64,000 bases of DNA, taken from positions 806,001 through 870,000 of the forward strand of contig JAUXVD010000008.1 in NCBI GenBank assembly GCA_030684575.1. Reading direction: 5' to 3'. Below, one piece after another: positions 1 through 64,000 of the stretch. The translations under genes were made by a program, and so were the position numbers. The stretch comes from Nitrospirota bacterium. GTDB lineage: Bacteria; Nitrospirota; Nitrospiria; Nitrospirales; Nitrospiraceae. Position 1 is the stretch's first letter, and every line of letters begins with the position of its first letter. The notes beneath the pieces are model-generated. The model was given only the letters and a program-made list of their open reading frames with translations, was not told the DNA's origin and ran no database searches.

Positions 1-2
1 GT

Positions 3-272
3 GCCGTCTTTCAGAAATCATTGGTGCCGGTGGCCGATGCCTTCAAACCTGAATTCGTGATCATCTCCGCCGGCTTCGATGCGCATCGCGACGATCCTCT
101 TGCGAGCATGGGGCTGACCGAAGAGGGCTATGCGGATCTCACCGGCATCGTGGCCGGCATTGCCATGCGCTATGCTCACGGGCGCATCCTCTCGTCGCTC
201 GAAGGCGGGTATCATCTGACCTCCTTGGCTGCGTCGGTCGAGCGTCACATCCAGGCCTTGTTGGCCGCATGA
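3..272 (+). CDS. Histone deacetylase family protein (C-terminal part only)
   Basis: The gene runs off the left edge, so only its last ~89 residues are visible. The motif SAGFDAHRDDPL is the conserved metal-site segment of the arginase/deacetylase superfamily (HDAC, AcuC, acetylpolyamine amidohydrolase), where its Asp binds the catalytic zinc. A following SLEGGYHL matches the conserved EGGY active-site loop of the same family. The expected activity is removal of acetyl groups from lysine or polyamine substrates in the cytoplasm; the substrate cannot be told from this fragment. The stop codon overlaps the start of the downstream cytochrome gene (ATGA), so the two are probably co-transcribed and translationally coupled, although no functional link is evident. 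Confidence 0.85.
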   Translation, partial: AVFQKSLVPVADAFKPEFVIISAGFDAHRDDPLASMGLTEEGYADLTGIVAGIAMRYAHGRILSSLEGGYHLTSLAASVERHIQALLAA

Positions 273-1555
273 AGACTCCACTCAAAATTCTGTTCGGTTG
301 TATTCTGGCGAGTGCACTTGTCTATGTATATTACACCGAGGTCAAGCCGGTCGTGATTTTCGGGCTGCGCGACGAATATGCCCATGCGATTCCGCTTCAA
401 AAAATTCCAGAGGGGCTGACGAGTCTGAAGGCCGAGTCCTGCGGTCAATGTCACCGCGAGATCTATGACGAGTGGAAGACGAGTATTCATGCCCATGCGT
501 ATGAAGATCCGTTCTTTCAGGCTTACTGGAAAAAGGACAAAAATATCTGGGTCTGCTTGAACTGCCATACCCCGTTGGAAAATCAGCAGCCGACGTTGGT
601 GAAAGAGATTCCGCGGGGGCGGGTGGAGAAGGCGGTTCAGGAACCTAACCCCCACTACGATCCTGAGTATCAGAAGGAATCGGTCACCTGCGCGGCCTGC
701 CATGTACGGGACGGCGTCATCTACGGCCCGTTCGAAGATTCCGTCGCGCCGCATCCGACCAAGTTCGATCAGAACTTTCGCACCGCGCAGGTCTGCCAGC
801 GTTGTCATAACGTGGTGTCCGGCCCGGCGCAATTCTACAAGGTCGGCCCTTGCGGGACCTACGCGGAATACGAAGGTAAGTTCTTCATGCAGGAGCGGGG
901 CTTCATTTGCCAGAGTTGCCACATGCCCGAGATCGATCGTCCGGTGGCGACGAATGGTCCGATCCGGCGTGGACGCCAGCATCTCTGGCGCGGCGGGCAC
1001 GATCCCGATATGGTGAAGCGGGCGGTGGGAATCCAGGTACGGGCCGATACTGTTTCACCCAAACCGGGCGACCGCGTCGGATTTACGCTGACCTTGATCA
1101 ATGCCGGAGCCGGGCATAAAATTCCGACAGGCGATCCCGATCGGTACTTCACAGTGGAGTTTTCCGTGGAAGATCAGCAGGGGAAGGTGCTCGATCACCA
1201 AATATCGACGATGGGCCGTTGGATTCTCTGGCAGCCGGCTATCGTGGAGCTGTATGATAACCGGCTGTTGCCGTTGGCCAGCCGGGAATACCAGTTCCTG
1301 TATCAACTTCCGGCGCAGGCCGAGGGCTTGAAAGTAAAGACTCGGGTGCAGTACCACATCCTGACCGATGCGCAGCATGAGATGTTGCAGACTAAATATG
1401 GACTGACGGGGAACGACCCCTATCGATTCGTCGTGTATGAGCGGGAGTTTCCTCTGTCCGGTAGGCTCGCGGCGGTATTAAACGAGAGCAATCAGCTCTC
1501 GGCAACCAGCCGTCAGCCTGAGGGGTTAAGTTGTAAGGCCGGAGCTGCGGGCTGA
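269..1555 (+). CDS. Membrane-anchored pentahaem cytochrome c family protein
   Basis: A 428-residue protein with an N-terminal hydrophobic segment (about residues 7-30) that acts as a signal or anchor, followed by five CXXCH haem-c attachment motifs with first cysteines near residues 58, 96, 141, 176 and 214. Spacing and the HREIYDEW context after the first motif resemble cytochrome c554-like multihaem electron carriers. Residues from about 255 to 400 contain no haem motif and look like a beta-sandwich domain. The likely role is periplasmic electron transfer; the partner is unknown. The last ~24 residues (low-complexity SNQLSATSRQPEG...) are encoded by DNA resembling the short TCAGC-rich intergenic repeat seen elsewhere here, so the natural C-terminus may have been extended by repeat sequence. 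It is not NrfA: no CXXCK motif is seen. Confidence 0.85.
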   Translation: MKTPLKILFGCILASALVYVYYTEVKPVVIFGLRDEYAHAIPLQKIPEGLTSLKAESCGQCHREIYDEWKTSIHAHAYEDPFFQAYWKKDKNIWVCLNCHTPLENQQPTLVKEIPRGRVEKAVQEPNPHYDPEYQKESVTCAACHVRDGVIYGPFEDSVAPHPTKFDQNFRTAQVCQRCHNVVSGPAQFYKVGPCGTYAEYEGKFFMQERGFICQSCHMPEIDRPVATNGPIRRGRQHLWRGGHDPDMVKRAVGIQVRADTVSPKPGDRVGFTLTLINAGAGHKIPTGDPDRYFTVEFSVEDQQGKVLDHQISTMGRWILWQPAIVELYDNRLLPLASREYQFLYQLPAQAEGLKVKTRVQYHILTDAQHEMLQTKYGLTGNDPYRFVVYEREFPLSGRLAAVLNESNQLSATSRQPEGLSCKAGAAG

Positions 1556-1587
1556 TCGCTGGGAGCTCACACCACAAAAGGAACGAT

Positions 1588-2466
1588 ATGACACATCCGT
1601 TGTTGATCGATACTGAAACCCTCCAACAGAGCCTGGGGCAGCCCGGCCTGGTGATTATCGATGTGCGTGGGCGGGCGGCCTATGAGTTCGGCGGCCATAT
1701 TCCTGGCGCCGTGCATTCGACCTGGCATGAGTACAGCGATCCCCAGGCCGTGCCGAAGGGGTTGCTCAATCCCGATTGCCTGTTCATGGAGCGCAAGATT
1801 CGTGCGCTGGGCATCAGTCCGGACAGCGATGTGGTGATCTACTCAAACCCCTTCGATAACTGGGGCGACGAAGGCCGCATGTTCTGGATGTTGGAATATT
1901 TTGGACATACGCGTCTGCGCATTCTCGACGGCGGGTGGGTCAAGTGGGTACAGGAGAAACGTCCGTTCGAACATGGGTTGGTCACGCCCAAGCCGGGGAC
2001 CTTTACCGTCAAACCGGTGGCTGCGGTGATTGCCGCGAAAGACGAATTGAAGCAGCTCGTGAAGCAGCCACGTCCTGGCACCGTGATCGTCGATGCGCGC
2101 AGCCTCGAAGAATATCTCGGGAAAGAAGTGTCGGGGATCCCGCGGCCCGGGCACATTCCCTCGGCGATCCATCTGGCCTGGACGGGATTTCTTCAGCCGA
2201 ATGCGACGCTGAAAGATGTATTGACGATCACGGAGAGCTTAGCCGACAAAGGCCTTTCGCAGGATCAAGAAGTCATCTGTTATTGCACCGGCGGGGTCCG
2301 TTCGGCCTGGCTCTATTTTGTCCTCAGGCTTGTGGGCTATCGCAATGTCCGCAACTATCCGGGATCCTGGTGGGAATGGAGTCGGGATTTTGCCTGCCCG
2401 GTGGAAAAAGACGCCAAGGGATTGCAGCACATCTTGAACATTGATCCTCAAGTCAGGGCTTCTTGA
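1588..2466 (+). CDS. Two-domain sulfurtransferase (rhodanese / 3-mercaptopyruvate type)
   Basis: 292 residues, the usual length of tandem-rhodanese sulfurtransferases. The N-terminal domain (about 1-140) contains the conserved DVRGRAAYEFGGHIPGA segment but no catalytic cysteine. The C-terminal domain (about 150-290) carries the active-site loop CTGGVRS with the persulfide-forming Cys near residue 233, and the conserved GHIPSAIHL segment. The loop pattern CTGGVR is nearer the thiosulfate type (charged/Arg loop) than the mercaptopyruvate CGSGVT loop, but the substrate is uncertain. No signal peptide is seen, so it is probably cytoplasmic. The ATG is preceded by AAAGGAACG, a good ribosome-binding site. 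The stop codon lies inside a predicted promoter for the next gene. Confidence 0.9.
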   Translation: MTHPLLIDTETLQQSLGQPGLVIIDVRGRAAYEFGGHIPGAVHSTWHEYSDPQAVPKGLLNPDCLFMERKIRALGISPDSDVVIYSNPFDNWGDEGRMFWMLEYFGHTRLRILDGGWVKWVQEKRPFEHGLVTPKPGTFTVKPVAAVIAAKDELKQLVKQPRPGTVIVDARSLEEYLGKEVSGIPRPGHIPSAIHLAWTGFLQPNATLKDVLTITESLADKGLSQDQEVICYCTGGVRSAWLYFVLRLVGYRNVRNYPGSWWEWSRDFACPVEKDAKGLQHILNIDPQVRAS

Positions 2467-2491
2467 CAGTCAAAAATCGGCTGTGTAAGGT
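2463..2491 (+). promoter_or_regulatory. Predicted sigma70-type promoter for smbP
   Basis: A perfect -35 box TTGACA (2463-2468), a 17-bp spacer and a -10-like TAAGGT (2486-2491). The -35 overlaps the stop codon of the sulfurtransferase. It would give a 5' leader of about 60 nt before the SmbP start. Together with the hairpin after smbP this marks smbP as its own transcription unit. Confidence 0.5.
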
Positions 2492-2558
2492 GAATGACCG
2501 AAGATACTGCGGATCCCTTTTGCACGTCGAATGAATCTTAACCATTGAGGAGGAACCC

Positions 2559-2906
2559 ATGAAAATGAAAGCCCATCGCGGACTATTGGTCGTTGCAGCG
2601 GTTGCCGCGCTTGTTGGTTTCCCACTGTTCACCGGACTGGCTCTTGCCGATAACAAGCATGTGGCTGAAGCCGTGGAACATGCCAAGGAAGCGGTAGAGC
2701 ATGGTAAGCAGGGGCATGCCGATGCCCTGGTGCAGCATGCCGAAGGTTCGCTGAAACATGCGGAAGCGGCAGGGATCAAGAATCCTCACTTGGACGAAGG
2801 CATCAAGCATCTCAAGGAGGCCATTGAGCATGGCAAAGCCGGTCACGCTGACGTGGCAACCAAACATGCCGAGGGCGCGGTCACCCATTTGTCCGAAGTG
2901 AAGTAA
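2559..2906 (+). CDS. smbP: Small metal-binding protein, SmbP-like
   Basis: 115 residues with an N-terminal signal peptide (cleavage expected after GLALA, about residue 30) and a mature helical region of ~85 residues holding 12 histidines. Two similar repeats are visible: [13 protein letters not shown] followed by HAEGS, and [13 protein letters not shown] followed by HAEGA. This His-every-7-to-8 pattern on a four-helix bundle is that of SmbP from Nitrosomonas europaea, a periplasmic protein that binds copper and other divalent metals. The role is presumably copper buffering or delivery for respiratory enzymes (inference). A strong ribosome-binding site GAGGAGG precedes the ATG, and the gene has its own likely promoter and terminator. 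Confidence 0.88.
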
Positions 2907-2931
2907 GTCGTTTCGGCCAGAGATTTTCTTC

Positions 2932-2959
2932 GAACGGGCAGGGGCGACCCTGCCCGTTC
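2932..2959 (+). terminator. Hairpin terminator after smbP
   Basis: A perfect 12-bp stem GAACGGGCAGGG / CCCTGCCCGTTC with loop GCGA. The downstream tract CGTTCT is T-poor, so intrinsic termination may be partial. It ends 12 bp before the next start codon. Confidence 0.6.
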
Positions 2960-2971
2960 CGTTCTGGGGAC

Positions 2972-3769
2972 ATGACAATCATGCGGGTCGGGTATTTTCA
3001 GTTCACTCCAGAGTTCGGCGAGGTCTCGCGCAATCTCGATACGATTGTGGAGGTACTCGATCGGGCTGACGCCGATCTGATCGTGTTGCCTGAGTTGTGT
3101 GCCTCCGGATATCAGTTCCTGTCGCAACAAGAAGTGTTCGCGCTGTCGGAGTCGGTGCCGGATGGCCCCACGACGCAACGGTTGATCGACCTTGCGAAGC
3201 GGCGACGGATGGTGATCGTTGCCGGTCTTCCTGAGCGTGCCGGGGCTACCTGTTATAACGCTGCCGTGGTGGTCGGCCCGTCCGGATTTATCGGCTGTTA
3301 TCGCAAGACCCATCTGTTTTTTGAAGAAACATTATTCTTTGCGCCAGGCGACACGGGATTTCAGGTGTGGGATATCGGCTCGGCTAAAATCGGCGTGATG
3401 ATCTGTTTCGATTGGTACTACCCTGAGGCGGCTCGCACCTTGGTCCTCAAGGGAGCCGAGATCATTTGCCATCCCTCGAATCTCGTGCTGCCGGATTGCC
3501 CGGATTCGATGCCGGTTCGGTGTCGGGAGAATCGAGTGTTTGCCGTCACGAGTAATCGCATCGGGATCGAAGCGCGAGGCGGCAAAGATCCGCTGACATT
3601 TATCGGGAGCAGCGAAATCGTCTCCCCACGCGGGGCTATTCTTCATCGTGCGCCGCGCGACCAACAAGAACTCCATATTGTCGAGATCGATCCTGCCGAG
3701 GCGAGAAACAAGGCTCTTACTCCCTATAACGATCTGCTCCGCGACCGCCGCGAATCCCTCTACCGCTAG
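2972..3769 (+). CDS. Carbon-nitrogen hydrolase (nitrilase superfamily amidohydrolase)
   Basis: 265 residues covering one full nitrilase fold. The catalytic triad is visible: Glu41 in VLPELCASGY, Lys112 in YRKTHLF and Cys145 in MICFDWYYPE. The GVMICFDWYYPE block is typical of the family branch containing N-carbamoylputrescine amidase, beta-ureidopropionase and omega-amidase-type enzymes. The substrate amide cannot be assigned from sequence alone. There is no signal peptide, so the protein is cytoplasmic. ATG codons at 2972 and 2981 are both possible starts. The gene follows the smbP terminator closely. Confidence 0.88.
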   Translation: MTIMRVGYFQFTPEFGEVSRNLDTIVEVLDRADADLIVLPELCASGYQFLSQQEVFALSESVPDGPTTQRLIDLAKRRRMVIVAGLPERAGATCYNAAVVVGPSGFIGCYRKTHLFFEETLFFAPGDTGFQVWDIGSAKIGVMICFDWYYPEAARTLVLKGAEIICHPSNLVLPDCPDSMPVRCRENRVFAVTSNRIGIEARGGKDPLTFIGSSEIVSPRGAILHRAPRDQQELHIVEIDPAEARNKALTPYNDLLRDRRESLYR

Positions 3770-3915
3770 CAGAATGTTGGCCGGAAAACGCTGAACTGGG
3801 AGCGATGAGCGCTGAACAGGGAGGCGTTTCTCTTGTCAGCGTTCCCGTTCATCGTTCTGAACGAGGTTTCCCGTGGCGCTTGCACAGCACCGGCCCGCAG
3901 CGTAGGATCATATCT

Positions 3916-4476
3916 ATGCAATCTCCACTGGGAAAAGGTATTTTCCTCATTGCCGCCCCCTCCTTGCGTGATCCGAACTTTCGGCAGACCGTCGTATTGC
4001 TTTGCGAACATGGGGCCGAGGGTGCATTGGGCGTCGTCGTCAATCGTCCAACCGCAATGTCGGTCTCGGAAGCGTTACCTCAAGTGCCGATCCTCGAAGG
4101 CCAACGGCATGTCCTCTTCTCTGGAGGGCCGGTGCAAACGAATCAGGTGATGATGCTCTATCGCTTGGATCAACTGCCTGAGAACTCCCATCATGTGTTC
4201 GATGGGATCTGCCTCGGCGGGGATACAGACCTGGTCGATCGTATTTTGACCACGAGCGGAGGGCATGATGCATTCCGCGCCTACCTCGGATATTCCGGCT
4301 GGGGCCCAGGGCAACTGGAGTCTGAAATGCAGACCGGCTCCTGGTTTACCATTCCGGCAGATCCCAATGCCGTGTTCGACAAGGATCCCACCCGTATCTG
4401 GCCCGATATTGTGAGCGCCCTGGGTGACGACTACCGTCACTATGCGGATATGCCATTCGATCCCTCCCTGAATTAG
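3916..4476 (+). CDS. YqgE/AlgH family protein (UPF0301)
   Basis: 186 residues from the chosen ATG, the typical family length. Family blocks are clear: an N-terminal GKGIFLIAAPSLRDPNF, then GALGVVVNRPT, then the glycine-rich FSGGPV segment, and GYSGWGPGQLE toward the C-terminus. Members are cytoplasmic proteins of uncertain biochemical role, linked in pseudomonads to alginate regulation (AlgH). The frame is open upstream to 3805, but that part is repeat-like DNA with no family similarity, while GTAGGA just upstream of 3916 is a reasonable ribosome-binding site. The stop codon TAG coincides with the first bases of a family A repeat. Confidence 0.88.
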   Translation: MQSPLGKGIFLIAAPSLRDPNFRQTVVLLCEHGAEGALGVVVNRPTAMSVSEALPQVPILEGQRHVLFSGGPVQTNQVMMLYRLDQLPENSHHVFDGICLGGDTDLVDRILTTSGGHDAFRAYLGYSGWGPGQLESEMQTGSWFTIPADPNAVFDKDPTRIWPDIVSALGDDYRHYADMPFDPSLN

Positions 4477-4603
4477 CAGGATGCTGAAAAAGTCCGCCAG
4501 CGTCGTTCTCGCATCGTTCAGACCCTCAACGTACCCCAGAGAGTACGCCTCGGCCCTTCACTTGCTGCGGTCTTGCTGGACGAACTTTTTGAGCATCCTG
4601 CTA
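4475..4603. repeat. Family A intergenic repeat, copy A1
   Basis: About 128 bp bounded by terminal inverted repeats GCAGGATGCTGAAAAAGT and its near-exact complement (17 of 18). Internal features are the CCGCCAGC block and a CGTAC/GTACG hairpin. It begins at the yqgE stop codon, and the trinucleotide TAG next to GCAGGATGCT is present at both ends of the element. Orientation is opposite to copies A2, A5 and A6. Apart from this element, the ~295 bases between yqgE and the next gene hold only a ribosome-binding site. Confidence 0.8.
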
Positions 4604-4771
4604 GGGGCTTCTCTATCTGGGAGTGGCTCGTGGTTGGGATTCAGTGAGTGCCCTCCAGTTTTTCATTAACTTGTTTGTTTCAAGCCCACTCCTTCCCCGT
4701 TCCATTGCAGCCTTCTCGCGCAGGGTGGTACCCTGCGACCTCGCGCGGTTAGCTTCCAGGAGTCGCCCGAT

Positions 4772-5998
4772 ATGCTCAAACGGCTTGGCTGTTGGATGGT
4801 GCTGGTGTGCCTTGCCGGTGCCTGCTCCGGCTGCGGCGTGCTCTATACCGTGGTGAAGTCGGAATCCAAGCTGGACCGGCTGGCCGTGCCGATGACGAAG
4901 GCCGAGGTGATCGAACAGATCGGTCGCCCAGACCGTGTCTTGCGCGACGATGGCCGTCTGCTGGTCTGGGAATATTCCCTCACGGCCCGCAAGCAATGGC
5001 TTTATGAGTTGGCGCTCTGCCCGGTTTCGGTCTGGATCGGCGGCTGCATTTTCTATCCCTTCACGAACATTGCCGCGGAACACCAACGCGAATATCCCTA
5101 CCACATCGTGCTGGTGAACGACGAACTCTGTGCCTGGGGTGCACCCTCAGCCATTCTGCAGCGGCGTCGTGCCTGTGCCTCCTCCGGCACCGCCGCCCTG
5201 GGATCCGGCGGAATGCTTGGACGTCCTGAGCCGGTCGTCACCGGCGTCGGCCCCATCAATCGAGGCACGATCGATCGCTATCGCACGATGGCCGTGATGT
5301 TGTTTGAAGATGCGCCCGGTGTGCCGGGATCGGGGTCACGGGTTGCCGGTATTGTGACCACCCTCTTGTTGGATCTCGATATGAACATGGTGGAGCGGGC
5401 GAAGTTGGATGAGGTGTTGAAAGAACAGGTCATTCAGCTCACCCATGCCGACGATGCCAACGTGCTCAAAGTCGGCAAGCTGGTTGGGGCGCAGGCCATT
5501 GTGGTGGGCGAATTGCAACAATGGGAGCGAATTGAGGGAGACCAGGTCAGCCGCGTGTCGCTGGCGTTACGGATGATCGACGTCGAGAGTGGCCTGCTGT
5601 TGTTCAACGGGGAAGGGCATGGTTCCGACGCCACGGTCAATGATCCAGAAGGCTTAGCCCGCGTCATCGTCCATCGCATTCTCGCCCGGTTCGGTTCACA
5701 AACAGGGTTGCTCGGGTCCGGACGGATCGGCGTCAACTGGGACTTACAAGAATCAGCCGGCGCTCGCTACTACCTCGTGCGGGAACTCCGGAGCAGCCTG
5801 CCTGCCGAGAAAGCAGGCCTCAAAGTAGGCGATAGAGTCGTCGCCTGTAACGGCGCGGTATTGTCTAGCGTATCTACGGCGCGGGAAGCGAAACGGCTCT
5901 GTCACGTCGATGCAGGGCAGACCCTTCAGTTGGATGTGCGTCGAGCGAGTGAGCCAATTGCGATAACGCTGATAGCTGAGAAACGGCCTGGGCTGTAG
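4772..5998 (+). CDS. Composite lipoprotein: BamE/SmpA-like, CsgG-like and PDZ regions
   Basis: 408 residues. The N-terminus is a lipoprotein-type signal with candidate lipidation cysteines at 18 or 21. Residues ~38-70 (MTKAEVIEQIGRPDRV followed by a WEYSL strand) resemble the SmpA/OmlA fold. Residues ~170-310 (TMAVMLFEDAPG, VERAKLDEVLKEQ, GKLVGAQAIVVGEL, VSLALRMIDVESG) match the CsgG/FlgO/LpoB-like domain found in outer-membrane-associated lipoproteins. The last ~90 residues (LRSSLPAEKAGLKVGDRVVACNG) are a PDZ-like module. The combination suggests a periplasm-facing scaffold or assembly factor in the outer membrane; no precise function can be given. The start is supported by AGGAG 9 bp upstream of the ATG. 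Confidence 0.75.
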   Translation: MLKRLGCWMVLVCLAGACSGCGVLYTVVKSESKLDRLAVPMTKAEVIEQIGRPDRVLRDDGRLLVWEYSLTARKQWLYELALCPVSVWIGGCIFYPFTNIAAEHQREYPYHIVLVNDELCAWGAPSAILQRRRACASSGTAALGSGGMLGRPEPVVTGVGPINRGTIDRYRTMAVMLFEDAPGVPGSGSRVAGIVTTLLLDLDMNMVERAKLDEVLKEQVIQLTHADDANVLKVGKLVGAQAIVVGELQQWERIEGDQVSRVSLALRMIDVESGLLLFNGEGHGSDATVNDPEGLARVIVHRILARFGSQTGLLGSGRIGVNWDLQESAGARYYLVRELRSSLPAEKAGLKVGDRVVACNGAVLSSVSTAREAKRLCHVDAGQTLQLDVRRASEPIAITLIAEKRPGL

Positions 5999-6013
5999 GT
6001 GCCAGCGTATTAT

Positions 6014-8803
6014 TTATTCATGGGCCAGGAGGGGGGCGAGGAATCGTCCCGTGTGAGACGCCGCTATCTTCGCCACTTGTTCCGGTCGTCCTTCTGCTAC
6101 GATCTGTCCACCTGCCGAGCCGCCTTCTGGCCCGAGGTCGATAATCCAGTCTGCCGTCTTAATCACGTCGAGGTTATGTTCGACCACCACTACGGTGTTG
6201 CCGCTGTCCACCAGTTTCTGCAGCATCGCGAGAAGTTTCTTGATGTCTTCGACATGCAGTCCGGTGGTCGGCTCATCCATGATGTAGAGCACATTTTTTA
6301 TCGAGGAGACTTTGAGCTCTGCGGCGATTTTCAACCGCTGGGCTTCGCCGCCTGAGAGGGTCGTGGCGGCTTGCCCAAGCCGGAGATAGCCCAGCCCGAT
6401 GGAGGAGAGCAGGTGGAGTTTCTCGGTGAGCTTGGGTGAGCCGCTGAAAAATCCCAGTCCGTCGTCGACGGTCATCTGCAGCACATCATGAATCGTTTTC
6501 CCGCGATAACGGATGGAGAGGACGTTCGGTTTAAATCGTTTCCCGTCGCAGGCCTCGCAGGTCGCATAGATATCTTCGAAAAAGTACATCTCCAGTTTTT
6601 CGACGCCGCTACCTTCGCATTTCTCGCACCGGCCTCCGGTGGTATTGAAGGAGAAGTGCCCAGGCGTGAGTCCGCTTCTGAGGGCCTCGCGCTCGGACGC
6701 GAAGAGGGCGCGCACTTCATCGAACGCTTTCAGGTAGGTGATGGGGTTCGAGCGTGGCGTACGACCGATCGGTTCTTGATCGATGAGTTTGATGCCGGTG
6801 AGATGTTCGACTCCCTTGATCGCGCGAAACTTGCCCATGGGCAGTGACTCAAGACGAAAGGCCCTGGCGAGGGCGCGATACAGCGTGTCTTCGACCAAGG
6901 TGCTCTTGCCGGACCCTGAAACGCCGGTGACACAGACCAGCATCCCGAGCGGAATACGGACGGACAGATCTTTGAGGTTGTTCTCGCAGGCTCCGGCGAT
7001 GACAAGAAATTTCCCATTCCCTTTCCGTCGAGCGCGAGGCGTGGCAATCTCGTCTTCGCCACGCAGGTAGCGTGCCGTGATCGACCGCCGGTCCGCGATG
7101 AACTCCTGCCGTGGCGCGGCGCAGATCACCTCGCCGCCCTTTTCGCCGGACAGGGGGCCCATCTCGACGAGATAGTCGGCGGCCAACATCATCTGGCGAT
7201 CATGCTCGACGACGACGACCGTATTGCCCTGGCTCGCCAGCTCTCGCATGATGCCGGCGAGTGTGGCGGTGTCACGGGGGTGGAGTCCGATGGTCGGTTC
7301 GTCGAGGACGTAGAGCGTCCCGACTAGACGGGCACCCAGTTGGTTGGCCAAGGTAGCGCGCTGGGCCTCTCCTCCCGAGAGCGTGCGGGTTTGACGGGAA
7401 AGGGTGAGGTAGCTGAGGCCCACGCGGAGGAGAAAGCCGAGCTTGGCTGTTAATTGTCGGAGGATGTCGCGGGCGACCTGCTCTTCATAGGGAGAGAGGG
7501 TGAGGGACTCAACCCAAGCGGCAGTCGCTTCGATCATGAGATCGGACACTTCATGGATGTCTTTGCCTGCGATCTTTACGTAGCGGGCGTCCGGTCTGAG
7601 GCGAGATCCGTTACAACTTGGACAGGTGACCGGGGTTCGGTAGCGGCTGAGCATCACGCGCACATGCAGCTTGTAACGCTTCCCTTCCAAGTAGTCGAAG
7701 AATTGTTGTACGCCCTCCAGCTTGCCTTCTCCCTTCCAGAGGATCTGCTGGATCGTCTGTGGCAGATCCTTGTAGGGGGTCGTGAGGTCGACTTTACGTC
7801 GCTTCATGGCGAGGAACATTTGCTTTTGCCACCAATCGCCGCTGGGCTTGCTCCAGGGTTCAATCGCGCCTTGGGCCAGAGACTTGCCGTGGTCGGGGAT
7901 GACGAGGTCGGGATCGTACCGCAGAATATTGCCGAACCCTTTGCACTCGGGACAGGCGCCCAGCGGATGATTGAAGGAAAAGAGGACGGGCCGAATCGGT
8001 TCGAAGGTTCTGCCACATTGTTGGCAACGAAAGTCTGTGCTGTAGGTTCGGGGGCCCTGGTCGATGACCTCCACGCGGCATTGGCCTTCGCCTTCACGAA
8101 AGGCGGTTTCAATCGCTTCGACGAGGCGGAATCGGTTGTCTTCCCGGATCACGAGCCGATCGAGGATCACATAGAGGTGGTCCGGTTTGACCGTGGGAAG
8201 ACCGAGTGTGTCGTGGAGGTCGAGGATGGCCTCGCCACACCGCACTCTGGTAAAGCCGCGCAGCAACAGTGATTGGAGAAAGTCCTGGTCCTGCTTCGGC
8301 ACCGGTGCTTTGACCGGAAAGAGGATCATGGCTCTGGTGCCGACGCAATGACTCAGGAGGTCGTCGGCGACGCTGCCAGGATGAAAACTGCGTGCTTCGA
8401 TGGAACAATCTGGGCAGACCGGATGGCCCACTTTGGCGAACAGGAGGCGCAAGAGGTCGGCAATTTCAGTCGTGGTCCCGACCGTCGAGCGGGCGGTGCG
8501 GATAGGGTTCTTCTGTTCGATCGCAATGGCGGGCCGGACGTTGATGATCCGGTCGACATCGGGCCGGTTGACCTTATCGAGAAACATGCGGGCATAAATG
8601 GAGAGCGATTCCACATAGCGCCATTGGCCTTCGGCGAACAGCGTGTCGAACGCGAGAGAGGATTTCCCCGATCCTGAGACGCCCGTGATGGCTGTGACCT
8701 GATTGTGGGGGATACGGAGCGAAATGTTCTTGAGGTTGTTTTGGCGCGCGCCTTCGACGATGAGATCGCGGGAAGGAACAGGTGGCTGTCGAATCTGTGC
8801 CAT
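6014..8803 (-). CDS. uvrA: Excinuclease ABC subunit A (UvrA)
   Basis: 929 residues, normal for UvrA, which recognises DNA damage and loads UvrB in nucleotide excision repair. Two ABC ATPase modules are present with Walker A motifs GVSGSGKSSL and GVSGSGKSTL and signature LSGGEAQR in each half. Zinc-binding pairs CQQC/CPEC and CEKC/CEAC are intact. About 130 residues between the first Walker A and first zinc finger correspond to the UvrB-binding region, arguing for UvrA rather than the UvrA2 paralogue. ATG at 8803 (MAQIRQ) was chosen; the frame is open to a TTG at 8887, but that extension shows no family similarity. uvrB lies 11 kb away in a separate unit. Confidence 0.95.
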   Translation of the reverse strand: MAQIRQPPVPSRDLIVEGARQNNLKNISLRIPHNQVTAITGVSGSGKSSLAFDTLFAEGQWRYVESLSIYARMFLDKVNRPDVDRIINVRPAIAIEQKNPIRTARSTVGTTTEIADLLRLLFAKVGHPVCPDCSIEARSFHPGSVADDLLSHCVGTRAMILFPVKAPVPKQDQDFLQSLLLRGFTRVRCGEAILDLHDTLGLPTVKPDHLYVILDRLVIREDNRFRLVEAIETAFREGEGQCRVEVIDQGPRTYSTDFRCQQCGRTFEPIRPVLFSFNHPLGACPECKGFGNILRYDPDLVIPDHGKSLAQGAIEPWSKPSGDWWQKQMFLAMKRRKVDLTTPYKDLPQTIQQILWKGEGKLEGVQQFFDYLEGKRYKLHVRVMLSRYRTPVTCPSCNGSRLRPDARYVKIAGKDIHEVSDLMIEATAAWVESLTLSPYEEQVARDILRQLTAKLGFLLRVGLSYLTLSRQTRTLSGGEAQRATLANQLGARLVGTLYVLDEPTIGLHPRDTATLAGIMRELASQGNTVVVVEHDRQMMLAADYLVEMGPLSGEKGGEVICAAPRQEFIADRRSITARYLRGEDEIATPRARRKGNGKFLVIAGACENNLKDLSVRIPLGMLVCVTGVSGSGKSTLVEDTLYRALARAFRLESLPMGKFRAIKGVEHLTGIKLIDQEPIGRTPRSNPITYLKAFDEVRALFASEREALRSGLTPGHFSFNTTGGRCEKCEGSGVEKLEMYFFEDIYATCEACDGKRFKPNVLSIRYRGKTIHDVLQMTVDDGLGFFSGSPKLTEKLHLLSSIGLGYLRLGQAATTLSGGEAQRLKIAAELKVSSIKNVLYIMDEPTTGLHVEDIKKLLAMLQKLVDSGNTVVVVEHNLDVIKTADWIIDLGPEGGSAGGQIVAEGRPEQVAKIAASHTGRFLAPLLAHE

Positions 8804-8987
8804 AGACCGGTTGAGAGGAAAAGAAGAAGCGGCATGGTAACAACCCGGCTGCAGGGGTTCAAGGACGGATCGAGCAGCGAGGAACAAGAATAGTTTCTCT
8901 CGGATTCGTCTGACTATTTTCTGGCAATTTCTCCTTGCCTCGATTACGCTCGGCGTGAGTTTGGCTCACGGGAAGAGACGATCGATC

Positions 8988-9566
8988 ATGACACATGCTG
9001 CGACTCCGGTGGATTACATGGGCCTGGGGCGTCAACTAGCAGGGTTGCTGGGCGCGAGCCTTGAGAGTGCCTCAGGCGATGCGATGAAAGAGCTGGCGCG
9101 GGCCTACGATCCCTCGGCCACCGAGGCCCGCATCAGCGCCGAGGTGTTTATTTTTCATAAATATCTCGTCGTACAAGCCTGCGTCGGTGCCTTTCCCGAG
9201 TCGCATGTTGAACGGGTGATCGGAGGACTGTTCGCCGCGTTGAACGAAAAAGCCAGGGGGCTTGAGTTCACCCAGGAACGGCAGAACGCGATGGAGCAGA
9301 TGTGGCAGATGAGGGCCAAGCAGTTCGATGCGCCCTTTACGAAGGATCGGGAGCATTTTCTCGACGAAGCCGCGGACCCGACCTATTGGAAGCAGTCCAT
9401 TACCAGGTTTTGCCAGAACGTCTGTGAGGTGGAGCAGCCGCCAGATATCTGGGCCGGCGGCAAGGGGCCATCACACGAGGCGAGTCACTGCGTCACCGTC
9501 GCGATCGACCGGCTGGTGTCGGCGATGAGTGAAATGAGCCGGTTCCATTTCAACCATCTCGCCTAG
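8988..9566 (+). CDS. Hypothetical protein, 192 aa
   Basis: No family recognised. The protein is soluble-looking and mainly helical, with no signal peptide or membrane segment. It contains the segments FIFHKYLVVQACVGAFPES and ITRFCQNVCEVEQPPD, and cysteines in a CxxxC arrangement near residue 150. ATG 8988 is preceded by GGAAGAG; a GTG at 8955 in the same frame is an alternative. It is transcribed divergently from uvrA. Its stop TAG is followed by CAGCATCCTGC, which resembles one terminal repeat of family A, perhaps a remnant. Confidence 0.65.
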   Translation: MTHAATPVDYMGLGRQLAGLLGASLESASGDAMKELARAYDPSATEARISAEVFIFHKYLVVQACVGAFPESHVERVIGGLFAALNEKARGLEFTQERQNAMEQMWQMRAKQFDAPFTKDREHFLDEAADPTYWKQSITRFCQNVCEVEQPPDIWAGGKGPSHEASHCVTVAIDRLVSAMSEMSRFHFNHLA

Positions 9567-9721
9567 CAGCATCCTGCATCCCACTTCGTTAGTTGCGTAG
9601 GCCAAGCTCGCCATCGGACTCCTGCCGCCGCGAAAAGGCTGTTCCGCACCCTGCGAGGCCACAACCTCGTTCTCTTCCATTCAATGCCTATATAACGGCG
9701 GCCGTGGCCTTCCGTGCGAGG

Positions 9722-10060
9722 TTATCGGATAGCGAGCTTCAGCAGCCCGATACAACTGAAATATAAAGTCATAGATAGGGCCATGGCCGGCCAGAATCCA
9801 ACGCGTGGGACGCCAAGAATCATGGCGGTGACGTAGACGATCCAAGGGGGCACAAACCACAAGAGATGCTTTGCGTAGCCCACCAACGACTCGCTGCCCC
9901 CATTGAGATAAATCAGAATGAACGTTGCGCCCGTGATGGCGGGAAAGGTGCTGGCAAAGGCGGCGAGAAACGAACGGCCTTGAGAGCCGAAATAGGTCGA
10001 GATGCTGACGATGGTGCCACCGAGAAGAAAGTAGAGTGCATATTTGCCGAGTTCGTTCAT
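9722..10060 (-). CDS. Small integral membrane protein (DUF3147-like)
   Basis: 112 residues, almost entirely hydrophobic, with about four predicted membrane helices. The arrangement of a YFGSQG turn, an IYLNGG loop and a GVPRVGFWPA loop resembles DUF3147 membrane proteins, but this is a judgement from pattern only. It lies just downstream of and in the same direction as the CPBP-like gene, 31 bp apart, suggesting one transcript. Function unknown. Confidence 0.6.
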   Translation of the reverse strand: MNELGKYALYFLLGGTIVSISTYFGSQGRSFLAAFASTFPAITGATFILIYLNGGSESLVGYAKHLLWFVPPWIVYVTAMILGVPRVGFWPAMALSMTLYFSCIGLLKLAIR

Positions 10061-10091
10061 GCCGTGATTCCTTCGTGAGTTCCCATTATTC

Positions 10092-10805
10092 CTATGACAT
10101 CAGCGCGAATCTCGCCGCGCTATACATCACGATGACTTCAATCGCATGCGCAACGATTGTGATGTAGAGATTGCCTGTGCGTACCAAGATGATTCCCCAG
10201 ATAAGACCGTCCCATAGCGCGATCCAATGAAGATGCTGGAAAGTATTCACCATGAAGGGGTCGAAAGCAAATATCAGTGCGCTGGTGAGGAGGGCGATCG
10301 GCGAGAGGCGGGAGGCAAGGTCGGATCTCCACAGTCGCGACTCAAGAGCAGCTAGTCGTCCTAAGAGGAAACCACGAAAGTTCACTTCCACACAGAGCGC
10401 GATGCCGCAGATGAACCAGGGTACCATTACGAGGAGAGGGAGCTGGGCATGCGGTGTGGCAGTGAGGAAATTGATGTCATAGCCCAGATACGGATTGACG
10501 GAGAGAATCACGAACGAATTCAGGCCACCGAGCAGCAGGCCTGTCAGGAGTCCCCAGCGGAGGCCACTCGCGATCTTCTTTGTCTCGAGCCCCAGCCGAG
10601 AGACGATGTTGCTATTGCGTGAGGCCCAGAGGCCCAGGGCAAGGTAGGCGATCAGTTGCGGCGCGAATTGGAGCAGTGGCTGTTCCTGACGCGAGGTGGG
10701 GAGGGCGTAGAACGCGAGGGTCGCTGCAATGGGAAGCAGCGCGAGGGCCGCTCCCCGTTCGCCGGCCTGAGCCGGTGTGGCATGAAGACCGGGCTCAGGC
10801 GCCAT
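10092..10805 (-). CDS. CPBP-like intramembrane protein (CAAX protease/bacteriocin-processing family)
   Basis: 237 residues with about seven hydrophobic segments. The block VEVNFRGFLLGRL aligns with motif 1 (EExxxRG) of the CPBP intramembrane protease family, and histidines in QHLHWIALWDG and VAHAIEV correspond to motifs 2 and 3. The first Glu of motif 1 is Val here, so catalytic activity is doubtful. Family members cleave prenylated or peptide substrates in the membrane; some have protective roles against bacteriocins. The start ATG lies just downstream of the tolC-like gene's stop in the same direction (12 bp), so it is probably the second gene of that operon. Confidence 0.6.
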   Translation of the reverse strand: MAPEPGLHATPAQAGERGAALALLPIAATLAFYALPTSRQEQPLLQFAPQLIAYLALGLWASRNSNIVSRLGLETKKIASGLRWGLLTGLLLGGLNSFVILSVNPYLGYDINFLTATPHAQLPLLVMVPWFICGIALCVEVNFRGFLLGRLAALESRLWRSDLASRLSPIALLTSALIFAFDPFMVNTFQHLHWIALWDGLIWGIILVRTGNLYITIVAHAIEVIVMYSAARFALMS

Positions 10806-10817
10806 CGTAGATGACCG

Positions 10818-12383
10818 TTAGTTTAGTTGGAAGTTGTAGCGGTCGAGAGTGGTGGCTTTGTGCCGCGCGAGGTTGGAGAGAGATTTATTGTAGTCGACCG
10901 TGGCGCGTAACTCATTGCCTTGGGCCGTCGCAAGATCCCGCTGGAAGTCGAGGACGAAGCGAGTGGTGCTGAGTCCTACCTTCAGCCGCTCTTGTTCCGC
11001 TTGCAACTGTTTCTCGGCCATGATTCTGGCCGATCTGGTGGTTTCGATCCGCTTGAAATCCGTTTGGACACGTCGGACCGCTTCGCGCACACCGACGATG
11101 ATCTGCTGTCGCACGCTCACGAGCGAGGCTTCGGCATTTTTGGCTTCGAGCTGCCGCTTGCTGTAGGTGCTCCAGGCTGAGCGGTTGCCGAGGGGATAAC
11201 TGAGGACGAGGCCTGCGCCATAGTTGTAGTAGTCTCCGCTCAGGTTCTTGTTCACCGAATCGCCGTAGTCTCTTCCCAGCCCTGCCATACCCATGGTGCC
11301 TTGGAACGAGAGGGTCGGGAGAATCTGGTTTTTGGCAAACTTGGAATTGATATCGCTCGTCTCCATATTCTTTTTTGCCTGGACGATTTCCGGCCGCTGC
11401 TCGATCGCCGTGTCGATGGCTTCCTGCAGGCTGATCGGTTCGAGCGTGACGGTCGGTTGGTCGAGTGGGGTCAGACGCAAGTCTTGACGCAAATCCTCTT
11501 CCGCCGGATTGAGGAGTCGGCGCAGTTGATCTTCCTGGTCTCGAATCGTTTTATCCGCAACCAGCACCTGCTCGACCCGCGATGCAACGGCTGCTTCGGC
11601 TTGCAGGACATCGACGATCGACATGATGCCGGCCTTCGCCTTCGCCCGGTTACTGGCCAGGAGCTCCTGCGCCGCTTTCAAGGCGGCCTCGGCGACTTTG
11701 AGATTCTCGTTGGCAAAGACGACTTCCCAATAGGTTTGCTCCACGGTGGCCAGGACGGTCAGGACGCGGTCGCGAAAGATATGTTCTTCGACGATGGCAT
11801 TGTTCTGCGCCACGCGAATGAACGTCTTGGTAATGTCGAGGCCGGCGTTGCGGAGTAAGGGTTGTGTGAGCGTGAGTGCGAGGCCTCCTGTATAGGCGGG
11901 GTTGAAGAGGAATCCGGTGGCCACATTCTGGTTGACGTTCGATCGAGAGGGGCTATAGTTCAGGTCGACGTTGCCGCCGGTGAGCAAGTTCGTCGTCGCA
12001 TCGAAGGTGACGGATTCGCTCCGTTGATCGAAGGTCGTAATTTGGCCCAACGTGTTACCGGTTCCGCCGAACACCGGTCGGTTGAGCGGGTTTACCGTTC
12101 GATTGTACTGTCCGTTCACGCTCAGCGTCGGATCGAACTTGGCTTGTTCGACCGTAATGTCCGCCTGTCGGCTCTCCTTCGTCTGGCGGCTGATACTGAT
12201 GTCCAAGTTATGCTTCAGTGCTTGAAGCGCCGCGTCGGCAAGGGAGATGGTCTCCCGACGTTCAGCCGGTGGAGTCTTCCCGACTTCCAGCCCCCAACTG
12301 AGGCCAGGTGACAGGAGCAGGCCTATGCCAGCGGCATAGCTGCATGTGCGCCACCATCTCTGTGTCCTGGTACCCTGCTCCAT
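10818..12383 (-). CDS. TolC-family outer membrane efflux protein
   Basis: 521 residues with a signal peptide (hydrophobic AAGIGLLLSPGLSWG) and two similar halves rich in long amphipathic helices (SLADAALQALKHNLDIS and SLQEAIDTAIEQRPEIV), the hallmark of TolC/OEP trimeric outer-membrane channels. It would form the exit duct of an RND-, MFS- or ABC-type exporter, but no inner-membrane pump or adaptor gene lies beside it. ATG 12383 is preceded by AAAGGGGGC; a further-upstream start at 12419 is open but has no such site. It is transcribed divergently from the small secreted protein gene at 12488. Confidence 0.88.
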   Translation of the reverse strand: MEQGTRTQRWWRTCSYAAGIGLLLSPGLSWGLEVGKTPPAERRETISLADAALQALKHNLDISISRQTKESRQADITVEQAKFDPTLSVNGQYNRTVNPLNRPVFGGTGNTLGQITTFDQRSESVTFDATTNLLTGGNVDLNYSPSRSNVNQNVATGFLFNPAYTGGLALTLTQPLLRNAGLDITKTFIRVAQNNAIVEEHIFRDRVLTVLATVEQTYWEVVFANENLKVAEAALKAAQELLASNRAKAKAGIMSIVDVLQAEAAVASRVEQVLVADKTIRDQEDQLRRLLNPAEEDLRQDLRLTPLDQPTVTLEPISLQEAIDTAIEQRPEIVQAKKNMETSDINSKFAKNQILPTLSFQGTMGMAGLGRDYGDSVNKNLSGDYYNYGAGLVLSYPLGNRSAWSTYSKRQLEAKNAEASLVSVRQQIIVGVREAVRRVQTDFKRIETTRSARIMAEKQLQAEQERLKVGLSTTRFVLDFQRDLATAQGNELRATVDYNKSLSNLARHKATTLDRYNFQLN

Positions 12384-12421
12384 AACGCCCCCTTTGATCG
12401 ACAATGAATATTGGCCCATAC

Positions 12422-12427
12422 TATAAT
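12422..12427 (+). promoter_or_regulatory. Consensus -10 box in the tolC/secreted-protein divergent region
   Basis: A perfect TATAAT on the + strand. No good -35 at 17 bp is seen (CGACAA), so the promoter may be extended or activator-dependent. Transcription would begin near 12434, which makes ATG 12434 leaderless and favours ATG 12488 as the translation start of the gene to the right. Confidence 0.35.
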
Positions 12428-12487
12428 GATTCTATGCAAACCTGTCATGGACTAAGTGCAATCAACGGTCAGGGCCATCGGGTTCTG

Positions 12488-12886
12488 ATGCGTCCTCTGG
12501 TGATTGCTGCGCTGGCCCTATCGCTGTTCTCGCTCCCGTCGCTGGACGCGCCCCTGTGGGCTCAATCCGTTTCCAGTGTCCGCTCATTCGACGGAGGGGT
12601 TGCGCCTCTGTTCAATTTGACCGGCCCGGGAAACCTCTATCTCGACAATCAGGGCACACAGGGATTTCTCTACAATTCCGGGAATAATTTTCAAACCTTC
12701 AGTTTTCGGAACCCCACGACCGGTCAAGCTTGGAGCGGGGCTGTGAGCACACTCGGACCGCAACTCTCGATCGGGCTCATCCAAGGCGGGAACCAAAGCG
12801 GGGGTGCGCTCGTCCTCCCAGGTCCTCCCCGCCAAACCGCGCCACTGCCATCGATTCAGTCCACTATTCTCGACGACATCCCATAA
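12488..12886 (+). CDS. Small secreted protein of unknown function
   Basis: 132 residues from the chosen ATG, beginning with a clean signal peptide (LVIAALALSLFSLPS, cleavage expected after LWAQ). The mature part is rich in Gly, Asn, Ser and Gln (NLTGPGNLYLDNQGTQGF, GGNQSGGALVLPGPP) and looks like a small extracellular or outer-surface protein without recognisable catalytic residues. ATG codons at 12404 and 12434 are also in frame, but a TATAAT box at 12422 makes the earliest unlikely. No family recognised. The opposite orientation to the efflux gene suggests a shared regulatory region. Confidence 0.6.
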   Translation: MRPLVIAALALSLFSLPSLDAPLWAQSVSSVRSFDGGVAPLFNLTGPGNLYLDNQGTQGFLYNSGNNFQTFSFRNPTTGQAWSGAVSTLGPQLSIGLIQGGNQSGGALVLPGPPRQTAPLPSIQSTILDDIP

Positions 12887-12989
12887 GTTCAGGCTTGGGG
12901 TGTGGGGTGAGAGGCCGGAGGCGGACCTCTGACAGATCGAACATTTCTCGCTTTACCCCTGGCCCTTTGCCCCTAGCCTTGCGCCAGTT

Positions 12990-14546
12990 CTATTCAGTAT
13001 TTGCCAGTTGCCAGGTGAGGGCGAGGACATACCGAGCCACTGTTTGCAGAATCTCAGGATTGATTGTGTCGGCGCTGTCAGTGGGCTGGTGGAAGTGTGG
13101 GTGAACTCCGCCGCTGACGACCGTGATGGTTGGGATTCCTGCCTCTTTGAACGGCACGTGATCGCCGCCGGGGAAAAATCCATAGAGGTCAAGTTTGTCG
13201 GTGAGCCCTGCCGTCTGTCCCGCCTCTACCGCGAGGCTCTTGTCCAATCCTGTTACGCCGACGGTCAGCCTTCCGTTTCCAATTCCCGCATGGTCGATGT
13301 TGATCATGGCTCTAGTCGAGCCAATGGGGACCACCGACCGTTGGAGAAACAGACGCGAGCCGATGAGCCCCTGCTCTTCTCCGCTAAACGAGACGAACAA
13401 GACCGTTCTTCTGCTTCGTCTTTCTGAGTTGGCCATGGCGCGGGCGACTTCCAACATCACGGCTGTGCCGGAGGCATTATCGTCGGCGCCGGGGAAGAGC
13501 AGGCCGGCTTGCCGTCCGAAATGGTCACGATGCGCACCGATTATGAGCACCTCATGTGTCTTCTTCGGATCGCTCCCAGGTAAGAGGGCGAGCACGTTCA
13601 TGAGGAGGCCTTCTTCCTGGCGAGTCTGCCAATCGAGAGAGGCGTAGCGGCCGGTGTTGATAGATTGTGTGGCAGGGGAGCGATTCAACTGTTCTTGTAC
13701 GTCCTGCAGCCGGCTTGGTCGTGCTTGATCGGGAGTGGCGAGGATCTGCTCGGCTAGACCGGTATTAATCCAGGCTCCCGGGATGGTCTCCGATCGAGGA
13801 GAGAGTCCATAAAAGGCGCCAGGTTTTCCCGTGACGCCGCGTCGCGACTCATAGGCGCTGAGTATCGGTCCAGTGGCGGTGAAATAACCGATTGCGCCGT
13901 TTTGTCGTGCGACTCGCACCTTCTCTGCATGGCTGACGGTCCCTTTGTAATGGGGCGGCGTGCCGCGGAGGAAAAGGACTAATGCGTTGGTCGTATCGAC
14001 TCCAGCGTAGTCGTCGATGCCCTGCGTCGCGTCGACGATTCCATACCCTACAAACACGATTGGCCCGCGCACTTCGGCAGAGGGTGAGTCGAGGATGGGG
14101 AGATAGTCTGTCCCGAGTTGCTGGACGAGCGAATCATTGCCCGATGAAATACGGAGGACGGGGTCCGGTGCGATGGTCGAGGCTGTGACGGCGGTTGTCA
14201 TCTGTCCGCTGGGGACTCCAAGGTCCGGCCCGCTCGAAATGAATGGATCGAGGCCAGCATTTGCGGGTGAGAGGCCGGACTCATGAAACCTCCTCGTGAT
14301 CCATGCTGCCGAGCTGGCATCGTTCGCGGTGCCAGTTTGGCGGCCGTTGAATGAAGGGCTGCTGAGGATGGTGATGTCGGCGAGCATACGTTCAGGGGAG
14401 AGGCTGTCGAGGGCGCGCAGCCATGCCGGATGATATTCCTCGGATTGCGCGAAGCAGAGAGTACCGAAAGAGAGCAGAACGAGGAAGATTCCCAGGCCTG
14501 TGACGACAATGCAGGCGCGAGAACCGTGAGAAGTTGAGCTGTTCAT
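12990..14546 (-). CDS. Secreted M28-family zinc aminopeptidase
   Basis: 518 residues with an N-terminal signal/anchor ([21 protein letters not shown]). The M28 co-catalytic zinc ligands are visible in order: His and Asp in GAHRDHFG, Asp in GADDNASGT, the Glu pair in SGEEQGLIG, Asp in MINIDHAG and His in [11 protein letters not shown]. Between the N-terminus and the peptidase domain, residues ~150-260 look like a protease-associated (PA) insert ([17 protein letters not shown]). It probably acts as an exported aminopeptidase on peptides. ATG 14546 with upstream AAAGG was chosen over 14621. The gene converges with the secreted-protein gene; about 100 bp separate them. Confidence 0.88.
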
Positions 14547-14653
14547 ACGGTGAGCCTTTCGAGGTGCGGCAGGACTATACCATAGCCTGGAAGGTCCGTT
14601 GCAGCGCGGCTTCGCGGCCATGTACTATGCCTGTCCACAAGGATAGACAATCG

Positions 14654-16711
14654 ATGACCAATTTAGCGAGCGAAGACCGTTCCCCCAACCGGCTGATGAC
14701 CGAAGCCAGCCCCTATTTGCGGCAGCATGCGACGAATCCAGTGGACTGGTATCCCTGGGGCGAGGAAGCCTTGTTGCGGGCGAAGGCAGAGGACAAGCCG
14801 ATTCTGTTGTCCATCGGGTATTCGGCCTGCCACTGGTGTCATGTCATGGCCCATGAATGTTTCGACAATGTTCAGATTGCCGAACTCATGAACCAGCACT
14901 TTATCAACGTGAAGGTCGATCGCGAAGAGCGCCCGGATCTGGACGATATCTATCAAAAGTCTGCACAAGTGTTTTTGGGGCGGGGTGGTGGATGGCCGTT
15001 GACGATGTTTCTCACGCCTGATCAAGAACCGTTTTACGGGGGCACGTATTTTCCGCCGGCGCCCCGCTACAACTTGCCGGGATTTCCCGAAGTCATGAAC
15101 GGGGTCGTCGAGGCCTACAGGAATCATCAAGACGATGTCCGCAAGAATGTGGACAAGGTCAAGGCCGGGTTGTTGCGGGTGGGTACGCCGAAGCCGTCGG
15201 GCGATCCCTTGACGGATCGATTGCTCGATGAGGCGGCGAAGAGCTTAGGACAGTTTTTCGATCCGGTCCATGGGGGATTCGGGGAGGGCCAGAAGTTTCC
15301 GACGGTTCCCCCGCTCAACTTGCTGCTGCGTCAGACGGCCAGGACGAAAGACCCCTCCCATCAAGAGCAAGTGCTCTTGCAGCTGAGAACGATGGCAGCC
15401 GGAGGAATCTACGATCATCTTGGTGGCGGGTTCCATCGCTATTCCGTGGATGGCCAATGGTTGATTCCTCATTTCGAGAAGATGCTCTACGACAATGCAC
15501 AGTTGGTGCGGATCTATCTCGATGGGTGGCGTCTGACCAAAGAGCCTCGATTCCGTGAAGTCGTGGAAGAGACGCTGGAGTACGTGCGTCGTGAACTGAC
15601 GCATCCGGACGGTGCGTTCTTTGCCGCACAGGATGCCGACAGCGAGGGGCAGGAAGGAATCTATTTTGTCTGGGAGCCGGGAGAGATTGCCTCGGTGCTG
15701 GGCGCGGAATTGGCTGAGCAGTTCTGCCGGCACTATGGCGTGACCGCGAGCGGCAATTTCGAAGGCAAGAACGTGTTGCATCGGCTCGGTGACGTTCAGC
15801 TCACTTCCGAGGCTCAGGAGGAGTTGGAGTCGTTGTTGCGGCCTGCCAGGGTGAAGTTGCGTGCCGCTCGGGACCAACGCGTGAAGCCTCAGCGGGACGA
15901 CAACATTCTCACAAGTTGGAATGCGATGATGGTGTCCGCCTATCTCGATGCCTATCATGCGTTCGGGACTCCTGCTTATCTGGCGGCAGCAGAACGGGCG
16001 CTGACCTTCCTGCTCGACTATGCGGTTGAAAACGGGCGAGTCTATCGGACGGTCACGGCAGGAAAGGGTCGCCTGAACGGTTATTTGGACGATGCCGCCT
16101 GTCTGGCTGCCGCTTTGCTGGATGCGTTTGAAGCGACGTCGCACCGGTGGTATCTGGATCAGGCTCGCGACGTGACAGACAGTTTCTTGAAACAATATTG
16201 GGATGAGGCGGCTGGCGGGTGTTTCTATACGAGCCGCGATCACGAGGCCTTGCTCCATCGCATGAAATCAGGGACCGATAGCGCGATCCCCTCCGGTAAC
16301 GCCATTGTCGCCTCGGTTTTGTTGCGGCTCTTCTCTTTCACAAGAGAGCAGCGGTATCATGATCTGGCTGAACGCCAGTTCCAGGTGTTCCGGAGCGTTA
16401 TGGGGCATAACGCCTATGGCGCATCTGCGCTGCTCTGTTCGTTGGACTGGTACCTGACGACACCGCAAGAAATTGTTGTGGTCGGTACACGCGGCGAGGC
16501 GATGACGGAATCGTTGCTCGCGACGGTCCATCGGCGCTATTTGCCGAATCGTGCGGTGCTCGTGGTCGAATCCGCTCGTGCTGGAGAATCTGACTTGCCG
16601 CTGGCCGCGGGGAAGACCAGTGTCAGCGGGCAGCCGACGGCCTATGTCTGCCAGCGGCAGACCTGCTCGCCTCCGGTGACGGAGAGCCAGCAATTGGACC
16701 TGTTATTGTAG
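14654..16711 (+). CDS. DUF255 thioredoxin-domain protein (YyaL / spermatogenesis-associated protein 20 type)
   Basis: 685 residues. The N-terminal thioredoxin-like domain (DUF255) carries the diagnostic [12 protein letters not shown] and a redox-type CHWC motif in [11 protein letters not shown] near residue 58. The remaining ~500 residues form an alpha/alpha toroid like those of N-acylglucosamine epimerase-type proteins ([39 protein letters not shown]). The family is widespread and conserved but its biochemical role is not established. Cytoplasmic (no signal). ATG 14654 has AAGGA upstream; an in-frame ATG at 14627 is less likely. It is divergent from the M28 peptidase gene. Confidence 0.9.
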
Positions 16712-16721
16712 GGAGGGCACC

Positions 16722-16979
16722 GTGAGTGTAGGCGATTCGGGGAAGGGGCTCTACGATCATCTCTATCGTCGTTTTTTCGACAATCGCGAGTCCCATAAGG
16801 GGTACGAGTTTCAGCATGCGCCTGGTGGAAGCGCTCAACTGCCGGTCGTGAAGTTTCGCGATCGTCTTCGTTGGTGGACCTGGGACCGGTGGCAACGAAG
16901 AAAAACCATCTCGGCAGCGCGCGACCGGTTTCAGCAGGATATTCTCGATTTGAAGCAGCGGCCATTGAAGCAAAAATAA
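16722..16979 (+). CDS. Small basic hypothetical protein, 85 aa
   Basis: Starts with GTG 11 bp after the DUF255 stop, with GGGAGGG as a strong ribosome-binding site. The protein is charged and aromatic (FRDRLRWWTWDRWQRRK), with a final helix-like stretch, and shows no membrane segment or known family. Strict spacing between two neighbours on the same strand suggests a genuine gene in the DUF255 operon. Confidence 0.55.
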   Translation: MSVGDSGKGLYDHLYRRFFDNRESHKGYEFQHAPGGSAQLPVVKFRDRLRWWTWDRWQRRKTISAARDRFQQDILDLKQRPLKQK

Positions 16980-16995
16980 GATTGAGAGGCGAGAC

Positions 16996-17796
16996 GTGAG
17001 CGATTGTGGAAAGAACAGGAAGTCCGGGCATGTCGGTATGGTCTACCTCCTCGTCTCATTGGCAATGGTTGCGATGGAGTGGATCTTCTGTGCCGAGCAA
17101 CCTCATGCCATTGAGGCAGAGAGCCGGAAGGAAAAGGAGGTCAACTTGAATGACCAGGCCCAAGGGGGACTGTTTAAACGGTGGACCTTCGATCTCCAGA
17201 AGCCTGGCGGATCTCCTGTCGGGTTCTCGATGCTGGGGTTTGGCGAGGGGCCGGCTGCAGAATGGATGATCAAGCCAAGCAGCGATGCTCCGTCCGCCTC
17301 CAACATTCTGGGCGTGAAGTCATCGTGTCAGGCCGCCACCTGTTACCGTTTGATCGTCGCCGATGGGCTTGAGTACGAGTATCCAGACGTGTCGGTCAGG
17401 ATGCGATTTCCCTTCGACGCCGCAACAGGAGTCGGTGGAATGGTGTTTGGGGTGAAGGATGCCAAGAACTTCTATGCAGCGCTGGTGGATCTTGCGGCAA
17501 AGACCATGGAGGTGATTCGGGTGGTCGATGGAAGGGAGCTGAGTCTGGGGCGGCGGTCGATCGCACCAAAAGCAGTGTCCTGGCATACGTTGCGAATCCA
17601 GCGGAATACCATCATCAGCAAGGACTTCATTGAAACCTTCTTTGACGGGCAGCTTGCCGTGTCGGTTGAAGATCAGTCTCTGGGGATCGGTCAAGTCGGG
17701 CTCCTGGTGCGTGGACACAGCGCAGTAGATTTTGACAGCTTGCACGCCATTCCTCTGTTTTCTCAGCGTCCGCTGTCCTCTCCCGCGGCCTATTAG
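16996..17796 (+). CDS. Secreted protein with a concanavalin A/LamG-like fold (inferred)
   Basis: 266 residues from GTG, preceded by GAGAGGCGAG. Residues ~14-35 form a hydrophobic signal segment. The mature part has the strand pattern and phrases of DUF1080/laminin-G-type jelly-roll proteins: FKRWTFDLQKPGG, MRFPFDAATGVGGMVFGVKDAKNFYAALVD, WHTLRIQRN, ETFFDGQLAVSVEDQS and IGQVGLLVRG. Such domains bind or hydrolyse glycans, but no catalytic residues can be pointed to. Cysteines in SSCQAATCYRL may form a disulfide in the periplasm. It is probably last in a unit with DUF255 and the 85-aa gene. Confidence 0.65.
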   Translation: MSDCGKNRKSGHVGMVYLLVSLAMVAMEWIFCAEQPHAIEAESRKEKEVNLNDQAQGGLFKRWTFDLQKPGGSPVGFSMLGFGEGPAAEWMIKPSSDAPSASNILGVKSSCQAATCYRLIVADGLEYEYPDVSVRMRFPFDAATGVGGMVFGVKDAKNFYAALVDLAAKTMEVIRVVDGRELSLGRRSIAPKAVSWHTLRIQRNTIISKDFIETFFDGQLAVSVEDQSLGIGQVGLLVRGHSAVDFDSLHAIPLFSQRPLSSPAAY

Positions 17797-18062
17797 ATCG
17801 GCGCATGGCATTGCGCAGGCTTGCGGCATCACTTGCAATTGATGGGGCTGAGGAGTACAGTGTCCCCTGTGTGTCATCGCGCAAGGCCTGGTGGTGATAC
17901 CGCAGAGAGTGACAAGGCCTCGGACAGATGTTGTTTTGGTTTTGTGTAGGAATTTGATCGGAAGCCAGCCTTGAGTCGCCATGCTGTTTGCGTCTTCGGC
18001 CCATTCCTTCCTCACTTTGATCTCAAGTCCAAGACAACACATATTCTCAAAGGAGGAGCCCA

Positions 18063-18362
18063 ATGGGTTCTAAGATTTACGTCGGTGGTTTGCCGTATTC
18101 CACAACTGAACAACAGCTGAGCGATTTGTTTGCTGTTCATGGAGCGGTTGCTTCATCCAGAATCATCACAGATAAGTTCACCGGCCAGTCCCGCGGGTTT
18201 GGATTCGTGGAAATGTCCTCGGATTCTGAAGCTCAGGCGGCAGTAGCCGCATTAAACGGCACGGAGTTGGGTGGTCGCACGTTGACCGTCAACGAAGCAC
18301 GCCCTCAGGAGCCGCGCACCGGTGGTGGTGGCGGTGGTGGCCGAGGCGGCGACCGGTACTAA
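18063..18362 (+). CDS. RRM-domain RNA-binding protein
   Basis: 99 residues forming one RNA recognition motif: RNP-2 KIYVGGLP near the N-terminus and RNP-1 RGFGFVEM at about residue 40-47, followed by a Gly/Arg tail. This is the bacterial/cyanobacterial Rbp type, typically induced in the cold and acting as an RNA chaperone. AAAGGAGG 5 bp upstream of the ATG is a near-perfect ribosome-binding site. The 266-bp leader between 17797 and 18062 holds no gene and may be a long 5' UTR. A clear terminator follows, and a DEAD-box helicase gene lies 150 bp downstream, a suggestive pairing for RNA remodelling. Confidence 0.92.
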   Translation: MGSKIYVGGLPYSTTEQQLSDLFAVHGAVASSRIITDKFTGQSRGFGFVEMSSDSEAQAAVAALNGTELGGRTLTVNEARPQEPRTGGGGGGGRGGDRY

Positions 18363-18386
18363 TCCGTCACGAGTGTTTGACACGTC

Positions 18387-18415
18387 GGGGCTGCCTATCA
18401 GGCAGCCCCGCTTTT
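18387..18415 (+). terminator. Rho-independent terminator after the RRM gene
   Basis: A perfect 9-bp GC-rich stem GGGGCTGCC / GGCAGCCCC with loop TATCA, followed by GCTTTTCC. It separates the RRM gene from the helicase gene. Confidence 0.85.
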
Positions 18416-18512
18416 CCTTCCTAGAATTGCCCATCATCTCGATGCGTTTCTCGGCCCTCTAATCAGGCCGGACCGTGCAGTCCCAGGAAGTTTGCCCCGT
18501 ACAAGGAGTTCT

Positions 18513-19853
18513 ATGTCTACGTTTGCTGATATGAATCTACAGCCTTCCCTTGCCCAGCGCCTGTTACAGGCAGGCCTGTCGACACCGACCCCGGTGCAGC
18601 AGGCTGCCATTCCCGTGGCGCTGGAAGGTCGGGATATTATGGCGCAAGCCAAAACCGGGAGCGGCAAAACGCTCGCATTTTTGTTGCCGATTATCGAACA
18701 AGTCATGCGTCGGGAGGCCTCGGTGCCTGCTCCTGGCCCCTATGTTAAGTCCGCCGGCCCCAGCCATTCTTCAGGACCGAAGTTTCTCGTGTTGGCGCCC
18801 ACGCGGGAGCTGGCGTTGCAGATTGAAATGGAACTACGCAAGTATGCTCCAGCGTCCGTGACGTCGTTGTCGGTGTACGGTGGGACGCCGATTGAGCGCC
18901 AATATCGTGCCTTGCAACGACCACCTTTGGTGGTGGTTGGGACGCCTGGCCGGTTGCTGGACTTGGCCGGTTCCGGCCATTTGAAGCTGGGCGGTGTGAC
19001 GTTCCTCGTCATGGATGAAGCCGATCAGATGTTGGACCGCGGGTTCCTGCGGGATATTCAACGGATCATTCGTCTTCTTCCGGCTGAGCGCCAGACGCTG
19101 CTGTTCTCTGCGACATTTTCAGGGGACATCCAGACGCTCGCGCAGAGTATGCAGCGCGATCCCGCGCGAATCTCTGTCGATCCTGGGATCAACAGCCCGA
19201 CCACGATCGTGCATGCCTACTATGTCGTGCCGGGAGACCAGGTCCGCACACAACTCGTCCATACCTTACTCCAGACCATGAAGGGTGGAGAGCGGTCGAT
19301 GGTGTTCTGTGATCAAAAATATAAAGTGCGGCGGTTGGCCGCCCATTTAGGTGGCGAGCCTGCTTCGGTCGGTTCGTTGACCGGCAATCATAGCCAAGCG
19401 CAGCGGGAACGGACGCTTGGCGCCTTTCGGGCGGGCAATATTCGCTCGCTTGTAGCGACCGATGTGGCAGCCAGAGGCCTGGATATTCAGGATGTCGTCC
19501 AGGTGATTCACTATGAATTGCCAACCAATCCGAACTCCTATGTCCACCGGACCGGGCGGACCGGTCGCGCAGAGAAGGAAGGGTCGACCTTCTTGATTCT
19601 CTCTCAGTCCGAAGAACGAGAGTATCTTCGCATGGTGAGACAGTTGAAGATCGAGACGAAGAAGCTCGCGCTTCCTGTGTTTGCTCCGCTTCCGGCTCCG
19701 GCCCCAATGCCGACCAGCGACTATCAGGATCCTCGCGCGCGGCCCCGCCGAGGCGCGGAATCAACTGGTCGACGATCCCATGGGGGTGAGAACCGTGGCT
19801 CCGCTCATAGACCGGGAGCTCCGGTCGGCGCGACCAGGCATTCACGCTATTAA
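18513..19853 (+). CDS. DEAD-box ATP-dependent RNA helicase
   Basis: 446 residues with all helicase motifs: Q motif (TPTPVQQAAIP), motif I AKTGSGKT, Ia PTRELALQ, Ib TPGRLLD, II DEAD, III SAT, IV-V (VATDVAARGLDI) and VI HRTGRTGR. The C-terminal ~60 residues are Pro-rich then basic and Gly/Arg-containing, like RhlE-type tails that contact RNA. It unwinds short RNA duplexes in ribosome assembly or mRNA decay; the exact subfamily is not assigned. ATG 18513 follows AAGGAG; an upstream in-frame start at 18492 is less likely. Confidence 0.93.
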   Translation: MSTFADMNLQPSLAQRLLQAGLSTPTPVQQAAIPVALEGRDIMAQAKTGSGKTLAFLLPIIEQVMRREASVPAPGPYVKSAGPSHSSGPKFLVLAPTRELALQIEMELRKYAPASVTSLSVYGGTPIERQYRALQRPPLVVVGTPGRLLDLAGSGHLKLGGVTFLVMDEADQMLDRGFLRDIQRIIRLLPAERQTLLFSATFSGDIQTLAQSMQRDPARISVDPGINSPTTIVHAYYVVPGDQVRTQLVHTLLQTMKGGERSMVFCDQKYKVRRLAAHLGGEPASVGSLTGNHSQAQRERTLGAFRAGNIRSLVATDVAARGLDIQDVVQVIHYELPTNPNSYVHRTGRTGRAEKEGSTFLILSQSEEREYLRMVRQLKIETKKLALPVFAPLPAPAPMPTSDYQDPRARPRRGAESTGRRSHGGENRGSAHRPGAPVGATRHSRY

Positions 19854-19864
19854 GTGGTACTGAT

Positions 19865-19892
19865 GCCACCGGACCAGGAATGGGCCGGTGGC
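19865..19892 (+). terminator. Hairpin after the DEAD-box helicase gene
   Basis: An 8-bp stem GCCACCGG/CCGGTGGC extended by CCA/TGG past one mismatch, with loop GGAA. No U-tract follows, so it is a likely transcript end or stabilising hairpin rather than a textbook intrinsic terminator. Confidence 0.5.
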
Positions 19893-19969
19893 GTTCCGTC
19901 ATTCTGCGATTGTCTGCCCTGTGCGCCACGCTTTTTGCGATGGTAAGATAACGGCCGAAAGGTCGCCCT

Positions 19970-21976
<2,007 letters not shown>

Positions 21977-22053
21977 TAGTTGGCTGAAAGCTTGTTCAGG
22001 TAAGCAGCGGTTCAATAGCCTGTACGTCAGAGAAAAGAGGAGAGCGGTTTCGT

Positions 22054-22177
22054 CGGCTGCTCAAAAAGACCGTCCAGCAAGTCCGCAGCCGGTGAAAGCA
22101 CCGGAAGCGTAGCCTCTGGCTACGTTGAGGATGCTTTCGAGGCGAGAACGAAGCTGGCGGACTTTTTTGAGCAGCCG
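22054..22177. repeat. Family A intergenic repeat, copy A2
   Basis: About 124 bp with terminal inverted repeats CGGCTGCTCAAAAAG and its complement. The internal hairpin is CGTAGCC-TCT-GGCTACG (22108-22124), extended outward by GAAAGCA/TGCTTTC. The right end contains the AAGCTGGCGGAC block shared with A5 and A6. It sits between uvrB and the convergent DUF4321 gene. Confidence 0.8.
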
Positions 22178-22187
22178 ATCTGAGTTG

Positions 22188-22448
22188 CTAGACGTTCTTG
22201 TAGAGGTAGATCCCCAGAAACATCCCGAGGAGACTGAGGAGGTTAATTTTCAAGACGAAGCCGAGGGTGAACTTGAGGAGGACCAGATCGATCGTCAGCG
22301 GGGGATTGATGCCGGGGGTGAAGTTGCTGGCGAATATCGCCTGAATGGTGCCCTGTGGAGCCATGACTCGGAGAATTTCTCCCAGTACTCCGCCCAGGAG
22401 TCCACCGATGAGCACGAAAATGAGCAGAATCCAGGGTGACTTTCTCAC
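22188..22448 (-). CDS. Small membrane protein, DUF4321 family
   Basis: 86 residues with two hydrophobic helices: an N-terminal one (WILLIFVLIGGLLGGVLGEI) and a C-terminal one (VLKINLLSLLGMFLGIYLY). The pattern matches the DUF4321 family of short inner-membrane proteins, of unknown function. It starts with GTG preceded by GAGG. It is divergent from ffh and convergent with uvrB. Confidence 0.75.
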   Translation of the reverse strand: MRKSPWILLIFVLIGGLLGGVLGEILRVMAPQGTIQAIFASNFTPGINPPLTIDLVLLKFTLGFVLKINLLSLLGMFLGIYLYKNV

Positions 22449-22570
22449 GACAACTGCCTCATAACTCTGCGTAGTCTCACGGAGATAACGGTAGGACCTT
22501 AACGAAAGGTCGAGAACATGTCAATAATATCTCCGACTTCCTCTCCCTTGACTTCATCCTGCCAGGTCAT

Positions 22571-22600
22571 TTAGACTCCCCGATGCTCTTTTGCTAGAAT
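22571..22600 (+). promoter_or_regulatory. Candidate promoter for the ffh-rpsP operon
   Basis: TTAGAC (22571-22576), an 18-bp spacer and TAGAAT (22595-22600), placing transcription start roughly 50 nt before the ffh ATG. A second possible -35 (TTGACT) lies about 20 bp upstream. Confidence 0.4.
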
Positions 22601-22659
22601 TTTCGAGGTGATCGGAGATCTGGAGTTAAGGCTTCGATTGCCTTTTTCTTTGTGACGTT

Positions 22660-24006
22660 ATGCTGGACGCGCTCAGCGAAAAATTCGAAAAGATCTTTAA
22701 GAAACTACGAGGTTCTGGGGTTCTCACCGAACAGAACATCGCGGAAGCCTTGAAGGAAGTTCGCCTCGCGCTGCTCGAAGCCGATGTCAATTTCAAGATC
22801 GTCAAGGACTTCATCGAGCGGGTTCGGGTAAAGGCTGTTGGGCAGGAAGTTCTCCAGAGTTTGACCCCCGGGCATCAAGTGGTCAAGGTCGTGTGGGACG
22901 AGCTGCGAGAGATGATGGGCGGGGAACGAGCCGGTTTGGCTTTGGCTTCGAATCCTCCCACCGTTGTGATGATGGTCGGGCTTCAAGGCGCCGGGAAAAC
23001 GACGACCTGCGGCAAGCTTGGGCGGTACGTCAAGGCTCAGGGGAAACGGGTTCTTCTGGTCGCGGCCGATCCTCGTCGTCCGGCAGCTGGCGATCAGTTG
23101 GCAAGTCTGGGGCGTGACCTCGAGATCGACGTGCATCGGGCGGATTCGGCTCAGGCGACTCACACGGATGTCGTTCGCATTTGCCAGGCTGGCGTGGAGC
23201 GGGGCCGGGTGCAGGGATACGATCTTGTCCTGCTGGATACCGGCGGGCGTCTCCACATCGACGATGAGTTGATGGGGGAGTTGGTGGCGGTGAGAGCTGC
23301 CGTGCAACCGCACGAGGTGCTCCTAGTCGCCGACGCCATGACTGGCCAAGACGCCGTCACGATGGCGAGCCAGTTCGATCAACGGATCGGGCTGACGGGC
23401 GTCATTCTGACGAAGGTTGAAGGCGATGCCCGTGGCGGGGCGGTGTTGTCGATTCGGGCGGTGACCGGCAAGCCGATCAAGTTTTTGGGTGTGGGCGAGA
23501 AGCTCGATGCGCTGGAGTTATTTCATCCCGATCGGATGGCCTCGCGCATCCTCGGCATGGGCGATGTCCTTTCGCTGATCGAAAAGGCGCAAGAGACCTT
23601 TACGCTCGAGCAGGCGGAGGATGCGCAGAAGCTGCTGAGCAGCCAGACGTTCACGCTGGAGAGTTTTCGTGCTCAGCTGGGGCAGGTCAGTCGCCTGGGC
23701 TCGCTCGACCAGATTTTAGGAATGCTGCCGGGCGGTCAGAAGCTCAAGGGGGCGATGGAAGGGCAGATGCCTGAACGGGAGATGAAGCGAGTCACGGCCA
23801 TGATCGACTCGATGACGACTCGTGAACGCCGCGATCATACGCTGATCAACGGCAGCAGGAAAAAGCGGATTGCGCGTGGAAGCGGAACGAAGGTGGAAGA
23901 GGTGAATCGGTTGATTAAGCAGTTTCTCTCGGCGAGGAAAATCGCCAAGGTTATGGCAGGGTCGGGAGGGCGCCGGCAGTTGGCGCAACTTCTGCGCTCG
24001 ATGTAA
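22660..24006 (+). CDS. ffh: Signal recognition particle protein Ffh (SRP54 GTPase)
   Basis: 448 residues with N, G and M domains. GTPase motifs: G1 GLQGAGKTTTCGKL, G3 DTGGR, G4 TKVEGDARGG; the M domain (~300-448) contains helices with the conserved SRP RNA-binding RIARGSGT segment and the following VNRLIKQF. Ffh with 4.5S RNA targets ribosomes making membrane proteins to the FtsY receptor. It heads the rpsP-rimM-trmD-rplS gene string, an ancient arrangement also found in other bacteria. Confidence 0.97.
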   Translation: MLDALSEKFEKIFKKLRGSGVLTEQNIAEALKEVRLALLEADVNFKIVKDFIERVRVKAVGQEVLQSLTPGHQVVKVVWDELREMMGGERAGLALASNPPTVVMMVGLQGAGKTTTCGKLGRYVKAQGKRVLLVAADPRRPAAGDQLASLGRDLEIDVHRADSAQATHTDVVRICQAGVERGRVQGYDLVLLDTGGRLHIDDELMGELVAVRAAVQPHEVLLVADAMTGQDAVTMASQFDQRIGLTGVILTKVEGDARGGAVLSIRAVTGKPIKFLGVGEKLDALELFHPDRMASRILGMGDVLSLIEKAQETFTLEQAEDAQKLLSSQTFTLESFRAQLGQVSRLGSLDQILGMLPGGQKLKGAMEGQMPEREMKRVTAMIDSMTTRERRDHTLINGSRKKRIARGSGTKVEEVNRLIKQFLSARKIAKVMAGSGGRRQLAQLLRSM

Positions 24007-24053
24007 GGGGCGATCACAATCATCACAGTGTGTTGTACAGAAGGAGGATTCTA

Positions 24054-24350
24054 GTGGCTGTTCATTTGAGATTGACGAGGACTGGACGACATAAGCGACC
24101 GCTCTACCGCGTAGTGGCAGCGGATTCACGGAAGCCGCGCGACGGACGATTCCTGGAAATTCTTGGGATTTTCGATCCCTTGAAAGAGGCGGGTCTGCCG
24201 GAGTTGAAGCAGGATCGGGTGTTGAGCTGGTTGCGTCAGGGTGCCCAGCCGACCGTCACGGTGAAGACGCTCCTCCGCCGTGCTGGCGTCTGGAAGACGT
24301 TTGAGGCAGAGAAAGCGGCAGAGAAAGCAGCGAAGAAAAAGGTCGCGTAG
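24054..24350 (+). CDS. rpsP: 30S ribosomal protein S16
   Basis: 98 residues beginning AVHLRLTRTGRHKRP after a GTG start with AAGGAGG 5 bp upstream, the strongest ribosome-binding site of the operon. The conserved YRVVAADSRKPRDGRFLE block is present; the C-terminus ends in a Lys/Ala tail. It assembles early into the 30S body. An in-frame codon at 24030 was rejected because the family begins at AVHLRL. Confidence 0.97.
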   Translation: MAVHLRLTRTGRHKRPLYRVVAADSRKPRDGRFLEILGIFDPLKEAGLPELKQDRVLSWLRQGAQPTVTVKTLLRRAGVWKTFEAEKAAEKAAKKKVA

Positions 24351-24353
24351 TCT

Positions 24354-24890
24354 GTGACCACGGCTCAGGCAGATCTGATAACGATCGGCAGGATCGAGCG
24401 CCACTTCGGTGTGCGCGGCGAGTTCAAGGTACGATCGTTGAGCGATGTGCCTGGCCGACTGGAGCACCTGAAGCAGGTGCAGGTTTTGGACCCGACTGGG
24501 CAGGTCGTCGAGAAGACGGTGGCTCATGTTCGGCGTGCCGGTTCGACCTATATCATGAGTCTTGTTGGCGTGACGACGCCGGAAGGCGCCGTCGCGTTGC
24601 GCGGGGGATTGATCCAAGTGCCGCGTTGTTCAGCGGCGACGTTAGCGGCAGACGTGTACTTTGAGTGCGACCTCATCGGGATGACGGTTGAGAACGAGCG
24701 GGGCGACGAGATTGGAGTGGTGGAGACAATTTTGGAGATACCGGACAATCACGTCTTCGTCGTTCGCAAGGGGACAGAGGAAGTCCTCATTCCGGCGGCG
24801 AAGAGCTTTGTGACTTCGGTGGATCTCGCACAGCGCAAGATGATGGTTCGCGGGATTGACGACTTGCTTGAGGATCGCCATGCGGTGTGA
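24354..24890 (+). CDS. rimM: Ribosome maturation factor RimM
   Basis: 178 residues: an N-terminal RimM domain (IGRIERHFGVRGEFKV) and a C-terminal PRC barrel (YFECDLIGMTVENERGDEIG, HVFVVRKGTEEVLIP). It binds S19 and promotes 30S head maturation. The GTG start lies 3 bp after the rpsP stop. Its end overlaps the trmD start by 11 bp. Confidence 0.95.
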   Translation: MTTAQADLITIGRIERHFGVRGEFKVRSLSDVPGRLEHLKQVQVLDPTGQVVEKTVAHVRRAGSTYIMSLVGVTTPEGAVALRGGLIQVPRCSAATLAADVYFECDLIGMTVENERGDEIGVVETILEIPDNHVFVVRKGTEEVLIPAAKSFVTSVDLAQRKMMVRGIDDLLEDRHAV

Positions 24891-25671
24891 CATTCTGACC
24901 CTGTTCCCCGACATGGTGGCACCGGTGCTAAGCCAGAGCATTCTGAAACGAGCACAGGAAAAAGGTCTGTTGCACGTGCAGGTGCGCAACTTGCGCGACT
25001 ATACGCTCGATCGCCATCGGGTGGCGGACGATGTCCCCTACGGCGGAGGGGCCGGAATGGTGATGAAGGCCGAACCGATTTTGCGCGCAGTGGAACAGAT
25101 TCAGGCCGACTATGCGCTGGCCGGGGAGCAGATTCGGTTGTTGTTTCCGTCCCCGCACGGACGCCCATTCACGCAGGCCTATGCGAAAAATCTGGCGGCC
25201 GATACCCGCCGGCTTGTTATTCTCTGTGGCCACTACGAAGGGGTCGATGAGCGGGTGCGTCTCGCCTTGCACCCGGAAGAGGTTTCAGTCGGAGATTATG
25301 TGTTGACCGGAGGCGAGTTGCCGGCACTGGTGCTCATCGATGCCGCAGCCCGGTTGGTTCCCGGTGTGTTGGGTGATCCGGAGTCGATTGAAGAAGAGTC
25401 TTTTACGGATGCATTGCTCGAATATCCTCACTATACGAGACCGGCGGACGTTCGAGGGATGCTTGTGCCAGAGGTATTGCTTTCAGGACATCACGAGGTC
25501 ATTCGTCTATGGCGTCGGAAGGAATCCCTGCGAAGCACGTATCAGAGACGGCCTGATCTGTTGCAAGATCGGGTCTTGAGTCTCGAAGATCAACAATTGC
25601 TAGACGAACTTACTCGTGAAGGCGTGGTTGGCACGCCTGTTCGATGTGGGGAGGAAGGGGTAGTCTCATGA
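24880..25671 (+). CDS. trmD: tRNA (guanine-N1)-methyltransferase TrmD
   Basis: 263 residues. The SPOUT trefoil-knot S-adenosylmethionine site is seen in [11 protein letters not shown] and [18 protein letters not shown]; the N-terminus is [12 protein letters not shown] and the [13 protein letters not shown] block follows. It methylates G37 of tRNAs to prevent frameshifting. ATG 24880 overlaps the rimM end, and its stop overlaps the rplS start by ATGA. Confidence 0.97.
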
Positions 25672-26090
25672 ATCGGTTAGAACGGATACAACAGTCTTTC
25701 GTGAAGCCATCGGCGCCTAGCTTTGAAATCGGCGATACTGTCCGTGTGCATGTGAAAGTCGTTGAAGGGGAAAAAGAGCGTATTCAGGTGTTCGAGGGAG
25801 CCGTGATTGCTCGCAAAGGATTGCTGAACACGGAGACCTTCACGGTCCGCAAGGTGTCCTATGGCGTCGGGGTGGAGCGCATTTTCCCGATCCATTCGCC
25901 GATCGTGACACGCGTCGAGGTCATGCGCCAGGGTAAGGTACGCCGGGCCAAGCTGTATTATCTTCGCGGGAAGAAGGGCAAGTTTGCCAAGGTTGAAGAT
26001 CGGGAGTTCGTCGCGAGTGCGAAGGCGAAGCCTGGGGTTGCTCGTAAGACTGAAGCGCCGGCTACGGCCGCTGTGGCTCCGAAGGCCTAG
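25668..26090 (+). CDS. rplS: 50S ribosomal protein L19
   Basis: 140 residues. The core (~1-115) holds the family pattern [26 protein letters not shown] and [15 protein letters not shown], then [12 protein letters not shown]-terminal Ala/Lys/Pro-rich extension of ~25 residues is beyond the usual L19 end. L19 sits at the 30S-50S interface. It starts at ATG overlapping the trmD stop. Confidence 0.97.
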
Positions 26091-26102
26091 TCTCATTCCC
26101 TG

Positions 26103-26786
26103 GTGCTATCGACCACGAATGTCGGATGCTCTTTCAACGGACGCATCGTGGGACCTACCGACGAATTTGAATTGGAAGCCCGACGGCGCGGCTATCGCCG
26201 CATCGCCGGTCTGGATGAGGCCGGACGGGGCCCTCTTGCGGGCCCTGTCGTCGCGGCGGCGGTAATCCTGCCCTCTCGTTGCCGCTTGGTCGGCGTCAAC
26301 GACTCCAAGCAAGTCTCCGCGTCTGACCGCGAGCGGCTCTACGAGGTGATTGTCGAGCGGGCTCGTGCTATCGGCGTGGGGATCGCGACGGAGCAGGAGA
26401 TCGACCGACTCAATATTCTAGAAGCGACTCGTCTCGCCATGCGCCGTGCAGTGGAGTCGCTGATATCTCCGGCGGACTGCCTCTTGATCGACGCTGTCAC
26501 TCTATCGAATCTCGCCATTCCCTCACGCTCGATCATTAAGGGCGATACGTTGTCGATCTCGATTGCTGCCGCGTCCATCGTGGCGAAAGTTACGCGAGAT
26601 CGCTTGATGGAGGCGTATCATCAGACCTATCCCCATTATAATTTTCTGTCCCACAAGGGCTATGGGACAGAGGAGCATTTACGGCGGCTTGCGCAACATG
26701 GCCCCTGCGCCATCCATCGGCGCACGTTCGCTCCGGTTGCTCGTCTCCTGAGTGGGCATGGTGAATCTCCACGGGCGATTCCGTGA
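26103..26786 (+). CDS. rnhB: Ribonuclease HII
   Basis: 227 residues. Catalytic residues are visible in GLDEAGRGPLAGPVVAAAV (Asp38, Glu39) and in LLIDAVTL and SIAAASIVAKVTRD. It removes ribonucleotides and RNA primers from RNA-DNA hybrids. The GTG at 26103, 12 bp after rplS, leaves an N-terminal extension of ~30 residues before the conserved core, so a later start is possible. It overlaps yraN by GTGA. Confidence 0.93.
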   Translation: MLSTTNVGCSFNGRIVGPTDEFELEARRRGYRRIAGLDEAGRGPLAGPVVAAAVILPSRCRLVGVNDSKQVSASDRERLYEVIVERARAIGVGIATEQEIDRLNILEATRLAMRRAVESLISPADCLLIDAVTLSNLAIPSRSIIKGDTLSISIAAASIVAKVTRDRLMEAYHQTYPHYNFLSHKGYGTEEHLRRLAQHGPCAIHRRTFAPVARLLSGHGESPRAIP

Positions 26787-27175
26787 CCATCCTTGACCCA
26801 CGGAGGCTCTTCGGGCAAGAAGGAGAGTCGGCAGCAGAGCAGTACTTGCGCGGCAAGGGGTATCGGATTCTGGCGCGCAATCTGCGCTCGTCGGTGGGAG
26901 AGTTGGACCTCGTGGCTGAAGACGGTCAGGTGCTGGTTTTTGTCGAGGTGAAGGCGCGTCGGACCGATGCATTCGGCGGCGCGATCCATGCCGTACATCA
27001 GCGGAAACAAGAGAAGTTGATCCAGTTGGCTGCGCAGTATTTGGCCAGGCACCATCTCAAGGATCGACTCTGCCGATTCGATGTGGTCTTGTTGCAAGGT
27101 ACGAACGCCAAGGCTTCGCACATCGAGCATATTCAGAATGCGTTCGACGTCCCCGGGGACGATCTTCGATGGTAA
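26783..27175 (+). CDS. YraN family protein (UPF0102, putative endonuclease fold)
   Basis: 130 residues with the UPF0102 pattern: GQEGESAAEQYLRGKGYRILARN, then GELDLVAEDGQVLVFVEVKAR carrying the PD-(D/E)xK-like residues, then a helix QEKLIQLAAQYL. The family is structurally related to Holliday-junction resolvases, but activity is not established. Consistently found beside rnhB in many bacteria, as here. GTG start, overlapping rnhB. Confidence 0.9.
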   Translation: MTILDPRRLFGQEGESAAEQYLRGKGYRILARNLRSSVGELDLVAEDGQVLVFVEVKARRTDAFGGAIHAVHQRKQEKLIQLAAQYLARHHLKDRLCRFDVVLLQGTNAKASHIEHIQNAFDVPGDDLRW

Positions 27176-27182
27176 GAACACC

Positions 27183-27851
27183 ATGATTCAACTGATCCAT
27201 GTCTCGAAACAGTACGATCAGCGGTCGGCGCTTTCGGACGTGACGCTAGAGATCGACAAAGGGGAATTTGTGCTCCTGATGGGACCGAGCGGCGCGGGCA
27301 AGTCGACGCTGTTGCGGATGCTGATCGGAGCCGATCGGCCCGATGAGGGGCAGATCTTCGTTCATCAGAAAAACGTGACGACGCTGAAGCCATCCGACAT
27401 TCCCTATCTGCGCCGCAAGGTCGGAACGGTATTTCAGGACTTTCGGCTGTTGCCGAAGAAGTCTGTGTTCGATAATGTCTCGCTGCCGTTGCTCGTGCAA
27501 GGCGTGTCTTCTGCCGACATCCGTCGAAAAGTGACGGAGGCCTTACGGGCAGTCGGCGTCGAGCACAAGCGCGACCAGCTTCCTGCCGGCCTCTCGACGG
27601 GGGAACAGCAGCGGGTCTGCATCGCGCGCGCGATCGTCAATGGGCCGGTCGTTTTATTGGCCGACGAGCCGACCGGCAATTTAGACCCGGTGTTGACGGC
27701 TGAGATCATCGAACTGTTTAAACTCATTAACGCGCGGGGCACGACGGTCGTCGTGGCGACGCACGATCCGCTCGTGATGGCGCAAGTGAATCGGCGGGTG
27801 CTCACCTTGTCGCAGGGCCGCCTGTTGCCGGAACAGAGAGGCTTGGCATGA
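27183..27851 (+). CDS. ftsE: Cell division ATP-binding protein FtsE
   Basis: 222 residues, an ABC ATPase with Walker A GPSGAGKSTLL, Q-loop VFQDFRLLP, signature LSTGEQQRVCIARA and Walker B VLLADEPTGNLD. FtsE powers FtsX, which activates periplasmic murein hydrolases at the septum. ATG 27183 was chosen (MIQLIHVSK) because the open frame upstream overlaps yraN. Its stop overlaps ftsX (ATGA). Confidence 0.95.
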   Translation: MIQLIHVSKQYDQRSALSDVTLEIDKGEFVLLMGPSGAGKSTLLRMLIGADRPDEGQIFVHQKNVTTLKPSDIPYLRRKVGTVFQDFRLLPKKSVFDNVSLPLLVQGVSSADIRRKVTEALRAVGVEHKRDQLPAGLSTGEQQRVCIARAIVNGPVVLLADEPTGNLDPVLTAEIIELFKLINARGTTVVVATHDPLVMAQVNRRVLTLSQGRLLPEQRGLA

Positions 27852-28747
27852 GGACGCTGGCCTATCTCCTGAGAGAATCTTGGGTCAATATGAGGACCAA
27901 CCGGATGACGACGATGGTCGCCATCTTGACCACGGCCTTTACGCTGGCCTGTGTCGGCATCTTTTTACTGCTCTATGTCAATTTGCGGGCGGCAGCCGGC
28001 TGGCTCCAGGATGACATCAAGATCATGGTCTATCTCGATGACCGGCTTACGTCCGATTCGGTTGCGGAGGTGGAGCAGCATCTGCGGAGCGATCGTGCCG
28101 TCGCATCCCTGTTGTTTATTTCGAAAGAGCAGGCGCTGGGAGAGTTCAAGGCGCAATTTCCCTCGGAGTCTTACTTGCTTGATGGCTTGGGTCAAAACCC
28201 CTTACCGGCCTCCTATGTCGTGGCACTCAGTCCGTCGTTTCGATCACCGGATTCGGTGAAGCGATGGGCGGAACGGGTGCGGCAGATCGCCGGCGTGTCC
28301 AAAGTCGATTACAATCAAGATTGGATCGATGCCCTCGCGACGGTGATTCGATCGATTGAGTTGGTGGCGATCGGCATCGGCGTGATCCTTTCGGCGGCTG
28401 CTGTGACCATTATCGCCAATACGATTCGCCTGACGTTATTTGCCCGACGGGACGAGATCGCCATTTTGCGTCTCATCGGAGCCACCACCAGTTTTATCCG
28501 TATTCCCTATCTGGTGGAGGGCGCCGTACTTGGGGCGCTGGGTAGCGCGCTCTCACTGGTTATGCTCAAGTTCATGTACGAATTGTTCCGGCAGCAAATG
28601 CGGACGACTGGTCGATTTGCCGGACTCGACAGCCTCATGGCATTTTTCCCTCCGTCAATCTGTCTCGCCTTGATAGCAGTTGGGATGGGACTCGGGTTTG
28701 CAGGCAGCTTCGTCTCGATCAGGCGATTCGGCGAGGGCAAGGCATGA
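27848..28747 (+). CDS. ftsX: Cell division permease FtsX
   Basis: 299 residues with four membrane segments: one near residues 20-45, a large periplasmic loop (~50-170) that contacts EnvC, and three C-terminal helices (ELVAIGIGVILSAAAVTII, LVEGAVLGALGSALSLVM, ICLALIAVGMGLGFAGSF). The LFARRDEIAILRLIGAT cytoplasmic stretch is the conserved MacB/FtsX coupling segment. Overlaps at both ends bind it to ftsE and envC. Confidence 0.95.
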   Translation: MRTLAYLLRESWVNMRTNRMTTMVAILTTAFTLACVGIFLLLYVNLRAAAGWLQDDIKIMVYLDDRLTSDSVAEVEQHLRSDRAVASLLFISKEQALGEFKAQFPSESYLLDGLGQNPLPASYVVALSPSFRSPDSVKRWAERVRQIAGVSKVDYNQDWIDALATVIRSIELVAIGIGVILSAAAVTIIANTIRLTLFARRDEIAILRLIGATTSFIRIPYLVEGAVLGALGSALSLVMLKFMYELFRQQMRTTGRFAGLDSLMAFFPPSICLALIAVGMGLGFAGSFVSIRRFGEGKA

Positions 28748-29931
28748 GGTATTGGGTCGGACTCAGGGTCGTGGTTGTGATCTGGGGACTGCTGGGTCTT
28801 TCCTGGCCAGCGGTTGCGATGGCCGATCCGATCGTCGACAAGATTGAGAAGGAACGCAAGGCGCTCGAACAGCTCAAAGATCGGATTGAAGCAAAACGCA
28901 AACAGGCCGATGAGGCAGGGAAAAAGCGCGAGTCGCTGTTACAAGGGATTCAGACGCTCGACGAACGTGTGCTGCATTACCGGCAGGCGCATCTAGAGAT
29001 CAGCCGGAAGTTGAAAAAAAAGGACCAGGAGATCGAAGGCCTCAATGAGCAGTTAGCCGGTTTGCGGATGAGTGTGCGCGAGCGGCAGGATGCGATTTTG
29101 GCGCGATTACGGGTCCAATATATGGAAGGCCGTTTCGGATATTGGAAGACCCTGCTCGCCTCGGATTCGTACGGAGACTTTCAGCGGAGGCTTCAGTATC
29201 TCTCGGCTGTGTCCGAACGTGATTTTGCACTGATGGGTACCTTTCGGACCGATATGACCCGCATGGAGCAGGCGGAGCGGCAGCGGGAAGAGGCACGAGT
29301 CGGGATGCTGTCGTACAAGCACAGTACCGAGAAACAGCTCGCGGAGATGAAATCCGTTAAAAAAGAAAAAAAGGTTTATCTCGCCAGGATCACGCATGAA
29401 AAAGAATCCTACGAACATGCGCTCCAAGAATTGGAGCGGTCCGCGTCACGTATCGACAGTCTATTGCGCGAGTTGGAAACGCGCCGTCGCGCGGCACCGG
29501 TTCGACCTCCGACCGGGGGGACGGCCCCTCGGGGCTCGAAGGGCGCCTTGCCCTGGCCGGCTGATGGGAATGTGATCTCGTTCTTCGGTCGTCAGAAACA
29601 TCCGACCTTCAATACCTATGTGCAACGCAGAGGGATTGAGATTAAGACGGTCGAGGGGAGCGCCATTCACGCGGTGATGCCTGGGTCTGTCGTGTATGCG
29701 GACTGGTTGAAAGGGTACGGGCTCGTTATAATCCTCGATCATGCGAATGGCTTCTTTTCGCTCTATGCCCATGCCTCGAAAATTCTTGTGACGGTAGGCG
29801 GACAGGTGGAAGCCGGGCACGCGATTGGCGAAACAGGCGATACGGGCATGACGGGTGAAAATACTCTATACTTTGAGCTGCGCGAGGGGGCGGAGCCGTT
29901 GGACCCCCTTCAATGGTTAGCGAGGCGATAG
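28744..29931 (+). CDS. envC: EnvC-like murein hydrolase activator (coiled coil + LytM domain)
   Basis: 395 residues: signal peptide (~1-27), long coiled coil (~30-240, heptad-rich, e.g. KKRESLLQGIQTLDERVLHY), then a LytM/peptidase M23 domain (~265-392). The LytM domain lacks the zinc ligands: the first HxxxD position reads RGIEIKTV and the HLH position reads LYFELREG, so it should be a regulator rather than an enzyme, as in E. coli EnvC. The coupled ftsEX genes strongly support that role. Confidence 0.92.
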   Translation: MRYWVGLRVVVVIWGLLGLSWPAVAMADPIVDKIEKERKALEQLKDRIEAKRKQADEAGKKRESLLQGIQTLDERVLHYRQAHLEISRKLKKKDQEIEGLNEQLAGLRMSVRERQDAILARLRVQYMEGRFGYWKTLLASDSYGDFQRRLQYLSAVSERDFALMGTFRTDMTRMEQAERQREEARVGMLSYKHSTEKQLAEMKSVKKEKKVYLARITHEKESYEHALQELERSASRIDSLLRELETRRRAAPVRPPTGGTAPRGSKGALPWPADGNVISFFGRQKHPTFNTYVQRRGIEIKTVEGSAIHAVMPGSVVYADWLKGYGLVIILDHANGFFSLYAHASKILVTVGGQVEAGHAIGETGDTGMTGENTLYFELREGAEPLDPLQWLARR

Positions 29932-29957
29932 GGAACGGGAAGAGGAAAGGACGTTAT

Positions 29958-31331
29958 ATGATGGAACAGTATCCTCGGCGACGATTCTGGATGGTAGGCC
30001 CGACGGTGGTGGTGGCGCTGGTGTTGGGCGTGATGCTTGGCAAGGGGTGGGAGCGGACTGGGCATGCCACGGAAACTTACGAAGAACTGAAGACGTTTTC
30101 CGAGGTGTTGACCCAAGTCCAGAAGAGTTATGTCGATGAAACCAAGGTGAAGGATCTTGTTCAGGGAGCGATCCGTGGGATGCTTGCCACCCTCGATCCG
30201 CATTCAGCCTACATGACGCCGGACATGTATAAAGAAATGCAGGTTGAAACAAAGGGTGAGTTCGGGGGCGTGGGTATTCAGATCGGCGTGAAGGAGAATC
30301 GTTTGGCGGTGATCGCGCCCATCGAGGGTACGCCGGCCTTTCGAGCCGGGATCAAGGCCGGTGATTTTATTACTAAGGTGAACGATGACACGACCAAAGA
30401 CCTCACGTTGATGGATGCGGTCCAGAAGATGCGTGGCCCGAAGGGCTCGAAGGTCAATTTGACGATTCAGCGGGATGGGACTCCCGAGCCGCTCCAATTT
30501 ACACTGGTCCGTGACACCATCAAGATCGAGAGTGTGAAGTCGAAGGTGCTGGACAATATCGGCTACGTTCGGCTGACGCAATTCCAGGAGTCGACAGGGC
30601 GTGATTTGAGTAAGGTGCTCAAGCAGTTCAGGGAGCAGAAGCTCCAATCGACCATCCTGGACCTCCGCAACAATCCCGGAGGATTGTTGACGGCGTCCGT
30701 GGAGGTCTCCGAGCAGTTCCTCCCTGCCGGCAAGCTCGTGGTTTATACCAAAGGACGCGAGAGCAAGAAGGATGAATGGATTGCCAAGGGGAAGGATCAG
30801 ATGGACGACTCGCCCATGATCATTCTCATCAATGAAGGATCGGCGAGTGCGTCCGAGATCGTGGCCGGCGCATTGCAAGACTATGGGCGGGCGGTCATTG
30901 TCGGAACGACCTCGTTCGGCAAGGGATCGGTGCAAACGATTCTCCCGCTTGGGGATGGGTCCGGCCTCCGCCTCACGACGGCGAAGTACTACACGCCAAA
31001 AGGGCGCTCGATCCAATCGACCGGCATCACGCCTGACATTGTGGTGAAGGCTCAGCTTCCGACCACGGTGGCGAAGGCAGGAGAGACAAAACCCGTGGAA
31101 AAAGAAGGGGAGCCGAAGCAGGCCAAGCCTGCGGTTGTGCCGGGGAAAGATCAGCCGGCTCAGAATGGTAAAGGACCAGAAGAGGGCCAGCCGAAGAACG
31201 GTACCGTACCCCAGGCTTCCTCCGTCGATGCATCCGGCGATCCTTCGCTCGAGCAGGACGTCCAACTGCAAAAAGCGGTAGAAATGTTGAAGACCTGGAA
31301 GATCTTTAAGGAGCTTCCTCGCGCGTCGTAA
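29958..31331 (+). CDS. S41-family carboxy-terminal processing protease (CtpA/Prc type)
   Basis: 457 residues. N-terminal hydrophobic anchor (PTVVVALVLGVMLGKG), PDZ domain at ~95-175 (GVGIQIGVKENRLAVIAPIEGTPAFRAGIKAGD), and peptidase core with the Ser in EGSASASEIVAGAL and the Lys in GTTSFGKGSVQT forming the Ser-Lys dyad. A Pro/Lys/Glu-rich low-complexity region (~375-430) precedes a helical end. CtpA-like proteases often control levels of murein hydrolases, which fits the ftsEX-envC neighbours. ATG 29958 follows GAGGAAAGG; 29913 is the alternative. Its 3' end overlaps the convergent HhH gene by 26 bp. Confidence 0.93.
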   Translation: MMEQYPRRRFWMVGPTVVVALVLGVMLGKGWERTGHATETYEELKTFSEVLTQVQKSYVDETKVKDLVQGAIRGMLATLDPHSAYMTPDMYKEMQVETKGEFGGVGIQIGVKENRLAVIAPIEGTPAFRAGIKAGDFITKVNDDTTKDLTLMDAVQKMRGPKGSKVNLTIQRDGTPEPLQFTLVRDTIKIESVKSKVLDNIGYVRLTQFQESTGRDLSKVLKQFREQKLQSTILDLRNNPGGLLTASVEVSEQFLPAGKLVVYTKGRESKKDEWIAKGKDQMDDSPMIILINEGSASASEIVAGALQDYGRAVIVGTTSFGKGSVQTILPLGDGSGLRLTTAKYYTPKGRSIQSTGITPDIVVKAQLPTTVAKAGETKPVEKEGEPKQAKPAVVPGKDQPAQNGKGPEEGQPKNGTVPQASSVDASGDPSLEQDVQLQKAVEMLKTWKIFKELPRAS

Positions 31332-31806
31332 ATGGGGGAGGCTGCTGCGAAGCGGTGATCGCTTCAAGCAGCCGTTCTTCCGATCCTGAGAACCCTGGTA
31401 CGGTGCGCAGCATGTGCGACCGTACCAGCCGTTCGAGGTCGGTCAATGTGGTGATGCAGAGGCGGGTGTGGAGGTAGGCCACCAGAGATTCTGATAGTCC
31501 AGGAAAGTGCGCCCAGGCCTTCACCGACTCGGGGAGCGGCGTTCGCAAGGTTTCATAGGCCTGGATCGTTCCCGTTCTGAGAAATTCCTCAATCTTGTCG
31601 GCCAGGTCTCGGCCGATTCCATCAATGTCTTCCAATGCCTGCCGTGCCGAAACGTCTGCGATGTCTTCTTCCAAGGCTTCGATCGCATCCGCTGCCATTC
31701 GATAGGCTCTGACCCGATAGGGGTTCGCCCGCTGGGTGCTTAAGCGTTCAGCGATCGCCCGAAAAATTCCGGCAACCTGCTGGTTATGTTGTGGCGACGT
31801 GATCAT
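31306..31806 (-). CDS. Helix-hairpin-helix protein resembling the N-terminal domain of PolX-type polymerases
   Basis: 166 residues. The first ~75 (HNQQVAGIFRAIAERLSTQ, NPYRVRAYRMAADAIEAL, IDGIGRDLADKIEEFLRTG) match the 8-kDa HhH region of DNA polymerase beta/PolX; a second HhH-like block follows (FPGLSESLVAYLHTRL) and a third (VPGFSGSEERLLEAI). No polymerase or PHP catalytic domain is present, so this is a stand-alone DNA-binding module. Start ATG complement at 31804-31806. Confidence 0.8.
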   Translation of the reverse strand: MITSPQHNQQVAGIFRAIAERLSTQRANPYRVRAYRMAADAIEALEEDIADVSARQALEDIDGIGRDLADKIEEFLRTGTIQAYETLRTPLPESVKAWAHFPGLSESLVAYLHTRLCITTLTDLERLVRSHMLRTVPGFSGSEERLLEAITASQQPPPFTTREEAP

Positions 31807-31872
31807 GGTTGAGCTGGCGCTATTCTGACGTGATCAGGGATAGGGGGCAAGGGGTGAGGCCCTGCAGCTTTA

Positions 31873-31902
31873 TTGACATTCTGAATTCTGCTCCCCTAGG
31901 AT
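31873..31902 (+). promoter_or_regulatory. Candidate promoter for the thiS-thiG operon
   Basis: Perfect TTGACA (31873-31878), an 18-bp spacer and TAGGAT (31897-31902). The predicted start site falls within 2-3 nt of the thiS ATG, giving a near-leaderless mRNA; alternatively AGGATGAG is simply the ribosome-binding site. No TPP-riboswitch (THI-box) pattern was seen upstream. Confidence 0.4.
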
Positions 31903-31910
31903 GAGCAACG

Positions 31911-32171
31911 ATGACAGAGGCGATTCAGATTCATGTGAACGGCGATCCGCGGGACGTTCGGGCAGGTGCCACCGTGGGGGATCTCTTGCGTGAGCTTGCC
32001 ATCAAGACCGAGCGTGTGGCGGTGGAAGTCAATTTGGAAATTCTCGATCGCAAGGAGTTCGACCAGCGAAGTCTGAAGCAAGGGGATCGAGTGGAGATCT
32101 TGAGTTTCATCGGAGGCGGTGCGCCATTGGATATGTACGGCAGAGGAAGGGGTTTCGTCCATGCAGATTGA
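31911..32171 (+). CDS. thiS: Sulfur carrier protein ThiS with C-terminal extension
   Basis: 86 residues with ubiquitin-like fold phrases [37 protein letters not shown] and [13 protein letters not shown]. ThiS normally ends at the Gly-Gly that is adenylated and thiocarboxylated to supply sulfur for the thiazole of thiamine. Here 16 more residues ([16 protein letters not shown]) follow the glycines, and the frame ends only after running 11 bp into thiG. Either the tail is removed by a protease, or the stop codon after GGG has been lost. The thiG context leaves the identity in no doubt. Confidence 0.88.
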
Positions 32172-32934
32172 TCCGTTGACCATTGCCGGTCGTGTGTTTA
32201 CATCTCGGCTATGGGTGGGAACAGGCAAGTATAAGGACTTTGCAGAAACCAAGAAAGCCATCGAAGCGTCGGGAGCTGATGTGGTGACGGTGGCGGTGCG
32301 GCGTGTGAACATCACCGATCGCTCCAAAGAGAACCTGCTCGACTATCTCGATCCGAAGAAGTACATCATTCTTCCCAATACCGCCGGTTGTTACAACGTG
32401 GAGGATGCGCTGCGTTACGCCCGCTTGGGCCGGGCCGCCGGTGTGTCTGACTTGATTAAACTGGAAGTGCTCGGTGACGAGCGGACCCTGTTCCCCGATA
32501 CCGCCGGATTGATCGAAGCGGCAAAGATTCTCGTCAAAGAGGGTTTTATCGTGTTGCCCTATACGAATGACGATCCCATCGTGGCCCAGAAGCTCGTCGA
32601 CGTGGGCTGCCCAGCGGTCATGCCCTTGGCGGCGCCGATTGGGTCGGGGCTCGGTATCCGCAATCCCTATAACCTCAAGATCATCATGGAAATGATCAAA
32701 GTGCCGATCATCGTGGATGCCGGTGTCGGGACCGCGTCCGATGCCGCCTTTGCGATGGAGTTAGGGGCGGATGCGGTACTTATGAACACGGCCATTGCCG
32801 GGGCCAAAGATCCCATTGCGATGGCCGAGGCGATGAAATATGCGGTCTATGCCGGCCGGTTGGCCTATAAGGCCGGGCGCATTCCACGAAAACTGTATGC
32901 CACAGCCAGCAGCCCGATCGAAGGTATGCTTTAA
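32161..32934 (+). CDS. thiG: Thiazole synthase ThiG
   Basis: 257 residues forming a TIM barrel. Family blocks: [39 protein letters not shown], the Schiff-base Lys in LIKLEVLGD, the phosphate-binding glycines [11 protein letters not shown], and [28 protein letters not shown]. It builds the thiazole phosphate from deoxyxylulose 5-phosphate, dehydroglycine and ThiS thiocarboxylate. ATG 32161 has GAGGAAGGGG upstream. The stop TAA abuts a family A repeat. Confidence 0.97.
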
Positions 32935-33103
32935 CAGGATGCTGAAAAATGGAGCGGGGTGGATGGGACGATCCCTTTGCTCGCGCAACGCGCGGCCTAA
33001 GAAGTCCCTCGTTGGACGCGCGCAGTTGGAATCATCTCATCCACCCCTAAGTGAACGGTCGATCGTCGAGGCCTTGCTGGACGACTGTTTTGAGCATCCT
33101 GCT
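32935..33103. repeat. Family A intergenic repeat, copy A3 (interrupted by family B)
   Basis: The left terminal repeat CAGGATGCTGAAAAA starts directly after the thiG stop; the right end GCCTTGCTGGACGACTGTTTTGAGCATCCTGCT mirrors copy A1's right end. The interior is occupied by a family B unit (32956-33047), so this looks like a nested insertion or hybrid. It splits thiG from thiE. Confidence 0.75.
32956..33047. repeat. Family B repeat, copy B1
   Basis: A 47-bp core (32978-33024) beginning TGCTCGCG and ending ACGCGCGCA with TAAGAA at its middle, flanked by complementary arms GGGGTGGATGRGA and its reverse complement. The core is ~36/47 identical to the core of B2 while the arms are unrelated in sequence to those of B2. 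Confidence 0.65.
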
Positions 33104-33151
33104 CAGCATTCAGTACGCAGCCCTCAGCATGGTTGATTCACTGCGTTGTCG

Positions 33152-33784
33152 ATGTTGAAACTCTCTAGCCGTCTTCTTGTCGTCACGGATCGCCATCAGA
33201 CTCAGGGACGGCCTCTCGTTCCGCTGTTAGAGCGCGTGCTCACGGTCGGCGCCCCTGCTATTCAACTTCGTGAGCGCGACCTTTCTGCCCGGGACCTCTT
33301 GGCGCTTGCGCGTGAGGTGCAGACGCTCACGGCTGCGCACAGATCCCAACTCCTCATCAACGACCGGATCGACATCGCATTGGCGCTGGAAGGCGCCGGC
33401 GTGCACCTGCGCAGCAATAGTCTGCCGGTTTCCGTTGCCAGGCAGTTGCTGGGGGCAGAGCGCCTTCTGGGTCTGTCTGTCCATGGGGTCGAGGAGGCGG
33501 TGCAGGCAGAGTCGCAGGGCGCAGACTACGTCATCTTTGGCCCGATCTACGAGACGCCATCGAAGCAGGCATTCGGTCCTCCGCTCGGACTGCATAGCCT
33601 CGAGAAGGTTTGTCGATTGGTCCGCATCCCGATTATCGGAATTGGCGGCGTCACGGTGGCGCGCGTAGGTGAGATGCGGCAGGCCGGCGCATTCGGCGTG
33701 GCGGTGATCACGGCCATTCTTGGCGCAGACGACGTGGAGGCGGCAACAGGGAAGCTACTCGATGCCGTCACGCACGCTACGTGA
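33152..33784 (+). CDS. thiE: Thiamine-phosphate synthase ThiE
   Basis: 210 residues, TIM barrel. Conserved blocks are IQLRERDL, LLINDRIDIALALEGAGVHL, GADYVIFGPIYETPSK and IIGIGGV. It joins the thiazole and pyrimidine moieties to thiamine phosphate. ATG 33152 was chosen; a TTG two codons earlier is in frame. With thiS and thiG just upstream and thiL at 45-46 kb, most of the late thiamine pathway lies in this window. Confidence 0.95.
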   Translation: MLKLSSRLLVVTDRHQTQGRPLVPLLERVLTVGAPAIQLRERDLSARDLLALAREVQTLTAAHRSQLLINDRIDIALALEGAGVHLRSNSLPVSVARQLLGAERLLGLSVHGVEEAVQAESQGADYVIFGPIYETPSKQAFGPPLGLHSLEKVCRLVRIPIIGIGGVTVARVGEMRQAGAFGVAVITAILGADDVEAATGKLLDAVTHAT

Positions 33785-33829
33785 CGTTATTCAGACAGGG
33801 TTTTCGCGCTGTCGCATACTGCGGTCCGG

Positions 33830-33858
33830 TTGACCACCTCAGGAACGGATGATAGAAT
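33830..33858 (+). promoter_or_regulatory. Predicted promoter for the proteasome operon
   Basis: TTGACC (33830-33835), an optimal 17-bp spacer and TAGAAT (33853-33858). Transcription would start near 33866, giving a ~50-nt leader to ATG 33917 or ~145 nt to ATG 34010. This is one of the best sigma70-type matches in the window. Confidence 0.55.
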
Positions 33859-33916
33859 CCGCCAGGATTAGGACTTCTCGACGCAGCAAGGGTTTTCGCG
33901 TTCTTCGAGTAACGCC

Positions 33917-35686
33917 ATGGCTGGCAAGAAAGACAGTCCGAGTCGATTCCGGTCTCTCCGAGATTCCGTCACGCAGATCACCAAGCGGCTGACAGAAGGA
34001 GAAACGGACATGGCCTCACGCAGCGACGAACAGACCCGCGAAGTGGAAAAGCTTCGCGTGCAGATCCAGTCGATGGAAGAAGAAATCCGTCGGCTCTACC
34101 AGTCCCGCTACCAGCTCGACCAAGCCACCAAACAGAACGAGAAACTCGTCACCACGCTTCAGGAAGCGAAGGTGCAGATCGAAGCCTTGCGCACCGAGGT
34201 TGAGAAATTGACCGCGCCGCCCTCGGCCTACGCCATCTTTTCCAGTCTCAATGATGACGGAACCAGCAATGTCTTTGTCTCCGGACGGAAGATGAAAGTC
34301 AGCTTGCATCCGTCCATCAAGGGTGCAGCTTTGCGCAAAGGGCAGGAAGTGGTCCTGAACGAAGCGTTGAACGTAATTGAAGTGAAGGGCTTCGATATGC
34401 AGGGCGAAGTCGTGCGACTCAAGGATGTGCTGGAAGGCAATCGCGCCTTGGTGACGTTGCATTTCGACGAAGAGAAAGTGGCCGAACTTGGCGATCCGCT
34501 GATCGCTGAACGGCTGAGTGTCGGCGACCATCTCCTCTACGATCCCCGCTCCGGCTATGTGATCGAAAAGCTGCCGAGATCCGAGGTGGAGGAAATGGTA
34601 TTGGAGGAAGTGCCGGATGTCGACTATGAGCACATCGGCGGGTTGCAGCATGAGTTGGAGCAAGTCCGTGATGCGGTGGAGTTGCCGTTTCTTCATACGG
34701 CCCTGTTTTTAGAGTACAAGTTGAGCGCGCCCAAAGGGGTATTGCTCTATGGTCCGCCAGGATGCGGGAAAACCTTGATCGCGAAAGCGGTCGCCAATTC
34801 GATTGCGAAGAAGCTCGGGCACCTCACCGGCAAAGAAGTGCGGAGTTACTTCCTGCACGTGAAGGGCCCGGAGCTGCTCAATAAATATGTCGGTGAGTCC
34901 GAGCGTCAAGTCCGCGAAGTCTTCAAGAAAGCGAAAGAGCGGGCCGCGGACGGGAATCCCGTCATCGTATTCTTTGACGAAATGGATGCGCTGTTCAGAA
35001 CGCGAGGCACCGGGATTTCCTCCGATATCGAGTCGACGATCGTTCCGCAGTTTCTCTCGGAGATCGACGGCATGGAGCGGCTCCGCAATGTGATCGTCAT
35101 CGGCGCCAGCAATCGCCAGGACCTCATCGATCCGGCTGTCCTCCGAGCAGGCCGGTTGGATGTGAAGGTCAAAGTAGGGCGTCCCGATGCCGTGGCCGCG
35201 AAGGATATTTTCTCGAAATATTTGAGCGTCGACCTGCCGTTTGCCGAGGAAGATTTGAAGCGCCATGGCGGAGATGCCAAGGCCTTGGTCGAGCAGATGG
35301 CCGATCTCACGGTCGGGGCCATGTATGCCTCCTCGGAAGAAAATAAGTTCATCGAAGTCACCTACGCGAACGGTGAAAAAGAAGTGCTCTACTTCAAGGA
35401 TTTTGCGAGCGGGGCGCTGATCGAAGGGATCGTGTCCCGCGCGAAGAAGTTCGCCGTCAAGCGGACGATTGCGAAGGAAGGCCGGGGCCTTCGATCCGAT
35501 GATTTAATCCGCGCCATTCGAGAGGAGTTCAAGGAACACGAAGACCTGCCCAATACGACCAATCCTGACGATTGGGCCAAGATCTCCGGGAAGAAAGGCG
35601 AAAAGATCGTACATCTTCGGACGATCAGCGGAAGCCCTGACGAGTCGCGTCAGATCGAAACGGTCACAACCGGACATTATCTCTAA
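33917..35686 (+). CDS. mpa: Proteasome-associated AAA ATPase (Mpa/ARC)
   Basis: 589 residues. An N-terminal coiled coil (~40-95, EVEKLRVQIQSMEEEIRRLY) receives the pupylated tag in actinobacterial Mpa/ARC; tandem OB folds follow (~100-240), then the AAA domain with Walker A GPPGCGKT (~279-286), Walker B VIVFFDEMDALF (~350) and RAGRLDVKV. The C-terminus ends TGHYL, equivalent to the GQYL tail that docks the mycobacterial ring on the 20S core. It unfolds tagged substrates for PrcAB. ATG 34010 (MASRSDEQ), with AAGGAG 8 bp upstream, is a serious alternative start; the extra 31 residues lack similarity known to me. It heads the dop-prcB-prcA-pafA cluster. Confidence 0.95.
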   Translation: MAGKKDSPSRFRSLRDSVTQITKRLTEGETDMASRSDEQTREVEKLRVQIQSMEEEIRRLYQSRYQLDQATKQNEKLVTTLQEAKVQIEALRTEVEKLTAPPSAYAIFSSLNDDGTSNVFVSGRKMKVSLHPSIKGAALRKGQEVVLNEALNVIEVKGFDMQGEVVRLKDVLEGNRALVTLHFDEEKVAELGDPLIAERLSVGDHLLYDPRSGYVIEKLPRSEVEEMVLEEVPDVDYEHIGGLQHELEQVRDAVELPFLHTALFLEYKLSAPKGVLLYGPPGCGKTLIAKAVANSIAKKLGHLTGKEVRSYFLHVKGPELLNKYVGESERQVREVFKKAKERAADGNPVIVFFDEMDALFRTRGTGISSDIESTIVPQFLSEIDGMERLRNVIVIGASNRQDLIDPAVLRAGRLDVKVKVGRPDAVAAKDIFSKYLSVDLPFAEEDLKRHGGDAKALVEQMADLTVGAMYASSEENKFIEVTYANGEKEVLYFKDFASGALIEGIVSRAKKFAVKRTIAKEGRGLRSDDLIRAIREEFKEHEDLPNTTNPDDWAKISGKKGEKIVHLRTISGSPDESRQIETVTTGHYL

Positions 35687-35698
35687 GACGTCACACCT

Positions 35699-37198
35699 AT
35701 GCAGGAATGTAATTCGCTGACGACTCCCCGCGTATTGGGCACAGAGACAGAATTCGGCATTGCATCGCGCGATCCAGGCGCCGCAGACCCCGTGTCCAAC
35801 TCCATTGCGGTCATCGGGCATTATCCTGGGCTGCCGGCTCCGTTAGCAGTCTGGGATTATGAAAATGAAAACCCGCTGCTCGACGCGCGTGGATTCGAGG
35901 TCGAAGGGGAACCGGAGCGGCCCAATCCTGAGTACAATCGTCAGCTGAACAAGGTGCTGGCGAATGGGGGTCGGCTCTACGTCGACGGCGCCCATCCGGA
36001 ATATTCCACACCCGAATGCACCAATCCGCGAGAGATCGTGGCCTTCGAGCGAGCCGGTGCGCATATCCTGGCTCAGTGCCTGGAACAGATGGCGCGCGCG
36101 ACCGGGCGGGATCATTGTGTGCTGTACAAGAACAATTCGGACGGCAAGGGCAACAGCTACGGCTATCACGAAAGTTATCTCATGTCGCGCGCGGTGCCGT
36201 TCGAGCGCATCGTGAAGGTCCTGGCGCCGTTCTTTGTGACGAGGCCTATCTTCGCAGGGGCGGGAAAAGTCGGCGCAGAGAATGAGACCAGCCGGGCGGA
36301 TTATCAAATCTCGCAGCGTGCGGATTTCTTCGAGTGCCTCGTCGATCTCAATACGATGGTCCGGCGCCCCATCGTGAATTCACGCGATGAGCCGCATGCG
36401 GAGCATGCCAAGTACCGGCGGCTGCACGTGATCGTCGGAGATGCCAACATGGCGGAACTGTCGACCTATCTCAAGGTCGGTACGTTGTCCATCGTCTTGG
36501 ACCTGCTCGACGCCGGCGCGGATGTGCCCCTGATCGAGTTGGAGGATCCGGTTCAAGGCATCAAGCAGGTGTCGCGCGATGTGACGATGAAGGAGCCGCT
36601 CAGACTCACGGGGGGTCGCTCGACAACGGCGGTGGCGGTTCAACGCGCCTATTTGAAGGCCGCCATGGGATACTATGCCTGTCACGATCTCTCACAGGTC
36701 ACGAAAGATATTCTCGTTCGCTGGGAAGACGTCTTGGATAAGCTCGAACAGGATCCCCGGTTGTTGGTGCGCGAGTTAGACTGGGTGGCGAAGCGCCAGA
36801 TGATGGAATCCTATATGGAGCGCAAGGGCTGTGGGTGGGACGACGCTCGCATTCGGCTCATGGATCTGCAGTATCATGACGTACGTCCCGATAAGGGTCT
36901 CTACTTTACGCTTGAGCGCAGTCATCTAATCGAGCGCATCGTGCAGGAAGCCGAGATTGCGCGAGCGGAGTTCACCCCGCCTCCGGGAACACGCGCCTAT
37001 TTCCGTGGACGCTGTGTCAGCAAGTTTACGAAGTCGGTCTATGGAGCCAGCTGGACGTCGGTGCTGTTCGATGTGGGCAACAAGCAGGTCAAACGGGTGC
37101 CGCTGATGGACCCGCTTCGAGGGACGGAGTCGTTGACGAGTGACCTCCTCGATCAGGTTGATACCGTCGACGCCTTGTTGGCGAAACTGAAGACGTGA
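35699..37198 (+). CDS. dop: Deamidase/depupylase Dop
   Basis: 499 residues of the Pup-ligase/glutamine-synthetase-like fold. The N-terminal GTETEFGIAS motif provides Mg-ATP ligands, and the catalytic Asp is in GGRLYVDGAHPEYSTPEC (about Asp96). The insertion between GTETEFG and WDYENENPLLDARGF corresponds to the Dop-specific loop, absent from PafA, which is the main reason for calling this Dop. Dop removes the modifier from substrates and deamidates a C-terminal Gln of Pup. It starts 12 bp after mpa. prcB follows 28 bp later, so no pup-like gene fits between them. Confidence 0.93.
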   Translation: MQECNSLTTPRVLGTETEFGIASRDPGAADPVSNSIAVIGHYPGLPAPLAVWDYENENPLLDARGFEVEGEPERPNPEYNRQLNKVLANGGRLYVDGAHPEYSTPECTNPREIVAFERAGAHILAQCLEQMARATGRDHCVLYKNNSDGKGNSYGYHESYLMSRAVPFERIVKVLAPFFVTRPIFAGAGKVGAENETSRADYQISQRADFFECLVDLNTMVRRPIVNSRDEPHAEHAKYRRLHVIVGDANMAELSTYLKVGTLSIVLDLLDAGADVPLIELEDPVQGIKQVSRDVTMKEPLRLTGGRSTTAVAVQRAYLKAAMGYYACHDLSQVTKDILVRWEDVLDKLEQDPRLLVRELDWVAKRQMMESYMERKGCGWDDARIRLMDLQYHDVRPDKGLYFTLERSHLIERIVQEAEIARAEFTPPPGTRAYFRGRCVSKFTKSVYGASWTSVLFDVGNKQVKRVPLMDPLRGTESLTSDLLDQVDTVDALLAKLKT

Positions 37199-37226
37199 TG
37201 AAGAAGGATCCCCTGCGATTCACATT

Positions 37227-38054
37227 ATGAAATTGCCATTTCTTCCTAACCACGACGACCCGAGTTTCTTCGACTTTTTAACCCAGCAGCATCCCGCGTT
37301 GACGCCGGCCGGCCGCAGCGGTTTTCTGTCCCCTCAGGCCGGGACGGAACCGATGCGAGGGGCCGGCTCGATGGCGGTTCCTCATGCCACCACGGTGCTG
37401 GCGATCAAGTATCAACAGGGCGTCGTGATTGCGGGAGACCGCCGAGCGACGGAAGGGTTTCAAATTGCCGAGCGCCGGATCGAGAAAGTCTTCAAGATCG
37501 ACGACTATTCCGCGATGGCGATTGCCGGTGCGGCCGGTCCCTGCATTGAAATGGCCAAGCTGTTCCAGGTTGAGCTGGAACATTACGAAAAAATCGAAGG
37601 GGTGCAACTGTCCTGCGAGGGAAAGGCCAACAAGCTCGGACAGATGGTCAAGGCCAACCTGCCGATGGTCTTTCAAGGGCTGGTCGTCATGCCGCTCTAT
37701 GTCGGCTTCGACTTGAAGCGAGTGGAAGGCCGCATCTTCAAGTACGACCTCGCAGGCGGCCGCTACGAAGAGTCGGATTACCATGCCATCGGATCAGGCG
37801 GGAAAGATGCGCGCAATACAATGCGGGAACATTTCCTCAAAGGATTGGCAGAGCTGGACGCGCTGAAGTTAGCCCTGCTGGCGCTGTACAATGCGGCCGA
37901 CGATGACGTCGGCACCGGGGGGCCAGACCTCGTGCGAGGCATATACCCCACCGCAAAAATTGTAAATGAGCGTGGGATCACCGATGTGTCAGAGCAGCAG
38001 ATTAGCAGCATCTATGGCGGGTTGATCGCGACCCGCCGGTCCAAGGAGAACTAA
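37227..38054 (+). CDS. prcB: 20S proteasome beta subunit PrcB (with propeptide)
   Basis: 275 residues. Residues 1-54 are a propeptide with SFFDFLTQQHPALTP, matching the propeptide of mycobacterial PrcB. The mature N-terminal nucleophile is Thr55 in PHATTVLAIKY; relative to it Asp17, Arg19 and Lys33 (RIEK) are in place. Cleavage would occur after Ala rather than the usual Gly. Later segments (GSGGKDARNTMREHF, YNAADDDVGTGGPDL) match the family. Seven copies form each inner ring of the 20S core. It stops 2 bp before prcA. Confidence 0.96.
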   Translation: MKLPFLPNHDDPSFFDFLTQQHPALTPAGRSGFLSPQAGTEPMRGAGSMAVPHATTVLAIKYQQGVVIAGDRRATEGFQIAERRIEKVFKIDDYSAMAIAGAAGPCIEMAKLFQVELEHYEKIEGVQLSCEGKANKLGQMVKANLPMVFQGLVVMPLYVGFDLKRVEGRIFKYDLAGGRYEESDYHAIGSGGKDARNTMREHFLKGLAELDALKLALLALYNAADDDVGTGGPDLVRGIYPTAKIVNERGITDVSEQQISSIYGGLIATRRSKEN

Positions 38055-38056
38055 GC

Positions 38057-38743
38057 ATGCCCCTGCCCTATTACGTCTCGCCCGAGCAGATGATGCAGGA
38101 CAAGGCGGAGTATGCCAAGAAAGGCATCGCCAAAGGTCGCTCCATCATTGCCCTCGAATATATGAATGGGATCCTGCTCGTCGCGGAGAATCCCAGCGCC
38201 TCGCTGCACAAAATATCCGAGATCTACGACAGCATCGCCTTTGCAGGCGCTGGCAAGTACAGCGAGTTTGAGAATCTCCGGAAGGCCGGCATCCGACATG
38301 CCGACCTCAAGGGATTCATGTACAGCCGGGAAGATGTGACGGCTCGTTCTCTGGCAAACGGCTACTCGCAAAGCCTGGGCACCATATTTAGTCAGGAGCA
38401 GAAGCCGCTGGAGGTGGAAATCCTGGTGGTGCAGGTCGGGCACAACGGCCATGCGAACGAGATGTACCGCATCTCGTTCGATGGGAGCATCATCGATGAG
38501 CGGACCTTTGCGGTCATCGGTGGCAAGTCGGAGGCCGTGCAGGCAGTGTTAAAGGAGAAGGGGTTTACGCAGCCTCCAGAGCTCAAGGCTGCCCTTTCGC
38601 TCTGTATTACCGCACTCGAACAAATCGGAAATCAGAAGCTTATGCTGGAGAGTCTGGAAGTTGCAGTGCTGGACCGTACCCGCGAAGGACGTCGGTTCAG
38701 ACGGCTGTCGTCCATTGATACCAAACTCCTCCTCTCCGTTTAG
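38057..38743 (+). CDS. prcA: 20S proteasome alpha subunit PrcA
   Basis: 228 residues starting MPLPYYVSPEQMMQDKAEYA, followed by the alpha-type gating helix and strand KGIAKGRSIIALEYMNGILLVAENPS, with no Thr nucleophile, as expected for alpha subunits. Outer rings of PrcA gate entry and dock the Mpa tail. AAGGAG upstream of the ATG is a good ribosome-binding site. The TAG stop lies inside the left end of a family A repeat. Confidence 0.96.
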   Translation: MPLPYYVSPEQMMQDKAEYAKKGIAKGRSIIALEYMNGILLVAENPSASLHKISEIYDSIAFAGAGKYSEFENLRKAGIRHADLKGFMYSREDVTARSLANGYSQSLGTIFSQEQKPLEVEILVVQVGHNGHANEMYRISFDGSIIDERTFAVIGGKSEAVQAVLKEKGFTQPPELKAALSLCITALEQIGNQKLMLESLEVAVLDRTREGRRFRRLSSIDTKLLLSV

Positions 38744-38935
38744 CAGGATGCTGAACAAGTCCGCCAGCTTCGTTCTCGGCTCATCGAAATCCTCAACGGG
38801 GACCCGGCCGCCTCATCACTCGGCGGCGCGCACAGACTTGGTGCTCCTTATGCGTCGCACCGTGCGACCCTGAGGGTACGCCTCCGGTTTCGACTCGCAT
38901 GCGGTCTTCCTGACGAACGTTTTGAGCACCCTGCG
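38741..38935. repeat. Family A intergenic repeat, copy A4 (long form)
   Basis: About 195 bp beginning with the prcA stop (TAGCAGGATGCTGAACAAGT) and ending GTTTTGAGCACCCTGC. The CCGCCAGCTTCGTTCTCG block follows the left end as in A1. An extra ~70 bp in the middle contains GGCCGCC/GGCGGC and TGCTCC-TTATGCG segments somewhat reminiscent of family B. It separates prcA from pafA. Confidence 0.7.
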
Positions 38936-38990
38936 GGAAGTTCATTCTGTTGTAGAAGACAAGGCCTGCTGGTATTCTGTCTGTACGCCT

Positions 38991-40385
38991 ATGCTGGAAC
39001 CAAGTCCTCTAAGACGACGGATCTTCGGTTTGGAGAATGAGTACGGTCTCATATTTTCTCCGAACGGGAGGGTCTATCTTCCGATGGAGAAGGTCCTGGG
39101 CTATATTTTTGAAGGCCTCATTCCGAACAGTTGGCCCTCCAACGCGTTTCTGGCGAACGGGGCACGCTTCTATCAAGACACCGGCTGTCACCCTGAGTAT
39201 TCCACCCCCGAGTGCGACAGCATCCGGGACCTCGTCGTTCACGATAAAGCCGGTGAGCGGCTTCTGGAAGCCTGTCTGCCTGCAGCCGAAGAACGCTTAC
39301 GAGAAGAAGGCCTGTCCGGCGAAATCTACATTTTCAAGAACAATACGGACTCCCTCGGCAATACCTACGGCTGTCACGAAAACTTCTTGATGCGCCGAGA
39401 CGTCGATTTCTGGAAAGTCACGGAGCAGCTCATTCCCTTCTTCGTCACGCGGCAGATTTATGGCGGAGCCGGAAAGGTGCTGAAAGTATCGGGTAAGCCG
39501 CAGTATTTTATCTCGCAACGGGCCCAGCACATTCACGAGAAGACCTCCTCCTCGACGACCTCCTCGCGAAGCATCATCAATACCAGAGACGAGCCGCATG
39601 CCGATGCGGAACGCTACCGGCGGCTCCATATCATCGTCGGGGATTCCAACATGTCGGAGTTCGTGACCTATTTGAAGGTTGGGACTGCGGTGTTGGTCCT
39701 GTCGATGATCGAGGAGGGGTACGGAGTCACAGGGATGGAACTCGAGGATCCGGTGAAAGCCATTCGAGAGATTTCTCGCGATTCGACCTTAAAGCGGAAG
39801 ATCAAGCTGGACGATGGCCGCCAGTTGACGGCGGTGGAAGTTCAGCGGGTCTATCTGGATCGCGCGCAGGAATATCTGGCACAACAAGAACACGATCCGG
39901 CCCTCGACGACGTGTGGGCGAAATGGGCCATGGTCCTCGACAAGCTCGAAGAGGACCCGATGCAGCTGGTGCGAGAACTCGACTGGGTGACCAAGCGGCA
40001 CCTCATCGAGTCCTATATCGACAAGAAAGGGTGCGGGTGGGACGACCCGCGCGTCTTCCTGCTCGATCTCCAATATCATGATGTCAAACGGACGCGTGGC
40101 CTGTATTATCTGATGGAGTCCAAAGGGCTGATCGAACGGGTAGTAGAGGAGGACGCGGTGCAACGGGCCATGTCGATTCCGCCCCAGACCACGAGGGCGA
40201 AGGTGCGTGGCGATTTCATCCGATTCGCCCGCGCGAAGAATCGCTCCTATACGGTGGATTGGACCTATCTGAAGCTCAATGGCTACTGGGAAGAGACGAT
40301 CCTCTGTATGGATCCCTTCAGCGCCGTGAATCGGCGCGTGGACGAATTGCTCTCGCAGGTGGGGGGGCTACGGCTGTATCGATGA
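38991..40385 (+). CDS. pafA: Pup-type protein ligase PafA
   Basis: 464 residues. The N-terminus RRRIFGLENEYGL lacks the Dop loop, and the catalytic Asp63 is in NGARFYQDTGCHPEYSTPECD. Further blocks IYIFKNNTDSLGNTYGCHENF, SIINTRDEPHADAERYRRLH, DLQYHDVKRTRGLYYLM and the C-terminal QTTRAKVRGDFIRFA are those of PafA, which ligates the C-terminal Glu of Pup to substrate lysines. Its presence implies that a Pup/UBact modifier exists in this organism. ATG 38991 was chosen by family start; upstream in-frame sequence is repeat DNA. The stop overlaps the M23 gene by ATGA. Confidence 0.94.
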   Translation: MLEPSPLRRRIFGLENEYGLIFSPNGRVYLPMEKVLGYIFEGLIPNSWPSNAFLANGARFYQDTGCHPEYSTPECDSIRDLVVHDKAGERLLEACLPAAEERLREEGLSGEIYIFKNNTDSLGNTYGCHENFLMRRDVDFWKVTEQLIPFFVTRQIYGGAGKVLKVSGKPQYFISQRAQHIHEKTSSSTTSSRSIINTRDEPHADAERYRRLHIIVGDSNMSEFVTYLKVGTAVLVLSMIEEGYGVTGMELEDPVKAIREISRDSTLKRKIKLDDGRQLTAVEVQRVYLDRAQEYLAQQEHDPALDDVWAKWAMVLDKLEEDPMQLVRELDWVTKRHLIESYIDKKGCGWDDPRVFLLDLQYHDVKRTRGLYYLMESKGLIERVVEEDAVQRAMSIPPQTTRAKVRGDFIRFARAKNRSYTVDWTYLKLNGYWEETILCMDPFSAVNRRVDELLSQVGGLRLYR

Positions 40386-41392
40386 TGATCACCGCTCTCA
40401 AACAGGCGCAGTTGCGGATTTCACGGCTGGACCGAACGCTGGTCATGGCGGTCGTCTTGCTGTGCAGCGTCTTTCCCGTTGAGTTATTCCCGAACACACC
40501 GCCTCCACCGAAGGGCCTCGACGGCCAATACAGCGGCAAGCAGGGACAGGTGCTGGTGGTCAAGGTGAAGGGCGAAGAGCAGGCGACGGAAGTGAAGGGC
40601 AAATTTCTCGAACGGACGATTCCGTTTTTTCGGGAGTTCAGGCCAGGGGAACCGGCCGGCTTTGTCGGGCTGCTGGGGATCGACATGCAGGACGATCCTG
40701 GGACCTATGAATTGGCCGTTGAAGTGAAACAGGGCGAAGAGGCGAAGCAGCTGAGTTTCAACGTGCTGGTGGCCAAAGAGAAGTTTTCCGTCGAACATTT
40801 GAAGCTGCCAAAAGACAAAGTCGATCTGGACCAGAAGGCGGTGGCCCGTTGGAAAGCGGAGCAGGCACAAGTGAAGCAGGCGCTCGCGGAGAATTCACGG
40901 CTGAAGCTCTGGCACAGTAACTTTGTGGAGCCGGTCAACGGTAAACGTACCGGGATTTTCGGCAGCGTGCGGATTATGAACGGTCAGCCGAGGAATCCCC
41001 ACAATGGTGAAGATATCGGCGCACCGATGGGGGCCGATGTTGCGGCCACGAACGACGGAATCGTCCGCATCACCGTCGATCATATTTTCTCCGGCAGAGG
41101 CGTCTTCGTCGACCATGGACTGGGCTTCTATTCGATGTATTTTCACCTGTCCGAGATCCTGGTCAAAGACGGAGATCTGATTACCGCGGGGCAAATCATC
41201 GGCAAAGTCGGAGCGACCGGCCGCGCCACCGGCCCGCATCTCCATTGGGGCGTCAAGCTCAACGGCGCCCGCGTGAATCCCTATGCGCTGCTCGATTTAC
41301 CGTTCAAGCAGGGTGGAGCGATGCCTGCTCCTGTGACGGTTCCCACTCCCGGTATTGTGCCGACTCCACAAGCCCTTCCCGTCAAAGAGTAG
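40382..41392 (+). CDS. Secreted M23-family metallopeptidase, coupled to pafA
   Basis: 336 residues. Signal/anchor ~18-38 (TLVMAVVLLCSVFPVELF), a beta-rich N-terminal region (~45-150), a short charged helix, then an M23 domain with intact zinc ligands: HNGEDIG (HxxxD) and GPHLHWG (HxH). Unlike EnvC here, this LytM domain should be catalytically active on peptidoglycan crosslinks or other exported peptides. The Pro-rich tail ends at VPTPQALPVKE. The 4-bp overlap with pafA makes it the last gene of the proteasome operon, an unexplained pairing of a periplasmic and a cytoplasmic activity. Confidence 0.9.
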   Translation: MMITALKQAQLRISRLDRTLVMAVVLLCSVFPVELFPNTPPPPKGLDGQYSGKQGQVLVVKVKGEEQATEVKGKFLERTIPFFREFRPGEPAGFVGLLGIDMQDDPGTYELAVEVKQGEEAKQLSFNVLVAKEKFSVEHLKLPKDKVDLDQKAVARWKAEQAQVKQALAENSRLKLWHSNFVEPVNGKRTGIFGSVRIMNGQPRNPHNGEDIGAPMGADVAATNDGIVRITVDHIFSGRGVFVDHGLGFYSMYFHLSEILVKDGDLITAGQIIGKVGATGRATGPHLHWGVKLNGARVNPYALLDLPFKQGGAMPAPVTVPTPGIVPTPQALPVKE

Positions 41393-41572
41393 AGGGGGTA
41401 GTGCGTCAGGCGTTCGATCGCGTGACCGCACTGCGCCACACCATACCTTCTTTCTCGCTCAGGCCCGTTCAGGAAAACGAAAAATATCTATGCGTCGAAG
41501 AACTTACGTAGTAGCCTTAGTTGAGTCGTAGGCCTTGGCAGTCGTCAGTCTTCATGAAGGAGCTTCGTAACA

Positions 41573-42337
41573 ATGAACGGCTTTGTCTTCCCGGATATCA
41601 CGATCTACCTGATTGGCATCCTCTGCCTTTTGATCATCTGGCAATATTACAAGATGCAAATCATGGCCGGGAGGATTCTGGCCGTCGACATCTTCGACCG
41701 CTCGGGGATTCGCATGTATCTCTATGCGACACCCGATGACAGCCAGGTCTGTGACACCTGTGCTCAGGCGAATGGACGAGTGTATTTGTCCTCAAAGGTA
41801 GCCAGGAAGAATTTCAGTCCGCTGGACCGGCCCTGTCAACAGCCTACGCCTTGTCCCGGTGTATTGGTCGGATTGTATGGAGGATGGTTGGAGGCCCGTG
41901 GCGTCGTTGAACGGTTACGCGCGAACTCCAAGGAGGGGATGATTCAATTGGCTCCAGAGCAGCTTCGGGGTGTGGTCGGTGGAGCCTGGGAACGAAGTGT
42001 CAGCGCGGAGACCGATCGGATCAGCATCTTTGTGCTGGAAGCGATGAGTTATGAAAAGATCAATCTTGACGTGGCGATTGGAAACTACGGATACGTCGTG
42101 GCCCATGCCAACGAAATACGACATCTGATGCTCCTCGTTCCGGCCTATCTCCGGCTGACGCATGTACTCGTCCAAGCCGGGAGAGCGACGGAAGCTCTTG
42201 CGGCCATCGAACAGTTCACCAATCGATTCCCCATCAACAAGATGGGCAAGCATTTTCCTTCGCCAGCGCAGCGCGACATGATGAAACGCTATGAAGGGCA
42301 GATGATGAAGAGCCTGGCTCTGAAGAAATCTGCGTAA
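41573..42337 (+). CDS. Membrane-anchored protein with Cys-rich segment, unknown function
   Basis: 254 residues. Residues ~10-27 form one membrane helix. Residues ~60-110 hold CDTCAQANGRVY followed by PLDRPCQQPTPCPGVLVGLYGGW: two cysteine pairs around an NG turn, reminiscent of the C-terminal pattern in Mu F/SPP1 gp7-like domains and compatible with metal binding. The C-terminal half (~130-254) is helical and TPR-like (AYLRLTHVLVQAGRATEALAAIEQF). AAGGAG precedes the ATG. No family can be named. Confidence 0.65.
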   Translation: MNGFVFPDITIYLIGILCLLIIWQYYKMQIMAGRILAVDIFDRSGIRMYLYATPDDSQVCDTCAQANGRVYLSSKVARKNFSPLDRPCQQPTPCPGVLVGLYGGWLEARGVVERLRANSKEGMIQLAPEQLRGVVGGAWERSVSAETDRISIFVLEAMSYEKINLDVAIGNYGYVVAHANEIRHLMLLVPAYLRLTHVLVQAGRATEALAAIEQFTNRFPINKMGKHFPSPAQRDMMKRYEGQMMKSLALKKSA

Positions 42338-42379
42338 GGACTGCGAGGATCTGTAGGGCTAAAAATGGCTCGTCTGTGT

Positions 42380-42395
42380 GCCCACTATAGTGGGC
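42380..42395. promoter_or_regulatory. Perfect 16-bp palindrome between convergent genes
   Basis: GCCCACTATAGTGGGC is a perfect dyad with no loop, located between two convergent genes. It could be a bidirectional transcript end or a dimeric-protein site; there is no T-tract. The position between 3' ends makes an operator unlikely. Confidence 0.3.
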
Positions 42396-42413
42396 GATCA
42401 ATCATTACCGCTG

Positions 42414-42782
42414 TTAGTGTTTCCCTCCTACCAATCCATTCAGCAGATTCGGCAGGTCCTCCGCGTTAGGATAGCTTTTCATGGCCTGACCGATGTCGTC
42501 GAGCAGCGGGCCAGCTTCTGGGTTGAGGCCCCTGATCTTTTGGTCGAGATTGCCCGACATTAACTCTTCGTGCATCTGTGCGTCGGTCAGCTTCCCTTCT
42601 TTCAAGTCCTGTTGCAGGATCTTTCCCAAGGCTTCAACTTTCATTCTTGTTTCTGGCGGCAGCTCGCTGAGCAGTTTGATCATGTCAGCTCGGCTTTGAC
42701 CGACCGCTGGCGTCTGTGTGTGTGCAAGACCGCTTACTCCCAAACAGAGCATGAGAGATAAAATGCCTGCGCATATCCGCAT
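42414..42782 (-). CDS. Small exported helical protein, unknown function
   Basis: 122 residues with a signal peptide (ICAGILSLMLCLGVSGLAHT, cleavage expected near residue 22). The rest is helical and charged (SELPPETRMKVEALGKILQQDLKEGKLTD) and ends in GLVGGKH. GGAGG upstream of the ATG is a strong ribosome-binding site. No family recognised; a periplasmic location is inferred from the signal. Confidence 0.65.
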   Translation of the reverse strand: MRICAGILSLMLCLGVSGLAHTQTPAVGQSRADMIKLLSELPPETRMKVEALGKILQQDLKEGKLTDAQMHEELMSGNLDQKIRGLNPEAGPLLDDIGQAMKSYPNAEDLPNLLNGLVGGKH

Positions 42783-42949
42783 GATGGTCCTCCGTGCAGA
42801 TGGTGGTCGGTATGGACGTGACCGTAGGAGTATTACAGTGAAGCGTGAGGCTGTCAGCTAAATCTAGAAACTATGGAAGATCTATTGTCGCAGGCTGGAA
42901 ACGTGATCTGGCTTATGACTAGAAGGGGGGGTAGGAGGCCATCTCGCAA

Positions 42950-43070
42950 GCTGCTCAAAAAGCCCGTCCAGTAAGGCCGCAGCGGGTGAAGGGCCGAGTC
43001 GTACCCGTAGGGTACGGTGAGAGGGTCTGAGCGATGCGAGAACGCAGCTGGCGGACTTTTTCAGCAGCCG
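42950..43070. repeat. Family A intergenic repeat, copy A5
   Basis: About 121 bp, GCTGCTCAAAAAG at the left and CTTTTTCAGCAGC at the right. The internal hairpin CGTACCC-GTA-GGGTACG (43000-43016) is perfect. It lies in the ~300-bp gap between two minus-strand genes; the rest of that gap (42783-42949) shows no gene. Confidence 0.8.
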
Positions 43071-43080
43071 ACGAATAGTT

Positions 43081-44493
43081 CTACTCGAGGCTCGAAGGCG
43101 TCTTGTTGAGCACCGTGGCGGTGGCGCGGGAGAGGGCTTCGTCGTAGGCATGGTCGAGGGTATAGACGCGGAACTGGACCAAGCGGGTGGGCAGCAGGTC
43201 GAGGAACTCTTCCAATGGATCGGTCGAGATGCCCTTGGTGCCGGGGTCGTACACAAAGAGGGGATTGCCGCGCCGGTCTTTGGGGTCGGGCCTGGGGTCG
43301 AGCGGTGCCATGTCGACGCGGAACTCGAGCTTCTTGAGCTTTGCCGGTAATTCTTTTTTGATCTGTTCTTCGAAATGCGCGTGGCTGGGAAAGTCCATCC
43401 CGCGCTCCTGGCCCTTTTCTTTGAGTACGGTGCTGTAGGCCATTTTCCATTTCACGTCACGGACGAGAATCCGCTGCCATTCTATGCCCAAGCGTCGCTC
43501 GGTCGCATGGCGCGAGGTCTTCCATCCCCGGACCTGCTCCAGCAGGGACCAATCGGTTAATGTCAGGTAGTCCTCCATCTTTTTGCGGGGATCGTGAGGG
43601 AAGAGGAGTTTCATGGTGTCGCCGAAGATGTCACGGAGGTGGATGTCGATGGCGCGTGTGGTCCGGTGATAGTAGACGTTGGAATAGAGATACATGCGGG
43701 TGTTGAGGAACATCTGCAGGGCCGGAAGGCCGGTCTTATGGATCGTGAATCCCTTGTCCGTAATGATCGTGTAGTGAATGAGCCGTGAGAGATCGACCGG
43801 GCCGACTGCGACCCCGCACATATAGGAGTCGCGCAGGACATAGTCGAGGTTGTCTGCGGTATAGCTGCCGGAAATGACCGGTTGCAGCATGTTGAGCCAT
43901 CGAGGAATGTGGGAGTTGTCTTTGCCCTTTTCCTTGAGGATTACATGGGCGATCTGATCGGGGTTGAGTTCCTCGCCTTTGGCAAAGGGGCCGGAGGGGC
44001 TGCGCCGGATCTTGCGGATGATCGGGCCTAGGTGGTCGCGGATGATGATCTGTCCGAGTTTTTCGTGACTGGCGCCAAAGGCGTGTAAATAGTTGTCGTC
44101 GAAGAAATGACAGAAGGGTCCATGGCCGATATCGTGCGCGAGCGCCGTGACACGGAGAAATTCCTCGACATAGTTGGCTGAGGGGACGTCTTTGACCGTT
44201 TTCTTGAGAAACGGATAGAGATGGCGTGCGAAGCGGCCTGCCACATGCATGGTGCCGAGCGAATGGACGAAGCGGGTATGTTCGGCTGAGGGGTACACCC
44301 AACGGGCGCTTTGAAGCTGATAGATGTAGCGCAGGCGCTGGACCCAGGGAGAATCGATCAGATCCTTTTCTGTCCGTTCCTGTTGGTCCGGAGTGGAGAA
44401 GGGTACGGTGAAGGAGACGTATTGGTGGATGGGATCGGCGATCAGTGCAGACCCATCATAAGGAGCGTTGGAGTGATGACCGGATTCAGTCAT
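43081..44493 (-). CDS. HD-domain phosphohydrolase (dNTPase-like)
   Basis: 470 residues. The HD metal site is read in YPSAEHTRFVHSLGTMHVA, ALAHDIGHGPFCHFFDD and DNLDYVLRDSYMCG (H...HD...D), the arrangement of dGTPase/SAMHD1-type HD proteins, with conserved RLRYIYQLQSARWVYP just before. It may hydrolyse a nucleotide; the substrate is not determined. ATG 44493 was chosen; upstream open frame to 44643 is not family-like. Confidence 0.88.
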   Translation of the reverse strand: MTESGHHSNAPYDGSALIADPIHQYVSFTVPFSTPDQQERTEKDLIDSPWVQRLRYIYQLQSARWVYPSAEHTRFVHSLGTMHVAGRFARHLYPFLKKTVKDVPSANYVEEFLRVTALAHDIGHGPFCHFFDDNYLHAFGASHEKLGQIIIRDHLGPIIRKIRRSPSGPFAKGEELNPDQIAHVILKEKGKDNSHIPRWLNMLQPVISGSYTADNLDYVLRDSYMCGVAVGPVDLSRLIHYTIITDKGFTIHKTGLPALQMFLNTRMYLYSNVYYHRTTRAIDIHLRDIFGDTMKLLFPHDPRKKMEDYLTLTDWSLLEQVRGWKTSRHATERRLGIEWQRILVRDVKWKMAYSTVLKEKGQERGMDFPSHAHFEEQIKKELPAKLKKLEFRVDMAPLDPRPDPKDRRGNPLFVYDPGTKGISTDPLEEFLDLLPTRLVQFRVYTLDHAYDEALSRATATVLNKTPSSLE

Positions 44494-44709
44494 GGCAATC
44501 GATCTTAGCCTAATTCTTGAGGGGGCGGCAATGGCTACTGCGGCGAATGATCTGCCGGCATGTGCGTCGTTCTCGGCCTCAAGAAATCCTCGACGTATTG
44601 CAGCGAATACGCCTCTGGTTTCTTGAGACCGTCGGCCTCGCACCTGCCAGCAGCTTGTTCGCCTCGCAACTGGCAGACATAGGGCTCAGACGCCTTTCTT
44701 GCACGCCAC

Positions 44710-45195
44710 TCACAGATTTTGCGGAGAATCCTCACGCGCAATGGGGTCTAATGGATGTGCCCGCCGATGTCTGGCCAGGAAATAGTAGGCGAGCGGGTAG
44801 GCGAGGACCGCACCGAGGAGGCTCAAGACCAATCCGCCAAGAAAGAAGGGGACGGCGTAAGGCATGACCTGTTCATAGATTGCCGTGAAACTCAGATCGT
44901 GCCAGTCGAAGGAAGGGCCGTCCGATCGGCCGAGCAAGAGTGCGCCGACCCAGTAGGTGGCGCCAAGGATCGGGACGATGGTCCAGGGGTTGTTGATGAA
45001 GGCGCCGACCATGAGGGCGAGGAAGTTCAAGCCTAAGGCCCATGTGCAGAACAGCACCATGGCAGTGTGCAAGCCATAGGTCGGGGAAAAGGCAATGAAG
45101 ACGCCAATGGCAAAGGCCAGGGCCGTTCGCTGCGGCGATTCCCGCAGATGGAGGACCTGTTTCAGCAGCGATCGAAATGACGGGAGCCTGGCCAT
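44710..45195 (-). CDS. DUF2062 membrane protein
   Basis: 161 residues with the DUF2062 signature: SPQRTALAFAIGVFIAFSPTYGLHT, then FLALMVGAFINNPWTIVPI, and a C-terminal membrane segment VPFFLGGLVLSLLGAVLAYPLAYYFL followed by a basic tail. Three to four helices are predicted. Function unknown; sometimes adjacent to glycosyltransferase genes. It lies 21 bp downstream of thiL on the same strand. Confidence 0.88.
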   Translation of the reverse strand: MARLPSFRSLLKQVLHLRESPQRTALAFAIGVFIAFSPTYGLHTAMVLFCTWALGLNFLALMVGAFINNPWTIVPILGATYWVGALLLGRSDGPSFDWHDLSFTAIYEQVMPYAVPFFLGGLVLSLLGAVLAYPLAYYFLARHRRAHPLDPIAREDSPQNL

Positions 45196-45216
45196 AGGTA
45201 TGGTTGAGAGAGCCGG

Positions 45217-46272
45217 TTACCTGAAATGTTCGTAACTGGTGATCGGCAACGGGCGCTTCTTGCCTTCCGGGCCAACGGCTAGGATTCCGTGTCGAGCCGG
45301 GCGAACGATGCCGATGCAGGTGATGCGAAATCGATGTGTCTTAGCCGCCCGTTCAGCCTGCGCCTGGTGACGCGGTGAGAGGGTAAAGAGCAACTCATAA
45401 TCTTCGCCTCCGGTCAGTGCCAGCGCCACCGGATCGAGTTGTCGAGCTGCCGCATAGGCACGGCAGGCGGGCGACAGCGGAAGCGCGCCAAGATCGAGTT
45501 CCACGCCGACATGGCTTTCGTCACAGATATGGCGGAGATCGCCGGATAGGCCGTCTGAGATGTCGATGGCTGCGGTGGCGAGGCGATGGGAGCTGAGCCA
45601 TTGGCCTTCTGGGATGCGGGCCGTCGGACGCAGGTGCCGTCCGGTCAGGAACCGTCGATGCCTGGGCGAGAATGCCGCGGTGCCAGGACGTTGTGTTTTG
45701 CGGGGTGGCCGTTCGTTCAGTAGCATGAGGCCGGCCAATGAATCACCGATCGTTCCGGTTACGTAGAGCCGGTCTCCAATGTCTGCACCGTTCCGGAACA
45801 GTGCCTTGCGCGGAGGAACCATGCCGACCAGCGTCACGCTGATAAACCATCCGCCGTCGGAGGCCGAGGTGTCTCCGCCGATGAGTTCTACGTGATGCGG
45901 GCGGCAGGCGGCCATCATGCCCCGGTAGAGCTGCTGAACTTGGTCGTTGGTGCCGGTGCGTGGAATGGCCAAGGCGACGAGTATATATTGGGGCGTGGCT
46001 CCCATCGCGGCGATGTCGCTGAGATTTGCCGCTGCTGCGCGGAATCCAATATCAGCCATCGTGGCCGTTCGGAGATCGAAGTGGATGCCTTCCGCGAGCA
46101 AGTCGGTGGTCAATACGCTCCAGCGTCCGGCTCCTGAGGTCACGACGGCGGCATCGTCGCCGATCCCCCGAATCACCGAGGGGCTCTTGCGACCATGCCG
46201 TTGTTGGAGCGTTCGAATGAGATCGAATTCGCGGATCTGGGAGCGGGTCTTCGTGCCGACCTTCGAGGCCAT
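45217..46272 (-). CDS. thiL: Thiamine-monophosphate kinase ThiL
   Basis: 351 residues. Family motifs: EFDLIRTLQQR, IRGIGDDAAVV (Mg-nucleotide site), LIGGDTSASDG, TGTIGDSLAGL, and AIDISDGLSGDLRHIC. It converts thiamine phosphate to the diphosphate cofactor and completes the pathway begun by thiS/G/E at 32-34 kb. ATG 46272 (MASKVG) was chosen; open frame to 46425 lies within lon. The start lies directly after the lon stop. Confidence 0.95.
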   Translation of the reverse strand: MASKVGTKTRSQIREFDLIRTLQQRHGRKSPSVIRGIGDDAAVVTSGAGRWSVLTTDLLAEGIHFDLRTATMADIGFRAAAANLSDIAAMGATPQYILVALAIPRTGTNDQVQQLYRGMMAACRPHHVELIGGDTSASDGGWFISVTLVGMVPPRKALFRNGADIGDRLYVTGTIGDSLAGLMLLNERPPRKTQRPGTAAFSPRHRRFLTGRHLRPTARIPEGQWLSSHRLATAAIDISDGLSGDLRHICDESHVGVELDLGALPLSPACRAYAAARQLDPVALALTGGEDYELLFTLSPRHQAQAERAAKTHRFRITCIGIVRPARHGILAVGPEGKKRPLPITSYEHFR

Positions 46273-46273
46273 A

Positions 46274-48778
46274 CTAGTGTAATTGTCTTGGTCGCGCGGT
46301 CGTGGTGGCTGCATGCACCGGCAGCGAGCGAGCGGTTCGCCTGCTCTTTGCGCGGGTGGCGGATTTTTTCTGTTGTGGCTGCGGTGTCTGGGGCTTGCCC
46401 GTTGGGCGTGTAGGTTTCGGGCCACGCCGGAGCGCCACTTTCATCACATCGTCCATCGTGTCGGCAAAGACGAGTTGGATGCCCTTCAAAATATGTTTGG
46501 GAATCTCGTCGAGATCCTTCTTGTTGCGTTTTGGAAGAATGACAGTGGTCAGTTTGGCCCGTTTGGCCGCCAAGAGTTTTTCTTTTAACCCGCCGATGGG
46601 GAGCACTCGCCCGCGGAGTGTGATTTCGCCGGTCATGGCCAGGTCTCGGCGTACCGGGATTTGCGACAGGGTCGAGGCAATGGCGATCGCCATGGTGATG
46701 CCTGCGGAGGGTCCGTCCTTGGGGATCGCCCCGGCTGGCACATGGATATGGAGATCCTGCGTGGTGAAGACGTCCGGGTCGATACCGAGCGTGCGTTCGC
46801 GCGATCGGACATAGCTTAGGGCGGCTTGTGCGGACTCTTTCATGACATCGCCCAGTTGTCCGGTGAGGGTCAGTTGCCCCTTACCCTTCATGGCCGTGGC
46901 TTCGATGTAGAGCACGTCGCCGCCGGACTCCGTCCAGGCTAACCCGGTGGCCACGCCGATCTCGTCAACCTTCAATTCTTCTTCAGGCACGAACTTGGGG
47001 ACGCCGAGGTACTTATGCAGGTTGGCGGGATTCACGGGGAACCCGACGCCTTTCCCTTCCGCCACTTTTTTAGCCACTTTGCGCATGACGTTGGCGATTT
47101 CACGCTCAAGATTCCGGACGCCGGCTTCACGCGTATAGTTGGCGATGACCTGACGGACCGCCGGCTCGGCGATGCGGACATGTTTCTCGGTGATGCCATG
47201 TTCGTTGAGTTGCCGGGGGATCAGGTATTTCTGGGCGATGCCCAACTTTTCTTCTTCGGTATAACCGGGGATGCCGATCACTTCCATCCGGTCGCGTAAG
47301 GCCGGCAAGATGGGGTCGATCAGGTTGGCCGTCGCAATGAACAGCACGTCGGTCAGGTCGAAGGGCACGCCAAGATAATGGTCCGTGAACGAGTTATTCT
47401 GTTCGGGGTCGAGCACTTCGAGTAAGGCGGCGGAAGGATCGCCGCGGAAATCCATGCCGACCTTGTCGACTTCGTCCAGCATGAAGACGGGATTGTTGGT
47501 GCCGGCCTGTTTCATGCCTTGAATGATGCGGCCTGGGAGCGCGCCGACGTAGGTGCGTCGATGGCCCCGGATTTCGGCTTCGTCGCGGACTCCGCCGAGA
47601 CTGATCCGGACGAACTCGCGACCGAGCGCGCGGGCGATCGACTTTCCGAGCGAGGTTTTTCCGACGCCTGGCGGCCCGACGAAGCAGAGGATCGGACCCT
47701 TCATTTTGTCTTTGAGCTTTCGTACGGCGAGATACTCAAGGATCCGCTCTTTGACTTTTTCCAGATCGTAGTGGTCTTCGTTGAGCACTTTGGAGGCAGC
47801 TTTGAGGTCGAGGTTGTCCTTCGATCTCTTCGACCAGGGCAGTTCCACGATCCATTCGATGTAGGTCCTGACGGTCGCTGACTCGGCTGTATCTGGATGC
47901 ATCTTCTCAAGGCGTTTGAGCTGTTTTTCGGTTTCTTTCAGCACCTTTTCCGGCATCTTAAGCTCTGCGATCCGCTTGCGAAATTCGGTGATTTCTTCCG
48001 CACGTTCGTCGAGCTCGCCCAGCTCTTTTTGAATGGCTTTGAGTTGCTCGCGCAAGAAGTATTCGCGTTGAGTCTTGTCCATCTCCCCTTTGGCCTGCGC
48101 TTGAATCTTTTGCTGCATGGAGAGGACTTCGATTTCTTTGCCGAGGATGTCGCTGACGTGCCGGAGGCGCTTGATCGGGTCGAGGACCTCCAGGACGGCC
48201 TGGGTGACCTCGACTTTGAGTCCAAGATTCGACGCCACCATATCGGCGAGGCGGCCGGGATCTTCGAGGTTTTCGATGACGACCATCACATCCGGGATCA
48301 GGACCTTCCCGAGGCCCACGATTCGTTCGATCTGCTCCTTCACCGTTCGCATGACGGCTTCGGTTTCAAGCGCGGCACCGGCCGATTTGTGCTCGGAGAG
48401 CTTGTCGATACGGACGGAGTAGTAGGGCTCGGTCTGAATATAGCCCGTAATTCTGGCTTTTGAGACCCCCTGCACGAGGACCTTGATGCGCTCATCGGGA
48501 AGTTTCAGCATCCGCATGATGATGCCGACCGTGCCGATGGTATGGATATCGTCCGCCGTCGGATTTTCGACGTCCAGGGCCTTTTGCGTGGCGAGGAAGA
48601 TCATCCGATTGCCGGCTAAGGCGGCTTCAATCGCTTTGATCGACATCTCACGCCCGACGAATAGGGGGAGGACCATGTAGGGGAAGACGACGATGTCCCG
48701 GACCGGCAACAGCGGAAGGTGGTCGGGAACTTCGGTGTTTTGAGGTGGCTGCAAGTCTTGTTCTGTCGAGTCGTTCAT
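46274..48778 (-). CDS. lon: ATP-dependent protease Lon
   Basis: 834 residues: N-terminal LON substrate domain ([24 protein letters not shown]), coiled region, AAA module with [15 protein letters not shown] and [11 protein letters not shown], and the peptidase domain with catalytic Ser in [12 protein letters not shown] and Lys in [12 protein letters not shown] basic Pro/Arg/Thr-rich tail of ~50 residues ([25 protein letters not shown]) extends beyond the usual end and may bind DNA or substrates. It degrades damaged and regulatory proteins. ATG 48778 (MNDSTEQ) was chosen; 48808 is possible. Confidence 0.96.
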
Positions 48779-48847
48779 CGGTATGGTCCCACTGTTATGC
48801 GCGGTCATCAATGACAGGTGATGCGGTGCCTTGGATGCGTGCCGCGG

Positions 48848-49759
48848 CTAGGCTTTTCGTGGTCGTGTCGTGCTGCGCCCTCCGGAGGACCGCATACGAT
48901 TCTGCAGGTATTCCTCGAAGTCCGGTCCCAGGGAGGGGTTCTTGAGCGCAAATTCGACGGTCGCAATGAGAAACCCCAACTTGTCCCCGGCGTCGTATCG
49001 CTGGCCCTGTATCTCCAGCGCAAACATTGGAGATTTCTTCGCTAGTTCCCGGAGGGCGTCGGTCAATTGGATCTCGCCGTTTTTCCCTGGCTGGGTCTTT
49101 CGGAGGATGGAGAAAATCTCCGGCGGCAGGACGTAGCGACCGATGACCGCGAGATTCGAGGGGGCTTCGGCCGGCGACGGTTTTTCAATCAGGCCTTCGA
49201 CCCGGTGTAATCCTGTCGAGACCCGTCGAGGCGTGACGATCCCATAGCGGTTGACTTCTTGGTGGGGGACTTCCTGCACCCCGAGGATTGCCCCATGGCG
49301 TTTTTTGTAGGCATGAATGAGTTGTGCGAGGCCGGGCATCGGGGCATCGATGATTTCGTCGCCCAAAATGACGGCAAAGGGCTCGTCTCCAATCAGCCGT
49401 TGGGCGCAGAGGACGGCATGGCCCAGCCCTAGCGCTTCCGATTGACGGACGTAGCAAAAGTTGGCGAGCGTGGAGATGTGCCGCATCTGGCTCAAGAGCT
49501 GCGCTTTGCCGCTGCCCTTGAGGTTTTCTTCCAGTTCAACGGAGCGGTCGAAGTGATCTTCGATCGCGCGTTTGCCCCGTCCGGTGATGATGATAATGTC
49601 TTCGATCCCGGAGGCGACCGCTTCTTCTACCGCATATTGAATCAGCGGCTTGTCGACGAGCGGCAACATTTCTTTGGGAGAAGCTTTCGTCGCAGGAAGG
49701 AAGCGAGTGCCAAGTCCTGCGGCTGGAATCACGGCTTTGCGGACTTCGAAGCGTGACAT
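48848..49759 (-). CDS. galU: UTP-glucose-1-phosphate uridylyltransferase GalU
   Basis: 303 residues. The nucleotidyltransferase signature AAGLGTRFLPATKASPKEML, then the LPLVDKPLIQYAVEEAVASGI block, FAVILGDEIID and IEKPSPAEAPSNLAVIGRYVL are those of GalU. It makes UDP-glucose for envelope polysaccharides and glycogen-like routes. A basic C-terminal stretch (GGRSTTRPRKA) follows. It is 70 bp upstream of lon on the same strand. Confidence 0.95.
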   Translation of the reverse strand: MSRFEVRKAVIPAAGLGTRFLPATKASPKEMLPLVDKPLIQYAVEEAVASGIEDIIIITGRGKRAIEDHFDRSVELEENLKGSGKAQLLSQMRHISTLANFCYVRQSEALGLGHAVLCAQRLIGDEPFAVILGDEIIDAPMPGLAQLIHAYKKRHGAILGVQEVPHQEVNRYGIVTPRRVSTGLHRVEGLIEKPSPAEAPSNLAVIGRYVLPPEIFSILRKTQPGKNGEIQLTDALRELAKKSPMFALEIQGQRYDAGDKLGFLIATVEFALKNPSLGPDFEEYLQNRMRSSGGRSTTRPRKA

Positions 49760-50242
49760 GCGCCGATACTATGTGATGGGGTAGGCGATGTCAAGGAATG
49801 TGCGCTCTGGTGAGGCAGGGTGACACGATTACGCAGTCGTGTCGTTGTCCTCATGATTCATGGCATACCTGTTATGCCGAGTGAAGAGGTCTGAGGCAAG
49901 TGGCGAGAGGCCGAGACTTGATAAAAAAAGAACTCGTCAAAGATCCTCATTCTTATGATCTCGGGCCACTGGCATCTCGCCTCTAGCCCCATACAGCTTT
50001 ACATTCAAATACTTGCTCAATATAATCCGAGAGTTTTACACGCATGTTGTCGTAAGAGACGCCTGTGCGCTCAGCGCGTTGGTCTCTCGCGTCAGCAACC
50101 TCCTCTGCCACCATCAGCACATGCTCCGGTATATCCGGAGTATGGTGGGGTCACAGGTGTATGGTGCGCGGTCACAGCTCAACGTAAGATTGTCCAAGAT
50201 GAGGTTGCCATTGTCGTTTTCTGCGTATCGGACTCCGATCCA
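49760..50242. other. 483-bp region without a gene between galU and bamA
   Basis: No convincing coding sequence was found on either strand. Contents: a motif GGCAAGTGGCGAGAGGCC near 49896 with an imperfect inverted match TCTCGGGCCACTGGCATC near 49960, an A7 tract at 49922, and the CCACCAT...ATGGTGG hairpin at 50108-50148. It must hold the divergent promoters of galU-lon and bamA, but no clear -35/-10 pair could be chosen. Confidence 0.5.
50108..50148. promoter_or_regulatory. Compound inverted repeat upstream of bamA
   Basis: Inner arms CTCCGG/CCGGAG around TATAT and outer arms CCACCAT/ATGGTGG, with a 9-nt bulge on one side. It lies 95 bp before the bamA start. It could fold in the bamA leader or serve as a protein site. 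Confidence 0.35.
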
Positions 50243-52573
50243 GTGAGGAGTGCTGGCTGCTCATGTGGGCCTCGTTGGCTCCTTGTCATCGTAGTACTGA
50301 TCGCCTTGCTGTGTGGTCTGTCGCCGATGCCTGCGGGCGCAGTGGAGCAGGCCGGGGTTAAAGTGACGGCGATTGAGATTCGAGGGAACAAGCGGATCGA
50401 GTTGCCGGCGATTGCCGGTCGATTGACGCTGAAGCCTGGCGATCCCTACACCCCTGAGAATGTCAGAGGGCAAATTAAAATTCTGTACGAAACCGGGTTC
50501 TTCGAAGACGTGCAGATGGAGACGGAATCGGGGAAGGACGGGGTGGCACTGGCGTTTCTGGTTCGCGAGAAGCCCTTTATCACCGAGATCGTGTTCGACG
50601 GGAACCAAGAGCTCAGCGACGATAAGTTGAAAGAGAAGATTACGATCAAGAGCCAGGCCTTTCTCGATCAGCTCCAGGCCAAAGAGAGTGCGGAGAAGAT
50701 TCGCCTGGCCTATCAGGAGGACGGCTACTTCAATGCTCGGGTGACCCCGATCGTGCAAACCTTGGATGAGGACCGGAAGCGCCTGACGTTTTTCGTGAAA
50801 GAGGGGGACAAGGCGCGCATCAAGACGGTGGTATTCGACGGGTTGCATGCGGCGACGAAAGACGAGATGTTCAAGGTGATGGCGACGCGGGAATGGATCC
50901 CCTGGCACGGGCTGTTTTCGCAGCTGAAGTTGCCGTCGTTTCTTTCGGATGCTGGCGTCTTGAAACGGGAGGAAATGAACAACGACGTCGAGCGGATCAA
51001 AGAGGTCTTGCTCAATAAAGGGTACTTGAACGCGCAAGCCGGGCTACCGACGGTGGAACTGAGCGACGACAAGAAGTGGTTCGTCGTGACGTATGCGGTG
51101 ATGGAAGGGGAGCCGTTCACCATTGGCGAAATCGGGTTCCGCGGGAATACGGTATTCGAAGATCCGGAGCTCCGTCCGGGGCTCAAGATGAAGGAGGGAG
51201 AGATCTTTCAGCGCCAGAAAATCCGCGACGAGGTTACGCGCTTAAACGATCTCTATGGAAGTAAAGGCTATGCCTTTGCCGACATCTCACCCAGTGTGAC
51301 GCCGAATCTGGAAGAACGGACCGCGTCGATCATCCTGACCGTCAAGGAAGGGGAGATGATGCGGATTCGCCAAATCAACATCAATGGGAACGATAAAACG
51401 AAAGACAATGTCATTCGTCGTGAAATTCGCGTCGACGAACAGGACGTGATAGATACCCCCTCGTTGAAGCGGAGCTTTCAGCGGCTCAATAATTTGAACT
51501 TTTTCGAGACGGTGGAAATCCTGCCGGCGCAGGTCGCAGCGGATAAGGTCGACCTGAATGTCCGTGTGAAAGAAAAGCCGACCGGCCAGTTCAGTATCGG
51601 CGGAGGATTCAGCACGTTGGACAAGCTCGTCGCGATTGCCGATATTACAGAGGGAAACCTCGGAGGCAATGGTTGGATGGGGCGAATCCGCGGGCAGTTG
51701 GGCCAGCAGCGGTCATTGGGGTTGATCACATTTCGAAATCCCTATTTAGAAGATTCTTTGACCTCGATGCAGTTGGATGTCTACAAAAGTCAGACCAACT
51801 ACATTACCTATTTCGAGAAAAAGTCCGGCGCCAGTGTTACGTTCGGTCGATGGCTCTCTGAGTATGCTGCAGGGAGTGTGAGCCTGTTTGCGGAGCAGTT
51901 GAATTTCAGCGATCCGCAACCGGGCCTTTGCCCGGATCTATTCCCGCTTGTCTGCCGGCAGCTCGGAAATCAGACGACGACCGGGTTCCGGACCTCGCTG
52001 TCTCGGGACACCAGAGACTATTATCTGGATCCCCGCAACGGGTGGCGCGCCTCCGTCGGATTTGATCTGGGTACGCCCTACCTGGGCGGGAGTAATAATT
52101 TCTATAAATATAATCTGGACGTGGTTAAATATACGCCGCTGCCCTTCGATACGCGGGTCGCGATTCGCGCTCGTTACGGCGCTGCCGTGGGTATCGAGGG
52201 AAAAGCCATTCCATTGACCGAACGATATTTTGTCGGCGGTATCAATACGATGCGCGGATTTGTGTTCGGGCGTGCGGGCCCCGTGACCACCAGCCAGACA
52301 TTGCTCGGCGCGGAAAAACAACTGATCTTCAATAACGATTTCATCTTTACGATTTCCTCCGAGGCGAAGTTGAACGGCGTGATCTTCTTCGACTATGGAA
52401 AGGGCTTCGACGATAATGAGCCCCTGTCAACGAAGTTGCGGAAAACGGCCGGAATAGAAGGGCGCTGGATTTCACCCTTTGGTCCCCTCCGTGCCGCCTA
52501 CGGACTCAACTTGGATGCGCGAGAAGGGGAGCGTAAAGGGGTGTTCGAGTTTACGATCGGTTCGCTGTTCTGA
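50243..52573 (+). CDS. bamA: Outer membrane protein assembly factor BamA
   Basis: 776 residues from GTG 50243, with a signal peptide (WLLVIVVLIALLCGLSPMPAGA). Five POTRA domains occupy ~30-405 (KVTAIEIRGNKRIELPAI, ITEIVFDGNQELSDDKL, IKTVVFDGLHAATKDEM, TIGEIGFRGNTVFED, RIRQININGNDKTKDNVIRR), followed by the beta-barrel with the conserved VGGINTMRGF lid-lock (VRGF-like) segment and the C-terminal FTIGSLF ending in Phe, as outer-membrane barrels require. It inserts beta-barrel proteins into the outer membrane. The frame is open to 49955, but the chosen GTG gives a normal family length and an intact signal. The stop overlaps an ATG at 52573. Confidence 0.94.
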   Translation: MRSAGCSCGPRWLLVIVVLIALLCGLSPMPAGAVEQAGVKVTAIEIRGNKRIELPAIAGRLTLKPGDPYTPENVRGQIKILYETGFFEDVQMETESGKDGVALAFLVREKPFITEIVFDGNQELSDDKLKEKITIKSQAFLDQLQAKESAEKIRLAYQEDGYFNARVTPIVQTLDEDRKRLTFFVKEGDKARIKTVVFDGLHAATKDEMFKVMATREWIPWHGLFSQLKLPSFLSDAGVLKREEMNNDVERIKEVLLNKGYLNAQAGLPTVELSDDKKWFVVTYAVMEGEPFTIGEIGFRGNTVFEDPELRPGLKMKEGEIFQRQKIRDEVTRLNDLYGSKGYAFADISPSVTPNLEERTASIILTVKEGEMMRIRQININGNDKTKDNVIRREIRVDEQDVIDTPSLKRSFQRLNNLNFFETVEILPAQVAADKVDLNVRVKEKPTGQFSIGGGFSTLDKLVAIADITEGNLGGNGWMGRIRGQLGQQRSLGLITFRNPYLEDSLTSMQLDVYKSQTNYITYFEKKSGASVTFGRWLSEYAAGSVSLFAEQLNFSDPQPGLCPDLFPLVCRQLGNQTTTGFRTSLSRDTRDYYLDPRNGWRASVGFDLGTPYLGGSNNFYKYNLDVVKYTPLPFDTRVAIRARYGAAVGIEGKAIPLTERYFVGGINTMRGFVFGRAGPVTTSQTLLGAEKQLIFNNDFIFTISSEAKLNGVIFFDYGKGFDDNEPLSTKLRKTAGIEGRWISPFGPLRAAYGLNLDAREGERKGVFEFTIGSLF

Positions 52574-52611
52574 TGGCGCAAGGCTATGACCATAAGCGAG
52601 GTAGCGGTGTG

Positions 52612-53160
52612 ATGCAGGTTGACCCTGTCGGTCGGATTTTGTTGTCTGCGGTCTGTCTTGTCCTGGGCCTCGCTGTCGCCGGCTGTGCTGCCGGCGGGGC
52701 GAAAGTTGAAGGGAAGGTGGGCTTTGCGGATCCGGCTCGTGTCCTTAGCGAGACAAATGCGGGAAAGAAGGCCAAGGATTCATTGAGTGCCTTCTCCAAG
52801 AATCGCCAGGCCTTGATCGAGATGGAGGAAAAAGAGCTCCGCCGCATGGAAGAGGATTTTGGGAGACAGGCCAGCGTATTGAGCCCGACAGCGAAACGGG
52901 AGCGGGAAGAGCAGTTTCGGCGCAGGATGGCGGAGTATCAGCAGAAAGCTGGAGAGATGAACCGGGAGGTTCAAGAGAAGCAAAAAGACGTGCTTGAAGG
53001 GTTCCGTGAGAAAGTGGAACTTGTCGTGGGGAAAGTCTCCAAGCGCCTGGGGCTCCAGGTCGTCATGGATAAGGGGAGGGGCGGTCCTACCTTATATAGC
53101 GATGAAGGACTCGATATTACCGGCCAGGTGATCGACGAATTTAACCATGAATATCCGTAG
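52612..53160 (+). CDS. OmpH/Skp-family lipoprotein chaperone
   Basis: 182 residues from ATG 52612 with a lipoprotein signal ending LAVAGC, so unlike E. coli Skp it should be membrane-tethered. The rest has the Skp pattern: KVGFADPARVLSETNAGKKAKDSL, a long charged coiled coil (~60-140) and the LQVVMDKGRGGPTLY end strand. Skp chaperones hold unfolded outer-membrane proteins for BamA. GAGG lies 10 bp before this ATG; the ATG at 52573 overlapping the bamA stop is the alternative. Confidence 0.85.
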   Translation: MQVDPVGRILLSAVCLVLGLAVAGCAAGGAKVEGKVGFADPARVLSETNAGKKAKDSLSAFSKNRQALIEMEEKELRRMEEDFGRQASVLSPTAKREREEQFRRRMAEYQQKAGEMNREVQEKQKDVLEGFREKVELVVGKVSKRLGLQVVMDKGRGGPTLYSDEGLDITGQVIDEFNHEYP

Positions 53161-53233
53161 CCGGCGTGAGGAGCGAGACTTGCGTGCATGGCGGGACGGG
53201 TGAGTCAGAGATTGAGGAACAGAGGAGGACTCG

Positions 53234-53770
53234 ATGACACGAACGAGGGTGATTGGTCTAACCGGTGTGGTGGGATTGTGGTTGATGATGGTGTCGCCTG
53301 GGTTGTCTGCTGATACGGTGAAGGTTGGGGTGATGGATCAGCAAGCGGTCATCGAGCAGTCGAAGGCCGGCAAGCGGGCCTTAGAAGAGCTGAAAGCCTA
53401 CTCGACGACCAGACAGAAAATTATCAATGCCGACGATCAAGAGTTGAAAGAGTTGGAACAGACGATTCAAGACGGGAAACTGTCCGACAGTGCGAAGCAG
53501 GAGAAGCAGAATCAGTTCCAGGCCAAGCTGGAGTCCTATCAACGCCGGTTGGGCGATTTCAATCGCGAGATTCAACAAAAGCAACGTGAAATGGTGGCAG
53601 AGTACTCGAAGAAAGTGCAAGCGGCTGCACAGGCCGTGGCGGAAAAGAATAGCTACGTTGCGATCATCGACAAGGGGAGTGAGGTTGCGATCAAAATTGT
53701 GCTCTACCATCAGCCTGCGCTGGATGTGACCGATCAGATGGTGAAGGAGTTCGATCGGCAGAATAAGTAG
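53234..53770 (+). CDS. OmpH/Skp-family periplasmic chaperone
   Basis: 178 residues with a cleavable signal (GVVGLWLMMVSPGLSADT). The mature part begins VKVGVMDQQAVIEQSKAGKRAL, continues as a long coiled coil (~50-130) and ends YVAIIDKGSEVAIKIVLY...DVTDQMVKEFD, standard for Skp/OmpH. It is a second copy next to the lipoprotein form, perhaps forming a mixed or alternative trimer. AGAGGAGGA upstream of the ATG is a strong ribosome-binding site. Confidence 0.9.
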   Translation: MTRTRVIGLTGVVGLWLMMVSPGLSADTVKVGVMDQQAVIEQSKAGKRALEELKAYSTTRQKIINADDQELKELEQTIQDGKLSDSAKQEKQNQFQAKLESYQRRLGDFNREIQQKQREMVAEYSKKVQAAAQAVAEKNSYVAIIDKGSEVAIKIVLYHQPALDVTDQMVKEFDRQNK

Positions 53771-53778
53771 CAGCGGGG

Positions 53779-53869
53779 AGGGCGCCTGGTCGTCCTCCTG
53801 CTCGCGGAACGCGCACGATAAGAATGTGCTCGTTCAACGCGCGCAAGCGAGGATCGACCAGGCCGCCCT
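53779..53869. repeat. Family B repeat, copy B2
   Basis: A 47-bp core (53799-53845) with the same ends as B1 (TGCTCGCG, ACGCGCGCA) and central TAAGAA, flanked by arms AGGGCGCCTGGTCG and CGACCAGGCCGCCCT, which are complementary to each other but unrelated to the B1 arms. It starts 9 bp after the ompH stop. It occupies the first part of the 389-bp gap before fabZ; the rest holds a possible 31-codon open frame (53951-54046) and repeat A6. Confidence 0.65.
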
Positions 53870-54018
53870 TGAAAGTGAAATGTGGGATTGCGCTGACGCG
53901 CGCAGGGGAAGATCGATCAGCCTCCATCCCTGAAGAGATAGCGCGCAAGCATGGAAGGATTATTTGGAAGCGGCGCCATTAAAATCTTTCTTGATGGTGT
54001 TGATGTCAACATAAGCAT

Positions 54019-54138
54019 CAGGATGCTCAAAAAGGCTGTCCGGTAAGGCCGCAGCGAGCGAAGAGGCGAGGCGTACCCTTGCGGTACGTTGAGCCTCTGA
54101 GTGATGCGAGAACGAAGCTGGCAGACTTTTTCAGCATT
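54019..54138. repeat. Family A intergenic repeat, copy A6
   Basis: About 120 bp, left end CAGGATGCTCAAAAAG, right end GACTTTTTCAGCATTC. The internal hairpin CGTACC-CTTGC-GGTACG (54072-54088) is extended by AGAGGC/GCCTCT. It lies 21 bp before the fabZ start and artificially extends the fabZ open frame upstream. Confidence 0.8.
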
Positions 54139-54159
54139 CGGATAGAGGAGGTTCTGTCG

Positions 54160-54618
54160 ATGTCCGTCATGGAACAAGCCGAAATACAGGCGCTCTTGCC
54201 GCACCGGTACCCCTTTCTTCTGGTCGATCGGATTCAGGAGCTGGACCCTGACAAGCGAATCGTCGGGATCAAGAACGTGACGATCAACGAACCGTTCTTT
54301 CAGGGGCACTTTCCTGAGCGCCCGGTCATGCCAGGGGTGTTGATTCTGGAAGCCATGTCCCAAGTTGGCGCCATTCTGGCGTTTAAGTCGCTGGGGAACG
54401 CCGCACATCCGGTCGTCTATCTCACCGGTGTCGATGGCGCGAAGTTCAGAAAACCGGTCGTGCCCGGTGACCAGTTGCGATTCGAGATCGAGGTCAAGAG
54501 GAAACGGCCGCCGTTCTGGAAGATGGAAGGCAAGGCGTTCGTCGACGATGAACTCGTCTGCGAAGCCGAAGTGACCGCGATGGTCACGGAAGAAAAGGCC
54601 GTACAAGGTGATGCGTGA
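54160..54618 (+). CDS. fabZ: 3-hydroxyacyl-[acyl-carrier-protein] dehydratase FabZ
   Basis: 152 residues, a single hot-dog fold. LPHRYPFLLVDRI contains the catalytic His, and GHFPERPVMPGVLILEAMSQ the catalytic Glu and central helix. It dehydrates hydroxyacyl-ACP in fatty-acid synthesis, competing with LpxA for the same substrate pool, which explains its place next to lpxA. ATG 54160 follows AGAGGAG; the frame upstream is repeat A6. Confidence 0.96.
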   Translation: MSVMEQAEIQALLPHRYPFLLVDRIQELDPDKRIVGIKNVTINEPFFQGHFPERPVMPGVLILEAMSQVGAILAFKSLGNAAHPVVYLTGVDGAKFRKPVVPGDQLRFEIEVKRKRPPFWKMEGKAFVDDELVCEAEVTAMVTEEKAVQGDA

Positions 54619-54697
54619 TGTGTGGCGAGTTTTGGCGGAATAGCGGGTATCCTGAGCCCAGCACTGATCACCGATCATTCATCACTGGAGGTTAAGC

Positions 54698-55504
54698 GTG
54701 CAGATTCATGCGAGTGCCATCGTCCACCCTAAGGCGCAGCTGGCCGCCGACGTCGTCGTGGGCCCCTTCTGTGTGGTTGGCGAACATGTCACCATCGGGT
54801 CTGGGACGCGGCTCGTGTCTCATGTCGCCGTCGATGGCTGGACGGAGATCGGTGCGCGGTGCGAGCTGCATCCCTTTGTCTCGATCGGCGCCCCGCCCCA
54901 ACATCTTGCCTATAAGGGCGAGCCGACCAAGGTCCTGATCGGCGACGACAACATTTTCCGGGAATATGTCACGGTCAATCGCGCAACCGTGCAAGGCGGC
55001 GGGACGACCACGATCGGCTCGAAGAATTTCCTCATGGCCTATGTGCATGTCGCCCACGACTGCCATCTCGGCAGTCATCTCATCCTGGCGAATGCCGCGA
55101 GTTTGGCCGGCCACATCACCATCGGCGATCATGCGATCATCGGGGGCTTGACTGGGATCCATCAACATGTGCGGGTCGGGTCCTACTCCATGGTTGGCGG
55201 CTGTTGCGCCCTCGGGCAGGATCTCCCACCGTTCATGCGGGCGGCGGGCGGCTATCGTGCGCGGATGTATGGCCTCAACTCCGTGGGGCTGCGCCGACAG
55301 GGGTTTTCCACCGATCGGATCTCGGTGTTGAAACGGGCCTACGACATGCTCTTCCGGTCGGGGCATCGAACGGCTGAAGCGGCTAAGCTGGCAAAGATCG
55401 AGTTCGGCGACCAACCGGACGTGATGACGGTATTGGGGTTTCTCGAAGGAACGAAACGCGGCATCTGCCGGTCAGTCGGCAAAGATCAGGAGAATGAGGA
55501 GTAA
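54698..55504 (+). CDS. lpxA: UDP-N-acetylglucosamine acyltransferase LpxA
   Basis: 268 residues with left-handed beta-helix hexapeptide repeats (IHASAIVHPKAQLAADVVVGPFC through GSYSMVGGCCALGQDLPPF) and a helical C-terminus. The catalytic His is in AYVHVAHDCHLG. It adds a hydroxyacyl chain to UDP-GlcNAc, the first step of lipid A. GTG start with TGGAGG upstream. Next gene (lpxI) starts 5 bp later. Confidence 0.96.
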   Translation: MQIHASAIVHPKAQLAADVVVGPFCVVGEHVTIGSGTRLVSHVAVDGWTEIGARCELHPFVSIGAPPQHLAYKGEPTKVLIGDDNIFREYVTVNRATVQGGGTTTIGSKNFLMAYVHVAHDCHLGSHLILANAASLAGHITIGDHAIIGGLTGIHQHVRVGSYSMVGGCCALGQDLPPFMRAAGGYRARMYGLNSVGLRRQGFSTDRISVLKRAYDMLFRSGHRTAEAAKLAKIEFGDQPDVMTVLGFLEGTKRGICRSVGKDQENEE

Positions 55505-55509
55505 GCATC

Positions 55510-56361
55510 GTGGCCATACTGCCTCACGTGACCGACGGCGAGCGAATTGGGCTGATTGCCGGCAACGGCCGGTTTCCGATCATCTTTGCGGATAATGCCA
55601 GGAGGCTTGGTTATCACGTATCGGCGGTGGCACATGAAGGCGAGACGGAGCCAGAATTGGCCGGCCATGTGGATCGGATCCATTGGATCAAGATCGGTCA
55701 GCTCAATAAACTGATCAAGGCCTTCAAGGAAGATAATGTTCATCAGACCGTCATGTTGGGCGGGATCAAGAAGACGCATGTGTTTACCACCATGCGCCCT
55801 GATTTTCGGACTCTGGCGTTGGCGGCCCGTGTGGCGCTCTGGAAAGACGACGACATTCTGCGGGAACTGGCGAAGGAACTCGAGCAAGAAGGGATCGCCA
55901 TCTGTGAGTCGACCTTCGGGCTTGAGGGGATTCTCGTGGAAGAAGGGTCGTTGACCGAACGGACTCCATCGGAAAAAGAATGGGCGGACATCCGCTACGG
56001 CTGGGACGTGGCGCATGACATAGGTCGTCTCGATATCGGGCAATGTGTCGTGATTAAAGATCGCGTGGTTGTGGCTGTCGAAGCGGTTGAAGGCACCGAC
56101 GGAGCCATTAAGCGCGGCGGCGACCTGGCCAAGGAGGGCGCGGTGGTGGTCAAGCGATCGAAGCCGCAGCAGGACTTGCGATTCGATCTCCCGGCCGTGG
56201 GGCCTCGAACGATTGAAGTGATGGCATCGGTCAAGGCATCCGTATTGGCGATCGAAGCCGGGCGGACCATTTTGTTGGATCGTGAGATTATGTTGGAGAA
56301 GGCCAAGTTTGCCCGCATTGCCATTGTCGGAATAAAGCAGGACGTGATTGGGGAGCCGTAA
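55510..56361 (+). CDS. lpxI: UDP-2,3-diacylglucosamine diphosphatase LpxI
   Basis: 283 residues of the LpxI (DUF1009) family: IGLIAGNGRFPIIFADNAR at the N-terminus and, in the C-terminal domain, the segments DIGRLDIGQCVVIKDRVVVAVEAVEGTDG, GGDLAKEGAVVVKRSKPQQDLRFDLPAVG and LLDREIM. LpxI replaces LpxH in many non-enteric bacteria to make lipid X. GTG start preceded by GAGGAG. The pathway requires an lpxC and lpxD, which are not in this window. Confidence 0.93.
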   Translation: MAILPHVTDGERIGLIAGNGRFPIIFADNARRLGYHVSAVAHEGETEPELAGHVDRIHWIKIGQLNKLIKAFKEDNVHQTVMLGGIKKTHVFTTMRPDFRTLALAARVALWKDDDILRELAKELEQEGIAICESTFGLEGILVEEGSLTERTPSEKEWADIRYGWDVAHDIGRLDIGQCVVIKDRVVVAVEAVEGTDGAIKRGGDLAKEGAVVVKRSKPQQDLRFDLPAVGPRTIEVMASVKASVLAIEAGRTILLDREIMLEKAKFARIAIVGIKQDVIGEP

Positions 56362-56461
56362 TGCGTGATCAGTTCACTCTCAAGAAGCCAAGCGGCGTGG
56401 CTGTTCATGCGTCATCGTCTGGTCACTCATCACTCATGACGTCTCATGTTCGAGGTATCAG

Positions 56462-57460
56462 ATGACGCCGCTAAGGGCCGGTGTGATCGGCGTCGGACAT
56501 CTCGGGCAGCACCATGCGCGCCTCTATGCCTCCTTGCCCGGGGCACAACTTGCCGGTGTGACGGATCAATCAATTGAGCGGGCACAGGCGGTGGCAGATC
56601 GGCATGGGTCGCCGGTCTTTCGTACGATCGATGAATTGCTCTCGCACGTCGATGTCGTGAGTGTGGCAGTACCCACGTCTGGCCACTATGCCGTCGCCAA
56701 AGCCTGTCTGCAGGCAGGCAAACATGTCCTGGTTGAAAAACCCATTGCTGTCACACCAACAGAAGCAGAAGAGTTGGTTCAGCTGGCCAAACAACGAGGC
56801 TGTTGCTTACAAGTAGGCCACAGCGAGCGGTTTAATCCGGTGATGGCGCTGATGCGTCCTCATATCGGCCGTCCGGTGTTTATCGAATGTCACCGCCTCA
56901 GTAGCTTTAGTGAACGGGGGACGGACGTAGATGTGGTCTTGGACCTGATGATTCACGATTTGGATCTCGTGTTGTCGTTGAATCCTGGTCCCATTGAAGA
57001 AGTGCGCGCTGCAGGAGTGGCGGTAATGTCCTCCTCAATCGATATTGCCAATGCCCGTATTCAGTTCCAGAGCGGCTGCGTGGCCAACTTGACCTCCAGC
57101 CGTGTGTCGACGAATAAGATGCGGCGGTTGCGTCTCTTTCAGCGGGACAGTTACCTCTCGATCGATTTCCAGACTCGTCTCGGGATGGTCTCTCGACGTA
57201 GCGCCAAGGCAGGGGAGAAGCCGACCGTCGAGGTTGAACAGGTACAGGGTGGAGATGAAGAGCCCTTGAAGCTCCAACTTGCTTCGTTTCTGCATGCAGC
57301 CAGCACGGGCACGAGGCCGGTGGTGTCCGGTGAGGATGGTGCGGCGGCGGTAGCAGCCGCACATCAAGTGTTGCAGGCCATTGAGGCTTTTGCGGCTCGT
57401 CATGAAGAAGGGGCTCACGGAATAGAAGGTGTCGGCGCGTCTTCTTTGTCCCGTCTGTGA
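56462..57460 (+). CDS. Gfo/Idh/MocA-family oxidoreductase
   Basis: 332 residues. A Rossmann NAD(P) motif GVIGVGHLGQHHARLY at the N-terminus, the catalytic EKPIAVT (Lys), and RFNPVMALM, then the C-terminal beta-sheet domain. Genes of this type sit between lpxI and lpxB in many non-enteric bacteria, suggesting a sugar-modifying role in lipid A, as for the GnnA-type enzyme that makes the 3-amino sugar; a GnnB aminotransferase is not visible here, so the substrate is unproven. GAGG precedes ATG 56462. The 100 bp before it are rich in short GTCATC-type repeats and hold no gene. Confidence 0.85.
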   Translation: MTPLRAGVIGVGHLGQHHARLYASLPGAQLAGVTDQSIERAQAVADRHGSPVFRTIDELLSHVDVVSVAVPTSGHYAVAKACLQAGKHVLVEKPIAVTPTEAEELVQLAKQRGCCLQVGHSERFNPVMALMRPHIGRPVFIECHRLSSFSERGTDVDVVLDLMIHDLDLVLSLNPGPIEEVRAAGVAVMSSSIDIANARIQFQSGCVANLTSSRVSTNKMRRLRLFQRDSYLSIDFQTRLGMVSRRSAKAGEKPTVEVEQVQGGDEEPLKLQLASFLHAASTGTRPVVSGEDGAAAVAAAHQVLQAIEAFAARHEEGAHGIEGVGASSLSRL

Positions 57461-57464
57461 AGCT

Positions 57465-58592
57465 ATGCGAATGTTGATCGTGACAGGCGAAGCGTCAGGT
57501 GATCTCCACGGGGCTCATTTAGCGAAAGCGATCATGGCGCTCGACCCGACGGCCGAGTTGGTCGGCATTGGGGGGGCGGCGATGCGCGCAGCAGGCGTGA
57601 GCCTCGTGCCGGGCGTGCCACAGTTAGATGTGATGGGATTGATCGGCCTGTCCGCCATTCGGGCCATGGTCCAGCGCGTGTTGGCGATCCGGCGAGTACT
57701 GAAGTCAGAGGCCTGGGATTTGGTCGTGCTGATCGATAATCCAGGGTTGAATTTCCATTTCGCCAGAGTGGCTAAGGCCGCCGGTCGGCGTGTGATGTAT
57801 TATATTGCGCCCCAAGTATGGGCCTGGCGTCCCGGTCGTATGAAGTGGATTCAGCGCCGGGTCGATCATGTCGTCGTCATTCTTCCGTTCGAGCCGGAGC
57901 TCTATCGCCGGGCAGGTGTGCGTTGTACCTTCGTCGGCCATCCGCTGCTTGATGCGGTGGCGCCGCAGTACGATCGTGCGGCGCTTCGCAGGAAGTTCGG
58001 TCTGGACGAGTCGGCCCGCGTTGTTGGATTGTTGCCGGGGAGTCGAGTGCGCGAAGTCGAGATGCTGCTGCCGGTACTTCTCGATGCGGCGGCGCAACTG
58101 CATGCCGCAGAACCGGGGATACAATTTATCCTGGCGCAGGCCTCGTCAATTCACGATCATCTGATTCAGTCGCTGTTACAACAGAGCCCTGTGCCGGTCC
58201 GGGTTGCCTACGATCAGGCGAGTGAGGTGATGGCCCTCTCCGATGTGTTGTTTATTGCATCGGGGACCGCCACGCTCCAGGCGGCGGTGGTGGGGACTCC
58301 CATGGTGTTACTGTACAAGACCACGCCGGTAACCTATCGCCTGGCGCGTTGGCTGATCAATGTGAAATGGATCGGGCTCGTCAATCTGGTAGCAGGCCGA
58401 TCGGTCGTGCCGGAATTGATTCAGGATGAGGCGACGGCCGAGCGGTTGTGTCAGGAGGTGCTCCATCTCTTGCGCGATCCGGCGGCCTATCGTGAGATGC
58501 AAGAAGGGTTGCGACAGGTTCGGCAATCGTTGGGGGAACCCGGCGCCTCCCGCCGGGCCGCAGAGGTGGCATTGTCTGAATGTCGACGCTAG
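57465..58592 (+). CDS. lpxB: Lipid-A-disaccharide synthase LpxB
   Basis: 375 residues, GT-B-like fold. Conserved MLIVTGEASGDLHGAHL, IDNPGLNFHFA, YYIAPQVWAWRPGRMKWI, CTFVGHPLLD, LLPGSRVREVEMLLPVLL and the late block SGTATLQAAVVGTPMVLLYKT. It joins lipid X and UDP-diacyl-GlcN. ATG 57465 lies 4 bp after the preceding stop. It overlaps msbA by 13 bp. Confidence 0.95.
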   Translation: MRMLIVTGEASGDLHGAHLAKAIMALDPTAELVGIGGAAMRAAGVSLVPGVPQLDVMGLIGLSAIRAMVQRVLAIRRVLKSEAWDLVVLIDNPGLNFHFARVAKAAGRRVMYYIAPQVWAWRPGRMKWIQRRVDHVVVILPFEPELYRRAGVRCTFVGHPLLDAVAPQYDRAALRRKFGLDESARVVGLLPGSRVREVEMLLPVLLDAAAQLHAAEPGIQFILAQASSIHDHLIQSLLQQSPVPVRVAYDQASEVMALSDVLFIASGTATLQAAVVGTPMVLLYKTTPVTYRLARWLINVKWIGLVNLVAGRSVVPELIQDEATAERLCQEVLHLLRDPAAYREMQEGLRQVRQSLGEPGASRRAAEVALSECRR

Positions 58593-60325
58593 ACCGCTTG
58601 ATACGACTGTATCTGTATCTGAAGCCCTATCGGGTTCGCTTAGGTGCGGCCTTCGCTTGTTCAGGGATGGTGGCGGCTTTCTCCGGCGCTTATGCCTGGC
58701 TCGTCAAGCCGGTCCTCGACGAGATCTTCATCAATAAGAACGAAAGTCTTCTGCTGGTCCTGCCTCTGGCGCTCTTCACCGTGTCGGTGCTGAAGAGCGC
58801 CTTCAACTACGGGCAAAACTATCTCATGAACTATGTCGGGAATCAGGTGATCACCGATATCCGGCAGGAGTTGTTCGGGAAACTCATTCGCTTACCCATT
58901 TCCTACCACGATGTGAATACGTCGGGGCGGCTGGTGTCCCGTGTGGTGAACGACGTGTCGTTGATGGCCAACGCGGTAGCAGGCGTCCTGAAGGATATTT
59001 TCCAGCAGGGCCTCACGTTTCTCGCCATGATGGGCGTCATCTTCTATCAGAATTGGCGGCTGGCCGGTCTCTCGGTGATCGTCATCCCCTTGGCCGTCTT
59101 CACGATGGTGCGGATGGGGAAACGGCTGCGGGCGCTGGCGGCCAGCGGCCAGGAGCGGATGGGGGATATGGCCTCGACCCTTCAGGAAACGCTGTCCGGT
59201 ATTCGCATGGTGAAGGCGTATGGGCGGGAAGAGACCGAGGAGACGAGATTTCAACAGAGCAACCGCGCCTTCCTGAGCACGACGATGAAGGCGATCCAAG
59301 TTTCGTCCCTCGGGTCGTCGCATATGGAAGTGATCGGTGTGGTGGGCGTTGCGGCGATTATCTGGTATGGCGGATTTCTCGTGATCAATGGCTCCATGAC
59401 GCCGGGGGAGTTTTTTTCGTTTCTGACAGCGATGTTCATGGCCTATACCCCGCTTCGCCGGTTGTCCGGTTCCAATAATTCGATTCAACAGGCCTTGGCC
59501 GCGGCCGAACGGGTATTTGACGTGCTCGATCTCAAGACCGAGCAGGATGCGGAGCGGGGCCGGTTGGAGTTGCCTCGGGTGGCGCAGGCGGTCACGTTTG
59601 AGGGCGTGACGTTTCTGTATGAGAGTCAGGCCGTGCCGGCGCTGAATGACATCAACCTGACGATTCGCGCCGGAGAAATGGTGGCGCTTGTCGGCAGCAG
59701 TGGCAGTGGAAAGACGACCCTGGTCAATCTGATCCCGCGCTTTTACGAACCGACGGCCGGTCGTGTGCTCATCGATGGAGTCGATATTCAGTCCTACAGC
59801 CTGCGCTCGCTGCGTTCGCAGATGGGGATGGTGTCGCAAGATGTGGTCTTGTTCGACGACAGCATTCGGAACAACATCGCGTTTGGGCGGCAGGATGCGA
59901 CCGATGAAGAGATTGTGCAGGCTGCGCGGTCGGCCTATGCCCACGATTTCGTCGAACGTCTTCCGCAGGGATATCAGACGGTGGTGGGAGAAAAAGGGGT
60001 AAAGCTTTCAGGGGGCGAACGGCAGCGTTTGGCCATCGCCCGCGCAATTTTACGCGATCCCCCCCTGCTCATTCTCGATGAAGCCACGTCGGCATTGGAC
60101 ACCGAGTCCGAGCGGGTCGTTCAGCTGGCGCTGACTAACTTGATGAAGAATCGGACGACCGTCGTGATTGCCCATCGGCTGTCCACGATTCAACGGGCCG
60201 ATCGGATCATGGTCTTGGCCAAGGGCTCGATCGTCGAAGTCGGCACCCACGATGAACTGCTTCGGAGCGGCGGCCAATACCAGCGGCTCCATGCCATGCA
60301 ATTCCAGGATGTGCCCGATGCGTAA
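58580..60325 (+). CDS. msbA: Lipid A export ABC transporter MsbA
   Basis: 581 residues: six membrane helices in the first ~320 (TMD with NYVGNQVITDIRQELFGKLIRLP) and a nucleotide-binding domain with GSSGSGKTTLV, Q-loop VSQDVVLFDD, LSGGERQRLAIARAIL and ILDEATSALD. A half-transporter that dimerises to flip lipid A-core across the inner membrane. Its place between lpxB and the core-building genes supports the MsbA call over other exporters. Confidence 0.92.
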   Translation: MSTLDRLIRLYLYLKPYRVRLGAAFACSGMVAAFSGAYAWLVKPVLDEIFINKNESLLLVLPLALFTVSVLKSAFNYGQNYLMNYVGNQVITDIRQELFGKLIRLPISYHDVNTSGRLVSRVVNDVSLMANAVAGVLKDIFQQGLTFLAMMGVIFYQNWRLAGLSVIVIPLAVFTMVRMGKRLRALAASGQERMGDMASTLQETLSGIRMVKAYGREETEETRFQQSNRAFLSTTMKAIQVSSLGSSHMEVIGVVGVAAIIWYGGFLVINGSMTPGEFFSFLTAMFMAYTPLRRLSGSNNSIQQALAAAERVFDVLDLKTEQDAERGRLELPRVAQAVTFEGVTFLYESQAVPALNDINLTIRAGEMVALVGSSGSGKTTLVNLIPRFYEPTAGRVLIDGVDIQSYSLRSLRSQMGMVSQDVVLFDDSIRNNIAFGRQDATDEEIVQAARSAYAHDFVERLPQGYQTVVGEKGVKLSGGERQRLAIARAILRDPPLLILDEATSALDTESERVVQLALTNLMKNRTTVVIAHRLSTIQRADRIMVLAKGSIVEVGTHDELLRSGGQYQRLHAMQFQDVPDA

Positions 60326-60349
60326 GGTCGACGTGATGGGTGATCGGCG

Positions 60350-61047
60350 ATGAGTGATGCGCGTAGAACGGGAGCCGGCGTGAAGAAGCGAATCGAGACA
60401 TGGGTCAAGCTCTCTCTGCTCCCTCCCGTCGGAGCGTCGATCATTCGCGGACTGACCGGGTCGATGCGAATGGAGTCGCAGGGCCACGAACAAGTGGATG
60501 CCTTGTATCGTGAGGGGCGGCATATCATTCTTGCGTTTTGGCATGCGCAGCAGCTCATGGTCCCGATCGGCTATCGTGGAACAGGCGCCAACGTCTTGAT
60601 CAGCCAGCACCAGGATGGTGAGATCATCGCACGCATCATCTCGCGATTCGGGCATCGGGCGGTGCGTGGATCGAGCACTAGGGGTGGGGCGCTGGCGTTG
60701 CGAGAATTGATTCGCCTCGGGCGATCGGGTGCGGACCTTGTCGTGACTCCCGATGGACCCAAGGGGCCTCGCCAGGTTGCCAAGCTTGGAGTGGTGCAGT
60801 TGGCGAAGGCCACCGGGCTTCCGATTGTGCCGTTAGCCTTTAGCTGCTCAAAAAAAAACTCTTCGCGAGCTGGGATCGGTTCATGGTCCCATTCCCATGG
60901 TCTCGGGGCCTCTACCTGTGGGGCGCTCCCATCTTGGTGCCGCGAGACTCCGATGAGCAGGCGTTGGAAGCGGCACGCCTGGAGCTTGAAACGGTTCTGA
61001 ATCGATTGACGGAACAGGCGGAGAGGGACGTGAACTCTAGCCGTTAG
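60350..61047 (+). CDS. DUF374 lysophospholipid/lipid A acyltransferase-like protein, frameshifted at an A9 run
   Basis: The N-terminal ~165 residues match the DUF374 (LPLAT-like) family: HIILAFWHAQQLMVP, GSSTRGGALALRELIRLGRSGADLVVTPDGPKGPRQ, LAKATGLPIVPLAF. At 60850-60858 there is a run of nine A residues. Reading straight through gives an aberrant tail ending at 61000; stepping back one base gives KKKLFASWDRFMVPFPWSRG and a normal family end at 61047. The run contains A-AAA-AAA in the correct register for -1 slippage. It may be a sequencing or assembly error, a true mutation, or programmed slippage. Coordinates cover the full family-like product. It probably acylates a lipid A precursor at the inner membrane (inference from neighbours). 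Confidence 0.78.
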
Positions 61048-61114
61048 CTGTCAGCCTTCAGCGCTGTAAGAGTGTCTGCTGACTGCTCATGGCTGACTGC
61101 TGATAGCTCATCAT

Positions 61115-62434
61115 ATGTGGCGTCTCTTCTATAACATAGTGCTCATGCTCGTATCGCCGATCATTCTGGCAGTACTGCTGGCCAAGCAGCGCTGCCGGCG
61201 TGGCTTGCTCCAGCGGCTGGGGTTGAAAGATTGTCTATCTGATCCATCTGGTCTATCCCGTCAATCAGGCCAACCAGATAGACCAGTCATCTGGATTCAT
61301 GCTGTTTCCCTCGGTGAAGTGGTGGCCGTCACACCGCTGGTCAAGGAGCTGCAACGTCGTCATCCGGCACATCGGATTCTGGTCTCGACGGTGACAGAGA
61401 CCGGAAGGGAAGCTGTGGAGCAACGGTTGGCTGGTGTCGCAGAGCATTGCTATGCTCCGCTCGATTTTCCCTGGGTGGTGTCTCGCTTCATCGAACGATT
61501 GCACCCCTGCCTCTATGTGTTCGTCGAGACCGAACTCTGGCCGAACCTCTTATGGCACCTGCGTCGGCGAGGAGTGCCGACGGTTCTTGTGAACGGCCGG
61601 CTCTCGACCAGGTCGTTTGCTCGGCAGCAATGGGCGCCTGTGCGATCGTTCTATCGGACGATGTTGCAGGGGATCAGCCTCTGTCTGATGCAATCGGACC
61701 GTGATGTCGACCGTATCGTCGCGCTGGGAGCAGCGGCCTCCCGGGTCAGGCGAACAGGGAATATCAAGTTCGATCAGCCGATACCTGCCGTAACAGAGGG
61801 TGGAGTGACGAGGGCTCGTCTTGGGCTTCAGGAGGGGGAGCAGCTGTTCGTGGCGGGCAGTACCCATTCTGGAGAAGAAGAGATGCTCGTGGAATGTTAT
61901 CAGGCGCTCGTGACGCATCATCCCTCGGCCGTCCTGCTCCTGGCCCCTCGACATATCGAACGAGCGGAATCGGTGGAGGTTATGGTGCGGGCGCGTGGGC
62001 TCGCCGTGCAGAAAGGCAGTACCATCGGACAGGCCGGCTGGTTGCAGCCTGCCGGCCCGCGTGTAGTGGTGCTCGATTCACGTGGGGAATTAGCAGCGAT
62101 TTATCGGGAAGCGGTCGTGGCGTTTGTCGGAGGCACACTTGTCCCGATCGGCGGGCACAATTTGCTGGAGCCGGCTCAATGGGCGAAGCCCGTGTTGTTC
62201 GGTCCCTATACCGACCATTGTGCAGAAATTGCAGATTTTTTGATTCAGGCGGGAGGGGGACGTCGGGTTCTCCAGGCGGAGGATCTTACGAAACAGGTCG
62301 TGGCTCTGTTCTCTGATGACAAGGGACGGAGGCGGATGGGCCAATCAGCGCGGCAGGTGGTTGAGCAGAACCAGGGGGCCTTGCAACGGACGTTGGAGGC
62401 GATCGATCAGCTGCTGATACCGCAATGCAGGTAG
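61115..62434 (+). CDS. waaA: 3-deoxy-D-manno-octulosonic acid transferase WaaA (KdtA)
   Basis: 439 residues. An N-terminal membrane anchor (FYNIVLMLVSPIILAVLL), then GT-B blocks: RGLLQRLGL, WIHAVSLGEVVAVTPL with the catalytic Glu, STVTETGRE, FVETELWPNLLW, VNGRLSTRSF, AGSTHSGEEEMLVE and FVGGTLVPIGGHNLLEPA. It adds Kdo to lipid IVA. Between LQRLGLKD and WIHAV there is an in-frame excess of about 15 residues (SDPSGLSRQSGQPDR) encoded by an inverted repeat, unlike typical family members. Confidence 0.95.
   Translation: MWRLFYNIVLMLVSPIILAVLLAKQRCRRGLLQRLGLKDCLSDPSGLSRQSGQPDRPVIWIHAVSLGEVVAVTPLVKELQRRHPAHRILVSTVTETGREAVEQRLAGVAEHCYAPLDFPWVVSRFIERLHPCLYVFVETELWPNLLWHLRRRGVPTVLVNGRLSTRSFARQQWAPVRSFYRTMLQGISLCLMQSDRDVDRIVALGAAASRVRRTGNIKFDQPIPAVTEGGVTRARLGLQEGEQLFVAGSTHSGEEEMLVECYQALVTHHPSAVLLLAPRHIERAESVEVMVRARGLAVQKGSTIGQAGWLQPAGPRVVVLDSRGELAAIYREAVVAFVGGTLVPIGGHNLLEPAQWAKPVLFGPYTDHCAEIADFLIQAGGGRRVLQAEDLTKQVVALFSDDKGRRRMGQSARQVVEQNQGALQRTLEAIDQLLIPQCR
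61246..61286. repeat. Inverted repeat inside the waaA coding region
   Basis: CTGGTCTATC (61248-61257) and GATAGACCAG (61277-61286) are perfect complements, with further partial copies of ATCTGG on both sides. The insert keeps the reading frame and lies in a surface-loop region of WaaA. Confidence 0.6.
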
Positions 62435-62486
62435 ATCGGCTGAAGGCCTTGAGTCTTCAGCCTGAACAACTGAGTAGGTACGAAAA

Positions 62487-63551
62487 TTGTTGAATCCTGG
62501 GACAAAGGTCAGATGGTGGCTGTTGTGGGCTGCAATCCCATACGGGGCCGTTGCGCGGCTGCGCGCGCTCCTGTACTACTGGGGCTGGTTTGCACAGCGA
62601 AGATTACCGGTTCCCGTGGTGAGTGTCGGGAATCTCACGCTGGGTGGGACCGGCAAAACGCCGGTGGTCATTCAGCTGGTCGAATGGCTCCTGGCGCAGG
62701 GGAGCAGGGTGGCGATTCTCAGCCGGGGCTATCGAAGGACCAGTACGGATCCGTATCTGCTCGTATCGAATGGCGAGCAGCTGCTGGTCGGTCCGAACGA
62801 GGCAGGCGATGAGCCATTCTTGATGGCGCAACGTTGCCCCAGGGCGATCGTGGCTGTCGGCGCGGATCGCTACGAACTCGGGCGCTGGGTCTTGGATCGA
62901 TTTCCGGTCGATTGTCTGATCCTCGACGATGGATTTCAGCATCTGGGGATATATCGCGACGTGAACCTCTTATTGGTCGATGCGACGGATGCAGCGGGAC
63001 TGGCGGCTCTAGTGCCGGCCGGTCGACTCCGGGAGCCGCTTCAGGCGGCCGGACGGGCGACGGCGATTGTGATCACAAGAGCGGATGCGCAGGCGCGGGT
63101 GACCGAGGTGTGCCGGCGGCTGCAGGACGTGATCGATCCGATGCCAGACCCGATCCAGGTGGTATTTCGTCCGGAGCGTCTCTGGTCGGTGGTCAGCGGC
63201 GCATCGCAGCCGCTCTCCTGGTCTAAGGGAAAGACCGCGTTGCTCTGTAGTGCGGTGGGACATGCGGGATCCTTTCGTGCGCTTGTCGAGTCGGTCGGGA
63301 TCACGGTGCTCGACGAAGTGGTATTTATCGATCACCATGCCTATACGAGACAGGACGTCGAGCAGCTTCGAGCGAGAGCGACAGAGCTTCAGGCGGAACT
63401 CGTGGTGACGACGGAGAAAGATGCCTGCAAGCTGGCTGTGTTGCTCCAACCCACCGATCCCTGGTGGGCTGTCCGATTGGCCACGGACGTGACCGTCGGG
63501 GAAGATCAACTGCGGCAGGCAGTGCTTGGAAAGCTGAAGGTCGAAGGCTGA
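62487..63551 (+). CDS. lpxK: Tetraacyldisaccharide 4'-kinase LpxK
   Basis: 354 residues. P-loop in SVGNLTLGGTGKTPVV, the LSRGYRR segment, GDEPFLMAQRCP, VDCLILDDGFQHL and, C-terminally, DHHAYTRQDVEQL and VTTEKDACKL. It phosphorylates the lipid A disaccharide. A TTG start at 62487 or 62490 is likely. The 52-bp gap after waaA contains a hairpin GGCTGAAG (62438-62445)/CTTCAGCC (62455-62462) with no T-tract. Confidence 0.94.
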   Translation: MLNPGTKVRWWLLWAAIPYGAVARLRALLYYWGWFAQRRLPVPVVSVGNLTLGGTGKTPVVIQLVEWLLAQGSRVAILSRGYRRTSTDPYLLVSNGEQLLVGPNEAGDEPFLMAQRCPRAIVAVGADRYELGRWVLDRFPVDCLILDDGFQHLGIYRDVNLLLVDATDAAGLAALVPAGRLREPLQAAGRATAIVITRADAQARVTEVCRRLQDVIDPMPDPIQVVFRPERLWSVVSGASQPLSWSKGKTALLCSAVGHAGSFRALVESVGITVLDEVVFIDHHAYTRQDVEQLRARATELQAELVVTTEKDACKLAVLLQPTDPWWAVRLATDVTVGEDQLRQAVLGKLKVEG

Positions 63552-63566
63552 AGTTTTTGGAGGATT

Positions 63567-64000
63567 GTGGAGAAAGAACGCATTAAAAGAATTCTCGTGC
63601 GAGGACCTAATTGGCTTGGCGATGCCGTGATGTGTGAGCCGGCATTGCGTGGATTGCGGAGTCTGTTCCCGGACGCGCAAATCGCGCTGTTGGTCAAGCC
63701 GGGGGTGGCCGACTTGTTTGCCGGCCATCCAGCCTTGACGCGTGTGCTGACCTACGATACGAACGGCCGGCATGCGGGGCTCTCGGGTAAGTGGGCGCTG
63801 GCCGGTCAATTGAGACGGCAGGATTTCGATATGGCCGTATTGTTTCAGAATGCGTTTGAGGCGGCCTTTCTCTCCTTTCTGGCTGGTGTGCCTCGGCGCT
63901 ATGGCTATGCGACGGATGCACGAAGCCTGTTGCTGACCGATCCAGTCGCGGCGCCGGATCGCCGTACGCTGGTTCATCAAGTCCGTTATTATTGGGATCT
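63567..64000 (+). CDS. waaF: Lipopolysaccharide heptosyltransferase II (WaaF), 5' part
   Basis: The gene runs off the right edge; ~144 residues are visible. It starts at GTG 63567 with TTGGAGGATT upstream. The beginning ILVRGPNWLGDAVMCEPALRGLRSLFPDA is the conserved N-terminus of ADP-heptose:LPS heptosyltransferases (RFGNxGD-like WLGDAVM), and MAVLFQNAFEAAFLSFLAGVPRRYGYATD also matches the GT9 family. It transfers heptose to the inner core next to Kdo. Which heptose position it extends cannot be told from this part, but the NWLGDAVM form is typical of WaaF. Confidence 0.85.
   Translation, partial: MEKERIKRILVRGPNWLGDAVMCEPALRGLRSLFPDAQIALLVKPGVADLFAGHPALTRVLTYDTNGRHAGLSGKWALAGQLRRQDFDMAVLFQNAFEAAFLSFLAGVPRRYGYATDARSLLLTDPVAAPDRRTLVHQVRYYWD

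Follow-up and report, generated by a model that had tools for sequence, protein, structure and literature searches.

Most known examples of RNA polymerase slippage on homopolymeric runs come from mobile elements, secretion genes and the reduced genomes of endosymbionts. In a 2005 survey of A9 runs, seven cases were conserved, of which six belonged to IS elements and one was mapW (PMC1088944), and the IS-element transposases with A9 slippage have a conserved overlap of two ORFs at the A9 (Baranov et al. 2005). Homopolymer runs also restore the frame of interrupted genes in Citrobacter rodentium tssM1 (A11) and Shigella mxiE/spa13, which are lineage-restricted secretion genes, and poly-A slippage compensates indels and so rescues frameshifted genes in the AT-rich, reduced genomes of insect endosymbionts. 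In Thermus thermophilus dnaX (template T9, ~50%), a chromosomal housekeeping gene, the unslipped product is the full-length protein and slippage leads to the short form. Slippage in vivo is efficient at nine A's or T's and the RNA:DNA hybrid is 9-10 bp (PMC5009743); in lacZ tests of A7-A11, insertion was at least twice deletion (quoted in PMC6260861).

The gene described here, from a Nitrospirota genome, resembles T. thermophilus dnaX in its nine-nucleotide homopolymer, its housekeeping role on the chromosome and the heterogeneous mRNAs to be expected. It resembles tssM1 and mxiE/spa13 in that a run would restore an interrupted frame, the transposases in the conserved two-ORF overlap at A9, and the endosymbiont genes in that slippage would compensate an indel. 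Unlike in dnaX, the full enzyme would need slippage. Also, the gene is not part of a mobile element or a lineage-restricted secretion system; it is a core lipid A gene in much of a phylum, and its GC-rich (58%), 3.8-Mb genome retains the A9 as one of very few such runs. The characterised LpxJ enzymes (DUF374) of Campylobacterota and Rickettsia, whose domain, FWH, DGE, PDGP and SWD motifs and lipid A gene context it shares, are without a described frame break, whereas the enzyme here is predicted from sequence. In R. typhi LpxJ, W60, H61, D86, D132, W172 and D173 are required for activity, and W172A or D173A abolishes it (PMC6148475).

A predicted lipid A acyltransferase gene split at nine A's

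The analysed stretch of 64,000 nucleotides (the window) comes from a 3.79-Mb genome in 23 contigs whose nearest relatives are Nitrospira. It includes a lipid A cluster at 57429-63551, all on the forward strand, in which the DUF374 gene sits among lpxB (57429-58592; PF02684, 4e-94), an msbA-like ABC exporter directly upstream (58580-60325; PF00664/PF00005), waaA (kdtA) directly downstream (61115-62434; PF04413, 1e-64) and lpxK (62487-63551; PF02606, 1e-85). A C7 run within the exporter gene (60059-60065) is in frame and apparently harmless. One LpxL/M-type acyltransferase gene (PF03279) is located elsewhere in the genome.

The zero-frame ORF (60350-61000, 216 aa) consists of an LpxJ/DUF374 N-terminal part followed by an unrelated tail of ~46 codons, and it matches the DUF374 domain (PF04028) at 4e-27 with 94 bits against a gathering cut-off of 26.8; NCBIfam gave no match for the gene product. 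The N-terminal coding part (60350-60858, with an unproven start codon at 60350 and an alternative GTG at 60380) contains the motifs FWH, DGE and PDGPKGP and ends in a run of nine A's at 60850-60858, in the zero-frame register tcA AAA AAA AAc, both in agreement with a sequence-only reading of this DNA. Beyond the run, the zero-frame tail (60859-61000) ends at TGA 60998-61000, and the remaining family sequence (KLFASWDRFMVPFPW...) is in the -1 frame. This C-terminal coding part (60856-61047; KLFASWDRF...SSR and stop) reads KLFASWDRFMVPFPWSRGLYLWG... from 60856 and ends at TAG 61045-61047. The same reading had claimed that family similarity carries on in the -1 frame past the A9, which is borne out by relatives whose C-parts are mostly 55-89% identical.

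The set of FWH, DGE, PDGP and SWD is complete in the recoded reading only, with SWD located a few residues past the run. Based on motif order and spacing, with the Rickettsia sequence itself left unaligned, these motifs would correspond to the residues essential in R. typhi LpxJ. Because SWD comes after the run, the unshifted 216-aa product should be inactive and recoding would be needed. AlphaFold models were too weak to use for either the zero-frame product (pLDDT 54) or the naturally in-frame protein of one relative (L032, pLDDT 57), the latter because the C-halves could not be aligned as rows. On our reading, the gene is probably functional and encodes a late acyltransferase of the lpxJ type, for completing lipid A, the lipid anchor of the outer membrane, with recoding at the A9 required for a full-length active enzyme.

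The shifted state within the order

A first search of 60 relatives gave matches that, in nearly all of them and in single-contig genomes too, fell into two pieces at one shared residue. We then read 111 loci, of which 80 came from named public contigs and one from the complete N. moscoviensis genome (L075), and found TCA followed by nine or ten A's in total with the -1 offset in all except two. One exception (L032) is a true in-frame gene with a broken run; the other (L034) was rejected as an in-frame gene given the NN in its contig.

The fixed pattern TCA-A8-S-T-N-TT-N4-AGYTGGGA, which spans the A9 together with the -1 tryptophan motif and so fixes the -1 offset, was found in 192 of 235 genomes, covering 29 of 37 genera and three of the four families of the order, and its reversed control had 0 matches. 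A second search, of the 43 genomes lacking the pattern, found 15 shifted with A9 or A10 (one of them, L124, in the +1 direction) and six in frame (L116, L117, L119 and three of family f4); in the rest the gene was absent or the match was a fragment or a paralogue. The in-frame site of L116 is TCC CAA AAA ACA, identical to that of L032, that of L117 is TCG CAC AAG CAT, and L119 has an A10 run. In total, 213 genomes of the order could be read, ~207 of them shifted and 6 in frame. A -1 shift is present in 135 of 147 unique loci, with a run of nine in 120 and of ten in 15, and there are no shifted genes with fewer than nine A's. The first A of the run was retained even where the preceding residue turned Leu (TTA) or Ala (GCA). 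Judging from these sequences, the shifted state can be lost, and rarely is.

Natural in-frame versions (L032/L116, L117, L119, L126, L128 and L135) lie inside the shifted clade, at about four separate places in the tree. In L124 (genome G203), which could be a MAG error, an A10 run is combined with a C-part in the +1 frame after the loss of a downstream T; if real, this arrangement would be reachable by polymerase slippage and not by -1 ribosomal frameshifting. Three contigs titled Hyphomicrobium, Acidimicrobiia and Nitrosospira (L060, L080, L084) carry a Nitrospira-type locus with the A9 site and are probably misbinned Nitrospira contigs. Three small relatives (G015, G020, G197; 1.7-1.8 Mb, 91-99% complete) have no LpxJ match and may have simplified or lost their lipid A.

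Distribution across Nitrospirota

In a phylum-wide sample of families, f5 and f6, which belong to the class, had the same -1 break, as did f9, f10, f13 and f20 from other parts of the phylum. The A run and the -1 offset are the same in three families of the order and six more of the phylum, and the run shows no synonymous drift, which decides in favour of a programmed shift, one of three options that the sequence-only reading had left open. In the other classes the break occurs at A9 or A10: the run is A10 in f9, and in f10 and f13 the site is CGC/CGT AAA AAA AAA, with the nine A's starting in a different codon phase. Most of the f10 genes read have a zero-frame TGA directly after the run. The gene is a single ORF, with the run absent, in f12, f15, f16 and f26. 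On a tree of 102 proteins, the shifted or in-frame state needs 7 changes versus 27 for shuffled labels; the deep branches are weakly supported, and one origin with losses and several gains both fit.

Selection on the site and on the two frames

Parsimony on the gene tree gave 0 changes at the four codon columns of the site, versus a median of 17 and a minimum of 3 at other conserved codon columns (n = 99) and 13-17 at other Lys columns. Across 117 shifted loci of the order, the site never varies in its Ser and Lys codons (single odd entries in the codon table stem from one row displaced by a codon), versus a mean wobble entropy of ~1.48 bits at the other conserved columns. Outside the site, Lys is encoded by AAG 519 times versus AAA 292 times, and TCA makes up ~7% of Ser codons.

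The N-part had a dN/dS of 0.057, the C-part one of 0.162 when taken in the -1 frame, and the zero-frame tail one of 1.68, the first two being rough ratios with dS near saturation. On these ratios, purifying selection acts on the C-part in its -1 reading but not on the tail. Synonymous variation in the overlap (1.47) equals that of the N-part (1.48), so the zero-frame tail appears to be a by-product. The sequence-only reading had doubted that the enzyme is dead, and selection on the C-part indeed indicates a living gene.

Matches to an A9 pattern number 1-14 per genome on both strands by pattern search. The window's genome has only four A9/T9 runs, and in G107, a relative whose genome is a single 4.0-Mb contig, the sole A9 run is this site. 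Because A9 runs are rare and the break recurs in almost all readable genomes of the order, a chance origin of the break is excluded by the sequence comparison. The other coding-strand runs of the window's genome, with ORFs named by eye, are an A9 in the last codons of an FAD-type oxidoreductase-like ORF (L113, 1501-1509) and a T9 inside a FemAB-like ORF (L115, 1501-1509), where slippage could also occur. Given conservation, codon usage and frame-specific selection, recoding at the A9 by one mechanism or another almost certainly takes place.

Transcriptional slippage and ribosomal frameshifting

We consider RNA polymerase slippage inserting one A the likely mechanism, ahead of -1 ribosomal frameshifting. 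In this process, RNA polymerase would slip while copying nine template T's, where the 9-10 bp RNA:DNA hybrid would be all rA:dT and could realign, so that a share of transcripts would gain one extra A. Ordinary translation of such A10 transcripts would read TCA AAA AAA AAA CTC and continue into the C-part, giving ~232 aa, and unedited transcripts would yield the 216-aa protein lacking the SWD motif. What the sequences show directly is the frame break and how widely it is kept, selection in the -1 frame, an unvarying run and a lack of ribosomal stimulators; the occurrence of slippage, its transcriptional nature, its efficiency and its capping of the acyltransferase dose are what we infer from them.

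All 135 unique -1 loci have 9 or 10 A's, a homopolymer of at least ~9 A/T that matches the hybrid, and the nine-A requirement fits polymerase slippage because the hybrid is 9-10 bp. Among the orthologues, a single +1 case (L124) stands against ~206 of -1. One conserved direction has been given as a sign of ribosomal frameshifting (Antonov et al., PMC3711429) and speaks against slippage, and so does a report that T runs make E. coli RNA polymerase slip more than A runs do (PMC6260861). The rule of direction is weakened, however, because insertion outweighs deletion on A7-A11, which would itself produce a uniform -1 direction.

In programmed -1 ribosomal frameshifting, which we regard as unlikely, tRNA-Lys in the P and A sites would move back one base on A_AAA_AAA or A_AAA_AAC/AAG, and the extra A's would merely offer two overlapping heptamers. 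The register is a valid X_XXY_YYZ heptamer (A_AAA_AAA, A_AAA_AAC/G/A), as the sequence-only reading had proposed, and some clades carry A_AAA_AAG. However, a heptamer at positions 1-7 leaves position 9 free and one at positions 4-10 leaves position 1 free, and both positions are invariant; one heptamer needs seven A's at most, and no shifted relative has a run below nine. A Shine-Dalgarno-like motif upstream of the run was found at 1 of 117 loci. No conserved stem-loop was found near the run in a search of structures other than pseudoknots (alifold about -0.3 kcal, downstream folding z -0.3), and upstream windows fold slightly better than shuffles (z -1.4) with no conserved pairs. Stimulators are common in ribosomal frameshifting, not obligatory. 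As Shine-Dalgarno motifs and conserved stem-loops are lacking and both ends of the run are fixed, transcriptional slippage is favoured. The register given in the sequence-only reading is valid; of its two ideas, the passing remark on transcriptional slippage, which the constant nine A's favour, has better support than the ribosomal framing. A mix of the two mechanisms is possible.

Other explanations

If reinitiation or internal initiation gave two separate polypeptides that then assemble, the two overlapping ORFs would be accounted for. This is very improbable: no start codon is conserved in the C-part, many relatives have a Leu, Gln or Ile codon in place of the ATG at RFMVPF, the essential SWD is upstream of that ATG, and the gene is one ORF in f4, f12, f15, f16, L032 and L117. 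Phase variation, in which the A9 would be a replication-slippage switch caught by the assembly in its OFF state, could be suggested by a homopolymer inside an envelope gene and is even harder to credit. A switch would give mixed lengths, whereas almost every readable genome of the order shares the shifted state, the A9 is fixed in most of the order, and L119 (A10) alone has a run length that gives the ON state.

Sequencing is prone to errors at homopolymers, but a sequencing or assembly error or a recent disabling mutation, the remaining two options of the sequence-only reading, can practically be dismissed, as the same sequence recurs in some 200 independent assemblies, including complete N. 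moscoviensis and single-contig genomes, the break is common to the order rather than private, and the C-part is under purifying selection.

Implications for Nitrospirota

No DUF374 cluster appears in the main text of Antonov et al., when one Nitrospirae genome was available (PMC3711429), and the literature searched, with subscription papers and supplements outside the search, contained no report linking Nitrospira or LpxJ/lipid A with programmed frameshifts or slippage. Slippage as a class of mechanism is known; its apparent use in the lpxJ family and its breadth are without prior report in that literature. A housekeeping gene of the envelope appears to depend on it here, and in many genomes of nitrite oxidizers and comammox bacteria automatic annotation probably truncates the gene or labels it a pseudogene.

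A single-base change would be enough to repair the frame, yet the site has persisted through several families and classes, and selection for the slip itself is therefore implied. We tentatively suggest, as a reading that may well prove wrong, that across much of Nitrospirota the amount of a core lipid A acyltransferase is set by an obligatory, anciently conserved site of polymerase slippage. If true, envelope acylation in these bacteria would be tuned by transcription fidelity, possibly by nucleotide levels, and not by a conventional regulator.
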